From NCBI RefSeq assembly GCF_004683885.1, contig NZ_CP038440.1, forward strand, positions 2,452,001 through 2,516,000: a stretch of 64,000 nt of DNA. The letters are read 5' to 3'. Under the pieces are notes generated by a model. It did not search any database and was not told the origin of the DNA. It saw only the letters and a program-made list of their open reading frames with translations. Shown piece by piece: positions 1 through 64,000 of this stretch (within the stretch, counting starts at the first letter, position 1; each line of letters starts with the position of its first letter). The stretch is from Brevundimonas sp. MF30-B (GTDB lineage Bacteria; Pseudomonadota; Alphaproteobacteria; Caulobacterales; Caulobacteraceae). The position numbers and the translations under genes are program-made.

Positions 1-386
1 GCTATCTCAACGACAGCCGCATCCGCGTCGCGGGCCGCAAGGATCTGTCGGAAAGCCTGGTCGCCACCGGCCTGCCCTTCATCGGCAAGACCGGCCATGG
101 CCAGGCGATCAAGGACATCCACGCCGTCGGCCAACGCGTCGCCGGCATCCGCCGCCTGGGCTCGGCCGCCCTGGACTTCGCCTGGGTCGCGGCCGGCCGC
201 TACGACGCCTATTGGGAGCGCAACCTGAATCCGTGGGACGTGGCGGCGGGCATCCTGTTCGTCACCGAGGCGGGCGGCCAGGTCACCGCCATAGACCGCG
301 ACGGCGATCCCAAGAACGGCAAGCAGGTCCTGGCCGCCAATCCTGAACTGCATCCCCAGCTGCGCAAGCTGCTTCAAGGCGCCTGA
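1..386 (+). CDS. suhB: Inositol monophosphatase family protein, C-terminal part (5' end outside window)
   Basis: Only the last ~127 codons are present, read from base 3 to a TGA at 384-386. The fragment carries the family's C-terminal metal/substrate motif NPWDVAAG followed by an EAGG loop, as in SuhB-type inositol-1-monophosphatases. The family removes phosphate from myo-inositol phosphates and related sugar phosphates in the cytoplasm using Mg2+. The catalytic N-terminal motifs lie outside the window, so substrate preference cannot be judged. A histidinol-phosphatase or fructose-bisphosphatase of the same fold is possible, but the WDVAAG/EAGG pairing fits SuhB best. It is followed in the same direction by tyrS after 32 bases. 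Confidence 0.85.
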
Positions 387-418
387 CGGCCGCGGGCTTT
401 CCTGATAACGCAGCCCGC

Positions 419-1672
419 ATGACCGACAACGCCTTTACGTCCGATTTCCTCCGCACCATGCAGGCGCGAGGCTACATCCATCAGATCACCCATCCGGCCG
501 AGCTGGATGCGGCGGCGGCGTCGGGCGTGGTGACGGGCTATATCGGCTTTGACGCCACAGCGCCGTCGCTGCACGTCGGCCACCTGATCCAGATCATGCT
601 CCTGCGCCGGCTGCAGCAGGCCGGGCACAAGCCCATTGTTCTGATGGGCGGCGGCACGACGAAGGTCGGCGACCCCTCGTTCAAGGACACCCAGCGTCCC
701 CTGCTGACGCCCGAGCGGATCGCCGAGAACATCGCGAGCATCAAGGGCGTGTTCGAGAAGTTCCTGACCTTCGGCGACGGCCCGACCGACGCGGTCATGC
801 TGGACAACGACGAGTGGCTGTCCAAGCTGGGCTATCTGGAGTTCCTGCGCGACTACGGGACCCATTTCACCGTCAACCGCATGCTGAGCTTCGACTCGGT
901 CAAGCTGCGCCTGGAGCGCGAGCAGCCGCTGACCTTCCTCGAGTTCAACTACATGCTGATGCAGGCGACCGACTTCCTAGAACTGAACCGGCGCTACGGC
1001 TGCACGCTGCAGATGGGCGGGTCGGACCAGTGGGGCAACATCGTCAACGGGGTCGAGCTGACCCGCCGCGTGGACCACAAGGCCGCGTTTGGCCTGACCA
1101 CGCCGCTGCTGTCGACCGCCTCGGGCCAGAAGATGGGCAAGACCGTGGGCGGCGCCGTCTGGCTGAACGCCGACGCCCTGTCGCCGTACGAGTACTGGCA
1201 GTACTGGCGCAACACCGAGGACGGCGACGTGGGCCGCTTCATGCGCCTGTTCACCGACCTGTCGGACGCCGAGATCGCCGGCTACGAGGCCCTGCAAGGC
1301 GCCGCCATCAACGACGCCAAGAAGGCGCTGGCCGACGCCACGACCACAATGCTGCACGGGCCCGAGGAAGCCGCCAAGGCGCGCGCCGCCGCCGAAAACA
1401 CCTTTGAAAAGGGCCAGCTGTCGGCCGACCTGCCGACCGTCGAACTGCCCGTGACCGAGGTCTATGGCGCCATGATCGCCGCCGTCGTCACCAAGGCCGG
1501 CCTGACCGCCTCCAACGGCGAGGCCCGCCGCCTGGCCCAGGGCGGCGGCCTGCGCCTCAACGACACGCCCGTAGCCGACGGAGCCCGACTACTGACCGAG
1601 GCCGACCTCAAGGACGGCGCCATCAAACTAGCCGCCGGCAAGAAGAAGATCGTGCGGGTCAAACCCACCTGA
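419..1672 (+). CDS. tyrS: Tyrosyl-tRNA synthetase
   Basis: Charges tRNA-Tyr with tyrosine in the cytoplasm. The 417-residue length is normal for bacterial TyrRS. The class I signature HVGH is at residues 52-55, the tyrosine-binding segment [10 protein letters not shown] at 198-207, and the KMSKS-type loop appears as KMGKT at 238-242. An anticodon-arm-binding domain and a C-terminal S4-like RNA-binding segment follow, ending [11 protein letters not shown]. The start is an ATG 32 bases after the preceding stop. The peroxiredoxin gene begins 18 bases downstream, so the two are probably cotranscribed. Confidence 0.98.
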
Positions 1673-1690
1673 TCCGAGCGGAGACTGGAC

Positions 1691-2146
1691 ATGGATGCTG
1701 GAACCCAAGCCCCGCCCCTCGACCTGCCGACCGACGGCGGCGGGCAGTTCGTGCTGGCGGATCGCGCCGGGCCGACCGTGGTCTATTTCTACCCCAAGGC
1801 CGACACGCCGGGCTGCACCACCGAGGGGCAGGATTTCTCGGCCCTGATGGATGACTTCGCCGCGCTAGGCGCCACCGTGATCGGCGTGTCGCGCGACCCG
1901 GTGAAAAAGCTGGATCGGTTCAAGGCCAAGCACGATCTCAAGGTCGTGCTTGGCTCCGATGAGGACGGTTCGGTCACCGAAGCCTGGGGCGTGTGGGTCG
2001 AGAAGCAGCTCTACGGCCGCAAGTACATGGGGATCGAGCGCGCGACCTTCCTGATCGACGCCCAGGGCCGCATCGCCCGCGCCTGGCGCAATGTGAAGGT
2101 CAAGGGCCACGCCGACGAGGTGCTGGCGGCGCTCAAAGGGCTGTGA
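1691..2146 (+). CDS. bcp: PrxQ/Bcp-type thiol peroxidase (1-Cys form)
   Basis: A 151-residue thioredoxin-fold peroxidase that reduces H2O2 and organic hydroperoxides with electrons from thioredoxin or glutathione. The peroxidatic motif PGCTTE places the catalytic cysteine at residue 42, and the PVKKLDRFKAKHDL segment is characteristic of the AhpC/TSA superfamily. The second cysteine five residues later, found in E. coli Bcp, is replaced here (GCTTEGQDF), so this looks like a 1-Cys member. A GGAG-like ribosome site precedes the ATG. Confidence 0.95.
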   Translation: MDAGTQAPPLDLPTDGGGQFVLADRAGPTVVYFYPKADTPGCTTEGQDFSALMDDFAALGATVIGVSRDPVKKLDRFKAKHDLKVVLGSDEDGSVTEAWGVWVEKQLYGRKYMGIERATFLIDAQGRIARAWRNVKVKGHADEVLAALKGL

Positions 2147-2267
2147 TCGGCGACCGGCGATCTTACGTGGCGCCTTGTCACGATCGCCCGCCTGGCCCTT
2201 AGTGACGGCGGGCCAGCGGCCGGGGCGTCAGGGCGCCTGGCGGCGGGGGACATTGGAGACACCGACC

Positions 2268-2825
2268 ATGTTCAACAAGACCAAGCAAGATAGCGGCTTC
2301 GGCATTCCCGATCCCGCCCCGACCCCGGCTGCGGAGCCGCAGAGGGCGGACACGCCGACGCCGCGTCCCGCGGCGCCCGCGCCGTCCGCCGCGCGATCCA
2401 GCAATCTGTCCACCCTCTCGGCCGGGGTGAAGTACGAGGGCAACATCTCCGGCGGCGGCGATCTTCAGATCGACGGCTCGCTGAAGGGCGACGTGCGCGT
2501 CGCCCGCGTCACCATCGGCGAGAACGGCTCGGTCGAGGGCTCGGTCGCGGCCGACGTGCTCGAAATCCGCGGCCGCGTCTCGGGCTCGATCGTGGCCAAA
2601 CAGGTCAAGCTGCACGCCTCGGCCCGCGTGGACGGAGACATCACCCAGGAACAGCTGTCCATCGAACAGGGCGCCTGGTTTCAGGGCCGCTGCACCCAGG
2701 CCAAGCGCGACGCCGCGGCTGAGCCTGTCGTCGACCGCTACAAGCCCGAAGCGGCCGCCAAGCCGGCCCCGATGGTCGGCGCCGCCAAGGACCAGCCGGC
2801 GCCCGCCGCCAAGTCCGCGGCCTGA
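2268..2825 (+). CDS. Bactofilin family cytoskeletal protein
   Basis: A predicted 185-residue bactofilin (polymer-forming cytoskeletal protein). Its core from about residue 40 to 140 shows the repetitive beta-helix pattern: GGDLQIDGSLKGDV, then ENGSVEGSVAADVLEIRG, then GSIVAKQVKLHASARVDGDI. A disordered Pro/Ala-rich N-terminus and an Ala/Lys/Pro-rich tail flank the core, as is usual. In Caulobacter, bactofilins assemble at the stalked pole and recruit a peptidoglycan synthase. I chose the ATG at 2268 (MFNKTKQD) over an upstream ATG at 2175 because the extra residues look non-coding. A hairpin terminator follows. Confidence 0.93.
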   Translation: MFNKTKQDSGFGIPDPAPTPAAEPQRADTPTPRPAAPAPSAARSSNLSTLSAGVKYEGNISGGGDLQIDGSLKGDVRVARVTIGENGSVEGSVAADVLEIRGRVSGSIVAKQVKLHASARVDGDITQEQLSIEQGAWFQGRCTQAKRDAAAEPVVDRYKPEAAAKPAPMVGAAKDQPAPAAKSAA

Positions 2826-2836
2826 TCCACAAAGAC

Positions 2837-2869
2837 AAAGGGGCGGCCCTCGCGGACCGCCCCTTATCT
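2837..2869. terminator. Bidirectional hairpin terminator between the bactofilin gene and prfB
   Basis: A stem of GGGGCGG with CCGCCCC is flanked by A-rich sequence on the left and TTATCTT on the right. It lies between two convergent genes and can serve both. The prfB stop codon begins at its right edge. Confidence 0.75.
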
Positions 2870-3991
2870 TATTCGGTGGTCGAGCCCCGGGTCTCGCCGA
2901 CCCGGGCCGCCAGCGCGGCGCCCATGAACTGATCCAGGTCGCCGTCCAGAACCCCTTGTGTGTCCGAGGTCTCGACCTCGGTCCGCAGGTCCTTGACCAT
3001 CTGATACGGCTGCAGGACGTAAGATCGGATTTGGTGGCCCCAGCCGATGTCGGTCTTGGCGTCAGCCAGGGCCTGCGCCGCCGCCTCGCGCTTCTGCAGC
3101 TCCAGCTCGTACAGGCGCGCCCGCAGCATCTTCCAGGCCTGTTCACGGTTCTGGTGCTGTGAACGGCCGGCCTGGCAGGCCACGACCGTATTGGTCGGGA
3201 CGTGGGTCAGACGCACCGCCGAGTCGGTCTTGTTGATGTGCTGACCGCCGGCGCCCGACGCGCGATAGGTGTCGGTGCGCACGTCCGACGGGTTGATGTC
3301 GATCTCGATGGCGTCGTCCACCACCGGCGACACCCCGATCGAGGCGAAGGAGGTGTGGCGCTTGGCCGCCGCGTCATAGGGGCTGATGCGCACCAGCCGG
3401 TGCACCCCGGACTCCGACTTCAGCCAGCCGTAGGCGTTGGGGCCCTTGACCTGGATGGTGGCGGACTTGATGCCGGCCTGTTCGCCGCCCTCCTCCGCCT
3501 CCAGCTCGACCTCGTAGCCGTGCGCCTTGGCCCAGCGCGAATACATGCGCAGCAGCATGCCGGCCCAGTCGTTGGACTCGGTGCCGCCGGCGCCGGAGTT
3601 CACTTCCAAATAGGCGTCGTTGCCGTCGGCCTCGCCGGACAGCAAGGCTTCCAGTTCGGCGCGGGCGGCGCGTTCCTTGATGGCCTTGAGGTCGGCGCGC
3701 GCGCCTTCCAGCGCATCCTCGTCGCCCTCTTCATCAGCCATTTCGGCCAGCATGACGCCGTCCTCGAGGCCCTGCTCCATCGCCTTGACGGCATTGATCT
3801 GGGCTTCCAGGCGCGAGCGATCTCTCGAGACGGCCTGGGCTTCGTCGGGGTTGTCCCACAGGGTCGGATCCTCGACCCGGGCGTTCAGCTCATCGAGCTT
3901 TCTGACAGCGACATCCCAGTCAAAGACGCCTCCTGAGCAGAGCGACGCTCTGCTCGATGTCGGCCTTCATGGCCTCGACATCCGGTCTCAT
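2869..3991 (-). CDS. prfB: Peptide chain release factor 2, with programmed +1 frameshift
   Basis: RF2 recognises UAA and UGA and triggers peptide release. The main frame (from about 3921 down to 2869) contains the SPF-like anticodon region and the catalytic GGQ motif ([10 protein letters not shown]). The first 23 codons, from ATG at 3991, end in an in-frame TGA at 3922-3920. They encode a peptide beginning [14 protein letters not shown] that joins the main frame only by a +1 shift on CTT-TGA-C. An AGGAGG stimulator sits three bases before the CTT. This is the autoregulatory site known from E. coli prfB, where low RF2 favours shifting. It is not a sequencing error. It reads in the same direction as mrcA upstream, with a GIY-YIG element between them. 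Confidence 0.97.
3919..3934 (-). promoter_or_regulatory. prfB programmed +1 frameshift site
   Basis: Read on the minus strand, AGGAGG (3934-3929), a three-base spacer (CGT), then CTT TGA C (3925-3919). The order and spacing match the classical RF2 recoding signal: internal Shine-Dalgarno, slippery CUU and poorly read UGA. Ribosomes shifting +1 continue with GAC TGG GAT in the RF2 frame. Confidence 0.95.
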
Positions 3992-4069
3992 CGCAATCTC
4001 CGGCGACATTCATGTGAGCGGCGGGAGATAGAGGCTAACCGCGCGCCGCTCAACCGCTTCGTCCCCGAA

Positions 4070-4108
4070 TGCCGTCATCGTCGGGCTCGACCCGACGATC
4101 CAGCCGCA
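4070..4108 (+). repeat. Hairpin repeat, copy A (right-facing)
   Basis: A 9-bp perfect stem, ATCGTCGGG/CCCGACGAT (4077-4085 and 4091-4099), closes a CTCGA loop. It has a TGCCGTC flank to the left and CCAGCCGCA to the right. Copy B at 4449-4487 is its inverted partner with identical flanks. Confidence 0.85.
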
Positions 4109-4114
4109 CGGCCC

Positions 4115-4423
4115 TCAATCGTACCAACCCTCGGACAGATCGCGCCACTCGGGGTTCAGGTCTTCGATCAGCTTCAGCTTCCAGTCCCGCAGCCATCGTT
4201 TGATCGCCCGTTCGCGACGAATGGCCTCGACCATGTGCGCGTGGCGTTCGTACCAGACCAAGCGCGAGCAACCGTAAGCGCTGGTGAAGCCCTTAAATGT
4301 CTTCTGCTTGTGCTGAACGACGCGCGCGGGCAGGTCGCTGCTGACCCCGACGTACAGTGTTCCGTTGCGCCCGCTGGCCACGATGTAGGCCGCGATAAAG
4401 CTGTCGTCCGTCAGTCGCGCCAT
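4115..4423 (-). CDS. Small GIY-YIG nuclease (UvrC-domain family)
   Basis: A 102-residue single-domain protein of the GIY-YIG endonuclease superfamily. The first motif is AYI (12-14) and the second YVG (24-26). The catalytic arginine is probably R34 in LPARVVQH, the metal-binding glutamate E71 in RRERAIK, and the conserved asparagine N90 in DLNPEW. Stand-alone proteins of this type are common in alphaproteobacteria and their function is unknown. I chose ATG 4423 (MARLTDDSF) rather than an upstream in-frame ATG at 4480, because the 19 extra residues would be encoded by the flanking hairpin repeat. No partner gene is evident. The terminal repeats suggest it acts on them. Confidence 0.85.
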   Translation of the reverse strand: MARLTDDSFIAAYIVASGRNGTLYVGVSSDLPARVVQHKQKTFKGFTSAYGCSRLVWYERHAHMVEAIRRERAIKRWLRDWKLKLIEDLNPEWRDLSEGWYD

Positions 4424-4448
4424 GCCGCCTCCGCCGTTCGAGCGTGAC

Positions 4449-4487
4449 TGCGGCTGGATGCTCGGGTCAAGCCCGAGCATGACGGCA
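4449..4487 (-). repeat. Hairpin repeat, copy B (inverted partner of copy A)
   Basis: A 9-bp stem, ATGCTCGGG/CCCGAGCAT, around a 5-nt loop. Its reverse complement matches the copy at 4070-4108 over 39 nt, with both flanks conserved. The CG-to-GC swap in one stem arm is matched by the reciprocal swap in the other arm. Confidence 0.85.
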
Positions 4488-4494
4488 AACTCCC

Positions 4495-6930
4495 TTAGTA
4501 CAGGCCCGTCAGATCCTCGGCCGGCTGTTTGCGCGGCGGCGGCGGGGTCACCGGAGGCGGGGGTCCGGCGGCGGCGGGCGGCGGCGTCTGGCCGGCGGCC
4601 TCAGCCTCGCGACGGATGACGTCGTAGTAGTTCTGCGGTCCGACCGGCTCGGCCGGACGCGGCGGCGGCGCCTGGCGCTCGGTGCCGGGGCGGAAGGCTT
4701 CCTCGATGCCGTTGACGGTCCTGAACACGGCGTTGCGGGGCCGCACGAACGGCCGCGCGGGCCGTTCCTTCAGCGCCGTCTGCATGAACTCGTTGAAGAT
4801 CGGCACAGCCGTCGAGGCCCCGGCCTCGCCCCCGCCCAGCGAGCGGTTGTCGTCGTAGCCGACGAAGACCCCGACCACGATGTCCGTGGTGAAGCCCACG
4901 AACCAGGCTGACCGATATTCATTGGTCGTGCCGGTCTTGCCGCCGACCCAGCGGCCCAGGCCGCGCGCGCTGGCGGCGGTGCCGCGCTGAACCACGCCTT
5001 CCAGCATGGAGCTGAGCTGATAGGCGGTGATGGGGTCCAGAACCTGCTCGCCGCGATCCGGCAGACGCGGCGACTCCTGGCCCGAGAAGCCGCGCCCGCA
5101 GTCGCGGCACTGACGCCGGTCCGCGCGATAGATGGTCTCGCCATTCCGGTCCTGTACCAGCTCGATCAGATAGGGATCGATCCGGCGGCCGCCGTTGACG
5201 AAGGCGGCGTAGGCGGCGGTCAGCTGGTAGGGCGTGGTCTCCCCCGCTCCAAGCGACACCGACAGATTGGGCGTCAGGCCGGGCAGGCCCATTTTCTCGG
5301 ACTGAGCCACGATCTTGTCCATGCCCACCGCCTGCGCCAGGCGCACGGTCATGACGTTGCGCGACAGTTCCAGCCCGCGCCGCAGGGTCTGCGGGCCATA
5401 GTATTGCCGGCTGTAGTTCTCGGGCGTCCACCGACGCCCGCCCGGCCCGCCGGGGAAGCTGATCGGCGCGTCCAGCACGATCGAGGCCGGCGTGAAATCG
5501 CCTTCCAGGGCGGTGGCGTAGACGAAGGGCTTGTAGGCCGAGCCCGGCTGGCGCCGCGCCTGGGTGGCGCGGTTGAAACTGCTGATGGCGTAGGAATAGC
5601 CGCCGACCATGGCCAGCACCCGGCCGGTCTGAGGCTCGATGGCCACCAGGGCGCCGTTGACGGCCGGCACCTGTTTCAACGCGAACTGGCCGCCGGAGGG
5701 CTCGACGAAGATCAGGTCGCCGCGCTCCAGCCTCCGCCGGGCGTTGGCCCAGGCGGCGTCCGCGCTGACCAGGGCCCCTTCACGGTCCGTGCGCGCCGTG
5801 CGGATGCGCACGGTGTTGCCCGACACGCTTTCGACGGCGGCGGCCTCCCAGGTGCGGCGTTCGGCCGGGACGGTGCGGCGAAGCGCGGCCTGCTGCCAGC
5901 CGTCTTCGAACTCGGTCTTGCCCCAGGGTCCGCGCCATCCGTGACGACGGTCGTAGTTCTCAAGGCCCCGCATCAGGGCGTCGCGCGCCGCCGACTGAAG
6001 ATCCGGGTCCAGCGTGGTGCGCATGTAATAGCCGCCGCCGTTGACCTCCGGCCGGCCGAAAAGGCCGATGGCGCGCCGCCGCGCTTCCTCGACGAAGAAG
6101 TCCGCGTCGGCGTAGGCGGCCCGTCGCGGCGCATCCAGGGTCTGCAGCGGCCGGGCCAGCGCGGTTTCAAGATCGGGGCGCGACAGCCAGCGATTGTCCG
6201 CCATCTCGTTCAGCACCCAGTCGCGCCGGCCCTTGGCCGCCCCCGGGTGGCGTTTGGGGTGATAGTTGTTCGGGCCCTTAGGCAGGGCCGCCAGGAACGC
6301 CGCCTCGTCCGGGGTCAGCTGATTCAGCGACTTGCCGAAATAGTTGAAGGCCGCCGACGCCACGCCGTAGGAGCGGTAGCCTAGGAAAATTTCGTTCAGA
6401 TACAGTTCGAGGATCTGCTCCTTGCTCAGAACCGTCTCCAGACGGCTGGTCAGGATAGCTTCCTTGAGTTTGCGGTTCAGGCTCGTCTCGTTGGTCAGCA
6501 GAACGTTCTTGGCGACCTGCTGGCTGATGGTCGATCCACCCTCGAGCCTTCGGCCCGAGGCGAGGTTGAAGACATTGTTGATCATGGCCCGGCCCAGGCC
6601 CGAAACGTCGATCCCGCCGTGACCGAAGAAGTTGCTGTCCTCGGCCGCCAGGAAGGCATGGACCACGGTCTCGGGAATCTGGTCGTAGGTGACATAGATG
6701 CGGCGCTCGTCGGAGAACTCGCCGATCAGGGTGCCGTCGCCGGCATAGACGCGCGTCGCCGTCGGCGGACGATAGTCCGCCAGCTCGGAGGTGTCGGGCA
6801 GGTCATGGAAGACCCAGGCCGCATAGACGGCCACGATCACGCCAGCCAGGGCGATCGCGCCCAATAAGCCGACGCCCGCCATGACCAACCAGCGTTCCGC
6901 TATCTTCACTACCGACTCCGCGCGACGCAT
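4495..6930 (-). CDS. mrcA: Penicillin-binding protein 1A (bifunctional transglycosylase/transpeptidase)
   Basis: Polymerises and cross-links peptidoglycan at the outer face of the inner membrane. It has 811 residues, with one N-terminal membrane anchor at about 14-40. The GT51 glycosyltransferase domain (about 60-235) shows EDSNFFGHGG with catalytic E97 and GGSTISQQVAKN at 131-142. The transpeptidase domain shows SAYK with S464/K467, SRN at 523-525 and KTGT at 665-668. The C-terminus is Pro-rich and ends DLTGLY. Linkage of mrcA to prfB is common in alphaproteobacteria, and here a hairpin-bounded nuclease gene lies between them. Confidence 0.97.
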   Translation of the reverse strand: MRRAESVVKIAERWLVMAGVGLLGAIALAGVIVAVYAAWVFHDLPDTSELADYRPPTATRVYAGDGTLIGEFSDERRIYVTYDQIPETVVHAFLAAEDSNFFGHGGIDVSGLGRAMINNVFNLASGRRLEGGSTISQQVAKNVLLTNETSLNRKLKEAILTSRLETVLSKEQILELYLNEIFLGYRSYGVASAAFNYFGKSLNQLTPDEAAFLAALPKGPNNYHPKRHPGAAKGRRDWVLNEMADNRWLSRPDLETALARPLQTLDAPRRAAYADADFFVEEARRRAIGLFGRPEVNGGGYYMRTTLDPDLQSAARDALMRGLENYDRRHGWRGPWGKTEFEDGWQQAALRRTVPAERRTWEAAAVESVSGNTVRIRTARTDREGALVSADAAWANARRRLERGDLIFVEPSGGQFALKQVPAVNGALVAIEPQTGRVLAMVGGYSYAISSFNRATQARRQPGSAYKPFVYATALEGDFTPASIVLDAPISFPGGPGGRRWTPENYSRQYYGPQTLRRGLELSRNVMTVRLAQAVGMDKIVAQSEKMGLPGLTPNLSVSLGAGETTPYQLTAAYAAFVNGGRRIDPYLIELVQDRNGETIYRADRRQCRDCGRGFSGQESPRLPDRGEQVLDPITAYQLSSMLEGVVQRGTAASARGLGRWVGGKTGTTNEYRSAWFVGFTTDIVVGVFVGYDDNRSLGGGEAGASTAVPIFNEFMQTALKERPARPFVRPRNAVFRTVNGIEEAFRPGTERQAPPPRPAEPVGPQNYYDVIRREAEAAGQTPPPAAAGPPPPVTPPPPRKQPAEDLTGLY

Positions 6931-6980
6931 CCCCGCTGCGGGTTTAACGCCTGCCGCCCAGAAGCACTAGCCACGCCGCA

Positions 6981-8231
6981 TCACGCTGCGCGGTTAGTGT
7001 CCATCTGGCGGCCGAATCCGGCGAAGTCCGCTCCGCTGGGCTGCTGGAATTGCCGCAGACCGAACTCCGGCAGGATCGCCAGCAGGTGATCGAAGATATC
7101 GGCCTGAATTCCTTCATACTCGGCCCAGGCTGTGGTCGAGGTGAAGCAATAGACTTCCAGCGGCAGGCCCTCGGCCGACGGGGCCAGCTGGCGCACCATC
7201 ACGGTCATGCCCTGATGGATGCGGGCGTGGCTGCGCAGATAGCTTTCCACATAGGCGCGGAAGGCGCCGAGGTTGGTCTGGCGGCGCGCATTGACGACGT
7301 CGCGGCCGGCGTCGGTCAGAGTCTGATTCCAGATTTTCAGCTCGGCCGCCTTGGCTTCCAAATAATCGTCGATCAGGGCGAAGCGGCTCAGCCGCGCCTC
7401 GTCTTCGTCATCCATGAAGCGGACGCTGGACTGATCGATCAGCAGCGAGCGCTTGATGCGCCGCCCGCCCGAATCCTGCATCCCGCGCCAGTTCTTGTAG
7501 CTCTCGTTGATCAGCCGCCAGGTAGGAATGGTGGTGATGGTGCGGTCGAAGTTCTGAACCTTGACGGTGTGCAGGGCGATGTCGACCACGTCGCCGTCGG
7601 CGTTCAGCTGAGGCATTTCGATCCAGTCGCCGACGCGAAGCATGTCGTTGGAGTTCAGCTGGACCGACGCCACCAGCGACAGGATGGTGTCCTTGAACAC
7701 CAGCATCAGCACTGCGGCCAGGGCGCCCAGTCCCGACAGCAGCAACAGCGGCGAGCGCTCGATCAGGGTGGCGATGATCAGGATGGTCGCCACGGCGTAG
7801 AGCAGGATCTTGACCACCTCCAGATAGCCCTTGATGGGCCGGGCGGCCGCCTTGGGCCGGCGCGAATAGATGTGGTTGGCCAGGTCCAGCAGGGCGGCCA
7901 GCGCCATCACCACCGTCAGGATCATGAAGGCGCTGGCGACATTGCGCGTCACCACCGCCGCGGCCGGCGCGATGTGCGGAACGGCCAGAATGCCCTGATG
8001 AACGACCATCGCCGGCGCCAGGCGGGCCAGGGTCTTGGTCACCGGCTGAAGCGAGTGCGAGCCGCTGTCCAGCCGCAGCCGGTGCAGCACCTGCCGAATA
8101 ACGCGGAACAGAACCTTGCGGACCAGGAAGTCCACGGCGAAGGCGGCGGCGACGAGCAGAGCCAGTCCGATCAGCGTTTCCGCCGCCGGATACTCCGCCA
8201 GGCGATCCCGCATGGCGTTCAGATTTTGCAT
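6981..8231 (-). CDS. MscS-family mechanosensitive ion channel (YbdG-like)
   Basis: A 416-residue inner-membrane protein. Several hydrophobic helices fill residues ~15-200. They are followed by the MscS pore and beta-domain, seen in FKDTILSLVASVQL, then NDMLRVGDWIEM, and then TTIPTWRLINESYKNWRGM. The length and the soluble C-terminal extension are closer to E. coli YbdG than to the short MscS. Such channels open on hypo-osmotic shock. It stands alone, with mrcA downstream in the same direction and a cold-shock gene divergent upstream. Confidence 0.9.
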   Translation of the reverse strand: MQNLNAMRDRLAEYPAAETLIGLALLVAAAFAVDFLVRKVLFRVIRQVLHRLRLDSGSHSLQPVTKTLARLAPAMVVHQGILAVPHIAPAAAVVTRNVASAFMILTVVMALAALLDLANHIYSRRPKAAARPIKGYLEVVKILLYAVATILIIATLIERSPLLLLSGLGALAAVLMLVFKDTILSLVASVQLNSNDMLRVGDWIEMPQLNADGDVVDIALHTVKVQNFDRTITTIPTWRLINESYKNWRGMQDSGGRRIKRSLLIDQSSVRFMDDEDEARLSRFALIDDYLEAKAAELKIWNQTLTDAGRDVVNARRQTNLGAFRAYVESYLRSHARIHQGMTVMVRQLAPSAEGLPLEVYCFTSTTAWAEYEGIQADIFDHLLAILPEFGLRQFQQPSGADFAGFGRQMDTNRAA

Positions 8232-8454
8232 GGCCCCTACCTAGGCCGTGGCGGCCGGCTTTTGAACCGCGCGGACGCCTATTTCGGACAAGCCCTTGCT
8301 AAAGCCCCGCATTGCGCCCACCTTGATCTCGTCGATCTCTCTGCGAAACGCTGCTGCCCCTTGCATCGCGCACCGAGGTCTCAAGCCGATCCTTTCAGAC
8401 CCGACCGGCCGCAGGACATCCTTCCTGAGGTCAATTCCAACGGAGGTCCTGAAA

Positions 8455-8667
8455 ATGGCTACCGGCACCGTGAAATGGTTCAACTCCACCAAAGGCTACG
8501 GCTTCATCGCGCCTGACGACGGCGGCAAGGACGTGTTCGTCCACGCCTCGGCGGTCGAAGCCTCGTCGCTGGGCTCGCTGAACGAGAACCAGAAGGTCTC
8601 CTACGAGATCGAACGCGACTCGCGCAGCGGCAAGGAATCGGCCGGACAACTGAAGTCCGCCGACTGA
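8455..8667 (+). CDS. Cold-shock domain protein
   Basis: A 70-residue single CSD protein that binds single-stranded RNA or DNA and acts as an RNA chaperone. RNP1 is KGYGFI (13-18) and RNP2 VFVHAS (27-32), after the typical GTVKWFN start. The length is typical of CspA-like proteins. The start is fixed by a strong GGAGGT (8442-8447) upstream of ATG 8455. A ~220-base region precedes it after the divergent mscS-like gene, leaving room for a regulatory 5' UTR. It is followed by a clear hairpin terminator. Confidence 0.96.
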
Positions 8668-8692
8668 ACCTGTCGAACCGAACACTGACGAA

Positions 8693-8726
8693 GGGGCCGG
8701 CGCCATGCGTCGGCCCCGACGTTTTT
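8693..8726 (+). terminator. Rho-independent terminator of the cold-shock gene
   Basis: A GGGGCCG/CGGCCCC stem (8693-8699 with 8711-8717) is followed by GACGTTTTT. It lies 25 bases after the cold-shock stop codon. Confidence 0.8.
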
Positions 8727-8749
8727 GAAACGCTGTCCTGGAGACACGA

Positions 8750-9007
8750 ATGACGCCGCTGGCCGACAAGATCACGACCATGAACGCCGCCGACCTGAAA
8801 ACCCTGCGCGCCAACGCCGCCCGTCTTCTGGAGCACGGCTCGCCCGCCCAGATGTCCAGCGCCGGCGAAATCCTGCCGCTGATCGACACCCAACTGGCCG
8901 TCCTGGCTGAGAAGGCCGCCAGCGAACCCGCCCCGGTCCGCAAGCGCGCCGCGCCCAAGAAGAAGGTCCCGCCGGCGACCGGTCACCAGACCGCCCTGCC
9001 CGGCTGA
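8750..9007 (+). CDS. Small uncharacterised protein, basic C-terminus
   Basis: An 85-residue predicted cytoplasmic protein. The first 55 residues look helical, with spaced leucines (DLKTLRANAARLLEH, AGEILPLIDTQLAVLAEKA). The tail is rich in Lys/Arg/Pro/Ala (VRKRAAPKKKVPP), which suggests nucleic-acid contact. I do not recognise the family. It starts 24 bases after the terminator of the cold-shock gene, preceded by a CTGGAGAC ribosome site, and ends convergently 4 bases from the next gene's stop. Coding potential is supported by third-position GC bias and the ribosome site. Confidence 0.7.
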   Translation: MTPLADKITTMNAADLKTLRANAARLLEHGSPAQMSSAGEILPLIDTQLAVLAEKAASEPAPVRKRAAPKKKVPPATGHQTALPG

Positions 9008-9010
9008 GGC

Positions 9011-10174
9011 TTACCCCAGCGCCTGATCCAGGTCCGCGATCAGATCCTCGACGTTTTCGACGCCGACGGACAAGCGAATCAGGCTGTCGGTGACGCCGCC
9101 CTTCTCGCGGACATCCTTCGGCACCGAGGCGTGGGTCATGATGGCGGGGTGGTTCACCAGGCTTTCGACCCCGCCCAGCGATTCCGCCAGGGTGAAGACC
9201 TGCACCCGCTCCAGCACCCGCTTGGTGCGCTCCAGGTCGCCCTCCAGCACCACCGTGACCATGCCGCCGAAGCCGCCGGTCATCTGGCGCGCCGCAAGCT
9301 CGTGCTGCGGATGGGCGACCAGGCCCGGATAGACGACCTTGGCGACGCCGGTCCGGGTCTCCAGCCAGCGCGCGATAGCCAGCGCGTTCTCGCAGTGCGC
9401 CTTCATGCGCAGCGCCAGCGTCTTCAGACCCCGGTTGGCCAGGAAGGCGTCGAACGGCCCCATGATCCCGCCGACGGAGTTCTGCAGAAACTTGATCTGG
9501 CCCGCCAGGTCCGCGTTCGCGGTCACCAGCACGCCGCCGATGATGTCGGAGTGGCCGTTCAGATATTTGGTCGCCGAGTGCATCACCACATCGGCCCCCA
9601 GCGCCAGCGGCTGCTGACAGAAGGGCGTGGCGAAGGTGTTGTCGACCACCAGGATCAGCCCATGCGCCTTGGCGATCTTCGAGAGGGCCGCGATGTCGGC
9701 CAGCTTCATCAGCGGATTGGTCGGCGTCTCGACCCACAGCATGCGGGTCTTGGGCGTGATCGCCGCCTCGACTGCGCTCAGGTCGCTGAGGTCCACATAG
9801 GCGAAATCGAGCCCCATGGACCGACGCCGAACCCGCTCGAACAGCCGCCACGAGCCGCCATACAGATCGTCGCCGGTGACGATGTGCGAACCCGCGTCCA
9901 GCAGCTCCAGCGCCGTCGAGGTCGCCGCCATCCCCGAGCCGAAGCCGAAGCCGTGCGTCCCCCCCTCCAGATCCGCGATGCAGGCCTCGAAGGCTTCGCG
10001 CGTCGGGTTCTTGCCCCGCGCATATTCATAGCCCTTGTTCACGCCCGGGCTTTCCTGAGCGTAGGTCGAGGTGGCGTAGATCGGCGTCATCACCGCGCCC
10101 GTCGTCGGGTCGGGCTTCTGGCCGGCGTGGATGGCGCGGGTCGAGAAACCCTGGCTGTTCTTGCGGTCCGACAT
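9011..10174 (-). CDS. Cystathionine gamma-lyase / gamma-synthase (PLP-dependent)
   Basis: A 387-residue member of the Cys/Met-metabolism PLP enzyme family. The PLP lysine is K203 in SATKYLNGHSD. The family signature ETPTNP (149-154) and a VVDNTFATP segment are present. It lies 5 bases downstream of a CBS-domain cystathionine beta-synthase on the same strand. The pair therefore reads as reverse transsulfuration (homocysteine to cystathionine to cysteine), which favours a gamma-lyase role. Sequence alone does not cleanly separate lyase from synthase (MetB), so no symbol is given. Confidence 0.9.
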   Translation of the reverse strand: MSDRKNSQGFSTRAIHAGQKPDPTTGAVMTPIYATSTYAQESPGVNKGYEYARGKNPTREAFEACIADLEGGTHGFGFGSGMAATSTALELLDAGSHIVTGDDLYGGSWRLFERVRRRSMGLDFAYVDLSDLSAVEAAITPKTRMLWVETPTNPLMKLADIAALSKIAKAHGLILVVDNTFATPFCQQPLALGADVVMHSATKYLNGHSDIIGGVLVTANADLAGQIKFLQNSVGGIMGPFDAFLANRGLKTLALRMKAHCENALAIARWLETRTGVAKVVYPGLVAHPQHELAARQMTGGFGGMVTVVLEGDLERTKRVLERVQVFTLAESLGGVESLVNHPAIMTHASVPKDVREKGGVTDSLIRLSVGVENVEDLIADLDQALG

Positions 10175-10179
10175 GGGGC

Positions 10180-11583
10180 TTAGCGATTCAGGCTGAGGTG
10201 GTTGATCAGGTCGGTGCGGGTGATCAGTCCGACGAACTGCTCGCCGTCCAGCACCAGGGCGACCCGGTCGCGGTCGAAGATGGGGATCAGGGCGTCCAGC
10301 GGCTCATTGACCTGAAGCGTGTCCAGATCGCGCGTCATGACGTCGCCGACGGGCTTCTTGAAGCGCGCCTCGCGGGTGATGGCGTCGGTGTTCATGACAT
10401 GGACGATGTCGCTCTCGTCGATGATGCCGACCAGGCGGCCGTCGTCGATGATCGGCAGCTGCGACACATCGGCCGAACGCATCCGCTTGAAGGCGGTGTC
10501 CAGGGTGTCGCCCGGCCCGGCCGAGACCACGTCGCCCTTGGCGTATTTCCGGCTGATCAGGTCGGACAGGTCGCCGTGGATGTCGCGCTCGCCCAGGCCC
10601 TGATCGGCCAGCCAGGCGTCGTTATAGACCTTGGAGAGGTATTTCGCCCCGGTGTCGCAGACTAGGGTCACGCAGACCTTCGGCTCGGTCTGCTCGCGGC
10701 ACCAGCGCAGGGCGGCGGCGATCAGGGTGCCGGACGACGACCCCGCCAGTATGCCTTCCTTCAGCAGCAGTTCGCGCACCGTGGCGATCGCCTCGGCGTC
10801 AGGGATGGAATAGGCCTTGTCGATCAGGCTCATGTCGGCGGTGTCCGGCACGAAATTCTGGCCGATGCCTTCGACGGTATAGCTGCCTTCCGGCCCCGGC
10901 ACGCCGTCGTTGACGATGCCGGCCAGGGTCGAGCCGACCGGGTCGGCCAGAACGATTTCGGCCTTCGACCCGACGCTCTTCAGATATTGAGCCACGCCCG
11001 TGATCGTCCCGCCCGAGCCGATGCCCGCGACAAAGGCGTCGACCGAACCGGCCGTCTGCTCCCAGATCTCGGGGCCCGTCGTCTTCACATGGGCCTCGGC
11101 GTTGGCGACGTTGGCGAACTGGTTGACGTAAAAGCCGTCGGGCAGTTGCTGGGCCAGGCGCTCGGCCATGTCGGTGTAGTATTCGGGATGGCCGTGCGGC
11201 ACGTCCGAACGCGTAAGGCGAACATCGGCGCCCATGGCTCTGAGATGCTGGATTTTTTCCTTGGACATCTTGTCCGGGATGACCAGCAGCACCTTATATC
11301 CGCGAGCGCGGCCCACCAGGGTCAGCGCCAGGCCCGTATTGCCGGCGGTCGCTTCGACGATCGTCCCGCCGGGCTTCAACCACCCTTCCCGTTCCGCCGC
11401 ATCCAGCATGGAGATGGCGATCCGGTCCTTGATGGAGCCCCCTGGGTTCTGGCTTTCCAGCTTCAGGAACAGACGGCACGGCCCGGTGTCCAGGCGCGTC
11501 GCCTCGACCATCGGCGTGCGGCCGATCAGATCCAGCGGAGAGGCGACCGGCGCAGTCAGCGCAGGCAGGACGGGCAGCGACAT
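10180..11583 (-). CDS. Cystathionine beta-synthase with C-terminal CBS domain pair
   Basis: Condenses serine (or O-acetylserine) with homocysteine. It has 467 residues. The PLP fold-type II domain spans roughly 10-325, with the Schiff-base lysine K52 in NPGGSIKDR and the phosphate-binding GSGGT loop later in the domain. Two CBS domains follow (about 335-467), seen as GDVVSAGPGDTLDTAFKRM and VGDVMTRDLDTLQVNEPLD, a regulatory module that can bind adenosyl ligands. An in-frame ATG four codons upstream (11595) is possible. I prefer 11583 because a GGAG lies a suitable distance before it. It is first in an operon with the gamma-lyase gene. Confidence 0.92.
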   Translation of the reverse strand: MSLPVLPALTAPVASPLDLIGRTPMVEATRLDTGPCRLFLKLESQNPGGSIKDRIAISMLDAAEREGWLKPGGTIVEATAGNTGLALTLVGRARGYKVLLVIPDKMSKEKIQHLRAMGADVRLTRSDVPHGHPEYYTDMAERLAQQLPDGFYVNQFANVANAEAHVKTTGPEIWEQTAGSVDAFVAGIGSGGTITGVAQYLKSVGSKAEIVLADPVGSTLAGIVNDGVPGPEGSYTVEGIGQNFVPDTADMSLIDKAYSIPDAEAIATVRELLLKEGILAGSSSGTLIAAALRWCREQTEPKVCVTLVCDTGAKYLSKVYNDAWLADQGLGERDIHGDLSDLISRKYAKGDVVSAGPGDTLDTAFKRMRSADVSQLPIIDDGRLVGIIDESDIVHVMNTDAITREARFKKPVGDVMTRDLDTLQVNEPLDALIPIFDRDRVALVLDGEQFVGLITRTDLINHLSLNR

Positions 11584-11687
11584 CGGGAACTCCATTCCAG
11601 TGGGGGCGGAAGCTGAAGCCCCGGCCCTACATGGTCAACCCACGCAAGATTTCACCCAAGGCGCCGTTCCGCGCTACGAAAGACTCA

Positions 11688-14003
11688 ATGACAAAGACAC
11701 CCAAGAGACCGCCTGCCGGTCTCCCTAACAAAGACACCCTCGTCGCCTTCCTGCGCGAGGCCGGCGAGGCCGAAAAGGCCGACATCGCCCGCGCCTTCGG
11801 CCTGAAGGGCGCCGAGCGCCGGCTCTTGCGCGAAATGCTCAAGGAGCTCGAGGCCGAAGGCCGGCTGGGCAAGCGCGGCCGACGCGGCTTCTCCGAGGCG
11901 GGAGCCCTGCCCCCCGTCGGCGTGGCGGACGTCGTGGCGCGTGACGCCGATGGCGAATTTTACGTCGAGCTCGTCAAGGGCGCGGCAGACGCCCCCCGCG
12001 CCGTCCTGATGCCCGACCGCGAGGGCCGCGGCCCGGCCCCCGGCATGGGCGACCGACTGCTGGTCAAGTTTCAGCGCGGCCCCGACGGCTGGGAGGCCCG
12101 ACTGGTCAAGAAGCTGGACGCCGAGACCGGCCGCGTTCTGGGCGTGATCCGCAAGTCGGCCCGCGAAACCCGCGTCGAGCCGGTCGACAAGCGCTCTAAG
12201 GACGTTCTGGTTATCCCGCCCGTCCTGGCCGAGGGCCTGCGCGACGGCGACCTGGTCGTGGCCTCGATTGAGAAGAGCGACCACCGCCACGGGTCCAAGC
12301 GCGGCAAGATCCTGGAAGTCATAGGCAAGGAAGACGACCCGCGCGCCGCCTCGCTGCTGGCGATCCACGCCCACGGCGTGCCCACCGGCTTTTCCGAGGC
12401 CGTCGAAGCCGAAGCCGGCGATCAGGCCCTGCCGACACTGAAGGGCCGCGAGGACCTGCGTGATCTGCCGCTGATCACCATCGATCCGGCCGACGCGCGC
12501 GACCACGACGACGCCGTCTACGCCGCGCGCGACGAGGATCCCAAGAACGAGGGCGGCTGGATCGTCTGGGTGGCCATCGCCGATGTCGCCGCCTACGTCC
12601 GCCCCGGCTCGGCCCTGGACCGCGAGGCGCGCGACAAGGGCAACTCGACCTACTTCCCCGATCGCGTCGAGCCGATGCTGCCCGAGGTGCTGTCCAACGG
12701 CCTGTGCAGCCTCAAGCAGGGCGAGAACCGCGCCTGCCTGGCCGTGCGCATGGTGTTCGACAAACACGGCAAGAAGCTGGGCCACCGCTTCGTTCGCGGC
12801 CTGATGCGCAGCCACGCCAGCCTCAGCTACGAACAGGCGCAATCCGCCATCGACGGCCAGACGGACGATGCGACCGGCCCCATCATGGAGGCGATCCTCT
12901 ATCCGCTGTGGAACGCCTATCGCGCCATGCTGAAGGGGCGCGAGCGCCGCAGCCCGCTTCAGATCGAGTCCGCCGAGCGCCGCATCCGCATGACGCCCGA
13001 GGGCGAGATCGCCTCCATCGAGGCCCGCGTTTCTCTGGAGGCGCACCGGCTGATCGAGGAGATGATGATCCAGGCCAACGTCTGCGCCGCAGAGACGCTG
13101 GAGCAGAAGCGCACGCCCCTGCTCTACCGGATCCACGAGACGCCCAGCCAGGAAAAGACCTTCAACCTGGCCGACTTCCTGTCGACCATCGGCAAGCCCT
13201 GGAACAAGGGCCAGGCGCCGACCACCGCGCGCTTCAACGCCCTGCTGGAAGAGACCCGCGACACGCCGCACGCCGAGGTCGTCAACGAGGTGGTTCTGCG
13301 CAGCCAGATGCAGGCCATCTACAGCCCCGAGAACATCGGCCACTTCGGTCTGAACCTGGATCGCTACGCCCACTTCACCTCGCCGATCCGGCGCTATTCC
13401 GATCTGATCGTGCACCGGGGCCTTATCCGGGCGCTCAGCCTGGGCAAGGACGGGCTGACGGACCGCGAGATCGCGGAGTTGCCGGCCATCGCCGAGCACG
13501 TCGTCATGACCGAGCGCCGCTCCATGGCCGCCGAGCGCGACGCCATGGACCGCTATATCGCCGCCTTCCTGGAGGACCGCGTGGGCGCGACCTTCAAGGG
13601 GCGCATCACCGGCGTGACGCGCTTCGGCCTGTTCGTGCGGCTGGAGGAGACGGGCGCCGACGGCCTGGTCCCCGTCTCGTCGCTGGGCAACGAATATTTC
13701 ACCCACGACGACCGCGCCCACGCCCTGGTCGGCGAACGCAGCGGCAAGCGGTTCGTGCTGGGCCGTCAGGTCGAGGTGCGGCTGGCCGAGGCGACGCCGG
13801 TCACCGGCGGCCTGGTCCTGGAGATGCTCAGCGAGCCCGAGGCCCGCGATCCGAATGCGCCCGCGCCCCGCTACGGCATGCGCGGACGGGGCGGCGACGG
13901 CCCGCCCTCTCGGGGAAAGAACCGCCCCGGTGGTCCGAAACCGCGCAACGGCGGCAAGCCGTCCGGCGGACTTAAGGGCGTGCGCAAGGGCAAGCGGCGT
14001 TGA
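11688..14003 (+). CDS. rnr: Ribonuclease R
   Basis: A processive 3'-5' exoribonuclease that degrades structured RNA. Domain order from this start is: N-terminal winged-helix segment (EKADIARAFGLKG), cold-shock/OB domains, and the RNB catalytic domain with the metal-binding ITIDPADARDHDDAVYA. These are followed by an S1 domain near the C-terminus (FKGRITGVTRFGLFVRL) and a very basic Gly/Arg/Lys tail. About 771 residues, normal for RNase R. The ATG at 11688 (MTKTPKRP) is preferred over the upstream 11631 ATG, which adds 19 atypical residues. It overlaps the next gene's start by four bases. Confidence 0.95.
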   Translation: MTKTPKRPPAGLPNKDTLVAFLREAGEAEKADIARAFGLKGAERRLLREMLKELEAEGRLGKRGRRGFSEAGALPPVGVADVVARDADGEFYVELVKGAADAPRAVLMPDREGRGPAPGMGDRLLVKFQRGPDGWEARLVKKLDAETGRVLGVIRKSARETRVEPVDKRSKDVLVIPPVLAEGLRDGDLVVASIEKSDHRHGSKRGKILEVIGKEDDPRAASLLAIHAHGVPTGFSEAVEAEAGDQALPTLKGREDLRDLPLITIDPADARDHDDAVYAARDEDPKNEGGWIVWVAIADVAAYVRPGSALDREARDKGNSTYFPDRVEPMLPEVLSNGLCSLKQGENRACLAVRMVFDKHGKKLGHRFVRGLMRSHASLSYEQAQSAIDGQTDDATGPIMEAILYPLWNAYRAMLKGRERRSPLQIESAERRIRMTPEGEIASIEARVSLEAHRLIEEMMIQANVCAAETLEQKRTPLLYRIHETPSQEKTFNLADFLSTIGKPWNKGQAPTTARFNALLEETRDTPHAEVVNEVVLRSQMQAIYSPENIGHFGLNLDRYAHFTSPIRRYSDLIVHRGLIRALSLGKDGLTDREIAELPAIAEHVVMTERRSMAAERDAMDRYIAAFLEDRVGATFKGRITGVTRFGLFVRLEETGADGLVPVSSLGNEYFTHDDRAHALVGERSGKRFVLGRQVEVRLAEATPVTGGLVLEMLSEPEARDPNAPAPRYGMRGRGGDGPPSRGKNRPGGPKPRNGGKPSGGLKGVRKGKRR

Positions 14004-14704
14004 TCCAACCCTTCGACGCGGCTCAGGACCTGAAGGATGCGCCGCGGACCGGCGGCGCGCAGCGGCCCAAGGACGCCGCCACCCTGATCCTGACGCGCGG
14101 CGGGGACCGGCCCGAGGTGCTGATGGGCCGGCGCGCGCCGGGCCACGTCTTCATGGCTTCCAAATGGGTGTTCCCCGGCGGCCGGACCGAACGGGCGGAT
14201 TTCACCGCCGCCTTCGCCGAGGACTTGGCCGCCGACACGGCTCGCCGGCTGGAAGCCGAGACGCCCGCTCGCCGCGCCCGCGCCCTGGCCCTGGCCGCCG
14301 TGCGCGAGACCTATGAGGAGACGGGCCTGATCCTGGGGCGCAAGGCCCCGCCCGCCTCCGTCGCCGGGCCGTGGCGGGAGTATCGAGGCCAAGGCGCCCT
14401 GCCCGACCTGTCGGTGCTGACCTACGTGGCGCGCGCCGTCACCCCTCCGGGACGCGCGCGGCGCTTCGACGCGCGCTTCTTCATGGCCGAGGCGCGCCAT
14501 CTGCTGCATTCCCAGCCCACCGCCGGATCAGGCGAGCTGGACGAGATCGCCTGGCTGCCGCTGTCCGAAGCTCGCGCCCTGGACCTGCCGGCCATCACCC
14601 GCTTCGTGCTGGGCGAAATCGCCGAACGCCTTGAGCACCCCGACCGCCCCCTGCCCTTCGTGCGCATGGTGCGAGGCCGGCATGTGGTCGAGCACAGGAA
14701 CTGA
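14000..14704 (+). CDS. NUDIX hydrolase
   Basis: A 234-residue protein with a NUDIX core: LILTRGGDRPEVLMGRRA, then VFPGGRTE, then the Nudix box tail AVRETYEETGLILG containing the metal-binding glutamates. The family hydrolyses a nucleoside diphosphate linked to another moiety. The size and the HVFMASKWVFPGG pattern resemble the NUDT19/CoA-type or ADP-ribose-type enzymes, but the substrate cannot be set from sequence. It starts with TTG in a TTGA overlap with the rnr stop, so translation is probably coupled. Confidence 0.88.
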   Translation: MIQPFDAAQDLKDAPRTGGAQRPKDAATLILTRGGDRPEVLMGRRAPGHVFMASKWVFPGGRTERADFTAAFAEDLAADTARRLEAETPARRARALALAAVRETYEETGLILGRKAPPASVAGPWREYRGQGALPDLSVLTYVARAVTPPGRARRFDARFFMAEARHLLHSQPTAGSGELDEIAWLPLSEARALDLPAITRFVLGEIAERLEHPDRPLPFVRMVRGRHVVEHRN

Positions 14705-14708
14705 ACCC

Positions 14709-15128
14709 ATGGCCGACACGCCCATGACCCTGCGCCTGACCATCGCCGACCCGGTTCCGGGCGTGCGCTACAGCCTACAGAAGGACGACATGCCCTTCGA
14801 GCCGGTCACGGCCTCGACGGCGCCGCTTAGCTTCGACGTTCAGATTCGGCTGACTGCCGACGGCCGGTTTTTGGGACCGTTCGTGCGGCGCGAGGGCAAG
14901 GACCGTCGCTTCGTCTACATCCGCATCGGCCAGGCGGCCGGCGATCACGCCAGCGAATGGTCCCGCCGCGCCAAGATCGATATCCACGACATCCCGCCGG
15001 ACCTTCTGGTCACAGCGCGCAATGGCGCGGTTCTAGAGGTCGTGCTGCCGGGGCGCGGCAAGGACGGAACGCCCGCCTGCGCAACGGTTCGTCCGGTTCA
15101 GGCTTGGCGCATCGCCACCCGAGGCTGA
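14709..15128 (+). CDS. DUF5990-like protein
   Basis: A 139-residue soluble protein of unknown function. The pattern PGVRYSLQ, PLSFDVQIRLTADGRFLGPF, RRFVYIRIGQAAGD and WSRRAKIDIHDI matches my recollection of the DUF5990 family. No catalytic residues are evident. It begins four bases after the NUDIX stop, so rnr-nudix-DUF5990 looks like one transcript. The ATG at 14709 is the first start after that stop. Upstream in-frame starts would lie inside the NUDIX gene. Confidence 0.75.
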   Translation: MADTPMTLRLTIADPVPGVRYSLQKDDMPFEPVTASTAPLSFDVQIRLTADGRFLGPFVRREGKDRRFVYIRIGQAAGDHASEWSRRAKIDIHDIPPDLLVTARNGAVLEVVLPGRGKDGTPACATVRPVQAWRIATRG

Positions 15129-15206
15129 GTATCCCCACGGCCGCTCGTTAACGCGACATAGACCCCAGGTCTGGCAGGTTCGACCCTCGCTCACGTTCGG
15201 AAGAAG

Positions 15207-16820
15207 ATGCCCGACGCCTCGCCACATCCCGCCGCCTCGCAAGGCGGACCGGACATCGCGCGCCTCAAGGCGTTGGCGGCGAAGGCTCTGCGCGAGTCCG
15301 ACAAGCCCCCAATGAAGACGACAGGCGCGGCGCTGCGCGAGCCGTCGCCGAGCACAGCGCGGCCTTCGACGTCCTCGCCTTCCGCCGGTCGGGGACCTTT
15401 CCGGCCGGCCGTATGGCTGAACGCCCGCCAGCGCGGCGCGACCCGGCTGGCGGCCCACTATTTCCGCGCCATAGACGCCGCGGCCGTCACCGCCATTACG
15501 GTGGGCGCCATCTGGAGCGCCTCGCCGACTGGGCTGGGCGAGGCCCCGCTGCTGGTGGCCCTGCCTTTCGTCGGGGCGGGCCTTGTGGTGATCGGCCTGA
15601 TGCGGTCATTCCGCCTGTACCGGTTCAGGCGAGACGAGCCGCTGCTGCGCCGGCTGGCGCAGATCGGCGGCGCGACGCTCAGCGCCGGCCTGGTCGGCCT
15701 GGTTCTGGCCGAGGCGTTCGAGGCCGAACTGGCGCGCGCCGTGCTGGCATGGACCGGGCTGGCGGCAGCGACCCTCACCATTCTTCATCTCGGCTGGGCG
15801 ACCTGGACCGACCGTTTGCGCCGATCCGGCGCCCTGACGCCCAATGTGGTCGTGGTCGGCGCCACGCGTCACGCCGAGCGCCTGATCCGCGAGGCTCTGA
15901 AGCGCCGCGATCTGAACGTTCTCGGCGTGTTCGACGACCGGCTGTCGCGCAATCCGGACGCCGTCGAGGGCGTTCCCGTGCTGGGGGGCGCCGACGACCT
16001 TCTGACCCATCGCATGACCCCCTATGTCGACCGCATCGTGCTGGCCATCGACCACCGCGCCGAGACGCGCGTGCGCGAGCTGACACAGCGGCTGTCGGCC
16101 CTGCCCAACGAAGTCACCGTGCTGGTCGACGCCCAGGGCGACAGCGAGCGCAACGCCGCGCTCGAAAAACTGGCCGAGGCGCCGCTCAGCAATCTCGACG
16201 CGGTCGACAGCGAACGCCGTGCCTTCCACAAGCGCCTGCAAGACGTGGTCATCGGCGCGATCGCACTGGTGCTTCTGGCCCCGGTCCTGGCTGTGGTCGC
16301 CTTGGCCGTAAGGCTGGACAGCCCCGGCCCGGCGCTGTTTCGCCAGCGTCGTCACGGCTTCAACCAGGAAGAGATCGTGGTGTGGAAGTTCCGCTCCATG
16401 CGAACCGAGGCTGCCGACGCCACCGCTAGCCGCCAGGTGACCGCCGACGACGACCGCGTCACCCGCGTCGGCCGCTTCATCCGCAAGACCAGCCTGGACG
16501 AACTGCCCCAGCTTCTGAACGTGCTGCGCGGTGAAATGAGCCTGGTCGGCCCGCGCCCCCATGCCGTCGGCATGAAGACCGGCGAGGTCGAGAGCGCGCG
16601 TCTGGTCGCCGAGTACGCCCATCGTCACCGCATCAAGCCGGGCATGACCGGCTGGGCCGCCATCAAGGGTTCGCGTGGTCCGCTGCACACCGCCGCCGAG
16701 GTGCGCCGCCGCGTGCAACTGGACATCGACTATGTCGAGCGCCAGTCCTTCTGGCTGGACCTGTGGATCATGGCCGTGACCGTGCCGGTGCTACTGGGCG
16801 ACCGGGCGGCCCAACGGTGA
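15207..16820 (+). CDS. hfsE: Polyprenyl-phosphate hexose-1-phosphate transferase, holdfast HfsE-like
   Basis: An initiating glycosyltransferase that loads a sugar-1-phosphate onto undecaprenyl phosphate at the inner membrane. It has 537 residues. The N-terminus is disordered. Four membrane segments lie at roughly 95-200, followed by a nucleotide-binding-like domain ([23 protein letters not shown]). The C-terminal bacterial sugar transferase domain from about 330 shows [19 protein letters not shown], then [19 protein letters not shown] and LVGPRP. The neighbours (flippase, two glycosyltransferases, chain-length and export proteins) match the Caulobacter holdfast locus, hence the HfsE call. A WcaJ/PssY role for another polymer is the alternative. 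Confidence 0.85.
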
Positions 16821-16827
16821 ACGACTG

Positions 16828-18273
16828 ATGTTCTGGCGCGGGGTATGGGGCTATCTGCCCGCTCAGGCGGTGCAGGGCGTGATCGGCGTGCTGGCGATCG
16901 TCGTCTTCACGCGTCTGCTGATGCCCGAGCAGTTCGGCCAGTACGCCCTGGCCTTTTCGGTCATGACCCTGTCGCACGTCCTGGCCTTCTCCTGGGTCGA
17001 GGCGGCCATGGCCCGCTTCTGGGCGTCCGAGGTCGAGGGACCGGGGCTGAAGGCGCATTTCGCCTCCCTCTACAAGACCGCCTTCCTGCTGATCGCCGTC
17101 TTCGTTCCCGTGGCGGCTCTGTTGCTGTGGCTGGTTCCGATCAACGGGGCGCTGAGGCTGGCGCTGGCGGTTGCCCTGGGCGGTGCGCCGGTGCGGTTCC
17201 TGGTCAAGCTGGCGCAGGAGCGATACCGCGCCGCCGGCGAGGTCGCCCGCGCCGCCGGCCTGGACATCTTCGTCGCGCTGGCCGGGTTTGCGGTCGGCGC
17301 AGGCTTCGCCGTCTGGGGCGCGGGCGCGGCCTCGCCCTTCTGGGGCTTGGCGCTGGCGCCGCTGGCCGCCCTGCCCTTCCTGCTGCCAGGCGAACTGAAG
17401 CGGGCGCGGGACGGCGTCGTCGATGTGAAGCGGCTCAAGGCCTACGCCGCCTACGGCTATCCGATCGCGGCGTCCCTGACCCTGGCGCTGGTGCTGGCCT
17501 CGACCGACCGGTTTCTGCTGGCCCTGTTCCTGAACGAGGCGGCGGTGGGCGCCTATCACGCGGGCTACAGCCTGGCGAACCGGACGCTGGACGTGATCTT
17601 CATCTGGCTGGGCGCGGCCAGCGGCCCCGCCCTGATCCTGGCGTTGGAGCGTGGCGGCCGCGAAGCGCTGGTCCCGGCGGCGCGCGAGCAGTCCGCCACC
17701 TTCCTGTTGATCGGCCTGCCGGCGGCGGCGGGGCTTGCCCTGGTGGCGCGCCCCCTGGCGGAGGTGATGATCGGCGAGGAGCTGCGCGGCGCCGCCGCCT
17801 CGATCACGCCCTGGATCGCCCTGTCGGCCCTGCTGTGGGGGCTGAGCGCCTACTATTACAACGTGGCCTTCATTCTCGGCCGCAAGACCAAACTGCTGTT
17901 CGCCACCATGGCGGTTCCGGCCCTGGCCAATCTGGCGCTCAACGCGGTGTTGATCCCGCGTTTCGGGCTGATGGGCGCGGCCTGGGCGACCACGGCCAGC
18001 TTTGCGCTGGGCTTGGCGACCTCTCTCATCCTTGGCCGCCGGGCGGAGCCCATGCCGACGGACTGGAGCGCACTGATGCGCTGCGGCGTCGCCACGATCG
18101 CCATGGCCGCCGTCGTGCTGATTCTGCCGCCTATCGGCGGGTTCGCCGAACTGATGATGGACGCCACGGTCGGCGCGAGCGTCTACGCCGTCCTGGCCTT
18201 GATCCTGAACGCGGCGGGCGTGCGCGATGTGGCGCAGCGGCTGATCCGGCGCGGACGCGAGGCGGCGGCATGA
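16828..18273 (+). CDS. hfsF: Polysaccharide repeat-unit flippase, holdfast HfsF-like
   Basis: A 481-residue Wzx/MATE-type membrane protein with about 12-14 hydrophobic segments over its whole length. It starts FWRGVWGYLPAQAVQGVIGVLAIVVF in two helices and includes the flippase-typical LLMPEQFGQYALAFS. It would flip lipid-linked oligosaccharides to the periplasm. It starts 7 bases after the hfsE stop and its own stop overlaps the next start (ATGA), so it belongs to a tightly coupled operon. Confidence 0.85.
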   Translation: MFWRGVWGYLPAQAVQGVIGVLAIVVFTRLLMPEQFGQYALAFSVMTLSHVLAFSWVEAAMARFWASEVEGPGLKAHFASLYKTAFLLIAVFVPVAALLLWLVPINGALRLALAVALGGAPVRFLVKLAQERYRAAGEVARAAGLDIFVALAGFAVGAGFAVWGAGAASPFWGLALAPLAALPFLLPGELKRARDGVVDVKRLKAYAAYGYPIAASLTLALVLASTDRFLLALFLNEAAVGAYHAGYSLANRTLDVIFIWLGAASGPALILALERGGREALVPAAREQSATFLLIGLPAAAGLALVARPLAEVMIGEELRGAAASITPWIALSALLWGLSAYYYNVAFILGRKTKLLFATMAVPALANLALNAVLIPRFGLMGAAWATTASFALGLATSLILGRRAEPMPTDWSALMRCGVATIAMAAVVLILPPIGGFAELMMDATVGASVYAVLALILNAAGVRDVAQRLIRRGREAAA

Positions 18274-19196
18274 GCGCGGACATTCACGACAGCCCCGCCT
18301 GGGCGGGCGCCGCGCCGCGCCTGTCGGTCCTGACGCCCTTCCTGCGCGACGATCCGCGAGACCTGCTGGGTCGGCTGCTGGCCGAGCCGACCGACGGCGC
18401 GGTCGAGATCGTCCTGCTGGACGACGGGACCAACGACCCTGCGCTCACGGCCGGCCTCAAGGCCTTGATCGACGGGGGTGCGATTCCGGTCCGCCTCATC
18501 ACCCTGCCCGCCAACGAGGGTCGCGCCAGAGGTCGCAACCGCCTGACCCTGGCGGCGCGGGGGCGTCATTTCCTGTTTCTCGACAGCGATATGCGGCCCG
18601 ACCGGCCCGACTTCCTACACGCCTGGCTCGATGTGGCTGCAAAGGATCCGCCCGCAGTCTTCGGCGGCTTCACCCTGGAGCAGGCGCCGGACGACGCCCG
18701 CTTCGCCGTGCACCGCGCCATGGCGGGTCGGACCGACTGCCTCTCGGCGGCCGAGCGGTCGCGCGATCCCGGCAAGCACGTCTTCACCTCCAATCTTCTG
18801 GTCCGCCGCGACGTGTTCGAGGCCGAGGCGTTCGACCCCGGCTTCACCGGATGGGGCTGGGAAGACGTGGAGTGGGGGCTGCGCGTCACCGCCCGCTACG
18901 GCATGGGCCACGCCGACGTTCCGGCGACCCACATGGGCCTGGACACGGTGCCGGCGCTGGCGGCCAAGTATGAGCAGTCGGCTGGCAATTTCGCCCGTCT
19001 GGCGGCCCTGCACCCGCAAGCCGTCGCGGCCTACCCGAGCCACAAGGTCGCGCGCATCATCCGACGCCTGCCGGGCCGCGGCCTGCTGCGACGCGCCAGC
19101 CGCGCCGTCGCCGGCGCCGAGGCCGCGCCGGTCCCCGCCCGCGCCTTCGCCCTGCGCCTGTATCGCGCCGCCTTGTACGCGGAGGCGCTGCGATGA
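18270..19196 (+). CDS. Family 2 glycosyltransferase (GT-A fold)
   Basis: A 308-residue cytoplasmic or peripheral-membrane transferase. The nucleotide-sugar site is VEIVLLDDGTND, the metal-binding DxD appears as FLDSDMRPD, and the acceptor-side signature GWGWEDVEWGLRV is of the Glyco_transf_7C type. The C-terminus is basic and amphipathic. The start overlaps the hfsF stop and its stop overlaps the next start, both as ATGA. It would add a sugar to the holdfast repeat unit. Whether this gene or the next corresponds to HfsG is unclear, so no symbol is given. Confidence 0.85.
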   Translation: MSADIHDSPAWAGAAPRLSVLTPFLRDDPRDLLGRLLAEPTDGAVEIVLLDDGTNDPALTAGLKALIDGGAIPVRLITLPANEGRARGRNRLTLAARGRHFLFLDSDMRPDRPDFLHAWLDVAAKDPPAVFGGFTLEQAPDDARFAVHRAMAGRTDCLSAAERSRDPGKHVFTSNLLVRRDVFEAEAFDPGFTGWGWEDVEWGLRVTARYGMGHADVPATHMGLDTVPALAAKYEQSAGNFARLAALHPQAVAAYPSHKVARIIRRLPGRGLLRRASRAVAGAEAAPVPARAFALRLYRAALYAEALR

Positions 19197-20146
19197 GGCC
19201 CCACGTCGCCGTCGTCACCCCCACGCTGCGCCGGCCCGAGGGGCTGGAGCGGGCGCTGCGCTCGGTCTTCGCCCAGACCGGCGTGGCCGATCGGCTGCGC
19301 GAGATCGTGGTGGCCGACAACGACCCTGCGGCCTCGGCGCGGCCGGTGATCGAGGCTCTGCGCGACCTCTCGCCGGTTCCCCTCATCTACGCCCACGCGC
19401 CCGTGCCCGGCGTCGCCACCGCCCGCAACACCGCCCTGTCCGCCACCGAGGCGCCGCTGATCGCCTTCCTCGACGACGACGAGGCGGCCGAGCCCGGCTG
19501 GCTCGAGGCCCTGATCGCGGTTCAGGAGAAGACCGGCGCCGATGTCGTGTTCGGCCCCATCACCGGCAAGGCGCCGGACGGGTCAGGCCCGGCCCAGGCC
19601 TATCTGGATCGCTTCTTCGGCCGCGAGGGGCCGAGCGTCAGCGGATCGATCGATCACGTCTATGGTTCGGGCAACAGCCTGATGGTTCGTGCGACCGCCC
19701 TGCCCGGCGCCGCGCCGTTCGATACCGACGCCGATCACACCGGCGGCGAGGACGACGCCCTGTTCCGCGAGCTGCGCGCCCGCAACGGCCGCTTCGCCTG
19801 GGCCGCAGACGCCTGGGTGACGGAATACGCCCCGGCGCACCGCGCGACCCTGGCCTATGCGTATCGCCGCGCCTTCGCCTATGGGCAGGGGCCGAGCCAG
19901 ACAGCGGTGGCCGAGCGGCGGCCGCTGGCGGTGGTGCGCTGGATGGTGATCGGGGCGGGCCAGGCCGCCGTCTATGCCGCCGCCGCCGGCCTGATGTGGC
20001 TGCTGCGCAGGCCTGGGCGCTTCGCCATGACCGACCGGGCGGTGCGCGGTCTGGGCAAGGTGCTGTGGATGGACGCTTTCGCGCCGGCGCTTTACGGCCG
20101 ACACACCGCAAAGCGCGAAGCGGTCAGCCGGCCAGACGCTGGATAA
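19193..20146 (+). CDS. Family 2 glycosyltransferase with C-terminal membrane-associated region
   Basis: A 317-residue GT2 enzyme. The N-terminus HVAVVTPTLRRPEGLERAL is a classical nucleotide-sugar fold start, followed by DxD-like FLDDDEAAEPGWLEAL and a later GGEDDALFREL acceptor/base motif. A hydrophobic stretch at about 245-275 probably anchors it to the membrane. It is the last gene of the hfsE-led operon and runs convergently into the hfsB-like gene, overlapping it by 23 bases. It is a candidate HfsG orthologue by position, but I cannot distinguish it from the preceding transferase. Confidence 0.85.
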   Translation: MRPHVAVVTPTLRRPEGLERALRSVFAQTGVADRLREIVVADNDPAASARPVIEALRDLSPVPLIYAHAPVPGVATARNTALSATEAPLIAFLDDDEAAEPGWLEALIAVQEKTGADVVFGPITGKAPDGSGPAQAYLDRFFGREGPSVSGSIDHVYGSGNSLMVRATALPGAAPFDTDADHTGGEDDALFRELRARNGRFAWAADAWVTEYAPAHRATLAYAYRRAFAYGQGPSQTAVAERRPLAVVRWMVIGAGQAAVYAAAAGLMWLLRRPGRFAMTDRAVRGLGKVLWMDAFAPALYGRHTAKREAVSRPDAG

Positions 20147-20825
20147 AGCCCGGCGGCTTCCAGCGGGCGCGGTTCATGACCACGCCGGCGATGCGGCCGC
20201 CCACGCCCTCGATCTCGTCGCGCAGGGCGGCGGGCCCGGCCGCCCCGGTCGTCTCGGCCGCCACGACGATCACCGTCGCATCGACGTAGGGCGCAAAGGC
20301 GATGGCCGCGTCGCTGCGGTCGGCGGCCGGGCAGTCGATCACCACCGTCTCGGCATGTCTCTTGAGCGCTTCCCAGTATTCGGCCTGGGCCAGCAGTTCG
20401 ACCTTCTGGCCCGAGCGCAGCGCCTCCATGCGGAACCGCGACACCCAAAGCCGTCCACCCAGGCAGGGCTGGGCCGTCAGCAGGCGGGCCGGCCGCACAG
20501 GCTTGCCGTCGCGCCCCCGCAAGGCCGGCGTGACCGTGTAGAACGCCGACCCGTCAGGTGAGGCCAAAGCAGCCGCGCCCAGGCCGCCAAAGCGGTCTGC
20601 TTCGGCAGCGATCGCCTCCGCCTGAGATTGCTGCGCCAGGTCGGCGTCGATCAGCCAGACCGACTTTCTGGCTCGCAACGCAGCCAGCCGGGCGAACTCA
20701 CGCGCGACGGTGGAGACGCCCTCTCCGGCCTGGGCCGACACGAATTGGATCACGCGTCCTCGATGGGCCGGCGCCGGCCCCAGGGCGGCCAGCAGGCTCG
20801 CCATCTCGTTCGTCAGATCGACCAT
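20124..20825 (-). CDS. hfsB: HfsB-like P-loop protein of the polysaccharide co-polymerase
   Basis: A 233-residue CpsD/CapB-like ATPase domain. A modified Walker A motif, SAQAGEGVSTVAREF, is followed by WLIDADL and a later VVIDCPA, as in BY-kinase domains. The usual tyrosine-rich C-terminal tail is absent: it ends PPGFIQRLAG. It lies 36 bases downstream of the HfsA-like gene, matching the split two-protein Wzc arrangement of the Caulobacter holdfast exporter. Kinase activity is uncertain, since the Walker A lysine is replaced (GEGVST, not GKT/S). Confidence 0.8.
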   Translation of the reverse strand: MVDLTNEMASLLAALGPAPAHRGRVIQFVSAQAGEGVSTVAREFARLAALRARKSVWLIDADLAQQSQAEAIAAEADRFGGLGAAALASPDGSAFYTVTPALRGRDGKPVRPARLLTAQPCLGGRLWVSRFRMEALRSGQKVELLAQAEYWEALKRHAETVVIDCPAADRSDAAIAFAPYVDATVIVVAAETTGAAGPAALRDEIEGVGGRIAGVVMNRARWKPPGFIQRLAG

Positions 20826-20861
20826 CGAATCGTCACGCGCGTGATACGGGAAACGAGCCTA

Positions 20862-22355
20862 TCACGCTGGGGCGGGTTCGGCGTCGGCGCGTCGCTTGCC
20901 TGCGGTTCGCGCGCGCTTGTCATCGGCCACGGCCAGGACAGGGAGGTCCAGCGTCCGCTCGGCCGTGGCCGGGGTCACGAAGCCTCGGCGCGAGAACACC
21001 CGGACCAGGCCCACGCACAGGGCGGTGAAGCCGGCGAACAGGATGGCGGCGGCCAGCAGCGGAACTTTCAGGCTGCGTCCGCGCGTCGGCGGCTGGGCGC
21101 GCTCGATGACGGTGACATTGTCGGCGCCCGCCGCCACCAGTCCGCTGTCGGCGCGGCTCTGGGTCTCGCGCTGCTGGAACTCGCGCACGGAATCGCTCAG
21201 CACGGTGCGGGCGCCGGCCAGGGTCGCATTCTCGGATTCCAGCTGGGTCAGGGTGGCCAGCCGCTGGCGCAGATCCTCGACCTGACGGTCCAGAACCGCC
21301 AGCCGGGCACGGATCGAATCCCGCTCGGCCTGAGTGTTGATGCGGTTCGTTTCCAGCTCGACCCAGATCGGATTGGGCCCGGTTCGGACCTCGCGCGGGC
21401 CCACGGCGGTCCCCGTGGCGACATAGGCCTGAAGCTGGGCGATGCGGGTCTCGATGTCGCGCACCGGCTGAGCATCGGGCTGATAGCGGGCCAGCAACTG
21501 CTCGCGCTCGGTGCGCAGCTGCAGGATCTGGTCCTGGGCCGAAATGTTCAAATCCTGCTGCAGGGCGATCTCAGGCGGAGTGCGGTCCTGCTGGGCGATC
21601 AATGTCTGAAGCCGGCGGTCGACCTGGTTCAGAGCCGCCTGTTGGCTCATCCGCTCCGCGAAGACCGTCTGATAGGTCGTCGCCGCCGTCTCCTTGGCCG
21701 TGGCGAAGTCGCCGATCCGGTTTGACGACAGAAAGGCTTCATAGGTGCGGTCCGCCGCCGCCAGCTCGTCTTGGAACACCTCACGCTGGTTGGCGATGGC
21801 GGGGGTGGCGCGGTCCTGGAAGACTTCGCGGCGGTAGACCAGATACTGATCGACCACCGCGTTCAGCACCTGCGCCGCGACAACGGGATCGGACGCCTCG
21901 TAGGTCAGCCCGATCACGGCGCTGCCCGGCGTGGTCGCCACGCCGAGGCCGTCGGTCAGCACCTTGAGCGCATCAGCCTCCTGTTTCGCCGGCGCAGCGG
22001 TGGAGGGGCGGTCGCCCTGGAATACGCGCGGCCCCAGGGCGCGCACGACGCGCTGACGCACTTCCTGGCTGCGCAGGATGGCGGCCTCGGCCTGGGCCAC
22101 CTCGTCGGCCATGGGCGTCTGGCCCGTGCGCTCCGCCACGCCGACGCGCGGCTGATAGACGTATTCCTGGCCAACGCCTGCGAAGACGCTGGCGCTGGCG
22201 GTGTAGGTCTTCTGCAGGGTCAGCACGACCGCCAGGCCGATCCCGGCGATGACCAGGAAGACCACGATCATCAGCAGCAGCTCGCGGAACAGCAGGCCGA
22301 TCACGTCCAGCACGCCGTAGCGCGGGCGGGTTATGACGGCGGCCGTCTTGCGCAT
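20862..22355 (-). CDS. hfsA: HfsA-like chain-length/export protein (Wzz domain)
   Basis: A 497-residue polysaccharide co-polymerase. A first membrane helix (about 23-48) is followed by the Wzz segment with YTASASVFAGVGQEYVYQPR. A long periplasmic coiled-coil region (about 190-400) is rich in Q, R, E and L. A second helix near 440-460 precedes a short cytoplasmic tail. There is no kinase domain in the same chain. The P-loop partner is the next gene (hfsB-like). It couples polymer synthesis to outer-membrane export and is transcribed divergently from hfsD. Confidence 0.85.
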   Translation of the reverse strand: MRKTAAVITRPRYGVLDVIGLLFRELLLMIVVFLVIAGIGLAVVLTLQKTYTASASVFAGVGQEYVYQPRVGVAERTGQTPMADEVAQAEAAILRSQEVRQRVVRALGPRVFQGDRPSTAAPAKQEADALKVLTDGLGVATTPGSAVIGLTYEASDPVVAAQVLNAVVDQYLVYRREVFQDRATPAIANQREVFQDELAAADRTYEAFLSSNRIGDFATAKETAATTYQTVFAERMSQQAALNQVDRRLQTLIAQQDRTPPEIALQQDLNISAQDQILQLRTEREQLLARYQPDAQPVRDIETRIAQLQAYVATGTAVGPREVRTGPNPIWVELETNRINTQAERDSIRARLAVLDRQVEDLRQRLATLTQLESENATLAGARTVLSDSVREFQQRETQSRADSGLVAAGADNVTVIERAQPPTRGRSLKVPLLAAAILFAGFTALCVGLVRVFSRRGFVTPATAERTLDLPVLAVADDKRARTAGKRRADAEPAPA

Positions 22356-22409
22356 GGGGCGTGCCGAATCCTTCGGGCGGGCGAGACCGCCAGCTTTGAG
22401 GCCTTGCCG

Positions 22410-22424
22410 TTAACCGCCCGTTAC
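22410..22424 (+). promoter_or_regulatory. Possible CtrA-like box between hfsA and hfsD
   Basis: TTAA-N7-TTAC (22410-22413 and 22421-22424) matches the CtrA consensus TTAA-N7-TTAAC except for one base in the second half. It lies in the 110-base divergent promoter region of hfsA and hfsD. It is a one-off motif match, so only tentative. Confidence 0.3.
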
Positions 22425-22465
22425 CCATGATTGGTCAGCCTGAGGGCGACTGATCCGGAATCGCC

Positions 22466-23188
22466 ATGTCGCTCGACCGCCGTCTGTTTCTGACCCTGAT
22501 GGGTTCCGCCGCCCTGGCCGGCTGCGGGGCCGCGTCCGTCGCGCGCCGCGACCCGATCGCCTACGACCCCGGCTTCCCCGAGATAGAGTTCGCCAACTGG
22601 ACGGACGCCGAGCCGGAGTATCTGCTCTATCCCGGCGACGAGATCGAGATCGCCACGCCGACCGCCAGCGAGCTGACCCGCACCCTGCGCGTCGGGCCTG
22701 ACGGCCGGGTCGCCCTGCCCCTGGTCGGCCAAGTGATGGCGGCGGACCGCACCTTGGCCGAGCTGGAGAATGACGTCTCCACAGCCTACGCCAGCCAGCT
22801 TCGTCGCCCGGTTGTCGAGGTGACCCTGCGCCAGGCCGGGCCGATCCGCGTCTGGGTCGACGGCGAGGTCCGCACGCCCGGCGTCTATGAGATGGTCGGC
22901 GACATTGACGCCACCCAGGCGGTCATTATGGCCGGCGGGGTCCTGCCCACCGCGCGCTCGGGCCAGGCGGCGCTCATTCGGCGTGGTCCGGGCGGCGTGC
23001 GCATGATCCGCCCCATCGACCTGCGGCCGCGTCGCGGCGAGGCGGTGGCGGTGCGGCGGGGCGACATCGTCTTCGTGCCGCGCTCGACCCTGGGCGAACT
23101 GGCCGCCTTCTTCACCCAGGTGCGCAGCGCCCTGCCGATCGGCTTCAGCTACGCCATCGGCGGCGGCAACGGCTTCGCGTCGTTTTAG
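22466..23188 (+). CDS. hfsD: Outer-membrane polysaccharide export lipoprotein, HfsD-like
   Basis: A 240-residue Wza-family export protein. A short signal sequence ends in a lipobox (SAALAGC, C20), so the mature protein is a lipoprotein. The poly-export domain shows YLLYPGDEIEI, then LRVGPDGRVALPLVGQVMA, then SLBB-type segments WVDGEVRTPGVYEMVGDID and MAGGVLPTA. It forms the outer-membrane channel for holdfast polysaccharide and works with HfsA/HfsB, which are encoded divergently. Its stop overlaps that of the convergent Sel1-like gene. Confidence 0.88.
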   Translation: MSLDRRLFLTLMGSAALAGCGAASVARRDPIAYDPGFPEIEFANWTDAEPEYLLYPGDEIEIATPTASELTRTLRVGPDGRVALPLVGQVMAADRTLAELENDVSTAYASQLRRPVVEVTLRQAGPIRVWVDGEVRTPGVYEMVGDIDATQAVIMAGGVLPTARSGQAALIRRGPGGVRMIRPIDLRPRRGEAVAVRRGDIVFVPRSTLGELAAFFTQVRSALPIGFSYAIGGGNGFASF

Positions 23189-23490
23189 GCCGCGAGGTTG
23201 ACGACGCCGGCGTCGATGTAGCGACGCGCCGCCTTCTGAGCCTCGGCCAGTTCCTCACGCTCCATCTCCTGGCTCATCTCGCGGCGATAGACGCGCGCCT
23301 CGACCGAGCCCTTCAGGGCCGCCAGGTTGAAGATCATGTGGGCGGACACCCGATCCATCGGGCATCCGTTCTGGCCGGTGGAATAGGACAGGCCCAGGCG
23401 GAACAGGGCGTCGCCGTCCATGTCGGCGGTCGGCAGGGGCAGGCCGGTGTCGGCCTGGGCGGTCAGCGGCGCGGTTTCGTGCGCGGTCAT
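23185..23490 (-). CDS. Small Sel1-like repeat protein
   Basis: A 101-residue protein with one or two Sel1/TPR-like helical repeats: ALFRLGLSYSTGQNGCPMD and AHMIFNLAALKGSVEARVYRREM. Such repeats mediate protein contacts, so it may be an adaptor. The ATG at 23490 is preferred over 23541 because a GGAGA lies upstream at usable distance and the longer N-terminus looks non-coding. It ends convergently with hfsD, overlapping by four bases. Function unknown. A related role in holdfast export is possible only by position. Confidence 0.75.
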   Translation of the reverse strand: MTAHETAPLTAQADTGLPLPTADMDGDALFRLGLSYSTGQNGCPMDRVSAHMIFNLAALKGSVEARVYRREMSQEMEREELAEAQKAARRYIDAGVVNLAA

Positions 23491-23670
23491 CGGCTCAGTC
23501 TCCAGGCGGCGACCGTTCTGGCGCCGCGATGAGACGATCAAAGACCCGCGCTATTTGCGTTAGTCTTAACGACGACGGGCGCCGCCCAATGTTTTTCGCC
23601 AACGAAAGATGAACGGCGAAGCGGGGGCTTCATGGCTTGGAGAGATTGATTTCCAAAGCCTTCCAAACAC

Positions 23671-23698
23671 CGTCTCCCTGGCCGTCGCCGGGGAGACG
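23671..23698 (-). terminator. Possible hairpin terminator downstream of the GST gene
   Basis: A perfect 8-bp stem, CGTCTCCC/GGGAGACG, with a 12-nt loop lies just after the GST stop on the minus strand. The T-run is weak, so this may be an imperfect terminator or RNA-stability element. Confidence 0.4.
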
Positions 23699-23707
23699 GA
23701 ATATCAA

Positions 23708-24427
23708 TCAGCGTCCGCGCTGACCGAACAGCACCTTGCGCGCCTGCTCGGCGTCCTTGCCCGCAGAGCCCAGGTCGCGACGCAGATCGTCGCCCAGCAC
23801 CCTGCCCGCCTGAACCCCCGGACGGTCGCCGACGCGCTTCAGCCAGGCCGCCAGATGCGGAAACTCTTCCAGGTTCTGTCCCTGATGGCTGGGCAGGATC
23901 CACGGCCAGATGGCCATGTCCGCGATGGAATAGTCGCCGGCCACATAATCCCGGTCCCGCAGGCGGCGGTCCAGCACGCCATAGAGCCGATGGGTCTCGT
24001 CGGTGTAGCGCCGCACGCCGTAGGCGAGCTGGCGCTGGTCCTGGATCAGGGCGGGCGCATACTGGCGGAAATGATGGGTCTGGCCGGCCATGGGGCCGAG
24101 ACCGCCCACCTGCCAGAACAGCCACTGATCCACCTCGGCCTTGCCGCGCGCGTCGCGGGGATAGAAGCGACCCGACTTGTGCCCCAGATACTGCAGGATC
24201 GCCCCGCTCTCGAAGATCGACAGGGGCAGGCCGTCCGGTCCGTCGGGATCGACGATCGCCGGCATCCGGCCGTTAGGGCTGATGGCCTGGAAGGCCGGTT
24301 CGAACTGCTCGCCCGCGCCGATGTTCACCGGCTTCAGCTCATAGGACAGCCCCATCTCCTCCAGCGCGATCGACACCTTCCAGCCGTTGGGCGTGGGCCA
24401 GTACCAAAGCTCGATCGGGCGGGGCAT
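23708..24427 (-). CDS. Glutathione S-transferase family protein (YfcG/Nu-like)
   Basis: A 239-residue cytosolic protein. The N-terminal thioredoxin-like half shows LWYWPTPNGWKVSIALEEMG, then the cis-Pro site NGRMPAI and the glutathione-binding ESGAILQYL. The C-terminal helical half shows DYSIADMAIWPW, the usual N-capping motif. The TPNGWKVSIALEEMGL start is typical of YfcG-like disulfide reductases. The ATG at 24427 is chosen because it begins directly at the family's N-terminal beta-strand. Earlier in-frame starts would add 72 unsupported residues. Confidence 0.92.
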   Translation of the reverse strand: MPRPIELWYWPTPNGWKVSIALEEMGLSYELKPVNIGAGEQFEPAFQAISPNGRMPAIVDPDGPDGLPLSIFESGAILQYLGHKSGRFYPRDARGKAEVDQWLFWQVGGLGPMAGQTHHFRQYAPALIQDQRQLAYGVRRYTDETHRLYGVLDRRLRDRDYVAGDYSIADMAIWPWILPSHQGQNLEEFPHLAAWLKRVGDRPGVQAGRVLGDDLRRDLGSAGKDAEQARKVLFGQRGR

Positions 24428-24581
24428 GGGCGCGTCTCCTGCAAGGCCTGCCCCCGATCTGGGGCGTGCAGCCTGGTCCCGCAAGCTGACAGACCTGTTC
24501 AGGACGAGTTCATGCGCTCGGTCCGATCGTGCGCCCATGCTTAACGGGGCCGCCGCCGATCGGCCCAGATGGAGTGCTTCG

Positions 24582-25166
24582 ATGAAACGTCTCACCCAGG
24601 CCGCGATCGTCGCTGTCGCCATGGCCACGACCGCCGTCCCCATGATCGCTCAGGCTCAAAGCCGAAACGACCAGCGCGAATGGCGCCAGGACCGGCGCGA
24701 CGACCGCCGCGACTTCCGCCAGGATCGACGGGAAGATCGTCGCGAATGGCGCCAAGATCGCCGCGACGACCGCCGCGACTACAGAAACGACCGTCGCAAC
24801 GACCGCCGCGATTTCCGGGGTCCGCCCCCGCCCCGCCACGTCGCCCCGCCCGCCCGCTGGGACCGCGGCAATCCGAACTGGTGGCGCGGCCGGCCCGACT
24901 TCCGCGACTATCGCGGCGCGCGTCAGGGCTACTGGTACGCACCGGGGCGCGGCTATTACCGGGTCGATCCCCGCTACTACGGTTATCGCTGGACGCGCGG
25001 ATCCTATCTGCCGCCCGCATATCGCGGCTACTACGTCAATGACCCGTACTTCTACAATCTGCCGCCCGCGCCGCGTGGCTACCGCTACGTCCACGCCGGC
25101 AGCGACATCGTACTGATGGCCGTGGCCACCGGGTTGATCGCGAGCGTGCTCTACAACGTCTTCTGA
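24582..25166 (+). CDS. RcnB-like secreted protein with Arg/Asp-rich repeats
   Basis: A 194-residue exported protein. A signal peptide (cleavage after about AQAQ, residue 26) precedes a low-complexity region of short repeats built from D-R-R-D and Q-D-R-R units (about 28-85). Then comes an aromatic, Gly/Tyr-rich RcnB-like domain (WYAPGRGYYRVDPRYYGY, SYLPPAYRG, YFYNLPPAPRGYRYVHAG) and a terminal hydrophobic helix. E. coli RcnB is periplasmic and affects nickel/cobalt homeostasis. Transfer of that role here is uncertain. The repeat block is also visible in the DNA as imperfect tandem copies. Confidence 0.8.
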   Translation: MKRLTQAAIVAVAMATTAVPMIAQAQSRNDQREWRQDRRDDRRDFRQDRREDRREWRQDRRDDRRDYRNDRRNDRRDFRGPPPPRHVAPPARWDRGNPNWWRGRPDFRDYRGARQGYWYAPGRGYYRVDPRYYGYRWTRGSYLPPAYRGYYVNDPYFYNLPPAPRGYRYVHAGSDIVLMAVATGLIASVLYNVF

Positions 25167-25189
25167 TCTTCAAGTCGTCGTCTGAACTC

Positions 25190-25223
25190 CGCCTCCCAGG
25201 TTTCGGTCTGGGAGGCCTTTTCT
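25190..25223 (+). terminator. Rho-independent terminator after the first RcnB-like gene
   Basis: CCTCCCAG (25192-25199) pairs with CTGGGAGG (25208-25215), followed by CCTTTTCTT. It starts ~25 bases after the stop codon. Confidence 0.85.
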
Positions 25224-25319
25224 TGTGTGATCGTTGAGCACTGTTCAGCGGCCATTCAGCTAGCAAACGTCAGTCTGGTGCACGAGCCGCCCATGCCGGG
25301 CGTGCGGGGACCTTGTCCA

Positions 25320-26306
25320 ATGAAGCGCACCCTGATGGTGTTTTCGGCGCTCGCGGCCTTCGCCGTTCCGGCTGCCGCGCCCCTGACCGTCCTGGCCCAG
25401 GACCGAGGCGAAAGCGCCCGTCCCGACAGGGGCTCGCGCGGCGAAGGCCGGCGTGGCGGCGGCGACGGTCAGTCCGCCCGACCCGAGCGTCCGCGCGCGG
25501 AGCGACCCGGCGGCGGCGCTCAGGAACGCCCGTCACGTCAGCGGCCGGAGGCGCGGCCAGAACAATCCCGAGCCGAGCGGCCGCAGCGGCCGTCCCGCCC
25601 GGATGGCGACCGTCCCAACCGCCCGGACCGGCCCGACGGCCAGCGCCCCAGCCGGCCGGACCGGCCTGAAGGCGCGCGCCCCAACCGTCCGTCTCGTCCC
25701 GACGGCGAGCGCCCGCAGCGCCCCGACCGCCCCAGCGGCGAACGCCCGGGCCGGCCGGGAGCGGACGGTCGTCCCGACCGCTCCGACGGCTGGAACCGGC
25801 CGGGTCGGCCGGACAGCGGCTGGAACCGTCCCGGCCAGCCCAATCGCCCTGATCGTCCGAACCGGCCCGATAGACCGGATCGCCCTGACCGGCCCAACCG
25901 GCCGGACAACGGTTGGAACCGCGACCGGGATCGCGACCACCGCGAGTTCCGCCAGCGCTTCAGCCGCGATCAATGGCAGCGCGATTGGAACCGCCGTCAC
26001 GCTCGGGCGGACTGGTGGCGCAACGACCGGTCGTTCCGGGGCTGGAGCGGGGTGCGCATCGGCTTCTACTTCGCGCCGGGCTACGGCTACTACAGCGTCC
26101 CGCGCAGCTATTGGGGCCAGAGATTTTACGAAGGCCAGTTCCTGCCTTCGATCTTCTGGCGCTACGAAATCCGGGATTTCGAACGCTGGGGCCTGCCTTG
26201 GCCGCCAGCCGGGACCATGTGGGTCTTCGTCGACAACAGCATCTATCTTGTCGACCGTTTCGACGGCTATGTGATCGAGGCCATCCACGACGCCTGGCGT
26301 TGGTGA
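25320..26306 (+). CDS. RcnB-like secreted protein with long Pro/Arg/Asp repeat region
   Basis: A 328-residue exported protein. A signal peptide (FSALAAFAVPAAAPLTVLAQ) is followed by ~190 residues of Arg/Pro/Asp/Asn repeats, mostly RPDRPxG-type units. A C-terminal RcnB domain follows (WSGVRIGFYFAPGYGYYSVP, RFYEGQFLPSI, WVFVDNSIYLVDRFDGYVI). The repeat part is probably disordered and highly charged. It follows the preceding RcnB-like gene after a terminator, so the pair may be paralogues under separate control. The start ATG 25320 begins directly at the signal peptide. Confidence 0.82.
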   Translation: MKRTLMVFSALAAFAVPAAAPLTVLAQDRGESARPDRGSRGEGRRGGGDGQSARPERPRAERPGGGAQERPSRQRPEARPEQSRAERPQRPSRPDGDRPNRPDRPDGQRPSRPDRPEGARPNRPSRPDGERPQRPDRPSGERPGRPGADGRPDRSDGWNRPGRPDSGWNRPGQPNRPDRPNRPDRPDRPDRPNRPDNGWNRDRDRDHREFRQRFSRDQWQRDWNRRHARADWWRNDRSFRGWSGVRIGFYFAPGYGYYSVPRSYWGQRFYEGQFLPSIFWRYEIRDFERWGLPWPPAGTMWVFVDNSIYLVDRFDGYVIEAIHDAWRW

Positions 26307-26376
26307 CGGCGTTCTTTCATCTTCAGCCGCGTGCGACCGCTTCAGCCGATCGCTGCGACGCCTCAGGAGACTTCGA

Positions 26377-26727
26377 ATGTTCATGACCACGGCCGCAATC
26401 GCGCTCGCGGTCGCCGCGCAGGACGCCGCCCCGCGCGTGACCATCTCGCCGTCAGGCTATCGTGAAGCGAAACGATGCGAGGCGCTGGTCGAAGCAGCGG
26501 CGCGGCTGAGTCCGGCCGATGCTCCCGACGACGCGCTTTACGACGCGGGGCTGTACTGGTCGCTGGCCGCCGCCCGCGCCGCCGAGCTGGCCGGTCTCGA
26601 CCCCGCGCGTGTCGCCGCCGATCAGGAGCGCGAGCGCGCAGAGGCCTCGGCTCGCCTCTCCGGTGAGGATCCGGAGGCCCGCGCCACCCTGGCCCGGTGC
26701 CGGGCTGCGACGCCCGACATGGGCTGA
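26377..26727 (+). CDS. Small uncharacterised protein, probable export signal
   Basis: A 116-residue protein. The N-terminus MFMTTAAIALAVAAQDA looks like a short signal peptide. The rest is mostly helical and Ala-rich with two cysteines (C31 region KRCEALV and ARCRAATPDMG), which might form a disulfide. I do not recognise a family. It lies between the RcnB-like gene and the next uncharacterised gene in the same direction. A short helical-repeat or TPR-like fold is possible. Confidence 0.65.
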   Translation: MFMTTAAIALAVAAQDAAPRVTISPSGYREAKRCEALVEAAARLSPADAPDDALYDAGLYWSLAAARAAELAGLDPARVAADQERERAEASARLSGEDPEARATLARCRAATPDMG

Positions 26728-26816
26728 AATCGATCTACGGCCAAGCCGAACCGGCTCGGCGGCTCTGCGTTTGCATGAACGATCCGGAGCGCGGCGACCT
26801 GTGCCGCGACGGGACG

Positions 26817-28076
26817 ATGGAGACTGCAGCGCCCATGTTTGAGTTCGGTCGCGATCTGCGAAAGCTGTTCGCTCAGGCGCGCGAAAGCGATGATCTGGCG
26901 TGGCTCGAGCTGATCGGCGTCGATCTTCTGGAAACCGAAGCGCGCCAACAGTCTGTAGACGCCGGACGCGTCTCGTGCCCGCGCCCGTTCGAAGCCGAAC
27001 TTCGCGCGGCCCGACTGTGGCGGGAGCATGCGCGTCGCGCCGGCAGCAACGGCAGTCTGGAGCGAGCCCAGCGCGCCGCCGCCTACGCCGCTCGGGCGGC
27101 AAAGACGGGCGATGAGGCGGCGCGGGCCGCGATCGAGGCGGCGCGGGTCGAACTGCTTCGCTTTGACCTCTGCGGCGGGCTCGGCGCCCTGGCTCGGGCT
27201 CTAGGAGGATTGAATCAGGCGGCGGAGCCCAAGTCCGGTCAGACAGCGTTGAGCCTGGCCGCCGCACGGGCCGCCGCCGCCGCGCGACAGGCCCGGCTTG
27301 AAGGCTCGGCGGAGATGAAGCGCGCCGCTCTCAGCGCGCTCGACGCCGCCGTGGCCGCTCTGGGCTCCGCGCAGGGCATGGATGAAGACGCCCTGCGGCT
27401 GGATCGGGCGTCGCTGGCGCTCGAACTTGGCGTCGAGGCGCGAGACACGGGCTTGTTGGACAGGGCCGGTCAGGACCTTCGGGATCTCGTGCAGGCGGCG
27501 TCGCCGGATTATCGGCCCCTGACCCGCGCCCGCGCCCTGGTTCTGTGCGCCGCCGGAATGAGCGCCTTGGCGAACCTTGGCGATCATGTCGAAGCGCGCC
27601 GCCAGGCGGATGCGCTGTTCGAGGCTGCAGCCAAGCAGTTCACGCCGGACCACAGCCCTCTGGACTGGGCGGCGATCCAGGTCGTTAGAGCCGAGTCGGG
27701 CGGGGCGGACCTGCTGGACCTGGCGCGCGCCGAAGCCCTGACCGCAGGCTCTGGATTGGTGGTGGGCGCCCTCGCCGCCATCGCCCGCTGGCGCGAGGAG
27801 GCCCGGCTCGCTGAGGCCGACGGCGATCTGGCGGGGCTGGCGACGCTGGAAGCCCGGCTTCTGGATCGACTGCGCGCGGGCCCCAGCGCGCTGGACTGGG
27901 CAGGCGCCCAGGTGGCCGTGGCCGAGACCGCCCTGGCGCGCCAGCGGCTGACCGGCGCGCAGCCGCACGCCTTGGGTTTGATCTTGGCTGAGGCTGCGCT
28001 CTGCGCGCGCGAACAGGCGGCGCCCCTTCTGGCTTGGCGCGCCGAACGCCTGCTGGATTCGGCCGTCGTCCCCTAG
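26817..28076 (+). CDS. Uncharacterised Ala-rich helical-repeat protein
   Basis: A ~419-residue soluble protein with no signal peptide. Leu/Ala-rich amphipathic helices recur across the length (for example LAAARAAAAARQARLEGSAEM and LEARLLDRLRAGPSALDWAGAQVAVAETALA), suggesting a TPR-like solenoid. The DWAxxQV segment occurs twice, at about 320 and 400, as an internal repeat. The start is uncertain: ATG 26817, ATG 26835 (MFEFGRDL) and ATG 26775 are all in frame. I do not recognise the family. It ends convergently with cysQ, overlapping by four bases. Confidence 0.7.
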   Translation: METAAPMFEFGRDLRKLFAQARESDDLAWLELIGVDLLETEARQQSVDAGRVSCPRPFEAELRAARLWREHARRAGSNGSLERAQRAAAYAARAAKTGDEAARAAIEAARVELLRFDLCGGLGALARALGGLNQAAEPKSGQTALSLAAARAAAAARQARLEGSAEMKRAALSALDAAVAALGSAQGMDEDALRLDRASLALELGVEARDTGLLDRAGQDLRDLVQAASPDYRPLTRARALVLCAAGMSALANLGDHVEARRQADALFEAAAKQFTPDHSPLDWAAIQVVRAESGGADLLDLARAEALTAGSGLVVGALAAIARWREEARLAEADGDLAGLATLEARLLDRLRAGPSALDWAGAQVAVAETALARQRLTGAQPHALGLILAEAALCAREQAAPLLAWRAERLLDSAVVP

Positions 28077-28855
28077 CCGCCCATGGCGACGAAGGCGCCG
28101 TTCAGCCAATCGGGCTTGCCGTAGCGAAGCGGCCGGCCGTCCTCGACCACCACGCGCCCGCCGGCGGCCTCCAACACCGCCTGGCCGGCCGCCGTATCCC
28201 ATTCCGACGTGGGGCCGACACGCGGATAGACGTCGAACCGACCTTCCGCCAGAAGGCAGAACTTCAGCGAAGAATCCATGCCCTGCCAGCGGCGGCAGCC
28301 GTGCCTCGCCGCAAGCCGGGTCGCCTCGTCATCGGTCAGGCTGTGGCTCAACAGCGCCACGCCCTCGTCCGGTCGAGGCCGCACCCGGATCGGCCGCCAG
28401 GCCTCGCCGTAGGCTCGCCGGAACGCCCCGCCGCCCGGCGCCCCCGAGCGCCAGGTGATGCGGGTCGCGGGCGCGCTGACCACCCCGGCTACAGGCGCGC
28501 CGTCCACGATCAGGGCGATGTTGACGGTGAAGCTTTCGCGGTCCTGGACAAAGCCCTTGGTGCCGTCCAGCGGATCGATCAGCCAGAAGAGCGGACCTGG
28601 CGCCGGCGGACCGTTGGCGGCGCAGTCCTCTTCGGCCACGGCGGGCACGGCCGGCCACAGTTGGCGCAGCCGCGACAGGATCAGCGCCTCCGCCTCTCGG
28701 TCGGCCTGGGTGACCGGGCTGTCGTCGGCCTTTGCCTGCGCTGTCACCCCCGATCGCCAATAGGGCAGTATGACTTCGGCGGCGGCCTCGGCGATCTCTG
28801 AGAGAAGCTCGGCGAGTTCGCCCGAGGCGAGGTCCTGTGACAGAGAGCGGCTCAT
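28073..28855 (-). CDS. cysQ: 3'(2'),5'-bisphosphate nucleotidase (CysQ type)
   Basis: Hydrolyses 3'-phosphoadenosine 5'-phosphate to AMP, recycling the by-product of sulfate assimilation. It has 260 residues from ATG 28855. The inositol-phosphatase metal motifs are present: EEDC (the Glu pair), the core DPLDGTKGF and, near the end, EWDTAAGQAVLEAAGG. KADDSPVTQADREAE at the N-terminus is also typical of CysQ. Its 5' end faces the chpT gene divergently with about 60 bases between their starts. The upstream in-frame ATG at 28897 is less likely. Confidence 0.9.
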   Translation of the reverse strand: MSRSLSQDLASGELAELLSEIAEAAAEVILPYWRSGVTAQAKADDSPVTQADREAEALILSRLRQLWPAVPAVAEEDCAANGPPAPGPLFWLIDPLDGTKGFVQDRESFTVNIALIVDGAPVAGVVSAPATRITWRSGAPGGGAFRRAYGEAWRPIRVRPRPDEGVALLSHSLTDDEATRLAARHGCRRWQGMDSSLKFCLLAEGRFDVYPRVGPTSEWDTAAGQAVLEAAGGRVVVEDGRPLRYGKPDWLNGAFVAMGG

Positions 28856-28917
28856 CCTCGCTGGATAGACCATTCGCCCGGTTCCCCGAAACGACAAATC
28901 AGGGCACGGTCCGCGCC

Positions 28918-29598
28918 ATGCTCGACACGCCTGAGACCCCGCCCGCCGCCGCTGCTTCCGCCCTGCCCGAAGGCGTTGATCTTGCCGCCCTGGTCGCGGG
29001 CAAGCTGTGCCACGACTTCATCAGCCCGGCCGGCGCGATCGCCTCTGGCCTTGACCTGCTGGACGATCCGTCGGCGGCCGACATGCGCGACGACGCCCTG
29101 GCCCTGATCAGCCAGTCGTCGCGAAAGATGGTGGCCCTGGTGCACTTCGCACGGGTCGCCTTTGGCGCCTCCACAACCAGCGAAAGCTTCCGCACCGATA
29201 GCTTGCGCGATCTTGTCGCAGGGTTGAACGAGGGTGGACGCGCCGAGCTGCGCTGGCGCATCGACGATCAGACTGTGGACAAGTCTGCGGCGCGGACCCT
29301 GGTCAATCTCGCCTGGCTCACACTCGCCGCCCTGCCGACCGGCGGCGTCGCGACGGTGACGGCCCGCAGCGAGAACGGCCGTCTCGTCTTGGCTGGTCTC
29401 GCCGAGGGCCCCCGCGCGCGCCTCAAACCCGAGGCTGTGGCGGGATTCAAGGGCCAGGCGCTGACCGAGGGGCTGCAGGGTCAGTGGATCCAGCCCTACT
29501 GGCTGTGGCTGACCGCGCGCGAAGCCGGCGGGCGGCTGGCGGCGACGGTCGAAGACGGGCTGGTGACCATCTTGGCCGATCTGCCGCAACAGGGTTGA
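28918..29598 (+). CDS. chpT: Histidine phosphotransferase ChpT
   Basis: Transfers phosphate from CckA to the cell-cycle regulators CtrA and CpdR in Caulobacterales. It has 226 residues. The phospho-accepting histidine is H32 in GKLCHDFISPAGAIASGLDL, which agrees closely with Caulobacter ChpT as I recall it. A degenerate HATPase-like C-terminal half follows (TGGVATVTARS, GPRARLKPEAVAGFKG, EGLQGQWIQPYW). The ATG at 28918 is preferred because the sequence starting there matches the family N-terminus. It is followed after ~80 bases by a CheY-CheR pair. Confidence 0.93.
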   Translation: MLDTPETPPAAAASALPEGVDLAALVAGKLCHDFISPAGAIASGLDLLDDPSAADMRDDALALISQSSRKMVALVHFARVAFGASTTSESFRTDSLRDLVAGLNEGGRAELRWRIDDQTVDKSAARTLVNLAWLTLAALPTGGVATVTARSENGRLVLAGLAEGPRARLKPEAVAGFKGQALTEGLQGQWIQPYWLWLTAREAGGRLAATVEDGLVTILADLPQQG

Positions 29599-29679
29599 TT
29601 CCAACCGCTCGTTAACGCCTAGGGTGCGATCCTTGAATCGAGTATCGCGGGCGCCGGTCCGCGCCCTGGATCGTTGTTC

Positions 29680-30051
29680 GTGAACGTCAGAACCTGTCTC
29701 ATCGTCGACGACAGCCGGATCATCCGCAAGGTGTCCAGGCGGATCGTCGAAGGGCTCGGCTTCGAAGTCGACGAGGCCGGCGACGGCGCCGAGGCGCTGG
29801 CCTATTGCTCCGCCATGATGCCCGAACTGGTTCTGCTGGACTGGAACATGCCTGTGATGGACGGCATCACCTTCCTGCGCCGGCTGCGCGCCCAGCCGGG
29901 CGGCGAGCGCCCCAAGGTGCTGTTCTGCACCATCGAAACGGCGGTGGAGCGCATCCAGGAAGCGCTCGAAGCCGGGGCTGACGACTACGTCATGAAGCCC
30001 TTCGACGGCGAAATCCTGCAATCCAAGCTGGCCGAGGCGGGGGTTGCATGA
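29680..30051 (+). CDS. CheY-like single-domain response regulator
   Basis: A 123-residue receiver domain. The acidic pair D10/D11 lies in VDDSRI, the phospho-acceptor is D54 (LLDWNMPVMDG), and the conserved lysine is K106 in MKPFDG. GTG at 29680 is the likely start. A TTG two codons upstream is also in frame. Its stop overlaps the cheR start (ATGA), so the two are translationally coupled. Location between chpT and cheR matches the third chemotaxis-type CheY/CheR pair in Caulobacter. The output is likely motility or a cell-cycle link rather than transcription. Confidence 0.92.
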   Translation: MNVRTCLIVDDSRIIRKVSRRIVEGLGFEVDEAGDGAEALAYCSAMMPELVLLDWNMPVMDGITFLRRLRAQPGGERPKVLFCTIETAVERIQEALEAGADDYVMKPFDGEILQSKLAEAGVA

Positions 30052-30860
30052 CACCCGAGGACTTCGCGCGTCTGCAGAGCTTGACCGCCGCCCGAGCCGG
30101 CCTGCGGCTGACGCGCGACCGAATGCACCTGGCCGAGCACCGCCTGGGACCCATCGCACGCCGCGAGGGTTTCGCCAGTGTCGAGGCCCTCTTGGCCGTC
30201 CTGTGGGAGCGACAGGCCGACACCTTGGGCTGGTCGGTGGTCGAGGCCCTGCTGAACGCCGAGACCTGGTTCCGGCGCGATCGACAGCCGTTCGACACCC
30301 TGGCGCGCGAGATGCTGCCGGCCCTGGGCCAGGCGCGCGGCCGGGCGGTGCGCATCTGGGCCGCTGGCTGTTCTACCGGTCAGGAGGCCTATTCCCTCGC
30401 CCTGGCCGCGGCCGACGCGGGCGTGAGCGCCGAAATCACCGCCGTCGACCTGTCGCAGCGCGCGATCGAAAAGGCGCGCAGCGGGCTGTACACCGCCTTC
30501 GAGATTCAGCGCGGCCTGTCGGCGGCGACCATGTTGCGCGGCTTCCGCCCCGAGGACGACCAGTGGCGCGCCCGCGCCGAACTGCGCGCCTCCATCGCTT
30601 TCGATCGCGCGAACCTGCTGGATGAAACGGCCGACGCCGCGCGCTACGACGTGATCTTCTGCCGCTATGTGCTCAGCGACATGGAGCCCGCGCGCCGGGC
30701 GCAGGTGCTGGACTCAATAGAGGCGCGTCTGATGGACGACGGCTGCCTCTTCCTGGGTCTAGGCGAGCGGCCTGACGGCGAGACGGTGGCCTTCCGCCCC
30801 GTGGTCGGCCGCGAGGGCCTGTATGTGAAGGCGCCGACCCGCTTCAGCCGCGCGGCCTGA
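30048..30860 (+). CDS. cheR: CheR-type chemoreceptor methyltransferase
   Basis: Methylates glutamates of chemoreceptors with S-adenosylmethionine. It has 270 residues. A short N-terminal helical domain (FARLQSLTAARAGLRLT) is followed by the SAM fold: VRIWAAGCSTGQEAYSLAL, ITAVDLSQRAIEKARSGLYT and the YDVIFCRYVLSDME motif. It overlaps the response-regulator gene by four bases. No other chemotaxis genes are in the window, so it may serve a distant cluster or a chpT-linked role. Confidence 0.92.
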   Translation: MTPEDFARLQSLTAARAGLRLTRDRMHLAEHRLGPIARREGFASVEALLAVLWERQADTLGWSVVEALLNAETWFRRDRQPFDTLAREMLPALGQARGRAVRIWAAGCSTGQEAYSLALAAADAGVSAEITAVDLSQRAIEKARSGLYTAFEIQRGLSAATMLRGFRPEDDQWRARAELRASIAFDRANLLDETADAARYDVIFCRYVLSDMEPARRAQVLDSIEARLMDDGCLFLGLGERPDGETVAFRPVVGREGLYVKAPTRFSRAA

Positions 30861-30933
30861 TCCGCGACGATCATCGCTTGCATCGCCGTGGGATGAGAGG
30901 CTGACTGCGGCCTCTGTTTCGGGGGAGGCGGCG

Positions 30934-32811
30934 ATGGCGCGGTTGGGACTTCTGATCGGGGCGATGCTCCTGGCGCTAGCGCTGGCGATCGTCAGCCTGC
31001 AGACGCCGCGCCCCCTGCCCGCCGACGCGCCCGCGACCCAGTTTTCGGCCGCGCGCGCCATGGTCGACATCCGCGAGATCGCGCGGAACCCTCACCCTGT
31101 CGGTTCGGCGGATCACGCGCGGGTGCGCGACCTGCTCCTGATCCGAATGAATGAGCTCGGCCTGTCCCCAGAGACGCAGACGGGGGTGCTGTCGCCGGCG
31201 GCCGTGCGGCGGCTGGAGCGCGACGGTCGGCCCGAGGCGGCCTTGGCCGGCGTGACCAATCTGATCGGCGTGCTGCCGGGTCGGGACCGTCAGGCCCCGC
31301 CCCTGTTGCTGATGGCGCACTACGACACTGTGCCGGGTTCTCCGGGCGCTGCGGACGACACGACGGGCGTCGCCGCCATTCTTGAGATCGTCCGAGCCTT
31401 GCGTGCGCGCGGCGAGACGGCGCGCGACGTCGTGGTGCTGTTCACCGACGCCGAGGAGTTGAACCTGGACGGCGCGCGCGTTTTCTTCAGCGAGCATCCG
31501 CTGCGCGACCGGATCGGCGCCGTGATCAATCTGGAGGCGCGCGGCGGCGGCGGACGCGCCCTGATGTTCGAAACCGGGCGCGGCAACGGCGAGACGGTCG
31601 CCCTGCTGGCCCGCGCGGCGCCTCGCGCCACGGGCGGGGTCATCTCCAACGCCCTGGCCGTGTTCATGTACGAAAACATGCCCAACGGCACCGATTTCAC
31701 AGTGTCCAAGGATCGCGGAATCGGCGGTCTGAACTTCGCCTTCATCGGTCGACCGTCGCACTATCATTCGCCGGTCTCCACGGCGGAGGCGCTGGACGAA
31801 GGCAGTGTCCAGCACATCGGCTCTCAGGCGCTGGAGGCGGCGGACCTGCACGCCAACGCCCCGCGCCTGCCATCCGCCACGCCCAATGTGGTCTATTCGG
31901 ACCTGTACGGAAAAGTCTTCGTGCGCCATCCGGTCAACGTCGGCTGGGCGCTGTGGGCGCTGGCCGCCGGCCTGGGGGGCTTCGCGGCCTGGCGCGCGCG
32001 CCGAGGCTCAGGCCTGACGCTGGCCGACCTGGGCAAGGGCGCGCTTACGGGGATTTGGCTGGTGGCCGCCGGCCTGGTGGCGACCCAGGCTGCGCGCGTG
32101 CTGGCGGGGCCGCTGACGGGACGGATCGGATCAGCGGACGCCTATTACACCCTGCTGCGGCGACTGCCGTGGATGGAGGCTGGCGCGGCTCTGGCGGTGC
32201 TGGCGGCGGCGCTGATGCTGCTGGGCGGTCGTGGGGGCGTGTCCTCCCGGCTGACGGCGCTGGTGCTGGCCGTTCTGGCGGTGCTGGCCCTGGGCCTCGG
32301 CGGGTTCAGCCCGGTGATAGCCGGCGCCACGGTGGCGGCCGTGGGCCTGTCGCTGTGGCCGCGTGGGCCGGCCTCGACGTGGGGCGGCTGGCTCGGGCTG
32401 ATCGGTCTCGTTCTGCTGCTTGCGGCGCCCTTGCAGGCCGTCGCGCCCGAGGCCGCCTTCCTGCTGATCTGGCCGCTGGTGGCCGCCGCCTTCGCCGCGG
32501 CGCTGGCGGCGCTGATCGACGTGCGGCTGGAGCGTTGGCTCGCCCTGATGCCTGCGGCCGTGCTGGCGGTGCTGACCGGCGGCTGGCTGATGAGCCTGGG
32601 CCACAGCGCCTTCCTGGGCGTCGGCATGGACCTGCCGGGCGTACTGGCCCTGATGGGCCTGCTGATGCTGCTGACCCTGCGCCCGCTGGCGGCGTCCGCG
32701 CGCTTCGCCAGGCCGATGGCCGTCGCCGCCGCGATCAGCCTGATCCTGGCGCTGGGCGTCAGCGGCGCCGCCCGGGTGATCGAACCCGAGCGACCCGCCG
32801 CGACGGCTTAG
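30934..32811 (+). CDS. M28-family zinc aminopeptidase with C-terminal membrane domain
   Basis: A 625-residue protein. An N-terminal signal or anchor segment (LLIGAMLLALALAIVSL) is followed by the M28 domain: LLMAHYDTVPG (H129), AADDTTGVAAIL (D141) and TDAEELNLDGARVF (E174/E175). This dimetal pattern predicts aminopeptidase activity in the periplasm. About seven to nine hydrophobic helices occupy residues ~340-620. The fusion of an M28 domain to a polytopic membrane region resembles ER Fxna-type peptidases in eukaryotes. Its stop overlaps the convergent GNAT-nitrilase gene by four bases. Confidence 0.85.
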   Translation: MARLGLLIGAMLLALALAIVSLQTPRPLPADAPATQFSAARAMVDIREIARNPHPVGSADHARVRDLLLIRMNELGLSPETQTGVLSPAAVRRLERDGRPEAALAGVTNLIGVLPGRDRQAPPLLLMAHYDTVPGSPGAADDTTGVAAILEIVRALRARGETARDVVVLFTDAEELNLDGARVFFSEHPLRDRIGAVINLEARGGGGRALMFETGRGNGETVALLARAAPRATGGVISNALAVFMYENMPNGTDFTVSKDRGIGGLNFAFIGRPSHYHSPVSTAEALDEGSVQHIGSQALEAADLHANAPRLPSATPNVVYSDLYGKVFVRHPVNVGWALWALAAGLGGFAAWRARRGSGLTLADLGKGALTGIWLVAAGLVATQAARVLAGPLTGRIGSADAYYTLLRRLPWMEAGAALAVLAAALMLLGGRGGVSSRLTALVLAVLAVLALGLGGFSPVIAGATVAAVGLSLWPRGPASTWGGWLGLIGLVLLLAAPLQAVAPEAAFLLIWPLVAAAFAAALAALIDVRLERWLALMPAAVLAVLTGGWLMSLGHSAFLGVGMDLPGVLALMGLLMLLTLRPLAASARFARPMAVAAAISLILALGVSGAARVIEPERPAATA

Positions 32812-34355
32812 CCGCCATCGGTCCACACGGTCTTGTAGAGGTCGAAACGGCGGTCGCGCAGGTTGCGCACCGTGCCCTGCGACTTGGCCCAGGCCAGATC
32901 CGACAGGTCCAGGTCGGCCACGGTGACCGTCTCCACGTTTTCCGACGCCTCGGCCGCCACGCCATCGCGCGCGAACGGGAAATCGCACGGCGTCAGGATG
33001 CAGGACTGGGCGTACTGGATGTCCATGTTCTCGACGTTGGGCAGGTTCCCGACATTGCCCGACAGCGCCATGTAGCACTGGTTCTCGATCGCCCGGGCCT
33101 GGGAGCAATAGCGCACCCGCAGATAGCCCTGACGGTTGTCGGTGCAGAAGGGCACGAAGAGCATCCGCGCGCCCTCGTCGACCAGGCGCCGCGCCAGCTC
33201 CGGAAACTCCGAATCGTAGCAGATCAGCACGCCGATGGGCCCGCAGTCGGTCGGAATGGCGTGCACCTTGTCGCCGCCCTTGATGTTCCACCAATGCCGC
33301 TCGTTCGGCGTTGGGTGGATCTTCTCCTGCGCATGGACCGAGCCGTCGCGCAGGAAGACATAGGCCACATTCTGTATGTCGCCGTCGTCGGTGCGCGTGG
33401 GGTGCGAGCCGCCGATGATGTTGATGTTGTACTCCACCGCCAGCTTGCGCAGCGCCTCGGTGAAGCGCGGCGTGTAGCGGGTCAGCGCCTCGATGGATTC
33501 GGCCGGCGTCAGCTTCTTGGACTCCAGCGACAGCAGCTGGAGCGTGAAAAGCTCGGGAAACACCACGAAGTCTGAGCGGTAGTCCGACGTCACATCGACG
33601 AAGTATTCGATGTTGGAGATGAATTCGTCGAAGCTCTCGACCTTGCGGGCCTGCAGCTGGACGGTGGCGACCCGCACCGTCTCCTTGGTGGCGAAGGCCG
33701 CGCCCTTGCCGGTGACCTCGGCGTAGTACGGGTTGCGCCACACCATATGCGCCGCATTGCCGCGCGATTCCTTGTCCGAGCCGAGATAGTTCTTCAGCAC
33801 CCCGATGGGCTCGAAACCCGAACGCAGGTGAAAGCCGATGACCGGGTCGTTCGCCTTGCGGGCCGTGACCGCGTCCAGATAGGCCTCGGGCTCGGGATAG
33901 GGGTTCTTCTTCTTCGACAGACCGGGCATGCGGCCGCCGAAGACGATGCCCTTCAGGTTCTGGGCCTCGCACAGGTCGCGGCGCGCGTCATACAGGCGCT
34001 GGCCGATGCGCAGGCGGCGTCGGTCCGGATCGACGCAGACCTCCATGCCGTAAAACCAGTCGCCGGTCGGATCGTGGCGCGCCGCATAGCCGCCGCCCGT
34101 GATCTGGGTCCAGGTGTGCGGCCCCATGGCGGCCGCCTCATCGATGCGGAAGCCGGCCGCATAGCCGACGATGTCGCCTTCGTATTCCACGACGAACTGC
34201 CCGTCGGGAAAGGCCGATATCTGGCCGCGCAGCATGCCAGGCGTATAGGCCGGCATGTCCTTGTAGACCTTGGCCACCAGCGCGCTGATGGCGTCGATGT
34301 CCGACAGGCGGGCGTTGCGAATTGTGAGGACGGCGGGACGGCTTTTCTTTGTCAT
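32808..34355 (-). CDS. GNAT acetyltransferase fused to a carbon-nitrogen hydrolase (nitrilase superfamily)
   Basis: A ~515-residue two-domain protein. The N-terminal GNAT-like part (about 10-200) shows the acetyl-CoA loop region VDPDRRRLRIGQRLYDARR. The C-terminal nitrilase domain (about 225-500) has the catalytic triad in FPELF (Glu), EKIHPTPNE (Lys) and LICYDSEFPE (Cys). Proteins with this domain order are found in many bacteria, and their substrate is unknown. The ATG at 34355 begins the conserved MTKKSRPAVLTIRNA start. The five-residue-longer ATG 34370 is possible. Confidence 0.9.
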   Translation of the reverse strand: MTKKSRPAVLTIRNARLSDIDAISALVAKVYKDMPAYTPGMLRGQISAFPDGQFVVEYEGDIVGYAAGFRIDEAAAMGPHTWTQITGGGYAARHDPTGDWFYGMEVCVDPDRRRLRIGQRLYDARRDLCEAQNLKGIVFGGRMPGLSKKKNPYPEPEAYLDAVTARKANDPVIGFHLRSGFEPIGVLKNYLGSDKESRGNAAHMVWRNPYYAEVTGKGAAFATKETVRVATVQLQARKVESFDEFISNIEYFVDVTSDYRSDFVVFPELFTLQLLSLESKKLTPAESIEALTRYTPRFTEALRKLAVEYNINIIGGSHPTRTDDGDIQNVAYVFLRDGSVHAQEKIHPTPNERHWWNIKGGDKVHAIPTDCGPIGVLICYDSEFPELARRLVDEGARMLFVPFCTDNRQGYLRVRYCSQARAIENQCYMALSGNVGNLPNVENMDIQYAQSCILTPCDFPFARDGVAAEASENVETVTVADLDLSDLAWAKSQGTVRNLRDRRFDLYKTVWTDGG

Positions 34356-34408
34356 GGCGTCCGAACGCACAGCTTGACCATTGGATCACCCTGCACCGCC
34401 GTCGACGC

Positions 34409-34813
34409 CTATTTCTCGTTGTCAGCGAACCATTTCACAATGGCCGGCATGTCGCGCTCGAAGCCGCCTGGCACATAGAGGTTCAACACGCCCGCTCGCT
34501 TGCCGGTCCGGTTGGCGAAGTCGTGAGTGACGCCCGGCGCGGCGCGCACGAAGGATCCCGCTTCGGCGTCGATCCAGTCCTCACCGAGACGGAAGCTCAT
34601 CACGCCTTCGATGACGTAGAAGATGTCGTCGTTGGCCTCGTGGCTGTGCGGGCCAGGCCCTTCGCTATGCGGCTCCAGCCACCATTCAGAAATGGAGTAG
34701 GCCGCGCCCGTCTCGTCCTCGTCGGCCTTGAACACGGCGCGCATGGCGCCCATCGCATAGGTGCGGCCCTCACCGGGACCGAGCACGATCGGTCGAGTGC
34801 GTTGGTCAGTCAT
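34409..34813 (-). CDS. Cupin-fold protein
   Basis: A 134-residue single cupin. The metal-binding motifs are PHSHEANDDIFYVIEGVMSF (motif 1, with two His and a Glu) and APGVTHDFANRTG (motif 2). The segment EWWLEPHSEGPGPHSH resembles small cupins with dioxygenase, isomerase or sugar-binding functions, so substrate cannot be set. ATG 34813 is chosen because a GGAGAGG lies upstream at a usable distance. An in-frame ATG two codons earlier is too close to it. It diverges from the alcohol dehydrogenase gene. Confidence 0.85.
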   Translation of the reverse strand: MTDQRTRPIVLGPGEGRTYAMGAMRAVFKADEDETGAAYSISEWWLEPHSEGPGPHSHEANDDIFYVIEGVMSFRLGEDWIDAEAGSFVRAAPGVTHDFANRTGKRAGVLNLYVPGGFERDMPAIVKWFADNEK

Positions 34814-34988
34814 GCACATTCCTCTCCCTTGCGAACTTGCGCCGGGTTCGATGCGTGCGCAACTACACTCCAGACCGCTTCCGACGCCGGGCGGCGCCAG
34901 GTTCGTTGCTCGGCCGCATCTGATTTCAGACTATTCACACCATTCGGACGCTCTTTTTTTCGTCTGAACCCCGCTCGAAAGGCCCGTC

Positions 34989-36053
34989 ATGCCCATCGCC
35001 GCCCGCGCCTTCGCCGCCACCGCCGCCGACAAGCCGCTGACGCCCTACAACTTCGACCGGCGCGATCCGGGCGCGGACGATGTGGCGATCGAGATCCAGT
35101 TTTCCGGCATCTGCCATTCCGACCTGCACATCGTGAAGAACGATCTGGGCGGCACCCGCTATCCCATCGTGCCGGGTCACGAGATCGCGGGCGTGGTCAC
35201 CGCAGTCGGTGCGAACGTCAGCCGTTTCAAGGTCGGCGACCGCGTCGGCGTCGGCTGCATGGTCGACAGCTGCCGCCAGTGCCGCCCCTGTCAGGAAGGC
35301 GAGGAGCAGTACTGCGTGCCGGGGATGACCCAGACCTACGGCTCAGCCGATCCCAAGGGCGCAGCGGTCGGACAGACCATCACCCAGGGCGGCTATTCCA
35401 GCGCCATCGTGGTGGATCAGAACTACGTGCTGCGCATCCCCGACAGCCTGCCGCTGGACGCCGCCGCGCCCCTGCTGTGCGCGGGCATCACCACCTATTC
35501 GCCACTGCGCCACTGGAAGGTGGGGCCAGGCTCCAAGGTCGCCGTGGTGGGGCTGGGCGGGCTGGGCCACATGGCGGTCAAACAGGCTGCGGCCATGGGG
35601 GCGGAGGTCACCGTGCTGTCGACCTCGGACCGCAAGAAGGCCGACGCCGAGCGCATGGGCGCCAAGCATTTCCTGATCAACTCCGACAAGGCGGCCATGG
35701 CGGCGGCCGCCGAGAAGTTCGACCTGATCATCAACACCGTCTCGGCTACCCACGAGATCGCCGGCCACCTGAACCTGCTGGCCAAGGACGGGACCATGGT
35801 CATGCTGGGTCTGACCACCGAGGGCCTGCCTGTGTTCGCCATGCCCCTGCTGTGGCGTCGCCGCAGCGTCGCCGGCAGCCTGATCGGCGGCATCCGCGAG
35901 ACCCAGGAGATGCTGGACTTCTGCGCCGCCAACGACATCGCCTGCGACATCGAGGTCATCGCCCCGGATCAGATCAACGAGGCCTACGCTCGGCTGGAGA
36001 AGTCCGACGTCCGCTATCGCTTCGTCATCGACATGTCGCGCCTGGACGGTTGA
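34989..36053 (+). CDS. Zinc-dependent alcohol dehydrogenase (CAD family, YahK-like)
   Basis: A 354-residue medium-chain dehydrogenase. Catalytic zinc ligands are C42 (GICHSDLH) and H64 with E65 (PGHE), with C164 probably the third ligand. The structural zinc uses C95, C98, C101 and C109. The Rossmann motif GLGGLG is at 188-193, and STSDRKK suggests NADPH preference. It is the broad-substrate aldehyde reductase type (cinnamyl-alcohol family). It is transcribed alone, divergently from the cupin gene, with a 170-base promoter region. Confidence 0.93.
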
Positions 36054-36131
36054 GGCCGAACCCTTCCCCGGTCTAAGTCTTAAGACGAAGGCCGCGCGTC
36101 AGACGCGGCTCTAGCGGGAAAAGGAAACACC

Positions 36132-36857
36132 ATGGCACGAGTGGCCCTCGTCACCGGCGGAACGCGCGGCATCGGCAAGGCGATCGTCCAACGCCTCAAG
36201 GAAGACGGCATGGCGGTGGCTGCGGGCTATTCCGGCAACGTCGACGCAGCCGAGGCGACGGCCCGCGAGCTGGGCGTCATGGTGGTCAAGGGCAACGTCG
36301 GCTCGTTCGAGGACTGCGAGCGCGCGGTGCGCGAAGTCGAGGCCGAACTGGGCCCTATCGACGTGCTGATCAACAACGCCGGCATCACCCGCGACGGCTT
36401 CTTTCACAAGATGACCCACGACCAGTGGTCTGACGTCATCCGCGTGAACATGGACTCGGTCTTCAACATGACCCGCCAGGTGATCGGGGGCATGCGCGCC
36501 CGCGGCTTCGGCCGCATCGTCAACATTTCCTCGATCAACGGCCAGAAGGGTCAGATCGGCCAAACCAACTATTCGGCCGCCAAGGCCGGCATGATCGGCT
36601 TCACCAAGGCCCTGGCGCTGGAAAACGCGCGCAAGGGCGTGACCGTGAACTGCATAGCGCCCGGCTACATCGACACGGAGATGGTAGGCGCCATGGACGA
36701 GAAGGTGCTTGCCGGCATCGTGGCCCAGATCCCGGTCGGACGGCTCGGCAAAGGTGAGGAGATCGCCGACATGGTCAGCTGGCTGTCGGGCGAGCGTGCC
36801 GGATATGTCACAGGCTGCACATTGTCGTTGAACGGCGGTCAATACCTGGTCGGCTAA
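36132..36857 (+). CDS. phbB: Acetoacetyl-CoA reductase (PHB synthesis)
   Basis: Reduces acetoacetyl-CoA to (R)-3-hydroxybutyryl-CoA with NADPH, supplying polyhydroxybutyrate. It is a 241-residue SDR. Cofactor motif GGTRGIG is at 9-15, the NNAG motif at 81-84, and the catalytic triad is S134, Y147 and K151. The acyl-CoA-type C-terminus contains TGCTLSLNGGQYL. An AAAAGGA ribosome site precedes the ATG. The synthase (phaC) and thiolase (phaA) are not in the window. FabG-type function is the alternative, but SITRDGFFHKM-like residues favour PhaB. Confidence 0.92.
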   Translation: MARVALVTGGTRGIGKAIVQRLKEDGMAVAAGYSGNVDAAEATARELGVMVVKGNVGSFEDCERAVREVEAELGPIDVLINNAGITRDGFFHKMTHDQWSDVIRVNMDSVFNMTRQVIGGMRARGFGRIVNISSINGQKGQIGQTNYSAAKAGMIGFTKALALENARKGVTVNCIAPGYIDTEMVGAMDEKVLAGIVAQIPVGRLGKGEEIADMVSWLSGERAGYVTGCTLSLNGGQYLVG

Positions 36858-36906
36858 GGCTCCTCCCGCCCAAAATCCGCCGCGCGGGAGTTTCACCAAG
36901 TCGATC

Positions 36907-37689
36907 ATGATGTTCTGGGGCTTGCACAGGTCGGCGTCGACGCCGTTCTGGGCCGCGATGGCGTTCGTCGTCATCGCCGGCGGGCTGTCGCTCGCCCCTT
37001 CCCCGGCTTCTGCTCAGGTGGAATCAAACGCCCAGGCCCAGCAGAGCCGCTCGTTGCGCGACCGCTTCTTCAGCCGCAACCTGCCACCCGTTGGCCGATA
37101 CACGGCCGAGAACGGCCAGACCTTCGTCCTCGACCGCTCGGGATCGACGTCGCTGCTGCGGTTCGACCGCAGCCTCGAGACCTGGGCGCTGCGCTCCTCG
37201 ACCGCTCCACGCGGCGACGTGCTGTATCGCAACGATGCGGGACAGCTGGTCCTGCGCGTCACGCCCGACGGCGGCATGACCCTTTACGGCCCGCGCGCGC
37301 CGCAGGGCTCGCCGGTGTCCATGGTCGGTCCCGGTGAGAGCCTGGAGCCGCCGGCGCTCGGCCCTTTCCAGCTCCACAGCCTGATGCTGCGCCGATCCTC
37401 CATGCTGAACGAGGCCTTGGGACACCTGGTGCAGGTGAACCTGTCGGGCGATCGCTCTGAGGCCCTGGCGGTCGATGCGCTGATGGTGACCACCGACGCT
37501 GTGCTACGCATGGCCCGATCGGTCACGGCGCGGGGCCGGCTGTCGCGGCTCCGGGTCATCACCATCGTGGAAGGCAACCGCGCAAACGTCACCTACAGCA
37601 ATGGCGAACTGCGCGTGACGACAGACCCCTCGCGCGGCGCGGCCGGAAAGCCTTCATCCGCGCGGATCATCGAAGCCTTCGCCGAATAG
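36907..37689 (+). CDS. Secreted protein of unknown function (DUF4908-like)
   Basis: A 260-residue exported protein. A long N-terminal hydrophobic segment (AAMAFVVIAGGLSLAPSPASAQ, cleavage after SAQ near 36) precedes a beta-rich region (GRYTAENGQTFVLDRSG, LLRFDRSLETWAL, VLYRNDAGQLVLRVTPDGG). I recall the DUF4908 family in Caulobacterales and think it fits, but I cannot confirm it. There are no cysteines, catalytic motifs or membrane segments in the mature part. It ends convergently with gloB with no gap. Confidence 0.75.
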   Translation: MMFWGLHRSASTPFWAAMAFVVIAGGLSLAPSPASAQVESNAQAQQSRSLRDRFFSRNLPPVGRYTAENGQTFVLDRSGSTSLLRFDRSLETWALRSSTAPRGDVLYRNDAGQLVLRVTPDGGMTLYGPRAPQGSPVSMVGPGESLEPPALGPFQLHSLMLRRSSMLNEALGHLVQVNLSGDRSEALAVDALMVTTDAVLRMARSVTARGRLSRLRVITIVEGNRANVTYSNGELRVTTDPSRGAAGKPSSARIIEAFAE

Positions 37690-38418
37690 TCAGCCCTTGA
37701 AGGCGTCCTTGGCGGCGCGTCGGGCAGCGAACTCCTGCACATCGCGAGCCGTGAGGAAGGGGTTGAGGCGCTTCTCCACCCCGATCGTCGTCGGCACCGT
37801 CGGCTCGCCCCGGTCCCGCGCCGCGAAAATCGCCTCGGCGTGCGCTTGCATCGCCGCGCTGTCATCCAGGCTCAGGGCGAACCGGGCGTTCGACGCGGTG
37901 TATTCGTGCGCGCACCACACGGCCGTCTCGTCCGGCCAGGCCGCGAGGGACTGAAGGCTGGTCCACATCTGCTCGGGCGTACCCTCGAACAGCCGCCCGC
38001 ACCCTAGGGCGAACAGCACGTCGCCCACGAAGGCGGCCTGATCCCGCTCCGAGCGATAGACCACATGGCCCAGGGTGTGGCCGGGGGCCTCGGTTACTTC
38101 GAAGCGCGTCGCGCCCAGTTCGACCCCGTCTCCGCCCGCCACGACGCGATCCAGCGGCGCGGCGCGGCGAACCTCCTCCGGCCCCACGATCTCGCAGCCG
38201 GTCTCGGCCTTCAGCCGTTCGTTGCCGGCGGTGTGGTCGGGGTGCCAGTGGGTGTTCAGGATCATGTCCAGCCCGCCCCAGCCGCTGGCGTGCAGATCGG
38301 CCAGGATCGCGTCTGCGTCCGGCGCGTCGACCGCCGCCACAAGCCCCGTCTCGGCGTCGCGGATCAGGAATCCGTAGTTGTCCGACAGGCAGGGGAAGAG
38401 GCGCACATCCAGGGTCAT
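37690..38418 (-). CDS. gloB: Hydroxyacylglutathione hydrolase (glyoxalase II)
   Basis: Hydrolyses S-D-lactoylglutathione to D-lactate and glutathione, the second step of methylglyoxal detoxification. It is a 242-residue metallo-beta-lactamase-fold enzyme. Metal-binding motif THWHPDHTAGN is at 56-66 (H57, H59, D61, H62), with the later ligands in EAPGHTLGHV and HEYT. The C-terminal glutathione-binding segment ends with the typical basic tail. It is transcribed divergently from the methyltransferase gene, leaving ~47 bases for both promoters. Confidence 0.95.
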   Translation of the reverse strand: MTLDVRLFPCLSDNYGFLIRDAETGLVAAVDAPDADAILADLHASGWGGLDMILNTHWHPDHTAGNERLKAETGCEIVGPEEVRRAAPLDRVVAGGDGVELGATRFEVTEAPGHTLGHVVYRSERDQAAFVGDVLFALGCGRLFEGTPEQMWTSLQSLAAWPDETAVWCAHEYTASNARFALSLDDSAAMQAHAEAIFAARDRGEPTVPTTIGVEKRLNPFLTARDVQEFAARRAAKDAFKG

Positions 38419-38465
38419 TCGCGCATCCTAGCAGGCCGGGCCGCATCGGGCCTATACTGGCGGCA

Positions 38466-39209
38466 ATGCGGCGCTCCATCGACGAGTTGCGGGCCTTCTA
38501 CGGCGAGCCGGCCGGCGCGCTGGCGCGACGCATGCTCGCGCGACGCCTGGCCGAGGCCTGGGGCGAGGCGCCGAGCTGCGACGTGCTGGGCATAGGCTAC
38601 GCCACCCCGTGGCTGGACGCTTTCGTTGGCGCACGGCGCATCGTCGCCGCCATGCCCTCGGGCCAGGGGGTCGAGGCCTGGCCGGGCGTCGGGCGAAACC
38701 GCACCCTGCTGGTCGACGACCGCCGCCTGCCCTTCCCGGCCGGCTCCTTCGACCGCATCCTGCTGATCCACGCTCTCGAAGAAGCCGACGACGCTGCAGC
38801 CCTGCTGAACGAGGCCGTCCGCGCCCTGGCCCCGGCGGGGCGGATCATCCTTGCGGCGGCGGCGCGCGGCGGCTTCTGGGCGCGGTCGGAAAACACGCCC
38901 TTCGGCCACGGCCGGCCCTTCACGCGCGGGCAGTTGGAAAAGCTGGTGCGCGCCGCCGGGCTTGAGCCGACCGCCTGGTCCCAGACCCTGTACGCCCCGC
39001 CCTGGTCGCCGCTGCTGCGGTTCGCTGACACCTTCGAGCAGGTGGGACGCCGCGTCGCCCCCGGCGCCTCGGGCGTGATCCTGCTGGAAGCGACGCGTCA
39101 GGCCTACGCCCGCATTCGCCCGTCCGCCCAGGCCAAGCCCGCTCTGTCGGCGCCGGTCCTGTCGCCCGCGACCAGAGGGGCGCTGGATAGCGCGCGCGAA
39201 CGGCATTAA
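38466..39209 (+). CDS. Class I SAM-dependent methyltransferase-like protein
   Basis: A 247-residue protein. The core fold is visible as CDVLGIGYATPWLDAF (motif I variant), FDRILLIHALEEADD and a methyltransferase_11-type strand, AGRIILAAAARGGFWA. The classical GxGxG is degenerate, so the SAM site may be altered. Genes of this type commonly sit beside gloB in Caulobacterales and their substrate is unknown. The start ATG at 38466 lies ~47 bases from the gloB start on the other strand. SixA follows after 9 bases. Confidence 0.82.
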   Translation: MRRSIDELRAFYGEPAGALARRMLARRLAEAWGEAPSCDVLGIGYATPWLDAFVGARRIVAAMPSGQGVEAWPGVGRNRTLLVDDRRLPFPAGSFDRILLIHALEEADDAAALLNEAVRALAPAGRIILAAAARGGFWARSENTPFGHGRPFTRGQLEKLVRAAGLEPTAWSQTLYAPPWSPLLRFADTFEQVGRRVAPGASGVILLEATRQAYARIRPSAQAKPALSAPVLSPATRGALDSARERH

Positions 39210-39218
39210 GCGGGGCCC

Positions 39219-39725
39219 ATGCACCGACTGATCCTGATGCGTCACGCCCACGCCGAGGCCTCCGGCGGAGACGGCGGAGACCGCGCCCGCCCCCTGTCGC
39301 CTCAAGGCCTGGCCGACGCCGCCCTGATGGGCCGGGCCCTGGCCGAACGTGGCCTGAAGCCGGACCTGGCCATTATCTCCTCGGCCATGCGCACGCGCCA
39401 GAGTTGGGACGCCGCGCACGAGGCGCTGGGCGATGTCGAGGTGCGGATTGAGCCGGCCCTGTACAACGCCGAGAGCGAGACCCTGCGCCGCCATGTCGAG
39501 GCCGCAGAGGAGGAGGCCGGCTGCCTGCTGATCCTGGCGCACAATCCGGGCGTCCATCTGTTGGCGCACGACTATCTGGTTGAGGGCGCCGCCTCGCCGG
39601 CGATGATGGAGCGGCTGGCCGGATTTCCGACCGGCGCGGCGGCCATCTTCTCGGTCGACGCGGCGGGCCGGCCGACCTGCGAAGGCTTCCTGACCCCGCG
39701 AGACCTGGGCGGAGGCGCGGCGTGA
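39219..39725 (+). CDS. sixA: SixA-like phosphohistidine phosphatase
   Basis: A 168-residue phosphoglycerate-mutase-fold phosphatase. The catalytic RHxxA signature is RHAHAE, with the nucleophilic H9. The second histidine lies in LILAHNPGVH, and SSAMRTRQSW is typical of SixA. SixA removes phosphate from phosphohistidine on HPt or PTS proteins. Its presence in a genome with a ChpT relay is suggestive, but it is not adjacent. It begins 9 bases after the methyltransferase gene and overlaps the next start by four bases. Confidence 0.9.
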   Translation: MHRLILMRHAHAEASGGDGGDRARPLSPQGLADAALMGRALAERGLKPDLAIISSAMRTRQSWDAAHEALGDVEVRIEPALYNAESETLRRHVEAAEEEAGCLLILAHNPGVHLLAHDYLVEGAASPAMMERLAGFPTGAAAIFSVDAAGRPTCEGFLTPRDLGGGAA

Positions 39726-40066
39726 GCGAGACCGAGGCCTTCAAGATCATGGGCCGTGACGACTGGACGGCCTTCCAGGCCGCCGGCGCCTATTGCGGGT
39801 CCGAGGTCGATCGGGCCGACGGCTACATCCACATGTCGACCGCCGGCCAACTGGCCGAGACCGCGCGACGCCACTACGCCGACCGACGCGACCTGGTGAT
39901 CCTGACCGTGGACCTGGCGCCGCTGGGCGAAGCGATGAAGTGGGAGGCGTCGCGCGGCGGCGCCCTGTTCCCGCACCTGTTCGCCGACCTGCCCCGGACG
40001 GCGGTGACGCAGGCGCGGGCGGCCGAGGTCGTGGACGGCGAGATCGTCTGGGGCGAACCGGCGTGA
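39722..40066 (+). CDS. DUF952 family protein
   Basis: A 114-residue protein of the DUF952 family. DGYIHMSTAGQLAETARRHYADRRDLVIL is the typical core, and the end shows RAAEVVDGEIVWGE. The fold is related to small ADP-ribosyl-transferase-like domains, but no function is established. It starts with GTG in an overlap with the sixA stop and itself overlaps the pyrD start by four bases, so sixA-DUF952-pyrD are probably cotranscribed and coupled. This sort of operon is common in alphaproteobacteria. Confidence 0.88.
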   Translation: MSETEAFKIMGRDDWTAFQAAGAYCGSEVDRADGYIHMSTAGQLAETARRHYADRRDLVILTVDLAPLGEAMKWEASRGGALFPHLFADLPRTAVTQARAAEVVDGEIVWGEPA

Positions 40067-41094
40067 GCCTTCTGGACCTGGGAACCGACCTGCTGCGTCG
40101 GCTCGACCCCGAGACGGCGCACCGCGCCGCAGTACGTGGTCTGGCGCTCGTGCCCCCGGCGTCGAACACCAGGCCGGACCCAATCCTGGCCACGGGCCTG
40201 GCGGGGCTGCAACTGCCCTCGCCGGTGGGTCTGGCCGCAGGTCTGGACAAGGACGGCGAGGCCATCGGCGGCCTGTCGCGACTGGGCTTCGGCTTCGTGG
40301 AGTGCGGCTCGGTCACGCCTCGAGCTCAGGACGGCAATCCCAGGCCCCGGCTGTTCCGGCTGACCGAAGACCGGGCTGTCATCAACCGCATGGGCTTCAA
40401 CAACCGCGGGCTGGAGGCCTTCGCTGCGCGGCTGAGCCGCCGGCCGCCCGGCGTTATCGTCGGCGCCAATCTGGGGGCCAACAAGGATACGAAGGACAGG
40501 GCGGCCGACTACGTCGCCGGCCTGAAACGGCTGGCGGGACTGGCCGACTATTTCACGATCAACGTCTCCTCGCCCAACACCCCCGGCCTGCGTGCGCTGC
40601 AGGGGCGCGAGACGCTCGACGACCTGCTGGGGCGAGTGGCCGAGGCGCGGGGACCGCAGCCGGTCTTTCTGAAAATCGCGCCGGACCTGACCCCCGACGA
40701 GATCCGCCTGATCGTCGAGGCGGCCCTGGCCTGGGGCGTCGACGGCCTGATCGTGTCGAACACCACGCTGGAGAGGCCAGCCGAGCTGACCTCGCCCCAG
40801 CGCGCGGAGAGCGGCGGCCTGTCGGGCGCGCCGCTGAAACCTATCGCGCGTCGCGCCCTGGCCGCCGCCGTCGAGGCCGCGCAGGGCCGTCTGCCGCTGA
40901 TCTCGGCCGGAGGGATCGACAGCGGTGAAGAAGCGCTGGCCCGCCTTCGCATGGGCGCCTCGGCCGTGCAGTTGTACTCAGCCTTGGTCTACAGCGGACC
41001 CGGCCTGGTGCGGCGGATCAACGCGGACCTCGCCAAACGCCTGCGCTCCGAGGGTTTCTCCAGCGTGGCGGAGGCCGTCGGAGCCGGCCGTTGA
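40063..41094 (+). CDS. pyrD: Dihydroorotate dehydrogenase (quinone, class 2)
   Basis: Oxidises dihydroorotate to orotate in pyrimidine synthesis, passing electrons to quinone at the inner membrane. It has 343 residues. The N-terminal amphipathic part (LLRRLDPETAHRAAVRGL) is membrane-associated as in class 2 enzymes. Flavin and substrate motifs include NRMGFNNRG, then TINVSSPNTPGLR with the catalytic serine, and SAGGIDSG near the end. It starts with GTG in a GTGA overlap with the DUF952 stop. Confidence 0.96.
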   Translation: MSLLDLGTDLLRRLDPETAHRAAVRGLALVPPASNTRPDPILATGLAGLQLPSPVGLAAGLDKDGEAIGGLSRLGFGFVECGSVTPRAQDGNPRPRLFRLTEDRAVINRMGFNNRGLEAFAARLSRRPPGVIVGANLGANKDTKDRAADYVAGLKRLAGLADYFTINVSSPNTPGLRALQGRETLDDLLGRVAEARGPQPVFLKIAPDLTPDEIRLIVEAALAWGVDGLIVSNTTLERPAELTSPQRAESGGLSGAPLKPIARRALAAAVEAAQGRLPLISAGGIDSGEEALARLRMGASAVQLYSALVYSGPGLVRRINADLAKRLRSEGFSSVAEAVGAGR

Positions 41095-41156
41095 CGGAGC
41101 ATTAGGGCCGCTGGTGGATGGTGCGGACCTGGGCGACCCTGCCCGCTGGAACACCG

Positions 41157-43034
41157 ATGCCGAAGACCTACACCTCTCGACAGGAAGGCTGGGCCCCCGC
41201 TCTTCGCCAGCGCCGCAAGGCGCTGCTGCAAAGGCTGTGCATGGGGGCGGCCAGCGCCCTGGTCTTCAGCCCGCTGATCGGCTGGACCTATGCGGCTGTC
41301 TGGGTCGGTCTTTATTTTCTGATCCAACTCCTGGACCTGTGGATATTCCAGCCCATCACGAGCGGCCGTACGGACGAAATGGGCCCGGTGCGGTCCATCC
41401 TGGGCGGCTCGATGCTGGCCCTGAACTCCGTGTTCTTCGGTAGTCTAGCGATCCCGCTGTGGATCGCCGGCGGGCCCATGGGCGGCATATGCGCGGCTAT
41501 CCTGCTTTGCGCCGGTTCGATCTATTCGATGATCAATGCTCCAGCCTCGCCTCGAGTGCTGGTTCTGACGACGGCGCCGCATTTCGTCTATCTCGGCAGC
41601 CTGCCGGTCATGATGAAGATCTACGCGGCGCCGCCCGGCTTCGTCACCGCCGTTTCCGTCGCGGTCGCCGTCTATGCGATGTTCTGCATCTCGACCTGGC
41701 GGAAGTTGAACAAGGCTTATCTGGCCGAGGCCGAGGCTCGCCTTGACGCCGAAAGACGACGCCAGGAGGCCGAGCGCGTGCTCGCGGAGCGCAGCGCCTT
41801 CCTGGCGGCGGTGGGGCATGATCTGCGAACCCCGATCGGCGCCATTCTGACCGGTGCGAGCGAGTTGAATCACGGCGACGCGGGCGCGAGAGCCAACGCC
41901 GCGCTGATCACGGACGCTGGTCTGATGATGAAGGCTTTGCTCGACGACCTGCTTGACCACGCCAAGCTGGACGCAGGGCGCATGCGGGTCGAGGCGGCGG
42001 ATTTCGATCTGCGTCAACTGCTGGCGCAGACGGTCCGACTGTGGACAGGCGTGGCCAGGGACAAGGGTCTGCGCCTGCGGATCGAGGGCGCGAGGACTGT
42101 CCCTCGACTGGTGCGGGGCGACGCCATGCGTCTGCGTCAGGTGCTGAACAATCTCATCTCCAACGCGATGAAGTTCACAGTCGACGGCTCCATAACCCTA
42201 CGGCTGCGCGCCTGGGCCGAGGAGCCGTCTGGCACCGCCATCGTGGTCGAGATCGCCGACACGGGCCCAGGCATGACGCCTTCCCAGTTGGCGCGCCTGT
42301 TCAAACCTTTCGACCAGACCGCCGACGGCGTCAGCGCCCAGTTCGGCGGCACCGGCCTGGGGCTGGCCATCAGCCGCGACCTGGTTGAGCTGATGGGCGG
42401 CCGGCTGACGGCGCGGAGCCGCCCCGGCCGGGGTGCAAGCTTCACCGTCGCCGTGAGCCTGGCCAGCGCCGAGAGCGACGTCATCGCGGCGCCTGCACAT
42501 GACGAGCGCCGAGCCAACGTCGCAAAAGCCCTGGCCGCTCGGCCGGCGCCGCCGCCGGTCCAGTCCCTGCCCGGCGAAGACGTCGCAGCAGCGATCAACA
42601 GCCCGGCTGAGCCCGCCGACGAAGACATCGAGGACGCCGAACGTCCGTTGCGGGTGCTGGTCGTGGACGATCACGACATCAACCGGCGCGCCGTCCAGCT
42701 GATCCTGCAGCCGCTGGGCTGCGACATCGCGACGGCGGTGGACGGGCTGAAGGCGCTAGAGATTTCGGCGACGGAGCCGTTCGACGTCATCTTCATGGAC
42801 GTGCGGATGCCGGAGCTGGACGGCCGCGAGACGACGCGACGGCTGCGCGCGGGCGGCGGGATCAACGCCGCGACCCCGGTGATCGCCGTCACTGCGGACA
42901 CCGCGCCCGAGGACGTGGCCGCCTGCACGGCCGCCGGCATGAACTATTTCGTCTCCAAGCCCCTGACGCCGGCCGCCCTGATCGGCGCGCTGAATCAGGT
43001 GCTCTCTGAGGGCGCGGAAGCCGAGGCGGCCTGA
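41157..43034 (+). CDS. Hybrid sensor histidine kinase with receiver domain
   Basis: A ~625-residue inner-membrane hybrid kinase. Five or six hydrophobic helices are at about 30-180. A short coiled coil follows (LAEAEARLDAERRRQEAERVL). HisKA has FLAAVGHDLRTPIGAI (phospho-accepting His), and the HATPase domain has NLISNAMKFT, DTGPGM and GTGLGLAIS. A Pro-rich linker precedes the receiver, with VVDDHDIN, phospho-acceptor Asp in FMDVRMPELDG and KPLTP. No periplasmic sensory domain is evident. An in-frame ATG at 41118 is an alternative start. The 3' end overlaps the convergent vsr gene by 40 bases. Confidence 0.92.
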   Translation: MPKTYTSRQEGWAPALRQRRKALLQRLCMGAASALVFSPLIGWTYAAVWVGLYFLIQLLDLWIFQPITSGRTDEMGPVRSILGGSMLALNSVFFGSLAIPLWIAGGPMGGICAAILLCAGSIYSMINAPASPRVLVLTTAPHFVYLGSLPVMMKIYAAPPGFVTAVSVAVAVYAMFCISTWRKLNKAYLAEAEARLDAERRRQEAERVLAERSAFLAAVGHDLRTPIGAILTGASELNHGDAGARANAALITDAGLMMKALLDDLLDHAKLDAGRMRVEAADFDLRQLLAQTVRLWTGVARDKGLRLRIEGARTVPRLVRGDAMRLRQVLNNLISNAMKFTVDGSITLRLRAWAEEPSGTAIVVEIADTGPGMTPSQLARLFKPFDQTADGVSAQFGGTGLGLAISRDLVELMGGRLTARSRPGRGASFTVAVSLASAESDVIAAPAHDERRANVAKALAARPAPPPVQSLPGEDVAAAINSPAEPADEDIEDAERPLRVLVVDDHDINRRAVQLILQPLGCDIATAVDGLKALEISATEPFDVIFMDVRMPELDGRETTRRLRAGGGINAATPVIAVTADTAPEDVAACTAAGMNYFVSKPLTPAALIGALNQVLSEGAEAEAA

Positions 43035-43435
43035 TTCACGCCAACCGAGGCCAGCAACCTCTGCGACCCTTCCTTGAGCTCGCACTCCCAGATCACTTCG
43101 ACCCGCCAGCCGGTCTTCGCCAACGCGGCGACGGAGGCGGCGTCGCGGTGGCGGTTGCGATCGATCTTGGCGGCCCAGTAGGCGGCGTTCGCCTTGGGCT
43201 TTCTGGAACCGCGGGGGCAGTCGTGGCCGTGCCAGAAGCAGCCGTGGACGAAGACCGCCAGTCTGCGCCCCTTCATCACTAGGTCCGGCCGGCCGGGCAG
43301 GCCGCAGCCGCCCAGCCGATAACCCACGCCCGCCGCCCGCAGAAGGCGACGGACATGGAGCTCGGGCGACGTGTCCCGCCCCTTGATGCGCCGCATGACG
43401 GCGCTGCGCTTCTCGGGGCTGAAGACGTCGGTCAT
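42995..43435 (-). CDS. vsr: Very short patch repair endonuclease Vsr
   Basis: Nicks DNA beside T:G mismatches that arise from deamination of 5-methylcytosine. It has 146 residues. The family order is complete: VFSPEKRSAVMRRIKGRDTSPE, then YRLGGCGLPGRPDLVM, AVFVHGCFWHGHDC with zinc-binding Cys/His, and the tail GWRVEVIWECEL. A Dcm-type cytosine methyltransferase usually sits next to vsr, but none is in this window. Its C-terminal 13 codons overlap the convergent kinase gene. Horizontal gain with its methylase located elsewhere is possible. Confidence 0.93.
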   Translation of the reverse strand: MTDVFSPEKRSAVMRRIKGRDTSPELHVRRLLRAAGVGYRLGGCGLPGRPDLVMKGRRLAVFVHGCFWHGHDCPRGSRKPKANAAYWAAKIDRNRHRDAASVAALAKTGWRVEVIWECELKEGSQRLLASVGVNQAASASAPSEST

Positions 43436-43483
43436 TTCAAGCGCCCAGGCCGCGAGGCTCCGTGAGCCGAGCGTAGCGCCCGT

Positions 43484-43972
43484 TTAAAGCTGCCCCAGCA
43501 GGTGCTCGGCCGACGAGACCTTGAACTCGCCGCCCTGCTCGACATTCAGCTGCTCGACGACACCGTCCTTGACCAGCATCGAATAGCGCTGCGAGCGCTC
43601 GCCCATGCCGAAGCCCTTGGCGTCCAGCGTCAGACCCAGGGCGCGGGTGAAGTCGGCATTGCCGTCGGCCAGCATGACGATGTCCTTCTCGCCATCCAGC
43701 TCGTTCTCGCGGGCCCAGGCGCCCATGACGAAGGCGTCGTTGACCGAAACGCAGGCCACCGTGTCCACGCCCTTGCCGGCGAAGTCGTCCCGGTGATCCT
43801 TGAAGCCCGGCAGGTGGCGCGCCGAGCAGGTCGGGGTGAAGGCGCCCGGCACGGCGAACACCGCCACGGTCTTGCCCTTGAACAGCTCGTCGGTGGTGAT
43901 CGGCTTGGGGCCTTCGCCGGTCATCGTCGTCAGGGTGGCCGAGGGGATGCGGTCGCCGGTCTTGATCGTCAT
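43484..43972 (-). CDS. Prx5-type peroxiredoxin
   Basis: A 162-residue atypical peroxiredoxin. The catalytic motif is PGAFTPTCSARHLPGF, with peroxidatic C49, and GMGERSQRYSMLVKDG is typical of the Prx5/redoxin family. It has no fused glutaredoxin domain, so it presumably relies on glutathione or thioredoxin supplied in trans. I chose ATG 43972 (MTIKTGDRIP). The ATG at 44029 would add 19 unconserved residues. It reduces hydroperoxides in the cytoplasm and stands alone between vsr and yqgE. Confidence 0.93.
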   Translation of the reverse strand: MTIKTGDRIPSATLTTMTGEGPKPITTDELFKGKTVAVFAVPGAFTPTCSARHLPGFKDHRDDFAGKGVDTVACVSVNDAFVMGAWARENELDGEKDIVMLADGNADFTRALGLTLDAKGFGMGERSQRYSMLVKDGVVEQLNVEQGGEFKVSSAEHLLGQL

Positions 43973-44088
43973 GAGATGTCTCCGTTGCAGGTCGACAGCG
44001 GAGATAGGCCCGTCCGGTTCCGTCGCCAAGCGCCCGCGAGACGTCGCGTCGCCTTGCGGAACGGCGGCCGCGACCCGATGATAGGAGC

Positions 44089-44658
44089 ATGGTTGAATTT
44101 CAATCCCTGACGGGTCGGGTCCTGGTGGCCATGCCCGGCATCGGCGATCCCCGTTTTGAACATGCAGTCATACTGATCTGCGCCCATGGGCCGGATCACG
44201 CCATGGGCCTGCGCCTGGACCGGCCAGCGCCCGGCGTCACCCTGAAGACTGTTCTCGACAAGCTGGAGACGCCCGCGCTGGGTGATGCAGAGGCTCGACC
44301 TGTGCTCATCGGCGGGCCGGTCGAAAAGGAGCGCGGCTTCGTGCTCCACACCGACGACTGGATGAATGACGAGGCCAGCCTGCCCTTTGGCGAGGGCCTG
44401 GCCATGACGGGCACGCGCGACGCCCTGATCGCCATGACCGACGCCGTGGCCGGGCCGCGCCGTTCGGTGCTGCTGCTGGGCTACGCCGGCTGGGGCGAAG
44501 GCCAGTTGGAGGAGGAGCTGGGCGAGAATGTCTGGCTGACCGCCGACGCTGACGTCGGCCTGATCTTCGACGGCGACCACGAGGCCAAATGGAGCCGCGC
44601 CCTGGCCGGATTGGGCGTTGATGCGGCCATGCTGTCGGGCCAGGCCGGGCGGGCGTAA
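44089..44658 (+). CDS. YqgE/AlgH family protein
   Basis: A 189-residue protein. The family core is clear: LTGRVLVAMPGIGDPRFEHAVI, DHAMGLRLDRPAPGVTL, IGGPVEKERGFVLH and LLGYAGWGEGQLEEELGENVWL. The members are conserved in proteobacteria (AlgH, linked to alginate regulation in Pseudomonas), but their biochemistry is unknown. It is followed within seven bases by inverted hairpin repeats, so it may share a transcript only with the promoter side. It is divergent from the Prx5 gene. Confidence 0.92.
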   Translation: MVEFQSLTGRVLVAMPGIGDPRFEHAVILICAHGPDHAMGLRLDRPAPGVTLKTVLDKLETPALGDAEARPVLIGGPVEKERGFVLHTDDWMNDEASLPFGEGLAMTGTRDALIAMTDAVAGPRRSVLLLGYAGWGEGQLEEELGENVWLTADADVGLIFDGDHEAKWSRALAGLGVDAAMLSGQAGRA

Positions 44659-44664
44659 CTCCCA

Positions 44665-44695
44665 CCCGCTCACCCCCGCGAAGGCGGGGGTCCAG
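44665..44695 (+). repeat. Inverted hairpin repeat, copy C
   Basis: A CACCCCCGC/GCGGGGGT-type stem around a short GAAG-containing loop, flanked by CCCGCT on the left and CCAG on the right. The copy at 44722-44752 is its inverted partner. Confidence 0.8.
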
Positions 44696-44721
44696 ACAAT
44701 CCAAGTCGAGACCGGCGCCGA

Positions 44722-44752
44722 CTGGATCCCCGCCTTCGCGGGGATGAGCGGG
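44722..44752 (-). repeat. Inverted hairpin repeat, copy D (partner of copy C)
   Basis: The reverse complement matches copy C over 31 bases with only two differences, a C/G versus T/A pair at opposing stem positions. The hairpin is therefore preserved. The outer TCA...TCCAG frame is shared with copies A and B near 4.1-4.5 kb. Confidence 0.8.
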
Positions 44753-44756
44753 TTGT

Positions 44757-46874
44757 ATGGAGGTGATGGCCTGCCTTACACGGATTCAAAGCCTGCATGG
44801 ACAGACCTTGACGATCCCCTCCCCTCAGACCGAGCGGCCCATTCCGGCCTGGGTGTGCGCGCCCGGGGTGCTGAAGGTGCCGTTCCTGGAGCGGTTCCTG
44901 CCCGAGTACGAACTGCGGGTCGCGCCGGGCCCGGACGTGCGCGCCGTCATCGGCTGGGGGCTGAAGCCCACCGCAGCGGCGGGACGGCGCTGGGCGGCCT
45001 CGCGCGGCCTGCCCTATGTGGCGCTGGAAGACGGCCTGATCCGCTCCATCGGTCTGGGCGAGGCCGGTGCGACCAGCCTCAGCGTCCTGCCCGACGACCT
45101 CGGCGTCTACTACGACGCGACGCGTCCTTCGCGCATGGAAGAGGCCATCGCCTCCGGACCCGACTGGTGTGATGCGGAGATGCGCGCCGGGTCGCGCGCC
45201 CTGATCGACCGGCTGGTCGCCTCGGGTCTGTCCAAAACCAATATGGGAGGGCCGCTGGATCGGTCGATCCTGAAGCCCGGACGGCGCGTCCTGATCGTGG
45301 ATCAAACCCTCGGCGACGCCTCGATCTCGAACGGCTTGGCTGGGCCCGAAAGCTTTGTCGCCATGGTCGCGACCGCCCGGCGCGAGGAGCCGGACGCTCA
45401 ACTGATCGTCAAACGCCATCCGGCGGTGGCGGCGGGCAAGAAGCGCGGCTGCATTCCCGACCGCCTGCTGGACGGCCTGACCGTGATCGACGCCGACGTG
45501 CGCCCCGCTGATCTGCTGGCCGAGGTGGACGCGGTCTGGTGCGTGACGAGCGGCCTGGGATTCGAGGCCCTGCTTCGCGGCCTGCCGGTGCGCAGCTTCG
45601 GCGCGCCCTTCTATGCCGGATGGGGCCTGACCACGGACGCGGCGCCTATCACCCGACGCGGGATGGCGCGCGACATCGAGACGGTAGCCGCCGCCGCCCT
45701 GATCCGCCTGCCGCGCTATGTCGATCCAGTCACTGGAGAGCCTTGCCAGCCCGAGCAGGCGCTGGATCGGTTGATCGCCCTGGAGGGACGGGCGCGGCGG
45801 CTGGAGGGCTTCTGGGCCGGCGTGGGTTTCGCCCCGGCCAAGCGTCCGGCGATCCGTCGCCTGCTGAACGGGCCGCGCACCGACCTGCGCTATTATTGGC
45901 GCGCCTCGGCGGCGGTGAAGGCGGCACAGGACAACACCGGCCGCCTGGTCTGGTGGGCGGGCAAGGAGAGCGAGACGACGCGCCAAGCCGCCGCCGCCTT
46001 TGACGGACCGACCGTGCGGATCGAAGACGGCTTCATCCGCTCGCGCGGCCTGGGGTCCGACTTCTTCGGCGCCTTGTCCGTCGCCTTGGACGATCAGGGC
46101 GTCTATTACGATCCGTCCCAGCCCAGCCGGCTGGAAAGCCTGATCGCGGCCGGCGAGCCCGCGGCCGAGCGTCTGGCCCGCGCCGCCCGCCTGCGCGCCC
46201 GCGTGGTCGACGCCGGCCTGTCGAAATACAATCTGAAGGGCGACGGCGCGCCCGCCGACTGGCCGACCGACCGCGAACGCTTGCTGGTCGTCGGCCAGGT
46301 CGAGAACGACCGCTCGATCCTGCTGGGCTGCGGGCCGGACATCCGCACCAACTCCGCCCTTGTCCAGGCTGCGCGGCGCGATCATCCCGACGCCTTCCTG
46401 ATCTGGCGCAACCACCCCGACGTGCTGGCGGGCAACCGGCCGGGTCTGCTGGACGCCTCGGCCATGTCCGAGGTGGATGCGGTGGCAGACGGGCTGGACA
46501 TCGTCGACTGCCTGAACGCCTGCGACCGGCTGGCGACCTTGACCTCACTGTCCGGCTTCGAGGCCCTGCTGCGGGGCAAGCGGGTCAGCGTCTATGGCCG
46601 GCCCTTCTACGCCGGCTGGGGGCTGACGGAGGATCAGCTGGACTTCCCGCGCCGGGGGCGCGCCGCCAGCCTGGACGCCCTCGTGAACGCCGCCCTGATC
46701 GACTACCCCATCTATGTCACGCCGGACGGCTGGCCGTGCGAGGCCGAGGACCTTGTCGAGGCCTTGATCGCGGCGCGCGACCGCCCCCTGCCGCCGCCGC
46801 CGCGCGGACGCGTGCGCCGTTGGTGGCGTGGCTTGATGGCGAGCCTCGACCGGGCCCCGCGGCCGTCCTATTGA
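44757..46874 (+). CDS. kpsC: KpsC-like capsular polysaccharide Kdo transferase
   Basis: A 705-residue soluble protein with two homologous halves (about 1-330 and 370-690). Each half carries a glycosyltransferase motif: VALEDGLIRSIGLG and VRIEDGFIRSRGLGSDFFG. Other duplicated pieces are GVYYDATRPSR/GVYYDPSQPSR and APFYAGWGLT/RPFYAGWGLT. In E. coli KpsC the two domains add alternating beta-Kdo linkers to the capsule lipid anchor. No kpsS or other capsule genes are nearby. The start is ATG 44757, or the ATG three codons later. Confidence 0.9.
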   Translation: MEVMACLTRIQSLHGQTLTIPSPQTERPIPAWVCAPGVLKVPFLERFLPEYELRVAPGPDVRAVIGWGLKPTAAAGRRWAASRGLPYVALEDGLIRSIGLGEAGATSLSVLPDDLGVYYDATRPSRMEEAIASGPDWCDAEMRAGSRALIDRLVASGLSKTNMGGPLDRSILKPGRRVLIVDQTLGDASISNGLAGPESFVAMVATARREEPDAQLIVKRHPAVAAGKKRGCIPDRLLDGLTVIDADVRPADLLAEVDAVWCVTSGLGFEALLRGLPVRSFGAPFYAGWGLTTDAAPITRRGMARDIETVAAAALIRLPRYVDPVTGEPCQPEQALDRLIALEGRARRLEGFWAGVGFAPAKRPAIRRLLNGPRTDLRYYWRASAAVKAAQDNTGRLVWWAGKESETTRQAAAAFDGPTVRIEDGFIRSRGLGSDFFGALSVALDDQGVYYDPSQPSRLESLIAAGEPAAERLARAARLRARVVDAGLSKYNLKGDGAPADWPTDRERLLVVGQVENDRSILLGCGPDIRTNSALVQAARRDHPDAFLIWRNHPDVLAGNRPGLLDASAMSEVDAVADGLDIVDCLNACDRLATLTSLSGFEALLRGKRVSVYGRPFYAGWGLTEDQLDFPRRGRAASLDALVNAALIDYPIYVTPDGWPCEAEDLVEALIAARDRPLPPPPRGRVRRWWRGLMASLDRAPRPSY

Positions 46875-46908
46875 GAGGGTTCGCCATCGAAATGGACAGA
46901 GCGCCCGC

Positions 46909-48063
46909 GTGACCCAACCTCAGCCTCAGGCTCAAACTCGAGCCGTGATCGCCGCCACCGGCCTGTTCACGCCGGAACAGTCCATCTCCAACGCCGAACT
47001 GGTGGCCGCCTACAACGCCTGGGCCGAGCGCTGGAACACGGCCAACGCCGACGCCATCGCGGCGGGCGAGGCCGAGGCCAAGACGCCGTCCTCTGTCGAG
47101 TTCATAGAAAAGGCCTCGGGCATCAAGCGCCGCTTCGTCATGGACAAGGCGGGCGTCATCGACCCCGAGCGCATGGCCCCCAACCTGCCGGAACGCTCCA
47201 ACGACGAGCTGTCGGTCCTGGCCGAGATGGCGGTGAAGGCCGCCCGTGAGGCGATCGAGGCCTGGGGCAAGCCGGTCAGCGAGATCGGTGCGGTCCTGTG
47301 CGCGGCGTCCAACATGCAGCGCCCCTACCCAGCCATGGCGATCGAGGTGCAGCAGGCGCTGGGCATCGACGGCTTCGCCTTCGACATGAACGTGGCCTGC
47401 TCGTCGGCCACCTTCGGCATCAAGACGGCGGCGGACTTCATCGCCTCGGGCTCGGTCAAGGCGGTGCTGATGGTGAACCCCGAGATCTGCTCGGCTCACC
47501 TGAACTTCACCGACCGCGACAGCCACTTCATCTTCGGCGACGTGGCGACCGCCGTCATCGTCGAGGCCGAGGATCAGGCCGGACCGGGCGGCTGGACGGT
47601 GCTGGGCACGCGGCTGAAGACGGTGTTTTCGAATAACATTCGAAATAACTTCGGCTTTTTGAACCGGAGTGAGGCCTCAAGTAGCCAAGCGGTAGGCCAA
47701 ACGGACAAACTTTTCGTCCAGCAGGGCCGAAAGGTCTTCAAGGACGTTGTGCCCATGGTCGCCGAGATGATCGTCGATCACGCCCGTGACCTGGATATCG
47801 AGGCCCCGTCCCTGAAGCGGCTGTGGCTGCACCAGGCGAACATCAACATGAACGAGCTGATCGGCAAGAAGGTGCTGGGCCGCGAGCCGACGCCGCAAGA
47901 GAACGTCATCATCCTGAACGACTACGCCAACACCTCGTCGGCCGGGTCGATCATCGCCTTTCACCTGCACCAGGACGGCTTCGCGCCGGGCGAAAAGGGG
48001 CTGATCTGCAGCTTCGGCGCCGGCTATTCGGCCGGCACGGTGTTCGTCGAGAAGCGAGCCTGA
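46909..48063 (+). CDS. 3-oxoacyl-ACP synthase III-like protein
   Basis: A 384-residue thiolase-fold condensing enzyme. Catalytic Cys is C164 in NVACSSATFG, His is H308 in LHQANINMNELIG, and Asn is N341 in NDYANTSSAGS. FabH normally starts fatty-acid synthesis by condensing acetyl-CoA with malonyl-ACP. The N-terminal insertion (residues 35-95) makes this longer than E. coli FabH (317), so a more specialised role (lipid or polyketide) is possible. The start is GTG 46909, as no in-frame ATG is near. Residues ~238-271 use codons unlike the rest of the gene. Confidence 0.88.
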   Translation: MTQPQPQAQTRAVIAATGLFTPEQSISNAELVAAYNAWAERWNTANADAIAAGEAEAKTPSSVEFIEKASGIKRRFVMDKAGVIDPERMAPNLPERSNDELSVLAEMAVKAAREAIEAWGKPVSEIGAVLCAASNMQRPYPAMAIEVQQALGIDGFAFDMNVACSSATFGIKTAADFIASGSVKAVLMVNPEICSAHLNFTDRDSHFIFGDVATAVIVEAEDQAGPGGWTVLGTRLKTVFSNNIRNNFGFLNRSEASSSQAVGQTDKLFVQQGRKVFKDVVPMVAEMIVDHARDLDIEAPSLKRLWLHQANINMNELIGKKVLGREPTPQENVIILNDYANTSSAGSIIAFHLHQDGFAPGEKGLICSFGAGYSAGTVFVEKRA

Positions 48064-48156
48064 GCAAAAGACTTGTCCGAATCGGCCTCGGCGCTTGCAC
48101 TTTTCCTCGCATTTTGCGACCCCTTTCCCGTCTGTCGAGAACGAGGGGTTTCCCGA

Positions 48157-48438
48157 ATGACTCTGACGCACGAGAAAGGCCAGAAGGGCCCCTGGAGCAG
48201 CGCAGGGCTGGATCCGCTGGCTCGCGACGTCGCCACGGTGCTCAAAAGCATGGGCGGGTCGGCGCATCAGACCGTGGTGGTGGACTGCGTCGCCGCCATG
48301 AAACGCCAGCGCGGCGAGTCGATCACTCAGGATCTGGCGGCGCGGATCGTCGAAGTCTTTGAACGCTACCGCGACCTGTTCTTCCGGCCCTTCGGCGAAG
48401 GCTCGCAGCGCTGGGCATTGGCGCCCGGCGCGGCCTGA
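48157..48438 (+). CDS. Small uncharacterised cytoplasmic protein
   Basis: A 93-residue protein. It starts MTLTHEKGQKGPWSSAG with a Gly/Ser/Pro-rich end, then a helical core (DVATVLKSMGGSAHQTVVVD and RGESITQDLAARIVEVFERY). The last part is FRPFGEGSQRWALAPG, with aromatic residues. An HTH-like or small alpha-beta fold is possible, but I recognise no family. The ATG at 48157 has a GAGGGG-like site upstream. It follows the ketoacyl synthase gene by ~90 bases and converges with the DUF4142 lipoprotein gene. Confidence 0.7.
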   Translation: MTLTHEKGQKGPWSSAGLDPLARDVATVLKSMGGSAHQTVVVDCVAAMKRQRGESITQDLAARIVEVFERYRDLFFRPFGEGSQRWALAPGAA

Positions 48439-48483
48439 GGCCTGCCGCGCCGAACGAGCCGGCGCGACAGGCGGCTCTTGCGC

Positions 48484-49062
48484 CTACAAGGCTGACTGGA
48501 TGCGACGAGCGGCTTCCAGGTGAGCCTCGATCTTCGGCGTGACGGTCCGAGCGTGTTCGGCCAGCGCCGGAGCGTCAGTGTTGTCGGCGAAACCTCTATG
48601 CAGGGTCAGCGCCTCCTGATGGGCGGCGACCTGTTGATCGATCCACGTCTTGTCGAAGGCCTCGGCCGAGGCCGAACGCAGGTTGTCGATCAGCCCTTGG
48701 CGTCGCTGATCAAGCGAGGTCGGAATCTCCACATCCGGCGCATTCTGGGCGGCCAGAGGCTTCATGGCCGTGCTGGCTGCGGTGTGATCCGTCTTGATCA
48801 TCTGCGCCAGTTCGCGGATTTGCGCGTTCTGACTGCGCTCCAGAGCGATATCGGCGGCCTGGATTTCGTACATGTCGCCCATGGCGGCGTTGGGCACATA
48901 GGCGCTGACCATGTTCGAGCCCATCAGGGCCGCGGACGCCTGACCGACCGGAACCGAAGCGGCGTCCTGGGCCGCGCCGACGGCGTCTGAACCGTCCTGT
49001 TGCCCGCAGGCGGCCAGAAGGGACAAGGCGGCGGCGCCGGCGAGGCTGGTGACGATACGCAT
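48484..49062 (-). CDS. DUF4142 domain lipoprotein
   Basis: A 192-residue exported lipoprotein. The signal peptide ends in a lipobox, LLAAC (C19). The DUF4142 domain, a four-helix ferritin-like fold, shows EIQAADIALERSQNAQIRELAQMIKTDHTAAS and WIDQQVAAHQEALTLHRGF. Conserved His residues are H94, H140 and H147 in this segment. Family members are periplasmic and of unknown function. It is divergent from the acyltransferase gene, with about 106 bases between. Confidence 0.88.
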   Translation of the reverse strand: MRIVTSLAGAAALSLLAACGQQDGSDAVGAAQDAASVPVGQASAALMGSNMVSAYVPNAAMGDMYEIQAADIALERSQNAQIRELAQMIKTDHTAASTAMKPLAAQNAPDVEIPTSLDQRRQGLIDNLRSASAEAFDKTWIDQQVAAHQEALTLHRGFADNTDAPALAEHARTVTPKIEAHLEAARRIQSAL

Positions 49063-49168
49063 GGTGTTCCTCCAGTTTTACGTGTGGTCTGACAATCGTT
49101 CAGCGTCGATTTCGTTGCCTGGCGGCTGGCCCGTTCCTTGCGCCAGCGGAGGCCGATGGAGGATCGCC

Positions 49169-50314
49169 ATGGCCTGGAGCGCCGTTTCGTCCCGTAATGA
49201 ACCGCCGCCGATCATGCGGGGCGGCTGGCTGGACGCGCTGCGCTTCATCGTGGCCTCGCTGATCATCCTGCACCACTTTCAGGCCGCCGGCCCGCATGCT
49301 CTGGCCGAGACGATCCATCCGGTGTTCGAGCGGGGCGGCTTCCTGCTGACCAACTTCTTCCTGATCGATTCCGGCTATGTGCTGATGCGCGTCTATGGCG
49401 GCGCCATCAGCCAGGGCCGCTTGTCTCCGGCCGACTTCTTCCTGAAACGCGCGCTGCGCGTCTGGCCGGCGCATCTGATCATGGGGCTGAGCCTGGCCGC
49501 GCTGGTGCTGATGGGAACGGCCGCAGGCGCGCCGCCGCGCAATCCGGAATGGTTCGCCTGGGATCAACTGCCCGCGCAGTTGGCGTTGGTGCAGTCGTTC
49601 GGCGTCCACGGCGGCCTAGGCTGGAACGCCCCCAGCTGGTCGATCTCGGCCCTGATCGGTTGTTATCTGGCCTTTCCCTGGATTCTGCGCGGCCTGATGC
49701 GGTTGGGGCCCTGGTCGGTGCTGGCGCTGGGCGTCGCCGTCTATCTGCTGGCCAATCAGATCACCTGGGCGCTTTTCGACCTGCCCGTGTATCAAATGCC
49801 GCTGAGGCTCGGCTTCTGGCGCGCCCTGCCGCTGTTCTTCCTGGGCATGTGCCTGGCCTGGTTCGCCCAGAAGGTCTGGATCGCGCCGCGCTTGGCGGGA
49901 TGGGCCGGCCTGATCGCCGCCGTGGGTCTGGCCGTTGCGCAATACTTCGACAAGAACGCCCTGATCTCGCTGACCTGCATCAGCCTCATCATACTCGCCG
50001 CCGGCGCCGTGCCTGTCAGAAAGCCCTCGCGGCTGATCGAGCTTTCCGCCGTGGTGTCGTTCTCGATGTTCATAACCAATGAAGTGGTCCGCATCGCCTG
50101 GTTCGGCGCGGCCAATGTCGCCAGCGCGCGATTTTCGCTGTCGGAGCCGGTCCAATGGGCGCTGTGGGGGGCGGGCGTGGTGTCAGCCTTTGTCTTCGCC
50201 TTCGCCTTTCACTACGTCATCGATCAGCCCCTGCAGAACCGGATCAAGAGCTGGTTGAAACGCAAAGGCCGCGCCATTCGGGTCCGCCAGCCTGTGGTCT
50301 CGCTTGAAGGCTAA
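49169..50314 (+). CDS. Acyltransferase 3 family membrane protein
   Basis: A 381-residue polytopic protein of the OafA/acyltransferase-3 family, with about 10 membrane segments. The N-terminus begins GGWLDALRFIVASLIILHHFQ, where the His-containing motif RFIVASLIILHH is typical. Such enzymes add acetyl or other acyl groups to surface sugars or lipids. A GGAGG at about 49158-49162 with six bases to ATG 49169 fixes the start. Its product may modify the capsule or holdfast, but that is inference. Confidence 0.9.
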   Translation: MAWSAVSSRNEPPPIMRGGWLDALRFIVASLIILHHFQAAGPHALAETIHPVFERGGFLLTNFFLIDSGYVLMRVYGGAISQGRLSPADFFLKRALRVWPAHLIMGLSLAALVLMGTAAGAPPRNPEWFAWDQLPAQLALVQSFGVHGGLGWNAPSWSISALIGCYLAFPWILRGLMRLGPWSVLALGVAVYLLANQITWALFDLPVYQMPLRLGFWRALPLFFLGMCLAWFAQKVWIAPRLAGWAGLIAAVGLAVAQYFDKNALISLTCISLIILAAGAVPVRKPSRLIELSAVVSFSMFITNEVVRIAWFGAANVASARFSLSEPVQWALWGAGVVSAFVFAFAFHYVIDQPLQNRIKSWLKRKGRAIRVRQPVVSLEG

Positions 50315-50688
50315 TCCGCGCTGTTCAGGTGAAGGATGTTGCCGTCCGGATCCTTGAACCAGGCCATCCGGAAATCGCCGGCGCGGTGCACGCCGTCGGC
50401 GAAGTCCACGTCGTCCATCTCGTAGCGTTCGAAATTCACGCCTTTGGCGCGCAGGTCGGCGACGATGTCTTCGAGCTCGTCGCCCACCCCCCAGACTACC
50501 GCATTTGCGCGATTGGTTCCGGCCTCGTCGGAGCGATACAGCACCAGATGGGTTCCGCCAGTAACGAAGACCAGCACCTCGCCGCCGTCCTCAACAACGG
50601 CAAGCCCGAGGGTCTGTTCGTAGAAGCGGCGCGCTCGACCGAGGTCGGATACGGCGACGATGGCCGACGAGTTGCGGTCCTTGAGCAT
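50311..50688 (-). CDS. Glyoxalase/VOC-fold protein
   Basis: A 125-residue glyoxalase I-like fold: AIVAVSDLGRARRFYEQTLGL (first beta-alpha-beta unit), VFVTGGTHLVLYRSDEAGTNRA and MAWFKDPDGNILHLN (the DPDGN metal-binding end). The family includes dioxygenases, isomerases and resistance proteins. A specific substrate cannot be assigned. It starts at ATG 50688, and its stop overlaps the end of the acyltransferase gene by four bases (convergent). Confidence 0.9.
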   Translation of the reverse strand: MLKDRNSSAIVAVSDLGRARRFYEQTLGLAVVEDGGEVLVFVTGGTHLVLYRSDEAGTNRANAVVWGVGDELEDIVADLRAKGVNFERYEMDDVDFADGVHRAGDFRMAWFKDPDGNILHLNSAD

Positions 50689-50744
50689 GGCGGCTCTCCG
50701 TTTCGGTTGTCCGCCTAACCGGCCGGCGCCTGCGCGGTTCCGCC

Positions 50745-51050
50745 TCAGATCGGCATGCGCATGATTTCCTGGTAGGCTTGGATCACCTGATCGCGGACGG
50801 CCATGACCGTCTCCAGCGACGCCTCGGCCGAGGAAATGGCGGTGACGACGTCGATCAGACTGCCCTGCCCCTGGACTGATTGAGCCATCTGGGTCTCGGC
50901 GCCGCGCGTGGCCTGGGTCACATCGCCCATGACGCTGGACAGCATCTGCGAGAAATCCGGCCCCGAGGCGGGCGGCGCGGCGTTTGTCGCCGACGGTAGG
51001 GCGCCGCCCTGAACCGCCGCATAGGCCTTGGCCGCCATCATCGGATTCAT
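50745..51050 (-). CDS. fliE: Flagellar hook-basal body protein FliE
   Basis: A 101-residue MS-ring to rod adaptor. The C-terminal core [29 protein letters not shown] is the FliE signature. The N-terminal half is Ala/Ser/Gln-rich. It is the last gene of flgB-flgC-fliE on the minus strand, the usual order in this gene set. It starts 12 bases after the flgC stop. Confidence 0.96.
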
Positions 51051-51061
51051 GGCCTAGTTCC

Positions 51062-51481
51062 TCAGCGCTTCAGGATGTCGAGGGTGCGGGTCTCCATCGA
51101 CCGCGCCGTCTCGATGACGTTCAGATTGGCCTCATAGGCGCGCTGCGCCTCACGCATGTCCATCGCCTCGACCAGGGTGTCGACGTTGGGACGCTGCACA
51201 TAGCCCTCGGCGTTGGCGGCCGGATGCGACGGGTCATACTCCACCCGGAACGGACGCATGTCGGGCCGCACCTGCGCCAGGGTGACGCCGGTCACGCCGT
51301 CGATCTCGCGGGCCTGGAACACCGGCACCTGGCGACGATAGGGCTGGCCGTCGGCGGTCGGGGCGGTCGACTGGGCGTTGGCGATGTTCTCGGCGATCAC
51401 GCGCATGCGCGACTGCTGGGCCTTGAGCGCCGAAGCGGCCACGGCCATGGCGTTGTTTCTCGGCGGAACCGGATCAGGCAT
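51062..51481 (-). CDS. flgC: Flagellar basal-body rod protein FlgC
   Basis: A 139-residue proximal rod protein. The N-terminal helix motif SALKAQQSRMRVIAENIANAQ and the C-terminal region DMREAQRAYEANLNVIETARSMETRTLDIL are typical of rod and hook proteins. It is built from two helical ends around a beta segment containing the VPVFQAREID and GYVQRPNVD motifs. Exported through the flagellar type III system. It begins 13 bases after the flgB stop. Confidence 0.96.
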   Translation of the reverse strand: MPDPVPPRNNAMAVAASALKAQQSRMRVIAENIANAQSTAPTADGQPYRRQVPVFQAREIDGVTGVTLAQVRPDMRPFRVEYDPSHPAANAEGYVQRPNVDTLVEAMDMREAQRAYEANLNVIETARSMETRTLDILKR

Positions 51482-51494
51482 GGCTCAGTCCTTC

Positions 51495-51899
51495 TCAGCG
51501 ACCGGGGGGCTTGGCGGCCATGCGGATCATCTGCATGGACTTCTGGTAGAAGCCGATGGCGGCGTCATAGGCCATGCGGCTCTCGGCCATTTTGAGCATC
51601 TGCTCTTCGACAACGACCGAATTGCCGTCCAGCGTGGTCTCGGAATCCGGCGCATCCGATGCGGTGAAGCGCGTCACCGGCCCGGGGGGCGAGATGTGGG
51701 CGGCCGAGGTCCGCGTCATGCGCAGCCCCCCGCCCTCCGCCATCGCCCGGGCGAAATCGGTCGGCGCCTTGAGGTCGCGCGCCACATAGCCGGGGGTGTC
51801 GGAGTTGGCGACGTTCTGGGCCACCACGCGCTGGCGCTCGTCCAGCCAACCCAGGCGGCCTTTGATCTGTTGCAGCAGCGGCAGGTCGGCGACGCCCAT
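51495..51899 (-). CDS. flgB: Flagellar basal-body rod protein FlgB
   Basis: A 134-residue proximal rod protein. The N-terminal signature is WLDERQRVVAQNVANSDTPGYVARDL. The C-terminal helix EEQMLKMAESRMAYDAAIGFYQKSMQMIRMA matches the rod consensus. It is the first gene of the minus-strand operon. A CCGGAGCGAACC site lies before the ATG. The promoter region (51900-52038) is shared with the divergent fliO-fliP operon and holds a CtrA-like box. Confidence 0.95.
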   Translation of the reverse strand: MGVADLPLLQQIKGRLGWLDERQRVVAQNVANSDTPGYVARDLKAPTDFARAMAEGGGLRMTRTSAAHISPPGPVTRFTASDAPDSETTLDGNSVVVEEQMLKMAESRMAYDAAIGFYQKSMQMIRMAAKPPGR

Positions 51900-51958
51900 G
51901 GTTCGCTCCGGCGAATCTAACCTTCGATTCTCACTGGGTCGAAAATGCCGGGTGCATG

Positions 51959-51975
51959 GTAAACGCGCCGTTAAG
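51959..51975 (-). promoter_or_regulatory. Candidate CtrA-binding box in the flgB-fliO divergent promoter region
   Basis: On the minus strand it reads CTTAA-N7-TTTACC. The consensus is TTAA-N7-TTAAC, so there is one mismatch. Early flagellar genes are CtrA targets in Caulobacter, so the location is as expected. Direction and functional use are unproved. Confidence 0.5.
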
Positions 51976-52038
51976 GATGTTGAGACAGTCTCTTCCGGTC
52001 GGCGGCCTCACAGTGAGGCCCTGCGGCACGGGGCCTTC

Positions 52039-52314
52039 ATGAACTTCCTCGATCTCGCCCGCGCGGTGTTCGGCCTGGCCATCACCCTGGGCATCATCGG
52101 CCTGGCCGCCTGGGCCGCCCGCCGCTACGCGCCGCAGCTGATGGCCAAACTGCAGGCTGACCGCGGCGCGCGGCGCATGCAGGTCGTCGAAACCCTGGTG
52201 CTGGACCCCGCACGCCGTCTCGTTCTGGTGCGCGTCGATGACGAGGAACGCCTGATTCTGCTGGGCGAGGGCAAGGAGCTGATTGAGCCCCGCAGTCCCG
52301 GAGCGCCGCGATGA
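52039..52314 (+). CDS. fliO: Flagellar biosynthesis protein FliO-like
   Basis: A 91-residue membrane protein. One N-terminal helix (FLDLARAVFGLAITLGIIGLAAWAA) is followed by a short cytoplasmic part with the FliO-like core RRMQVVETLVLDPARRLVLVRVDDEERLILLGEG. FliO assists FliP assembly in the export gate. It is shorter than enteric FliO, as usual in alphaproteobacteria. Its stop overlaps the fliP start by four bases. The ATG 52039 is the first start after the promoter region. Confidence 0.85.
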   Translation: MNFLDLARAVFGLAITLGIIGLAAWAARRYAPQLMAKLQADRGARRMQVVETLVLDPARRLVLVRVDDEERLILLGEGKELIEPRSPGAPR

Positions 52315-53132
52315 AGTCGGCCCGCGACGGCCTGCTCAAGATGCCTTCACGCGCCGAACTGAAGCGCGCGGCTATCCTGTCGCTGATCACCACCCTGCTC
52401 TGTCTGGTCTGGCCGCTCGGAGCCCTGGCGCAGGATGTGGCCTCGTCAGGATCCGCCATCAACATCGACCTGGGCACCGGCGCGGGACTGACCGAACGAG
52501 TCGTGCAGCTGGTCGGGCTGATGACAGTGCTCAGCCTTGCGCCGTCCATCGTCATCATGACCACCAGCTTCGTGCGCATCGTCGTGGTGCTGTCGCTGCT
52601 GCGCACCGCCCTGGGCATGCAGCAGTCGCCGCCGAACGCCGTGCTGGTGTCGCTGGCCCTGTTCCTGTCGGCCATCGTCATGGCCCCGACCTGGCAGGAC
52701 GCCTATGATTCGGGCATCCGCCCCCTGCTGGATCAGCAGATGGAGCTGCCTCAGGCGTTCGATGCGGCCTCCGAGCCCGTGAAGACCTTCATGCTGTCCC
52801 AGGTGGACCGTTCTGACCTCGCCCTGTTCACCCGCCTGAGCCAGATCGAGGCGCCTCAGAACGCCCAGGACCTGCCGCTGCGCGTGGTCACGCCGGCCTT
52901 CATGATCAGCGAGCTGAAGCGGGCCTTCACGATCGGATTTCTCCTTTTCGTTCCGTTCCTTGTGATCGATCTGGTCGTCGCCAGCGTGCTCATGTCCATG
53001 GGCATGATGATGCTGCCGCCGGTGATTGTGTCACTGCCGTTCAAGTTGATCTTCTTCGTGCTGGTGGACGGCTGGCGCCTGGTCGCGGGAAGCCTGGTCG
53101 AGAGCTTCCAGAGGGGCTCGGGATCAGGGTGA
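52311..53132 (+). CDS. fliP: Flagellar export gate protein FliP
   Basis: A 273-residue component of the type III export gate (FliPQR). Cleavable signal (about residues 20-40) and four membrane segments follow, with SIVIMTTSFVRIVVVLSLLRTALGMQQSPPN the family hallmark, and PAFMISELKRAFTIGFLLFVPF and MMMLPPVIVSLPFKLIFFVLVDGW later. It is paired with fliO in a coupled reading. Other export-gate genes (fliQ, fliR, flhB) are not in the window. Confidence 0.97.
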   Translation: MKSARDGLLKMPSRAELKRAAILSLITTLLCLVWPLGALAQDVASSGSAINIDLGTGAGLTERVVQLVGLMTVLSLAPSIVIMTTSFVRIVVVLSLLRTALGMQQSPPNAVLVSLALFLSAIVMAPTWQDAYDSGIRPLLDQQMELPQAFDAASEPVKTFMLSQVDRSDLALFTRLSQIEAPQNAQDLPLRVVTPAFMISELKRAFTIGFLLFVPFLVIDLVVASVLMSMGMMMLPPVIVSLPFKLIFFVLVDGWRLVAGSLVESFQRGSGSG

Positions 53133-53198
53133 ATCCCCAGCCTCAAAGGCTTTCCTCGGCGCCGCGACTTGCCAAGACCCCCGAAAAGCGTGTTGATC

Positions 53199-53216
53199 CC
53201 CGGGTCATCGCCCGGG
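53199..53216. other. CCCGGG-based hairpin upstream of HU
   Basis: Two CCCGGG hexamers (53199-53204 and 53211-53216) flank a short TCATCG-containing spacer, about 30 bases before the HU gene and downstream of fliP. It could act as a fliP terminator stem or 5' UTR hairpin. A T-run is missing. Confidence 0.35.
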
Positions 53217-53247
53217 AATCGGGCGACCTATTCGGGAAACGACCCTC

Positions 53248-53526
53248 ATGACCACTCAAGCCGAACTCATCGCCGCCGTCGCCAAGGACACCGGTGTGTC
53301 GCAAGCCGACGCCGGCAAGGTTCTGACTTCCATCGTCGAGAACATCCACAAGTCGCTCAAGTCGGGCGGCGATGTGCGCATCTCGAACCTCGGCGTGTTC
53401 GACACCGCCGACCGCGCCGCGCGCGAAGGCCGCAACCCAGCCACGGGCGCGACCATCAAGATCGCCGCCTCCAAGGCCGTGCGCTTCCGCGTGTCCAAGC
53501 CGCTGAAGGACGCCGTGAACGGTTAA
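53248..53526 (+). CDS. hup: HU family DNA-binding protein
   Basis: A 92-residue HU/IHF-type nucleoid protein. The dimerisation helices MTTQAELIAAVAKDTGVSQADAGKVL, the beta-arm region GRNPATGATIKIAASKAVRFRVSK and the C-terminal helix LKDAVNG follow the family exactly. The arm motif RNPATG is the DNA-kinking Pro loop. It binds and bends DNA without strong sequence preference. A hairpin terminator lies downstream inside the convergent gene. Confidence 0.97.
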   Translation: MTTQAELIAAVAKDTGVSQADAGKVLTSIVENIHKSLKSGGDVRISNLGVFDTADRAAREGRNPATGATIKIAASKAVRFRVSKPLKDAVNG

Positions 53527-53548
53527 GCCGGGTTCACGACAAGATGGA

Positions 53549-56461
53549 TCAGGCGGCCGCAGGCCCAGCGGCCGGCGTCGCCTGATCGGCTTGCTGACGG
53601 GCGGAGGCCGCAGGACGGTCTCCGCCCGTTTTCTGTCTGAGGTCGGCCTTCATGGCCGTGACCCATCCCGCGAAGGTGTCAGCGCTTGACGCCAAGGCGG
53701 CGTAGTCCTGGGCCTGGGCCAGTTCCCCGCCGTCCAGCGCGATGCGCAGGGCGGTCGCCTGACGGGCGCCGCCGACCAGTCCCTGATAATTGCGCGACAG
53801 GCGCGACAGGCCGGCGGAGTCGCCCGCCAGCGAATAGGCGACGCCGGCGCGTATCAGCCGGCTTTCCTCCTCGGGCGTCAGCGGCGTGGCCGCATCGCGC
53901 CAGCGGTCGCCTAGCAGGCTGTCGTACAGGCCGGCCGCGCCCGGCCATTGCTGCTGCTTCCAGGCGATGTCAGCCCGCACGGCGCGCGCGGCCGCGCTCT
54001 GGTCGCGATCCAGCACCTCCAGCGCATGCTCATAGCGGCCAAGCTCCGAAAGGGCGCGGGCCTCCAATGCGCGACGCTGAACATTCATGGCTGTGGGCAG
54101 CAGGGTGGTGCGCGAGCTCCAGATCGCCTGCAGCGCCTGCTCGGGCTGACGGTTCATCAGATAGACGGTGGCGAGGTCGGTCGCGACCTGGGCCTTGGCG
54201 ACGCCCTCCAGGCGATTGTCGACCTGATACTTCAGCAGCTCGGCCGCCTGGCCCAGAAGGTCCACGTCCACCAGCCGGCGCGCCAGCCGGCGCACCATGT
54301 CATCACCGTCCGCGCCGACGGGCGTCAGTTCGCGGAAATCATAGAACAGGCCCAATGCCTGGATCGGCTGCAGGCCGTCGGCCCCGCCGTCCAGGAACAG
54401 GGCGCGGAAGGCGTTGGACAGGTCGGTCTGGATCTCCACCGCGCCCGGCAGCTGGGCCATGCGCTTGCCGGCCCCGCGCAGGGCGTCCAGCGCCTCGCGG
54501 TAGCGCCCTTGAGACAGATAGATGTCGCCCAGGCTGCGGATCACCGCCAGCTCGGTGGCGTCGCCTCGCCAGCGCCACTTCAGCTGCTCCAGCTCGCCGG
54601 CGGCGGCGTCGGGCTTCATCTCGCCGCGCGCCATCTGAAGCTTGATGACGCCCAGCCGCGCGGGCGTCGCGACGCCGTCCAGTGGCGCGCGGGCGACGGC
54701 CTTGTAGACCGCCAATGCTCGATCGCCCTGCCCTTCCAGCTCGAACAGGCGGGCCTGCACCAGACGCGCGGTCAGTTGGTCCGCCGCCGGGGCCGGCTGG
54801 CTGAAGCTGAAGGCGAGCAGCGCCCGCGCAGCCGGCAGGTCGCCGGTCTCGAGCGCCGCCAGGGCGTGCGCGGCGCCAAAGCGAGCCTTCCACACGGCCG
54901 GGAAGGCGTCGATGGCCGGAGCCCCTGCGGCGAAGGCCTGGCGCGCCTCGGCGAACCGGCCTTGCTCGGCGGCGATATAGCCGCGCCAGACCTGAGTGGC
55001 CGCATCCCCCGACAGGGCGCCGACCGCGAAATCCGCCTGCGCCTCGTCCAGCCGCCCGATGGCGACGCGCGCCGCGCCGCGCAGGCCGCGCAGTTCGGGT
55101 TCGCCCTGCATCGCCGGGTTCTGCTTGGCCAGGGCGTTCAGCACACCGACGGCCTCGAACCCCAGGCCCGAACCGACCAGGAAGCGGGCGAAAGCCAGAC
55201 GCGCCTCCGCGGGTGCGCGCACATCGTCGCCGGCCCGCTCGCTCTCCTGCATCGCCGCCTGTTGCAGACGGGCGTGGCTGCTCATGAAGCCCTCGTCGCC
55301 GAAGTCGCTCCACTCGGTCAGGATCAGGGCCGGGCGCGGCGCGCGGCGCGGCGCATCGACCTCTACGGCCCGCTCCAGGGCGGCGCTGGGCGCCGACAGG
55401 TTCAACCCGCGCGGACGGCCGATCGTCACCAGATCACCGTCAGGCTGGATCGTCAGATCGTCCGTCGGCGTCTCGACAGCCAGGCCCTGGGCCGTCGGCA
55501 GCAGGGTGAGGTCGACCAGTTGCCGTCGCGCGGCGAAGCCCTTTCCGGGCGCCAGGGCCGTGACCGCGGCAAACCGATCACCGGCCAGCGGGTCGGTCAG
55601 CCAGATCGTCTTGGTCGCGCCCGCCATGCGAGCCACCAGAGCCACCCGCGCGCCGTCATCTCGACCGACATCGACGCCCGTCGAGGCCGCGCCGCCGACG
55701 CCGCTGCGCGGACCCCCCAGGGTCACCGTCCAGCGGCCGCCTTCGCCCGACGCCTCGACCGCCACGTCTTCGGGCGCGGCGATGCGTAGAACCGTATAGT
55801 CGGGCCCCGCCGCCCATCGCGCATCGCCGGCCGGGCCCAGCGCCCGCGCGCCGGCCATGTCCAGCCGGGCGGCGGCGTCGAACACGATCCAGACGGCCTC
55901 GCCGCGACGGAAGACCGCTGCGCCCACCGGCGTGGCCCACTGGAAGTTCAAGACCGCCTTGTCGTCCGACACCTCGGCGCGCACGGGAACGACAGCCGAC
56001 TGCACGGCAGCCCGAGCGGGCGCAGCGCCCGCGCTCTCATAAAGGTTCAGCCACACCGCGCCGTCGGCCGAGCCCCAGCGCGCGCCCGCCCCTTCGGCCA
56101 GGCTGATGACCAGTTCGACGCCCCCGGGCGTCGGGCGCGTCTGCACCGAAGCCACGCCGGCGGGCGGATCGACGCGCAGGCGCGAAACATCGGGTGCGGC
56201 GGTCGTTCCGATTCGGACAATGACCTGATCGCCGTCCTGCCGCACACGCGCGCGGGAGCCGACGACGCCCGCGAACTCGACCCGCGTGAACTCGGCGTTG
56301 GCGCCGATGCGGATGGCGACAGGATCAAGAGAAGCCGCGCCGCTTTCGGGGCCCCGCACGGCCTGGGCCAGCGGCGCCAGGGGCGTGAACACGACGGCCC
56401 CCGCGGCCGCGGCGGCCACGGTCGTCTTCAGAACGCGCTTTCTGGCCAATGCCCCGGACAT
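53549..56461 (-). CDS. Large secreted AMIN/TPR-type envelope protein
   Basis: A ~970-residue exported protein. A signal-like N-terminus (ARKRVLKTTVAAAAAGAVVFTPLAPLAQA) precedes an AMIN-like beta domain with FTRVEFAGVVGSRARVR and VRIGTTAAPDVSRLRVDPP. A long TPR solenoid of ~30-40-residue units follows (from about residue 480), such as DEAQADFAVGALSGDAATQVWRGY and ALEVLDRDQSAAARAVRADIAWKQQQWPGAAGLYDSLL. The C-terminus is Ala/Pro/Gln-rich. Candidates are a cell-wall-binding scaffold or an export accessory. It is divergent from the DUF983 gene. The HU terminator hairpin overlaps its last codons. Starts at 56461 and 56641 are both in frame. Confidence 0.75.
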   Translation of the reverse strand: MSGALARKRVLKTTVAAAAAGAVVFTPLAPLAQAVRGPESGAASLDPVAIRIGANAEFTRVEFAGVVGSRARVRQDGDQVIVRIGTTAAPDVSRLRVDPPAGVASVQTRPTPGGVELVISLAEGAGARWGSADGAVWLNLYESAGAAPARAAVQSAVVPVRAEVSDDKAVLNFQWATPVGAAVFRRGEAVWIVFDAAARLDMAGARALGPAGDARWAAGPDYTVLRIAAPEDVAVEASGEGGRWTVTLGGPRSGVGGAASTGVDVGRDDGARVALVARMAGATKTIWLTDPLAGDRFAAVTALAPGKGFAARRQLVDLTLLPTAQGLAVETPTDDLTIQPDGDLVTIGRPRGLNLSAPSAALERAVEVDAPRRAPRPALILTEWSDFGDEGFMSSHARLQQAAMQESERAGDDVRAPAEARLAFARFLVGSGLGFEAVGVLNALAKQNPAMQGEPELRGLRGAARVAIGRLDEAQADFAVGALSGDAATQVWRGYIAAEQGRFAEARQAFAAGAPAIDAFPAVWKARFGAAHALAALETGDLPAARALLAFSFSQPAPAADQLTARLVQARLFELEGQGDRALAVYKAVARAPLDGVATPARLGVIKLQMARGEMKPDAAAGELEQLKWRWRGDATELAVIRSLGDIYLSQGRYREALDALRGAGKRMAQLPGAVEIQTDLSNAFRALFLDGGADGLQPIQALGLFYDFRELTPVGADGDDMVRRLARRLVDVDLLGQAAELLKYQVDNRLEGVAKAQVATDLATVYLMNRQPEQALQAIWSSRTTLLPTAMNVQRRALEARALSELGRYEHALEVLDRDQSAAARAVRADIAWKQQQWPGAAGLYDSLLGDRWRDAATPLTPEEESRLIRAGVAYSLAGDSAGLSRLSRNYQGLVGGARQATALRIALDGGELAQAQDYAALASSADTFAGWVTAMKADLRQKTGGDRPAASARQQADQATPAAGPAAA
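53597..53633 (+). terminator. Rho-independent terminator of HU, inside the convergent TPR gene
   Basis: A perfect 9-bp stem ACGGGCGGA/TCCGCCCGT (53597-53605 with 53621-53629) is followed by TTTTCTG. It lies 70 bases after the HU stop and overlaps the last codons of the minus-strand gene, which end at 53549. Confidence 0.75.
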
Positions 56462-56564
56462 GCCCGCCGAACCTGCCCGAGGTCGCCTTTCATCGCGGTT
56501 AACGGTTGGTGAGCGCGGCGATCGGCCGCTTGCATTCGGACGGGCGGAGGCCGACATCGTGTCC

Positions 56565-57029
56565 ATGGCTTCCGACCCCGAGTACCCGCGCCTCAGCCCC
56601 TGGTCGACGGGACTGCGCTGCCGCTGCCCACGCTGCGGCAAGGGCCCGCTCTTGCATCGGTATCTGAAGATCCGCGACCACTGCCCCGAATGCGCCCTGG
56701 ACTACAGCTTCGCCGACCCGGCGGACGGGCCGGCCTTCTTCGGCATGTCGATCGTCGGCGTGATCGGCATGATGGCCTTCATGGCGTTCGAATTCACGGT
56801 GCAGCCGCCGATCTGGGTGCATATGGTGGTGACGCTGCCCCTGCTGGCGCTGAGCTGCCTAGCGGTGCTGCCGCCGCTGAAGGGCTGGCTGGTGGCCGAG
56901 CAATATGTCCATAAGGCCGCCCCGCCCGAGTTCGAGAGCGTGGGCCGCCATGGAGAAGGATACGGCTGGAAGGGGCAGGCCGAACGCGCCGCGCGGCGCA
57001 CGCGCAAAGACGAAACGCCCAGCGCCTGA
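56565..57029 (+). CDS. DUF983 family zinc-ribbon membrane protein
   Basis: A 154-residue inner-membrane protein. A zinc-ribbon-like N-terminus has CPRCGKGPLLHRYLKI and CPECALDYSF (four Cys). Two membrane helices follow (FFGMSIVGVIGMMAFMAFEF and MVVTLPLLALSCLAVLPPL), with a basic C-terminus. DUF983 proteins are common in alphaproteobacteria and some lie near cytochrome oxidase assembly genes, but the function is unknown. ATG 56565 is preferred over upstream starts, since SDPEYPRLSPWSTGLRC begins there. A GTG two codons before is possible. Confidence 0.88.
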   Translation: MASDPEYPRLSPWSTGLRCRCPRCGKGPLLHRYLKIRDHCPECALDYSFADPADGPAFFGMSIVGVIGMMAFMAFEFTVQPPIWVHMVVTLPLLALSCLAVLPPLKGWLVAEQYVHKAAPPEFESVGRHGEGYGWKGQAERAARRTRKDETPSA

Positions 57030-57078
57030 AAGTCGCCACGCTTTCCCGCTCAGCTTGCAGCCAGCCTAGGGAGGGCGG

Positions 57079-57819
57079 ATGGCGGCGGCCCGGCTAGCGA
57101 TCGACCATCAGAGGGGCGCGGCCGTCATCATGGCCTCGGCCTTGGCGCATGCCCTGCTCATCGCCCTGCTGGTCTGGCGCGCGGGTCAGGAGGCGATCCT
57201 GCCGCCTCTCGTTCAGCCGCCCGTCATCCTGATCGAGATCGAGCCCAGGCCGCTGATCCGGGAGGAAACGCCCCGGCCACGGCTCGCCCCCCCTCTTCCC
57301 ACGCCCGCCACTCGGCCAGCGGTGTCGGGCCTGACGAACCCCGTTGCGCCGCCGCGCCCGCGGGAGGATGAGGACGAGCGCCCCAGCGCCCCCGCCCCGC
57401 GTCAGGCCGCCTCGACGCCCGGCGGAACGCTGGCCCCGGCCACGGACGACGCGTGGCGGCTGCGCCCCGAGACGACCGGCCAGGCCGTCGCTCGGTCCTT
57501 GAGAACCAGCCCGATCGGCTGCGCCAACCCCAGCCGGCTGAACAGCGTCGAACAGGCGATCTGCGCCGAGCGACTGGGCGAGGCTGCCGACCGGGCCGCC
57601 CCGATCACCGGAAGCGGAAACGCCGCGCGCGACGGTCGCTTCGCAAGAGACGGCGCCGCCGCCTTGGGCGCCTACGAATCACGCCGACGCCCGGCCTCGG
57701 GCGGGGTGGGCGTCAGCGGCATGTCGCCGGACTGCCCCGGCGGAAACCTGCGCGGCACCTGCGCCGGCGCACACCTTCCCGGCCACTATCAGCTGGACGA
57801 GAGCAATCCGCGCCGCTGA
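57079..57819 (+). CDS. Anchored Cys-motif protein of unknown family, paralogue 1
   Basis: A 246-residue protein. An N-terminal membrane anchor (AVIMASALAHALLIALLVWRA) precedes a Pro/Ala/Arg-rich segment reminiscent of TonB. The C-terminal part has a repeated Cys pattern: SPIGCANPSRLNSVEQAICAERLG, then GGVGVSGMSPDC and GNLRGTCAGAHL. The second paralogue follows at once. I do not recognise the family. The TonB-like layout suggests an envelope role, but the energy-transducing TonB box and C-terminal fold are absent. Confidence 0.8.
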   Translation: MAAARLAIDHQRGAAVIMASALAHALLIALLVWRAGQEAILPPLVQPPVILIEIEPRPLIREETPRPRLAPPLPTPATRPAVSGLTNPVAPPRPREDEDERPSAPAPRQAASTPGGTLAPATDDAWRLRPETTGQAVARSLRTSPIGCANPSRLNSVEQAICAERLGEAADRAAPITGSGNAARDGRFARDGAAALGAYESRRRPASGGVGVSGMSPDCPGGNLRGTCAGAHLPGHYQLDESNPRR

Positions 57820-57847
57820 ACTCAATCGCAGCGGCCGTCGACTGGGC

Positions 57848-58489
57848 GTGGCGGCCCTGGTCGCCGCCCTGCATCTGGCCGTGCTGGGGCCGATGGCCTG
57901 GCGGGTCGCCGCGCCCTCCAGACCCGTGCCTACCCCAGTCATGCTGATCGAACTGCAACCGCGCCCTAGCCCGGCGCCGGAAAGGCAGGGCGCAGAAGCC
58001 TCAGCCGAGAGTTCAAGCCCCTTGGCGCCGCCGATCCCGCGAGCGCCGCACGCCATCACCTCCCAAACCGCAGCCGCTGAGCCGGGGCCGCCCCTGGCGA
58101 CGCAACAAGCGCCCGCTGCGACGGGGCCGGACCACGACGCCATCGCGCGAGGACTGGCCGGACTGTTCGGCTGCCGCGACCGCGCTCGTCTGTCTCAAGG
58201 GCAGCGCGACCGCTGCGACGACCGGCTGGCGGCGCGCGCCGACGGTCCGGAGATGCGCAATCCCGCGACCGACGCGCCTTTCGTCGCCGATGGACGCCGC
58301 GCCCTTGCCGCGCGGGAAGCTCAGAGACAGCCCCTGGCAGGCGGCGTGGGCGTGATGGGCCCGGCGGACTGTGTAGGCTCGAACTTCGGGACAGGATGCG
58401 CCGGCGCCCATCTGAGCGATCGACACGGCGTCGACATGCGCCAGGGCGCGACGATCAACATTCGCCAGCGCAGCAACAAACTGGACTGA
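57848..58489 (+). CDS. Anchored Cys-motif protein of unknown family, paralogue 2
   Basis: A 213-residue relative of the preceding protein. It shares the helix-then-linker layout: ALVAALHLAVLGPMAW anchor, Pro-rich stretch, then FGCRDRARLSQGQRDRCDDRLA and GGVGVMGPADCVGSNFGTGCAGAHL, with the last motif matching paralogue 1. The GTG at 57848 is the only standard start that keeps the hydrophobic segment, though an upstream ATC (57806) would add a positively charged cytoplasmic end. It begins about 30 bases after the first gene, so the pair is a tandem duplication. Confidence 0.75.
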   Translation: MAALVAALHLAVLGPMAWRVAAPSRPVPTPVMLIELQPRPSPAPERQGAEASAESSSPLAPPIPRAPHAITSQTAAAEPGPPLATQQAPAATGPDHDAIARGLAGLFGCRDRARLSQGQRDRCDDRLAARADGPEMRNPATDAPFVADGRRALAAREAQRQPLAGGVGVMGPADCVGSNFGTGCAGAHLSDRHGVDMRQGATINIRQRSNKLD

Positions 58490-58685
58490 GCCGATTTCAC
58501 CGGTGCGTACGACAGTTCAGGTCGTGCAGCATCGCGCCGAGGTCGATCAGGCCGTTCACGGCCAGCGTCGCCGAAAACACCGCCAGCGCGCGCCGGCAGG
58601 ATCAATGCGCGACGATCCGAACGATCCAGAACCAGCAGGACAGCCCCCTCCTTAGATCCTGCTCACAGGAGCGCAGCTTGTCGCG
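58490..58685. other. Intergenic region with possible short coding remnant
   Basis: No well-supported gene. On the minus strand the segment around 58595-58500 can be read as a ~30-residue hydrophobic peptide (LAVFSATLAVNGLIDLGAML...), but it has no good start and an upstream TGA. An AAGGAGG-like site lies nearby without a suitable start. A degraded small membrane protein gene is possible. Confidence 0.25.
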
Positions 58686-58720
58686 CAAAGAAAAAGGGCG
58701 GCGCCTTTCGACCCCGCCCT
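58686..58720 (-). terminator. Terminator of the rpoBC transcript
   Basis: On the minus strand, GGGCGG pairs with CCGCCC (58719-58714 with 58701-58696), followed by a run of five T and TTTCTTT-like sequence. It lies 25 bases after the rpoC stop. Confidence 0.8.
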
Positions 58721-58744
58721 CTTCTTGGGTTCGAAAGATCCGGA

Positions 58745-62941
<4,197 letters not shown>

Positions 62942-63000
62942 CTTGGTTCCTTCTGCGGCAGACGCCGCGCAAATCATTCAGAGGGGCGAACAGGCGGACC

Positions 63001-63026
63001 GCCCTCCCCGCCTTCGCGGAGAGGGC
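63001..63026 (-). repeat. Hairpin between rpoB and rpoC
   Basis: GCCCTC pairs with GAGGGC (63001-63006 with 63021-63026) around an inner CCGC/GCGG stem closing a four-base loop. In the RNA sense it ends in a GAAG-type tetraloop. The core CCGCGAAGGCGG is shared with the hairpin repeats at 44.7 kb. There is no T-run, so it is not a terminator. Confidence 0.55.
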
Positions 63027-63037
63027 CTTGATCCAAC

Positions 63038-64000
<963 letters not shown>

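Follow-up and report, generated by a model that had tools for sequence, protein, structure and literature searches.

A 102-residue GIY-YIG nuclease gene lying between mrcA and prfB in Brevundimonas sp. MF30-B is enclosed by two inverted hairpins that we assign to the CGTC REPs, and a partnership between GIY-YIG genes and these repeats is well supported. The support comprises physical linkage, orientation, cognate type-specificity, co-occurrence across genomes, and presence or absence at orthologous sites, and from it we infer that the nuclease cleaves and mobilizes the repeats. The whole probably constitutes a REPIN-like system in which the GIY-YIG nuclease takes the role that RAYT has elsewhere. 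A sequence-only reading of the window (the 64,000-nt stretch analyzed here) had suggested the same, namely a REP-like unit that has a GIY-YIG nuclease where a RAYT would be expected and that inserted between two conserved neighbors.

A GIY-YIG gene enclosed by two hairpin arms

The features of the locus are as follows:

2869..3991, minus strand: prfB (release factor 2, with programmed frameshift), flanking context outside the unit
4074..4104, plus strand: CGTC REP arm, downstream end of the GIY-YIG unit, type ATCG (R1 model E = 4.7e-11, arm in the training set)
4115..4423, minus strand: GIY-YIG nuclease gene, 102 aa, inside the REP dimer (Pfam PF01541, E = 4.5e-12; alignment; AlphaFold)
4428..4432, minus strand: Shine-Dalgarno-like GGAGG for the ATG at 4423 (read from the sequence)
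4453..4483, minus strand: CGTC REP arm, upstream end of the GIY-YIG unit, type ATGC (R1 model E = 9.5e-12, arm in the training set)
4495..6930, minus strand: mrcA (penicillin-binding protein 1A), flanking context outside the unit

The complete inverted-repeat arms (4070-4108 and 4449-4487, 39 nt each) are inverted copies identical at 34 of 39 positions and, as the earlier reading had described, they enclose this one gene in the 340 nt between them. Each contains CCGTCAT and folds into a hairpin with a fully paired 9-bp stem and a 5-nt loop (4077-4099 and 4458-4480), the downstream arm combining a GTC tag, the stem ATCGTCGGG/CCCGACGAT, the loop CTCGA, and a CCA tail, and the upstream arm a GTC tag, the stem ATGCTCGGG/CCCGAGCAT, the loop CTTGA, and a CCA tail. 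Their five differences are again those first noticed, namely CG/GC on the 5' side of the stem, GC/CG on its 3' side, and a single loop base, the four stem changes being reciprocal swaps that preserve pairing. R1 is a covariance model of the window repeat built from 42 sequences; since both window arms are among these, its E-values check fit and are not independent detections. The Rfam search returned no family at the window hairpins. Hairpins in general were discarded as a signal, with 19 8-bp hairpins in the window against 14-23 in Markov-shuffled sequence, and the signal is thus the specific motif. The start of prfB (3900-3991) carries the RF2 programmed-frameshift signal AGGAGG...CTTTGAC, which is kept in the congeners inspected.

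The hairpins belong to a published repeat superfamily

The CGTC REPs, which include Neisseria dRS3 and the rickettsial RPE-4/RPE-6, were defined by Di Nocera, De Gregorio and Rocco (2013; PMC3733652), who described four families. They are characterized by an unpaired CGTC (or TGTC/CCTC) tag at one end, an 8-9-bp stem usually starting with AT, a 4-5-nt loop, a CCA tail, head-to-head dimers, and an alphaproteobacterial bias (PMC3733652). They were reported without a dedicated transposase, the enzyme being suggested to have been lost or never dedicated; no tyrosine-type transposase was flanked by them, and other classes were associated only fortuitously (PMC3733652). The window arms fit this description in their tags, 9-bp AT-starting stems (ATCGTCGGG and ATGCTCGGG), 5-nt loops, CCA tails, and dimeric layout. 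By their sequence they are thus CGTC REPs, and the hairpin itself is therefore not undescribed. The earlier suggestion of an undescribed system accordingly falls for the hairpin and stands for its link to a GIY-YIG partner, of which we found no precedent for REPs or REPINs among open PMC papers, to which the search was limited. Whereas the published CGTC REPs appear enzyme-less, those studied here are strongly associated with GIY-YIG genes.

The 2.80-Mb genome of the organism contains 16 REP copies detected by R1, arranged as seven head-to-head dimers and two singles, and so shows the repeated, mainly dimeric occurrence typical of the superfamily. Six of the seven dimers are gene-less (81-114 nt) and the seventh is the GIY-YIG unit. 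Three of the gene-less dimers (D3, 1120396-1120481; D5, 1966724-1966809; D6, 2590512-2590597) each pair one ATCG-type with one ATGC-type arm, which ties the GIY-YIG unit to gene-less dimers of its own genome. Given this recurrence, the CG/GC swap is best read as two end types occurring as a pair. Compensatory mutation at the mrcA-prfB locus, which the sequence-only reading had taken as a sign of a selected structure, is not borne out and gives way to this reading.

The window holds a second dimer:

44669..44748 (arms 44669-44696, plus strand, and 44721-44748, minus strand): gene-less head-to-head CGTC REP dimer, 4-nt-loop type (R2 model E = 1e-8 and 8.8e-10)

Since the genome encodes no close type-B GIY-YIG protein, this dimer appears to be orphaned or a relic.

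A stand-alone single-domain nuclease

The 102-aa product consists of a single GIY-YIG domain (Pfam GIY-YIG, PF01541) with no other domain, and no NCBIfam model fits it. It shows the GIY/YIG motifs and the catalytic Y, R, H, E, and N of the superfamily (Y13, Y24, G26, R34, H38, E71, and N90), and the active-site residues are invariant in an alignment with 20 relatives. An AlphaFold model predicts a compact, confident fold (pLDDT 91.5), whose nearest solved relatives are UPF0213, Slx1, and UvrC. The best match in both sequence and fold is UPF0213 (e.g., BH0048, PDB 1zg2), likewise a stand-alone single-domain GIY-YIG protein of about 95 aa; we are not aware of any UPF0213 protein linked to REPs. 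Penelope-like elements and GIY-YIG homing endonucleases also place a GIY-YIG nuclease in the service of a mobile element, but the window unit is devoid of a reverse transcriptase, an intron, or a DNA-binding extension. A 2006 survey of the GIY-YIG superfamily does not mention palindromes.

CGTC REPs cluster around GIY-YIG genes across species

Using only a protein pattern, blind to hairpins, we gathered 80 loci of GIY-YIG relatives in a library covering 84,980 species; they represent alpha-, beta-, and gammaproteobacteria, Nitrospira, and a small number of other taxa. The density of CGTC REPs there (at most one mismatch) falls from 5.2/kb in the 150 bp nearest the gene to 1.13/kb at 150-300 bp and to about 0.04/kb from 300 bp out to 10 kb, and reversed or complemented flanks yield approximately none. 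The tolerance was fixed at one mismatch because two mismatches gave 3.1/kb beside genes in the flank-reversed control. A REP is present within 300 bp of 55 of the 70 GIY-YIG genes with full flanks as against 24 of 631 other ORFs on the same contigs, and REPs flank both sides of 35 of these 70 genes as against 1 of the 631 ORFs. No REP occurs within 300 bp of uvrC in the genome of Brevundimonas sp. MF30-B. A motif-free test, which takes the strongest inverted repeat shared by the 200-bp flanks on either side, likewise separates GIY-YIG genes (56/75) from the comparison set (7/285), and several genes negative for the strict motif turn out to have longer-loop variants that are still of the CGTC...CCAG form.

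Such CGTC...CCAG-related inverted repeats with long or structured loops flank the genes at seven loci (L056, L028, L042, L046, L112, L120, and L130) and extend beyond the four published families, some of them (e.g., L056, L028, and L042) lying outside the published loop lengths. Three further loci (L155, L137, and L159) have two arm types per dimer around the gene (e.g., a CCTAGG arm and a CCTCGGG arm), and the left and right ends of these units may be distinct, as in ordinary transposons. A Neisseria gonorrhoeae record from the plasmid set (L211) contains a GIY-YIG homolog, unannotated in the gene table, within a dense array of dRS3-type REPs.

Co-occurrence across the family

The gene is patchily distributed, being found in 87 of 149 family genomes, which agrees with the earlier expectation of something other than plain vertical descent at the mrcA-prfB site. 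The hairpins, as also anticipated, are not equally frequent without it: at least ten REPs with a 5-nt loop (counts at the top of the scale meaning at least 48 per genome) occur in 64 of the 87 genomes with the gene and in 7 of the 62 without, an odds ratio of 22 in a statistic that ignores phylogeny. Type-B REPs are similarly found in 28 of 36 genomes encoding a close type-B protein and in 30 of 113 lacking one, with a control pattern found in none. Among nine GIY-YIG genomes without a 5-nt-loop REP, five have a type-B protein and type-B REPs instead.

Some observations go against the preferred explanation. Canonical REPs accompany only 4 of the 26 members of the window gene's own clade (any inverted repeat, about half), and REP-rich genomes without a detectable GIY-YIG gene exist (e.g., G059, G088, and G111; G058 has abundant type-B REPs and no close type-B protein). 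The latter, together with the mostly intergenic location of REPs, would be expected if another mobilizer, a RAYT or some other transposase, spread the repeats and GIY-YIG genes merely happened to lie in REP-rich intergenic DNA. We regard this as highly improbable: even when only intergenic sequence is counted, REP density is 5.3/kb near the GIY-YIG gene and 0.15/kb over the rest of the contigs concerned, and nuclease and hairpin types match within genomes (see below). RAYT was rejected as the mobilizer, Y1/RAYT (PF01797) being absent from the genome of Brevundimonas sp. MF30-B and present in 24 of the 149 family genomes with a weak association with REPs; the lack of a tyrosine-type transposase flanked by CGTC REPs in the published survey (PMC3733652) points the same way.

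Nuclease types tend to carry cognate hairpin types

Several Caulobacteraceae have three to six distinct GIY-YIG paralogs per genome, each gene type mostly in single copy, with each type of paralog usually accompanied by a particular type of hairpin. Proteins of the xTYIxASRRNGTLYTGSTDDL form adjoin CTCATCCC-type hairpins with a 4-nt loop, those with PFIATYIxASRPxGVLYxGMTSNLYER mostly adjoin GTCATCCTCGGGCTTGACCCGAGGATCG hairpins, and those with xRDGxIxxYMMANRxHG adjoin dimers with a CCTAGGCCTTGTGCCTAGG or CCTCGGGCTTGTCCCGAGG core. When any perfect hairpin of at least 7 bp within 300 bp of the gene is considered, with no requirement for the REP motif, protein and hairpin similarity correlate at r = 0.349, as against 0.037 ± 0.039 when hairpins are shuffled among paralogs within genomes (0 of 2000 shuffles reach the observed value). 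For pairs without detectable flank homology r is 0.310, as against 0.031 ± 0.043, the largest of 1000 shuffles giving 0.203; tblastx flank homology, being permissive (847 of 1494 pairs), served only to define this strict subset. Of the two type-B genes in genome G097, one adjoins a ...CCGGCGGACGCCGG... REP and the other a ...CCCCGCGGAGGCGGGG... REP, and the dispersed type-B REPs of this genome, among those listed, are of the same two subtypes.

An alternative is a domesticated partnership without transposition, wherein the nuclease processes or resolves REP hairpins, either in the control of cruciform or branched DNA or in autoregulation via the hairpins at its own gene, and the REPs spread by other means. 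The kinship of the fold to the structure-specific and repair nucleases Slx1 and UvrC, besides UPF0213, the mostly single-copy state of each gene type, and the lack of detectable hairpins in some clade members are compatible with such a role. The patchy distribution of the gene, presence or absence at orthologous sites, and the amplification of type-specific dimers, one gene-bearing and many gene-less, suggest a mobile family instead, and we consider domestication unlikely, though it ranks first among the alternatives, followed by linked, homing-like spread (see below) and then by another mobilizer.

Presence and absence at orthologous sites

None of 29 congeneric genomes has a GIY-YIG gene in the mrcA-prfB gap, which measures 77-225 bp in 27 of them as against 506 bp here; the relatives thus have the empty sites that had been predicted, though without base-exact boundaries. 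The relatives inspected have a GC-rich terminator hairpin after mrcA that is missing here (4484-4497), with the REP hairpin in its place, and the REP starts 14 nt past the first base of the mrcA stop codon. Two genomes (L191 and L192) have long mrcA-prfB gaps (553 and 1423 nt, respectively) with no GIY-YIG motif, and the gap of another congener (L195) contains an independent gene-less CGTC REP dimer of a different type.

A comparable polymorphism is seen on related Sphingobium plasmids (86-100% local identity), of which seven have the unit at the fnrL site and four lack it. Two of the four unit-less plasmids have in its stead one hybrid palindrome that joins the outer half of one arm to that of the other. 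This palindrome, GTCACCCCGGGTCAAGCCCGGGGTGAC, which is tagged at each end (around position 1025 of L213, Sphingobium TomTYG64, and also in L212), is scar-like, although slippage could also have produced it. As a recurrent excision scar, the double-tagged palindrome is convincing only on the Sphingobium plasmids and was for this reason left out of the evidence. No base-exact insertion boundary or target duplication could be fixed at the mrcA-prfB, Sphingobium, or Shinella sites, the latter two being too diverged, and this counts against the preferred explanation.

The resemblance of the hybrid palindrome to a deletion scar of the unit bears on a further alternative, namely that gene and hairpins are only inherited in linkage, spreading jointly in a homing-like manner by nuclease-induced gene conversion into related sites, with gene-less dimers arising by deletion or recombination rather than by mobilization in trans. 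Homing endonucleases such as I-TevI share the GIY-YIG fold, and gene and hairpins could be passed on as one block without enzymatic recognition. However, homing requires a cognate allele, and the tens of gene-less REPs at many sites per genome are difficult to accommodate, such that we give this alternative little credence.

A probable REPIN-like system with a GIY-YIG partner

The layout of one gene-bearing copy beside gene-less dimers, the type matching, and the patchiness are all to be expected of a REPIN-like system that has its own dedicated nuclease. We propose that the GIY-YIG unit would be the gene-bearing member of such a family, with CGTC-tagged hairpins in head-to-head pairs as its mobile ends and the nuclease encoded between or beside them as the dedicated partner, much as the Y1 transposase RAYT is for GTAG REPs. 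The hairpin pair might extrude either from single-stranded DNA at the replication fork or in cruciform form; after recognizing the stem, loop, tag, and tail of its own type, the nuclease would nick at the hairpin base, whereupon the dimer could be released or copied and inserted elsewhere, with the gene-less dimers being non-autonomous copies mobilized in trans. Against this proposal, the genomes compared did not reveal any transposition event.

The closest parallel is the REPIN/RAYT systems, in which GTAG REPs are coupled to a Y1 HUH transposase (Bertels and Rainey, 2011; PMC3116915). As in these, the unit is an inverted hairpin doublet, the gene is flanked by its own REP type, which matches the enzyme type, and genomes have distinct, mostly single-copy enzymes alongside many gene-less doublets. 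Unlike in these, the tag is CGTC and not GTAG, and the partner has the unrelated GIY-YIG fold rather than the Y1 HUH fold. MITEs and their parent transposons similarly juxtapose short gene-less inverted-repeat elements with a gene-bearing copy, but here the ends are complete hairpins, the enzyme is neither a DDE nor a HUH transposase, and no target-site duplication was found at the compared sites, where the empty sites are not base-exact. To our knowledge, GIY-YIG transposase chemistry has not been assigned to any bacterial transposon.

The CGTC REPs are widespread short repeats of alphaproteobacteria that have until now been orphaned, and this enzyme family is probably the missing partner that spreads them. 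On balance, we lean toward the broader view that stand-alone GIY-YIG nucleases of about 100 aa are the transposases of hairpin-ended elements and account for the CGTC REP superfamily, Neisseria dRS3 among its members, both in Proteobacteria and beyond. With a specific, small, and purifiable nuclease as the partner, the origin of CGTC REPs becomes directly testable. If mobilization by the nuclease holds true, REPIN-like partnerships would have arisen at least twice with unrelated nucleases, and GIY-YIG would be added to the known transposase chemistries.
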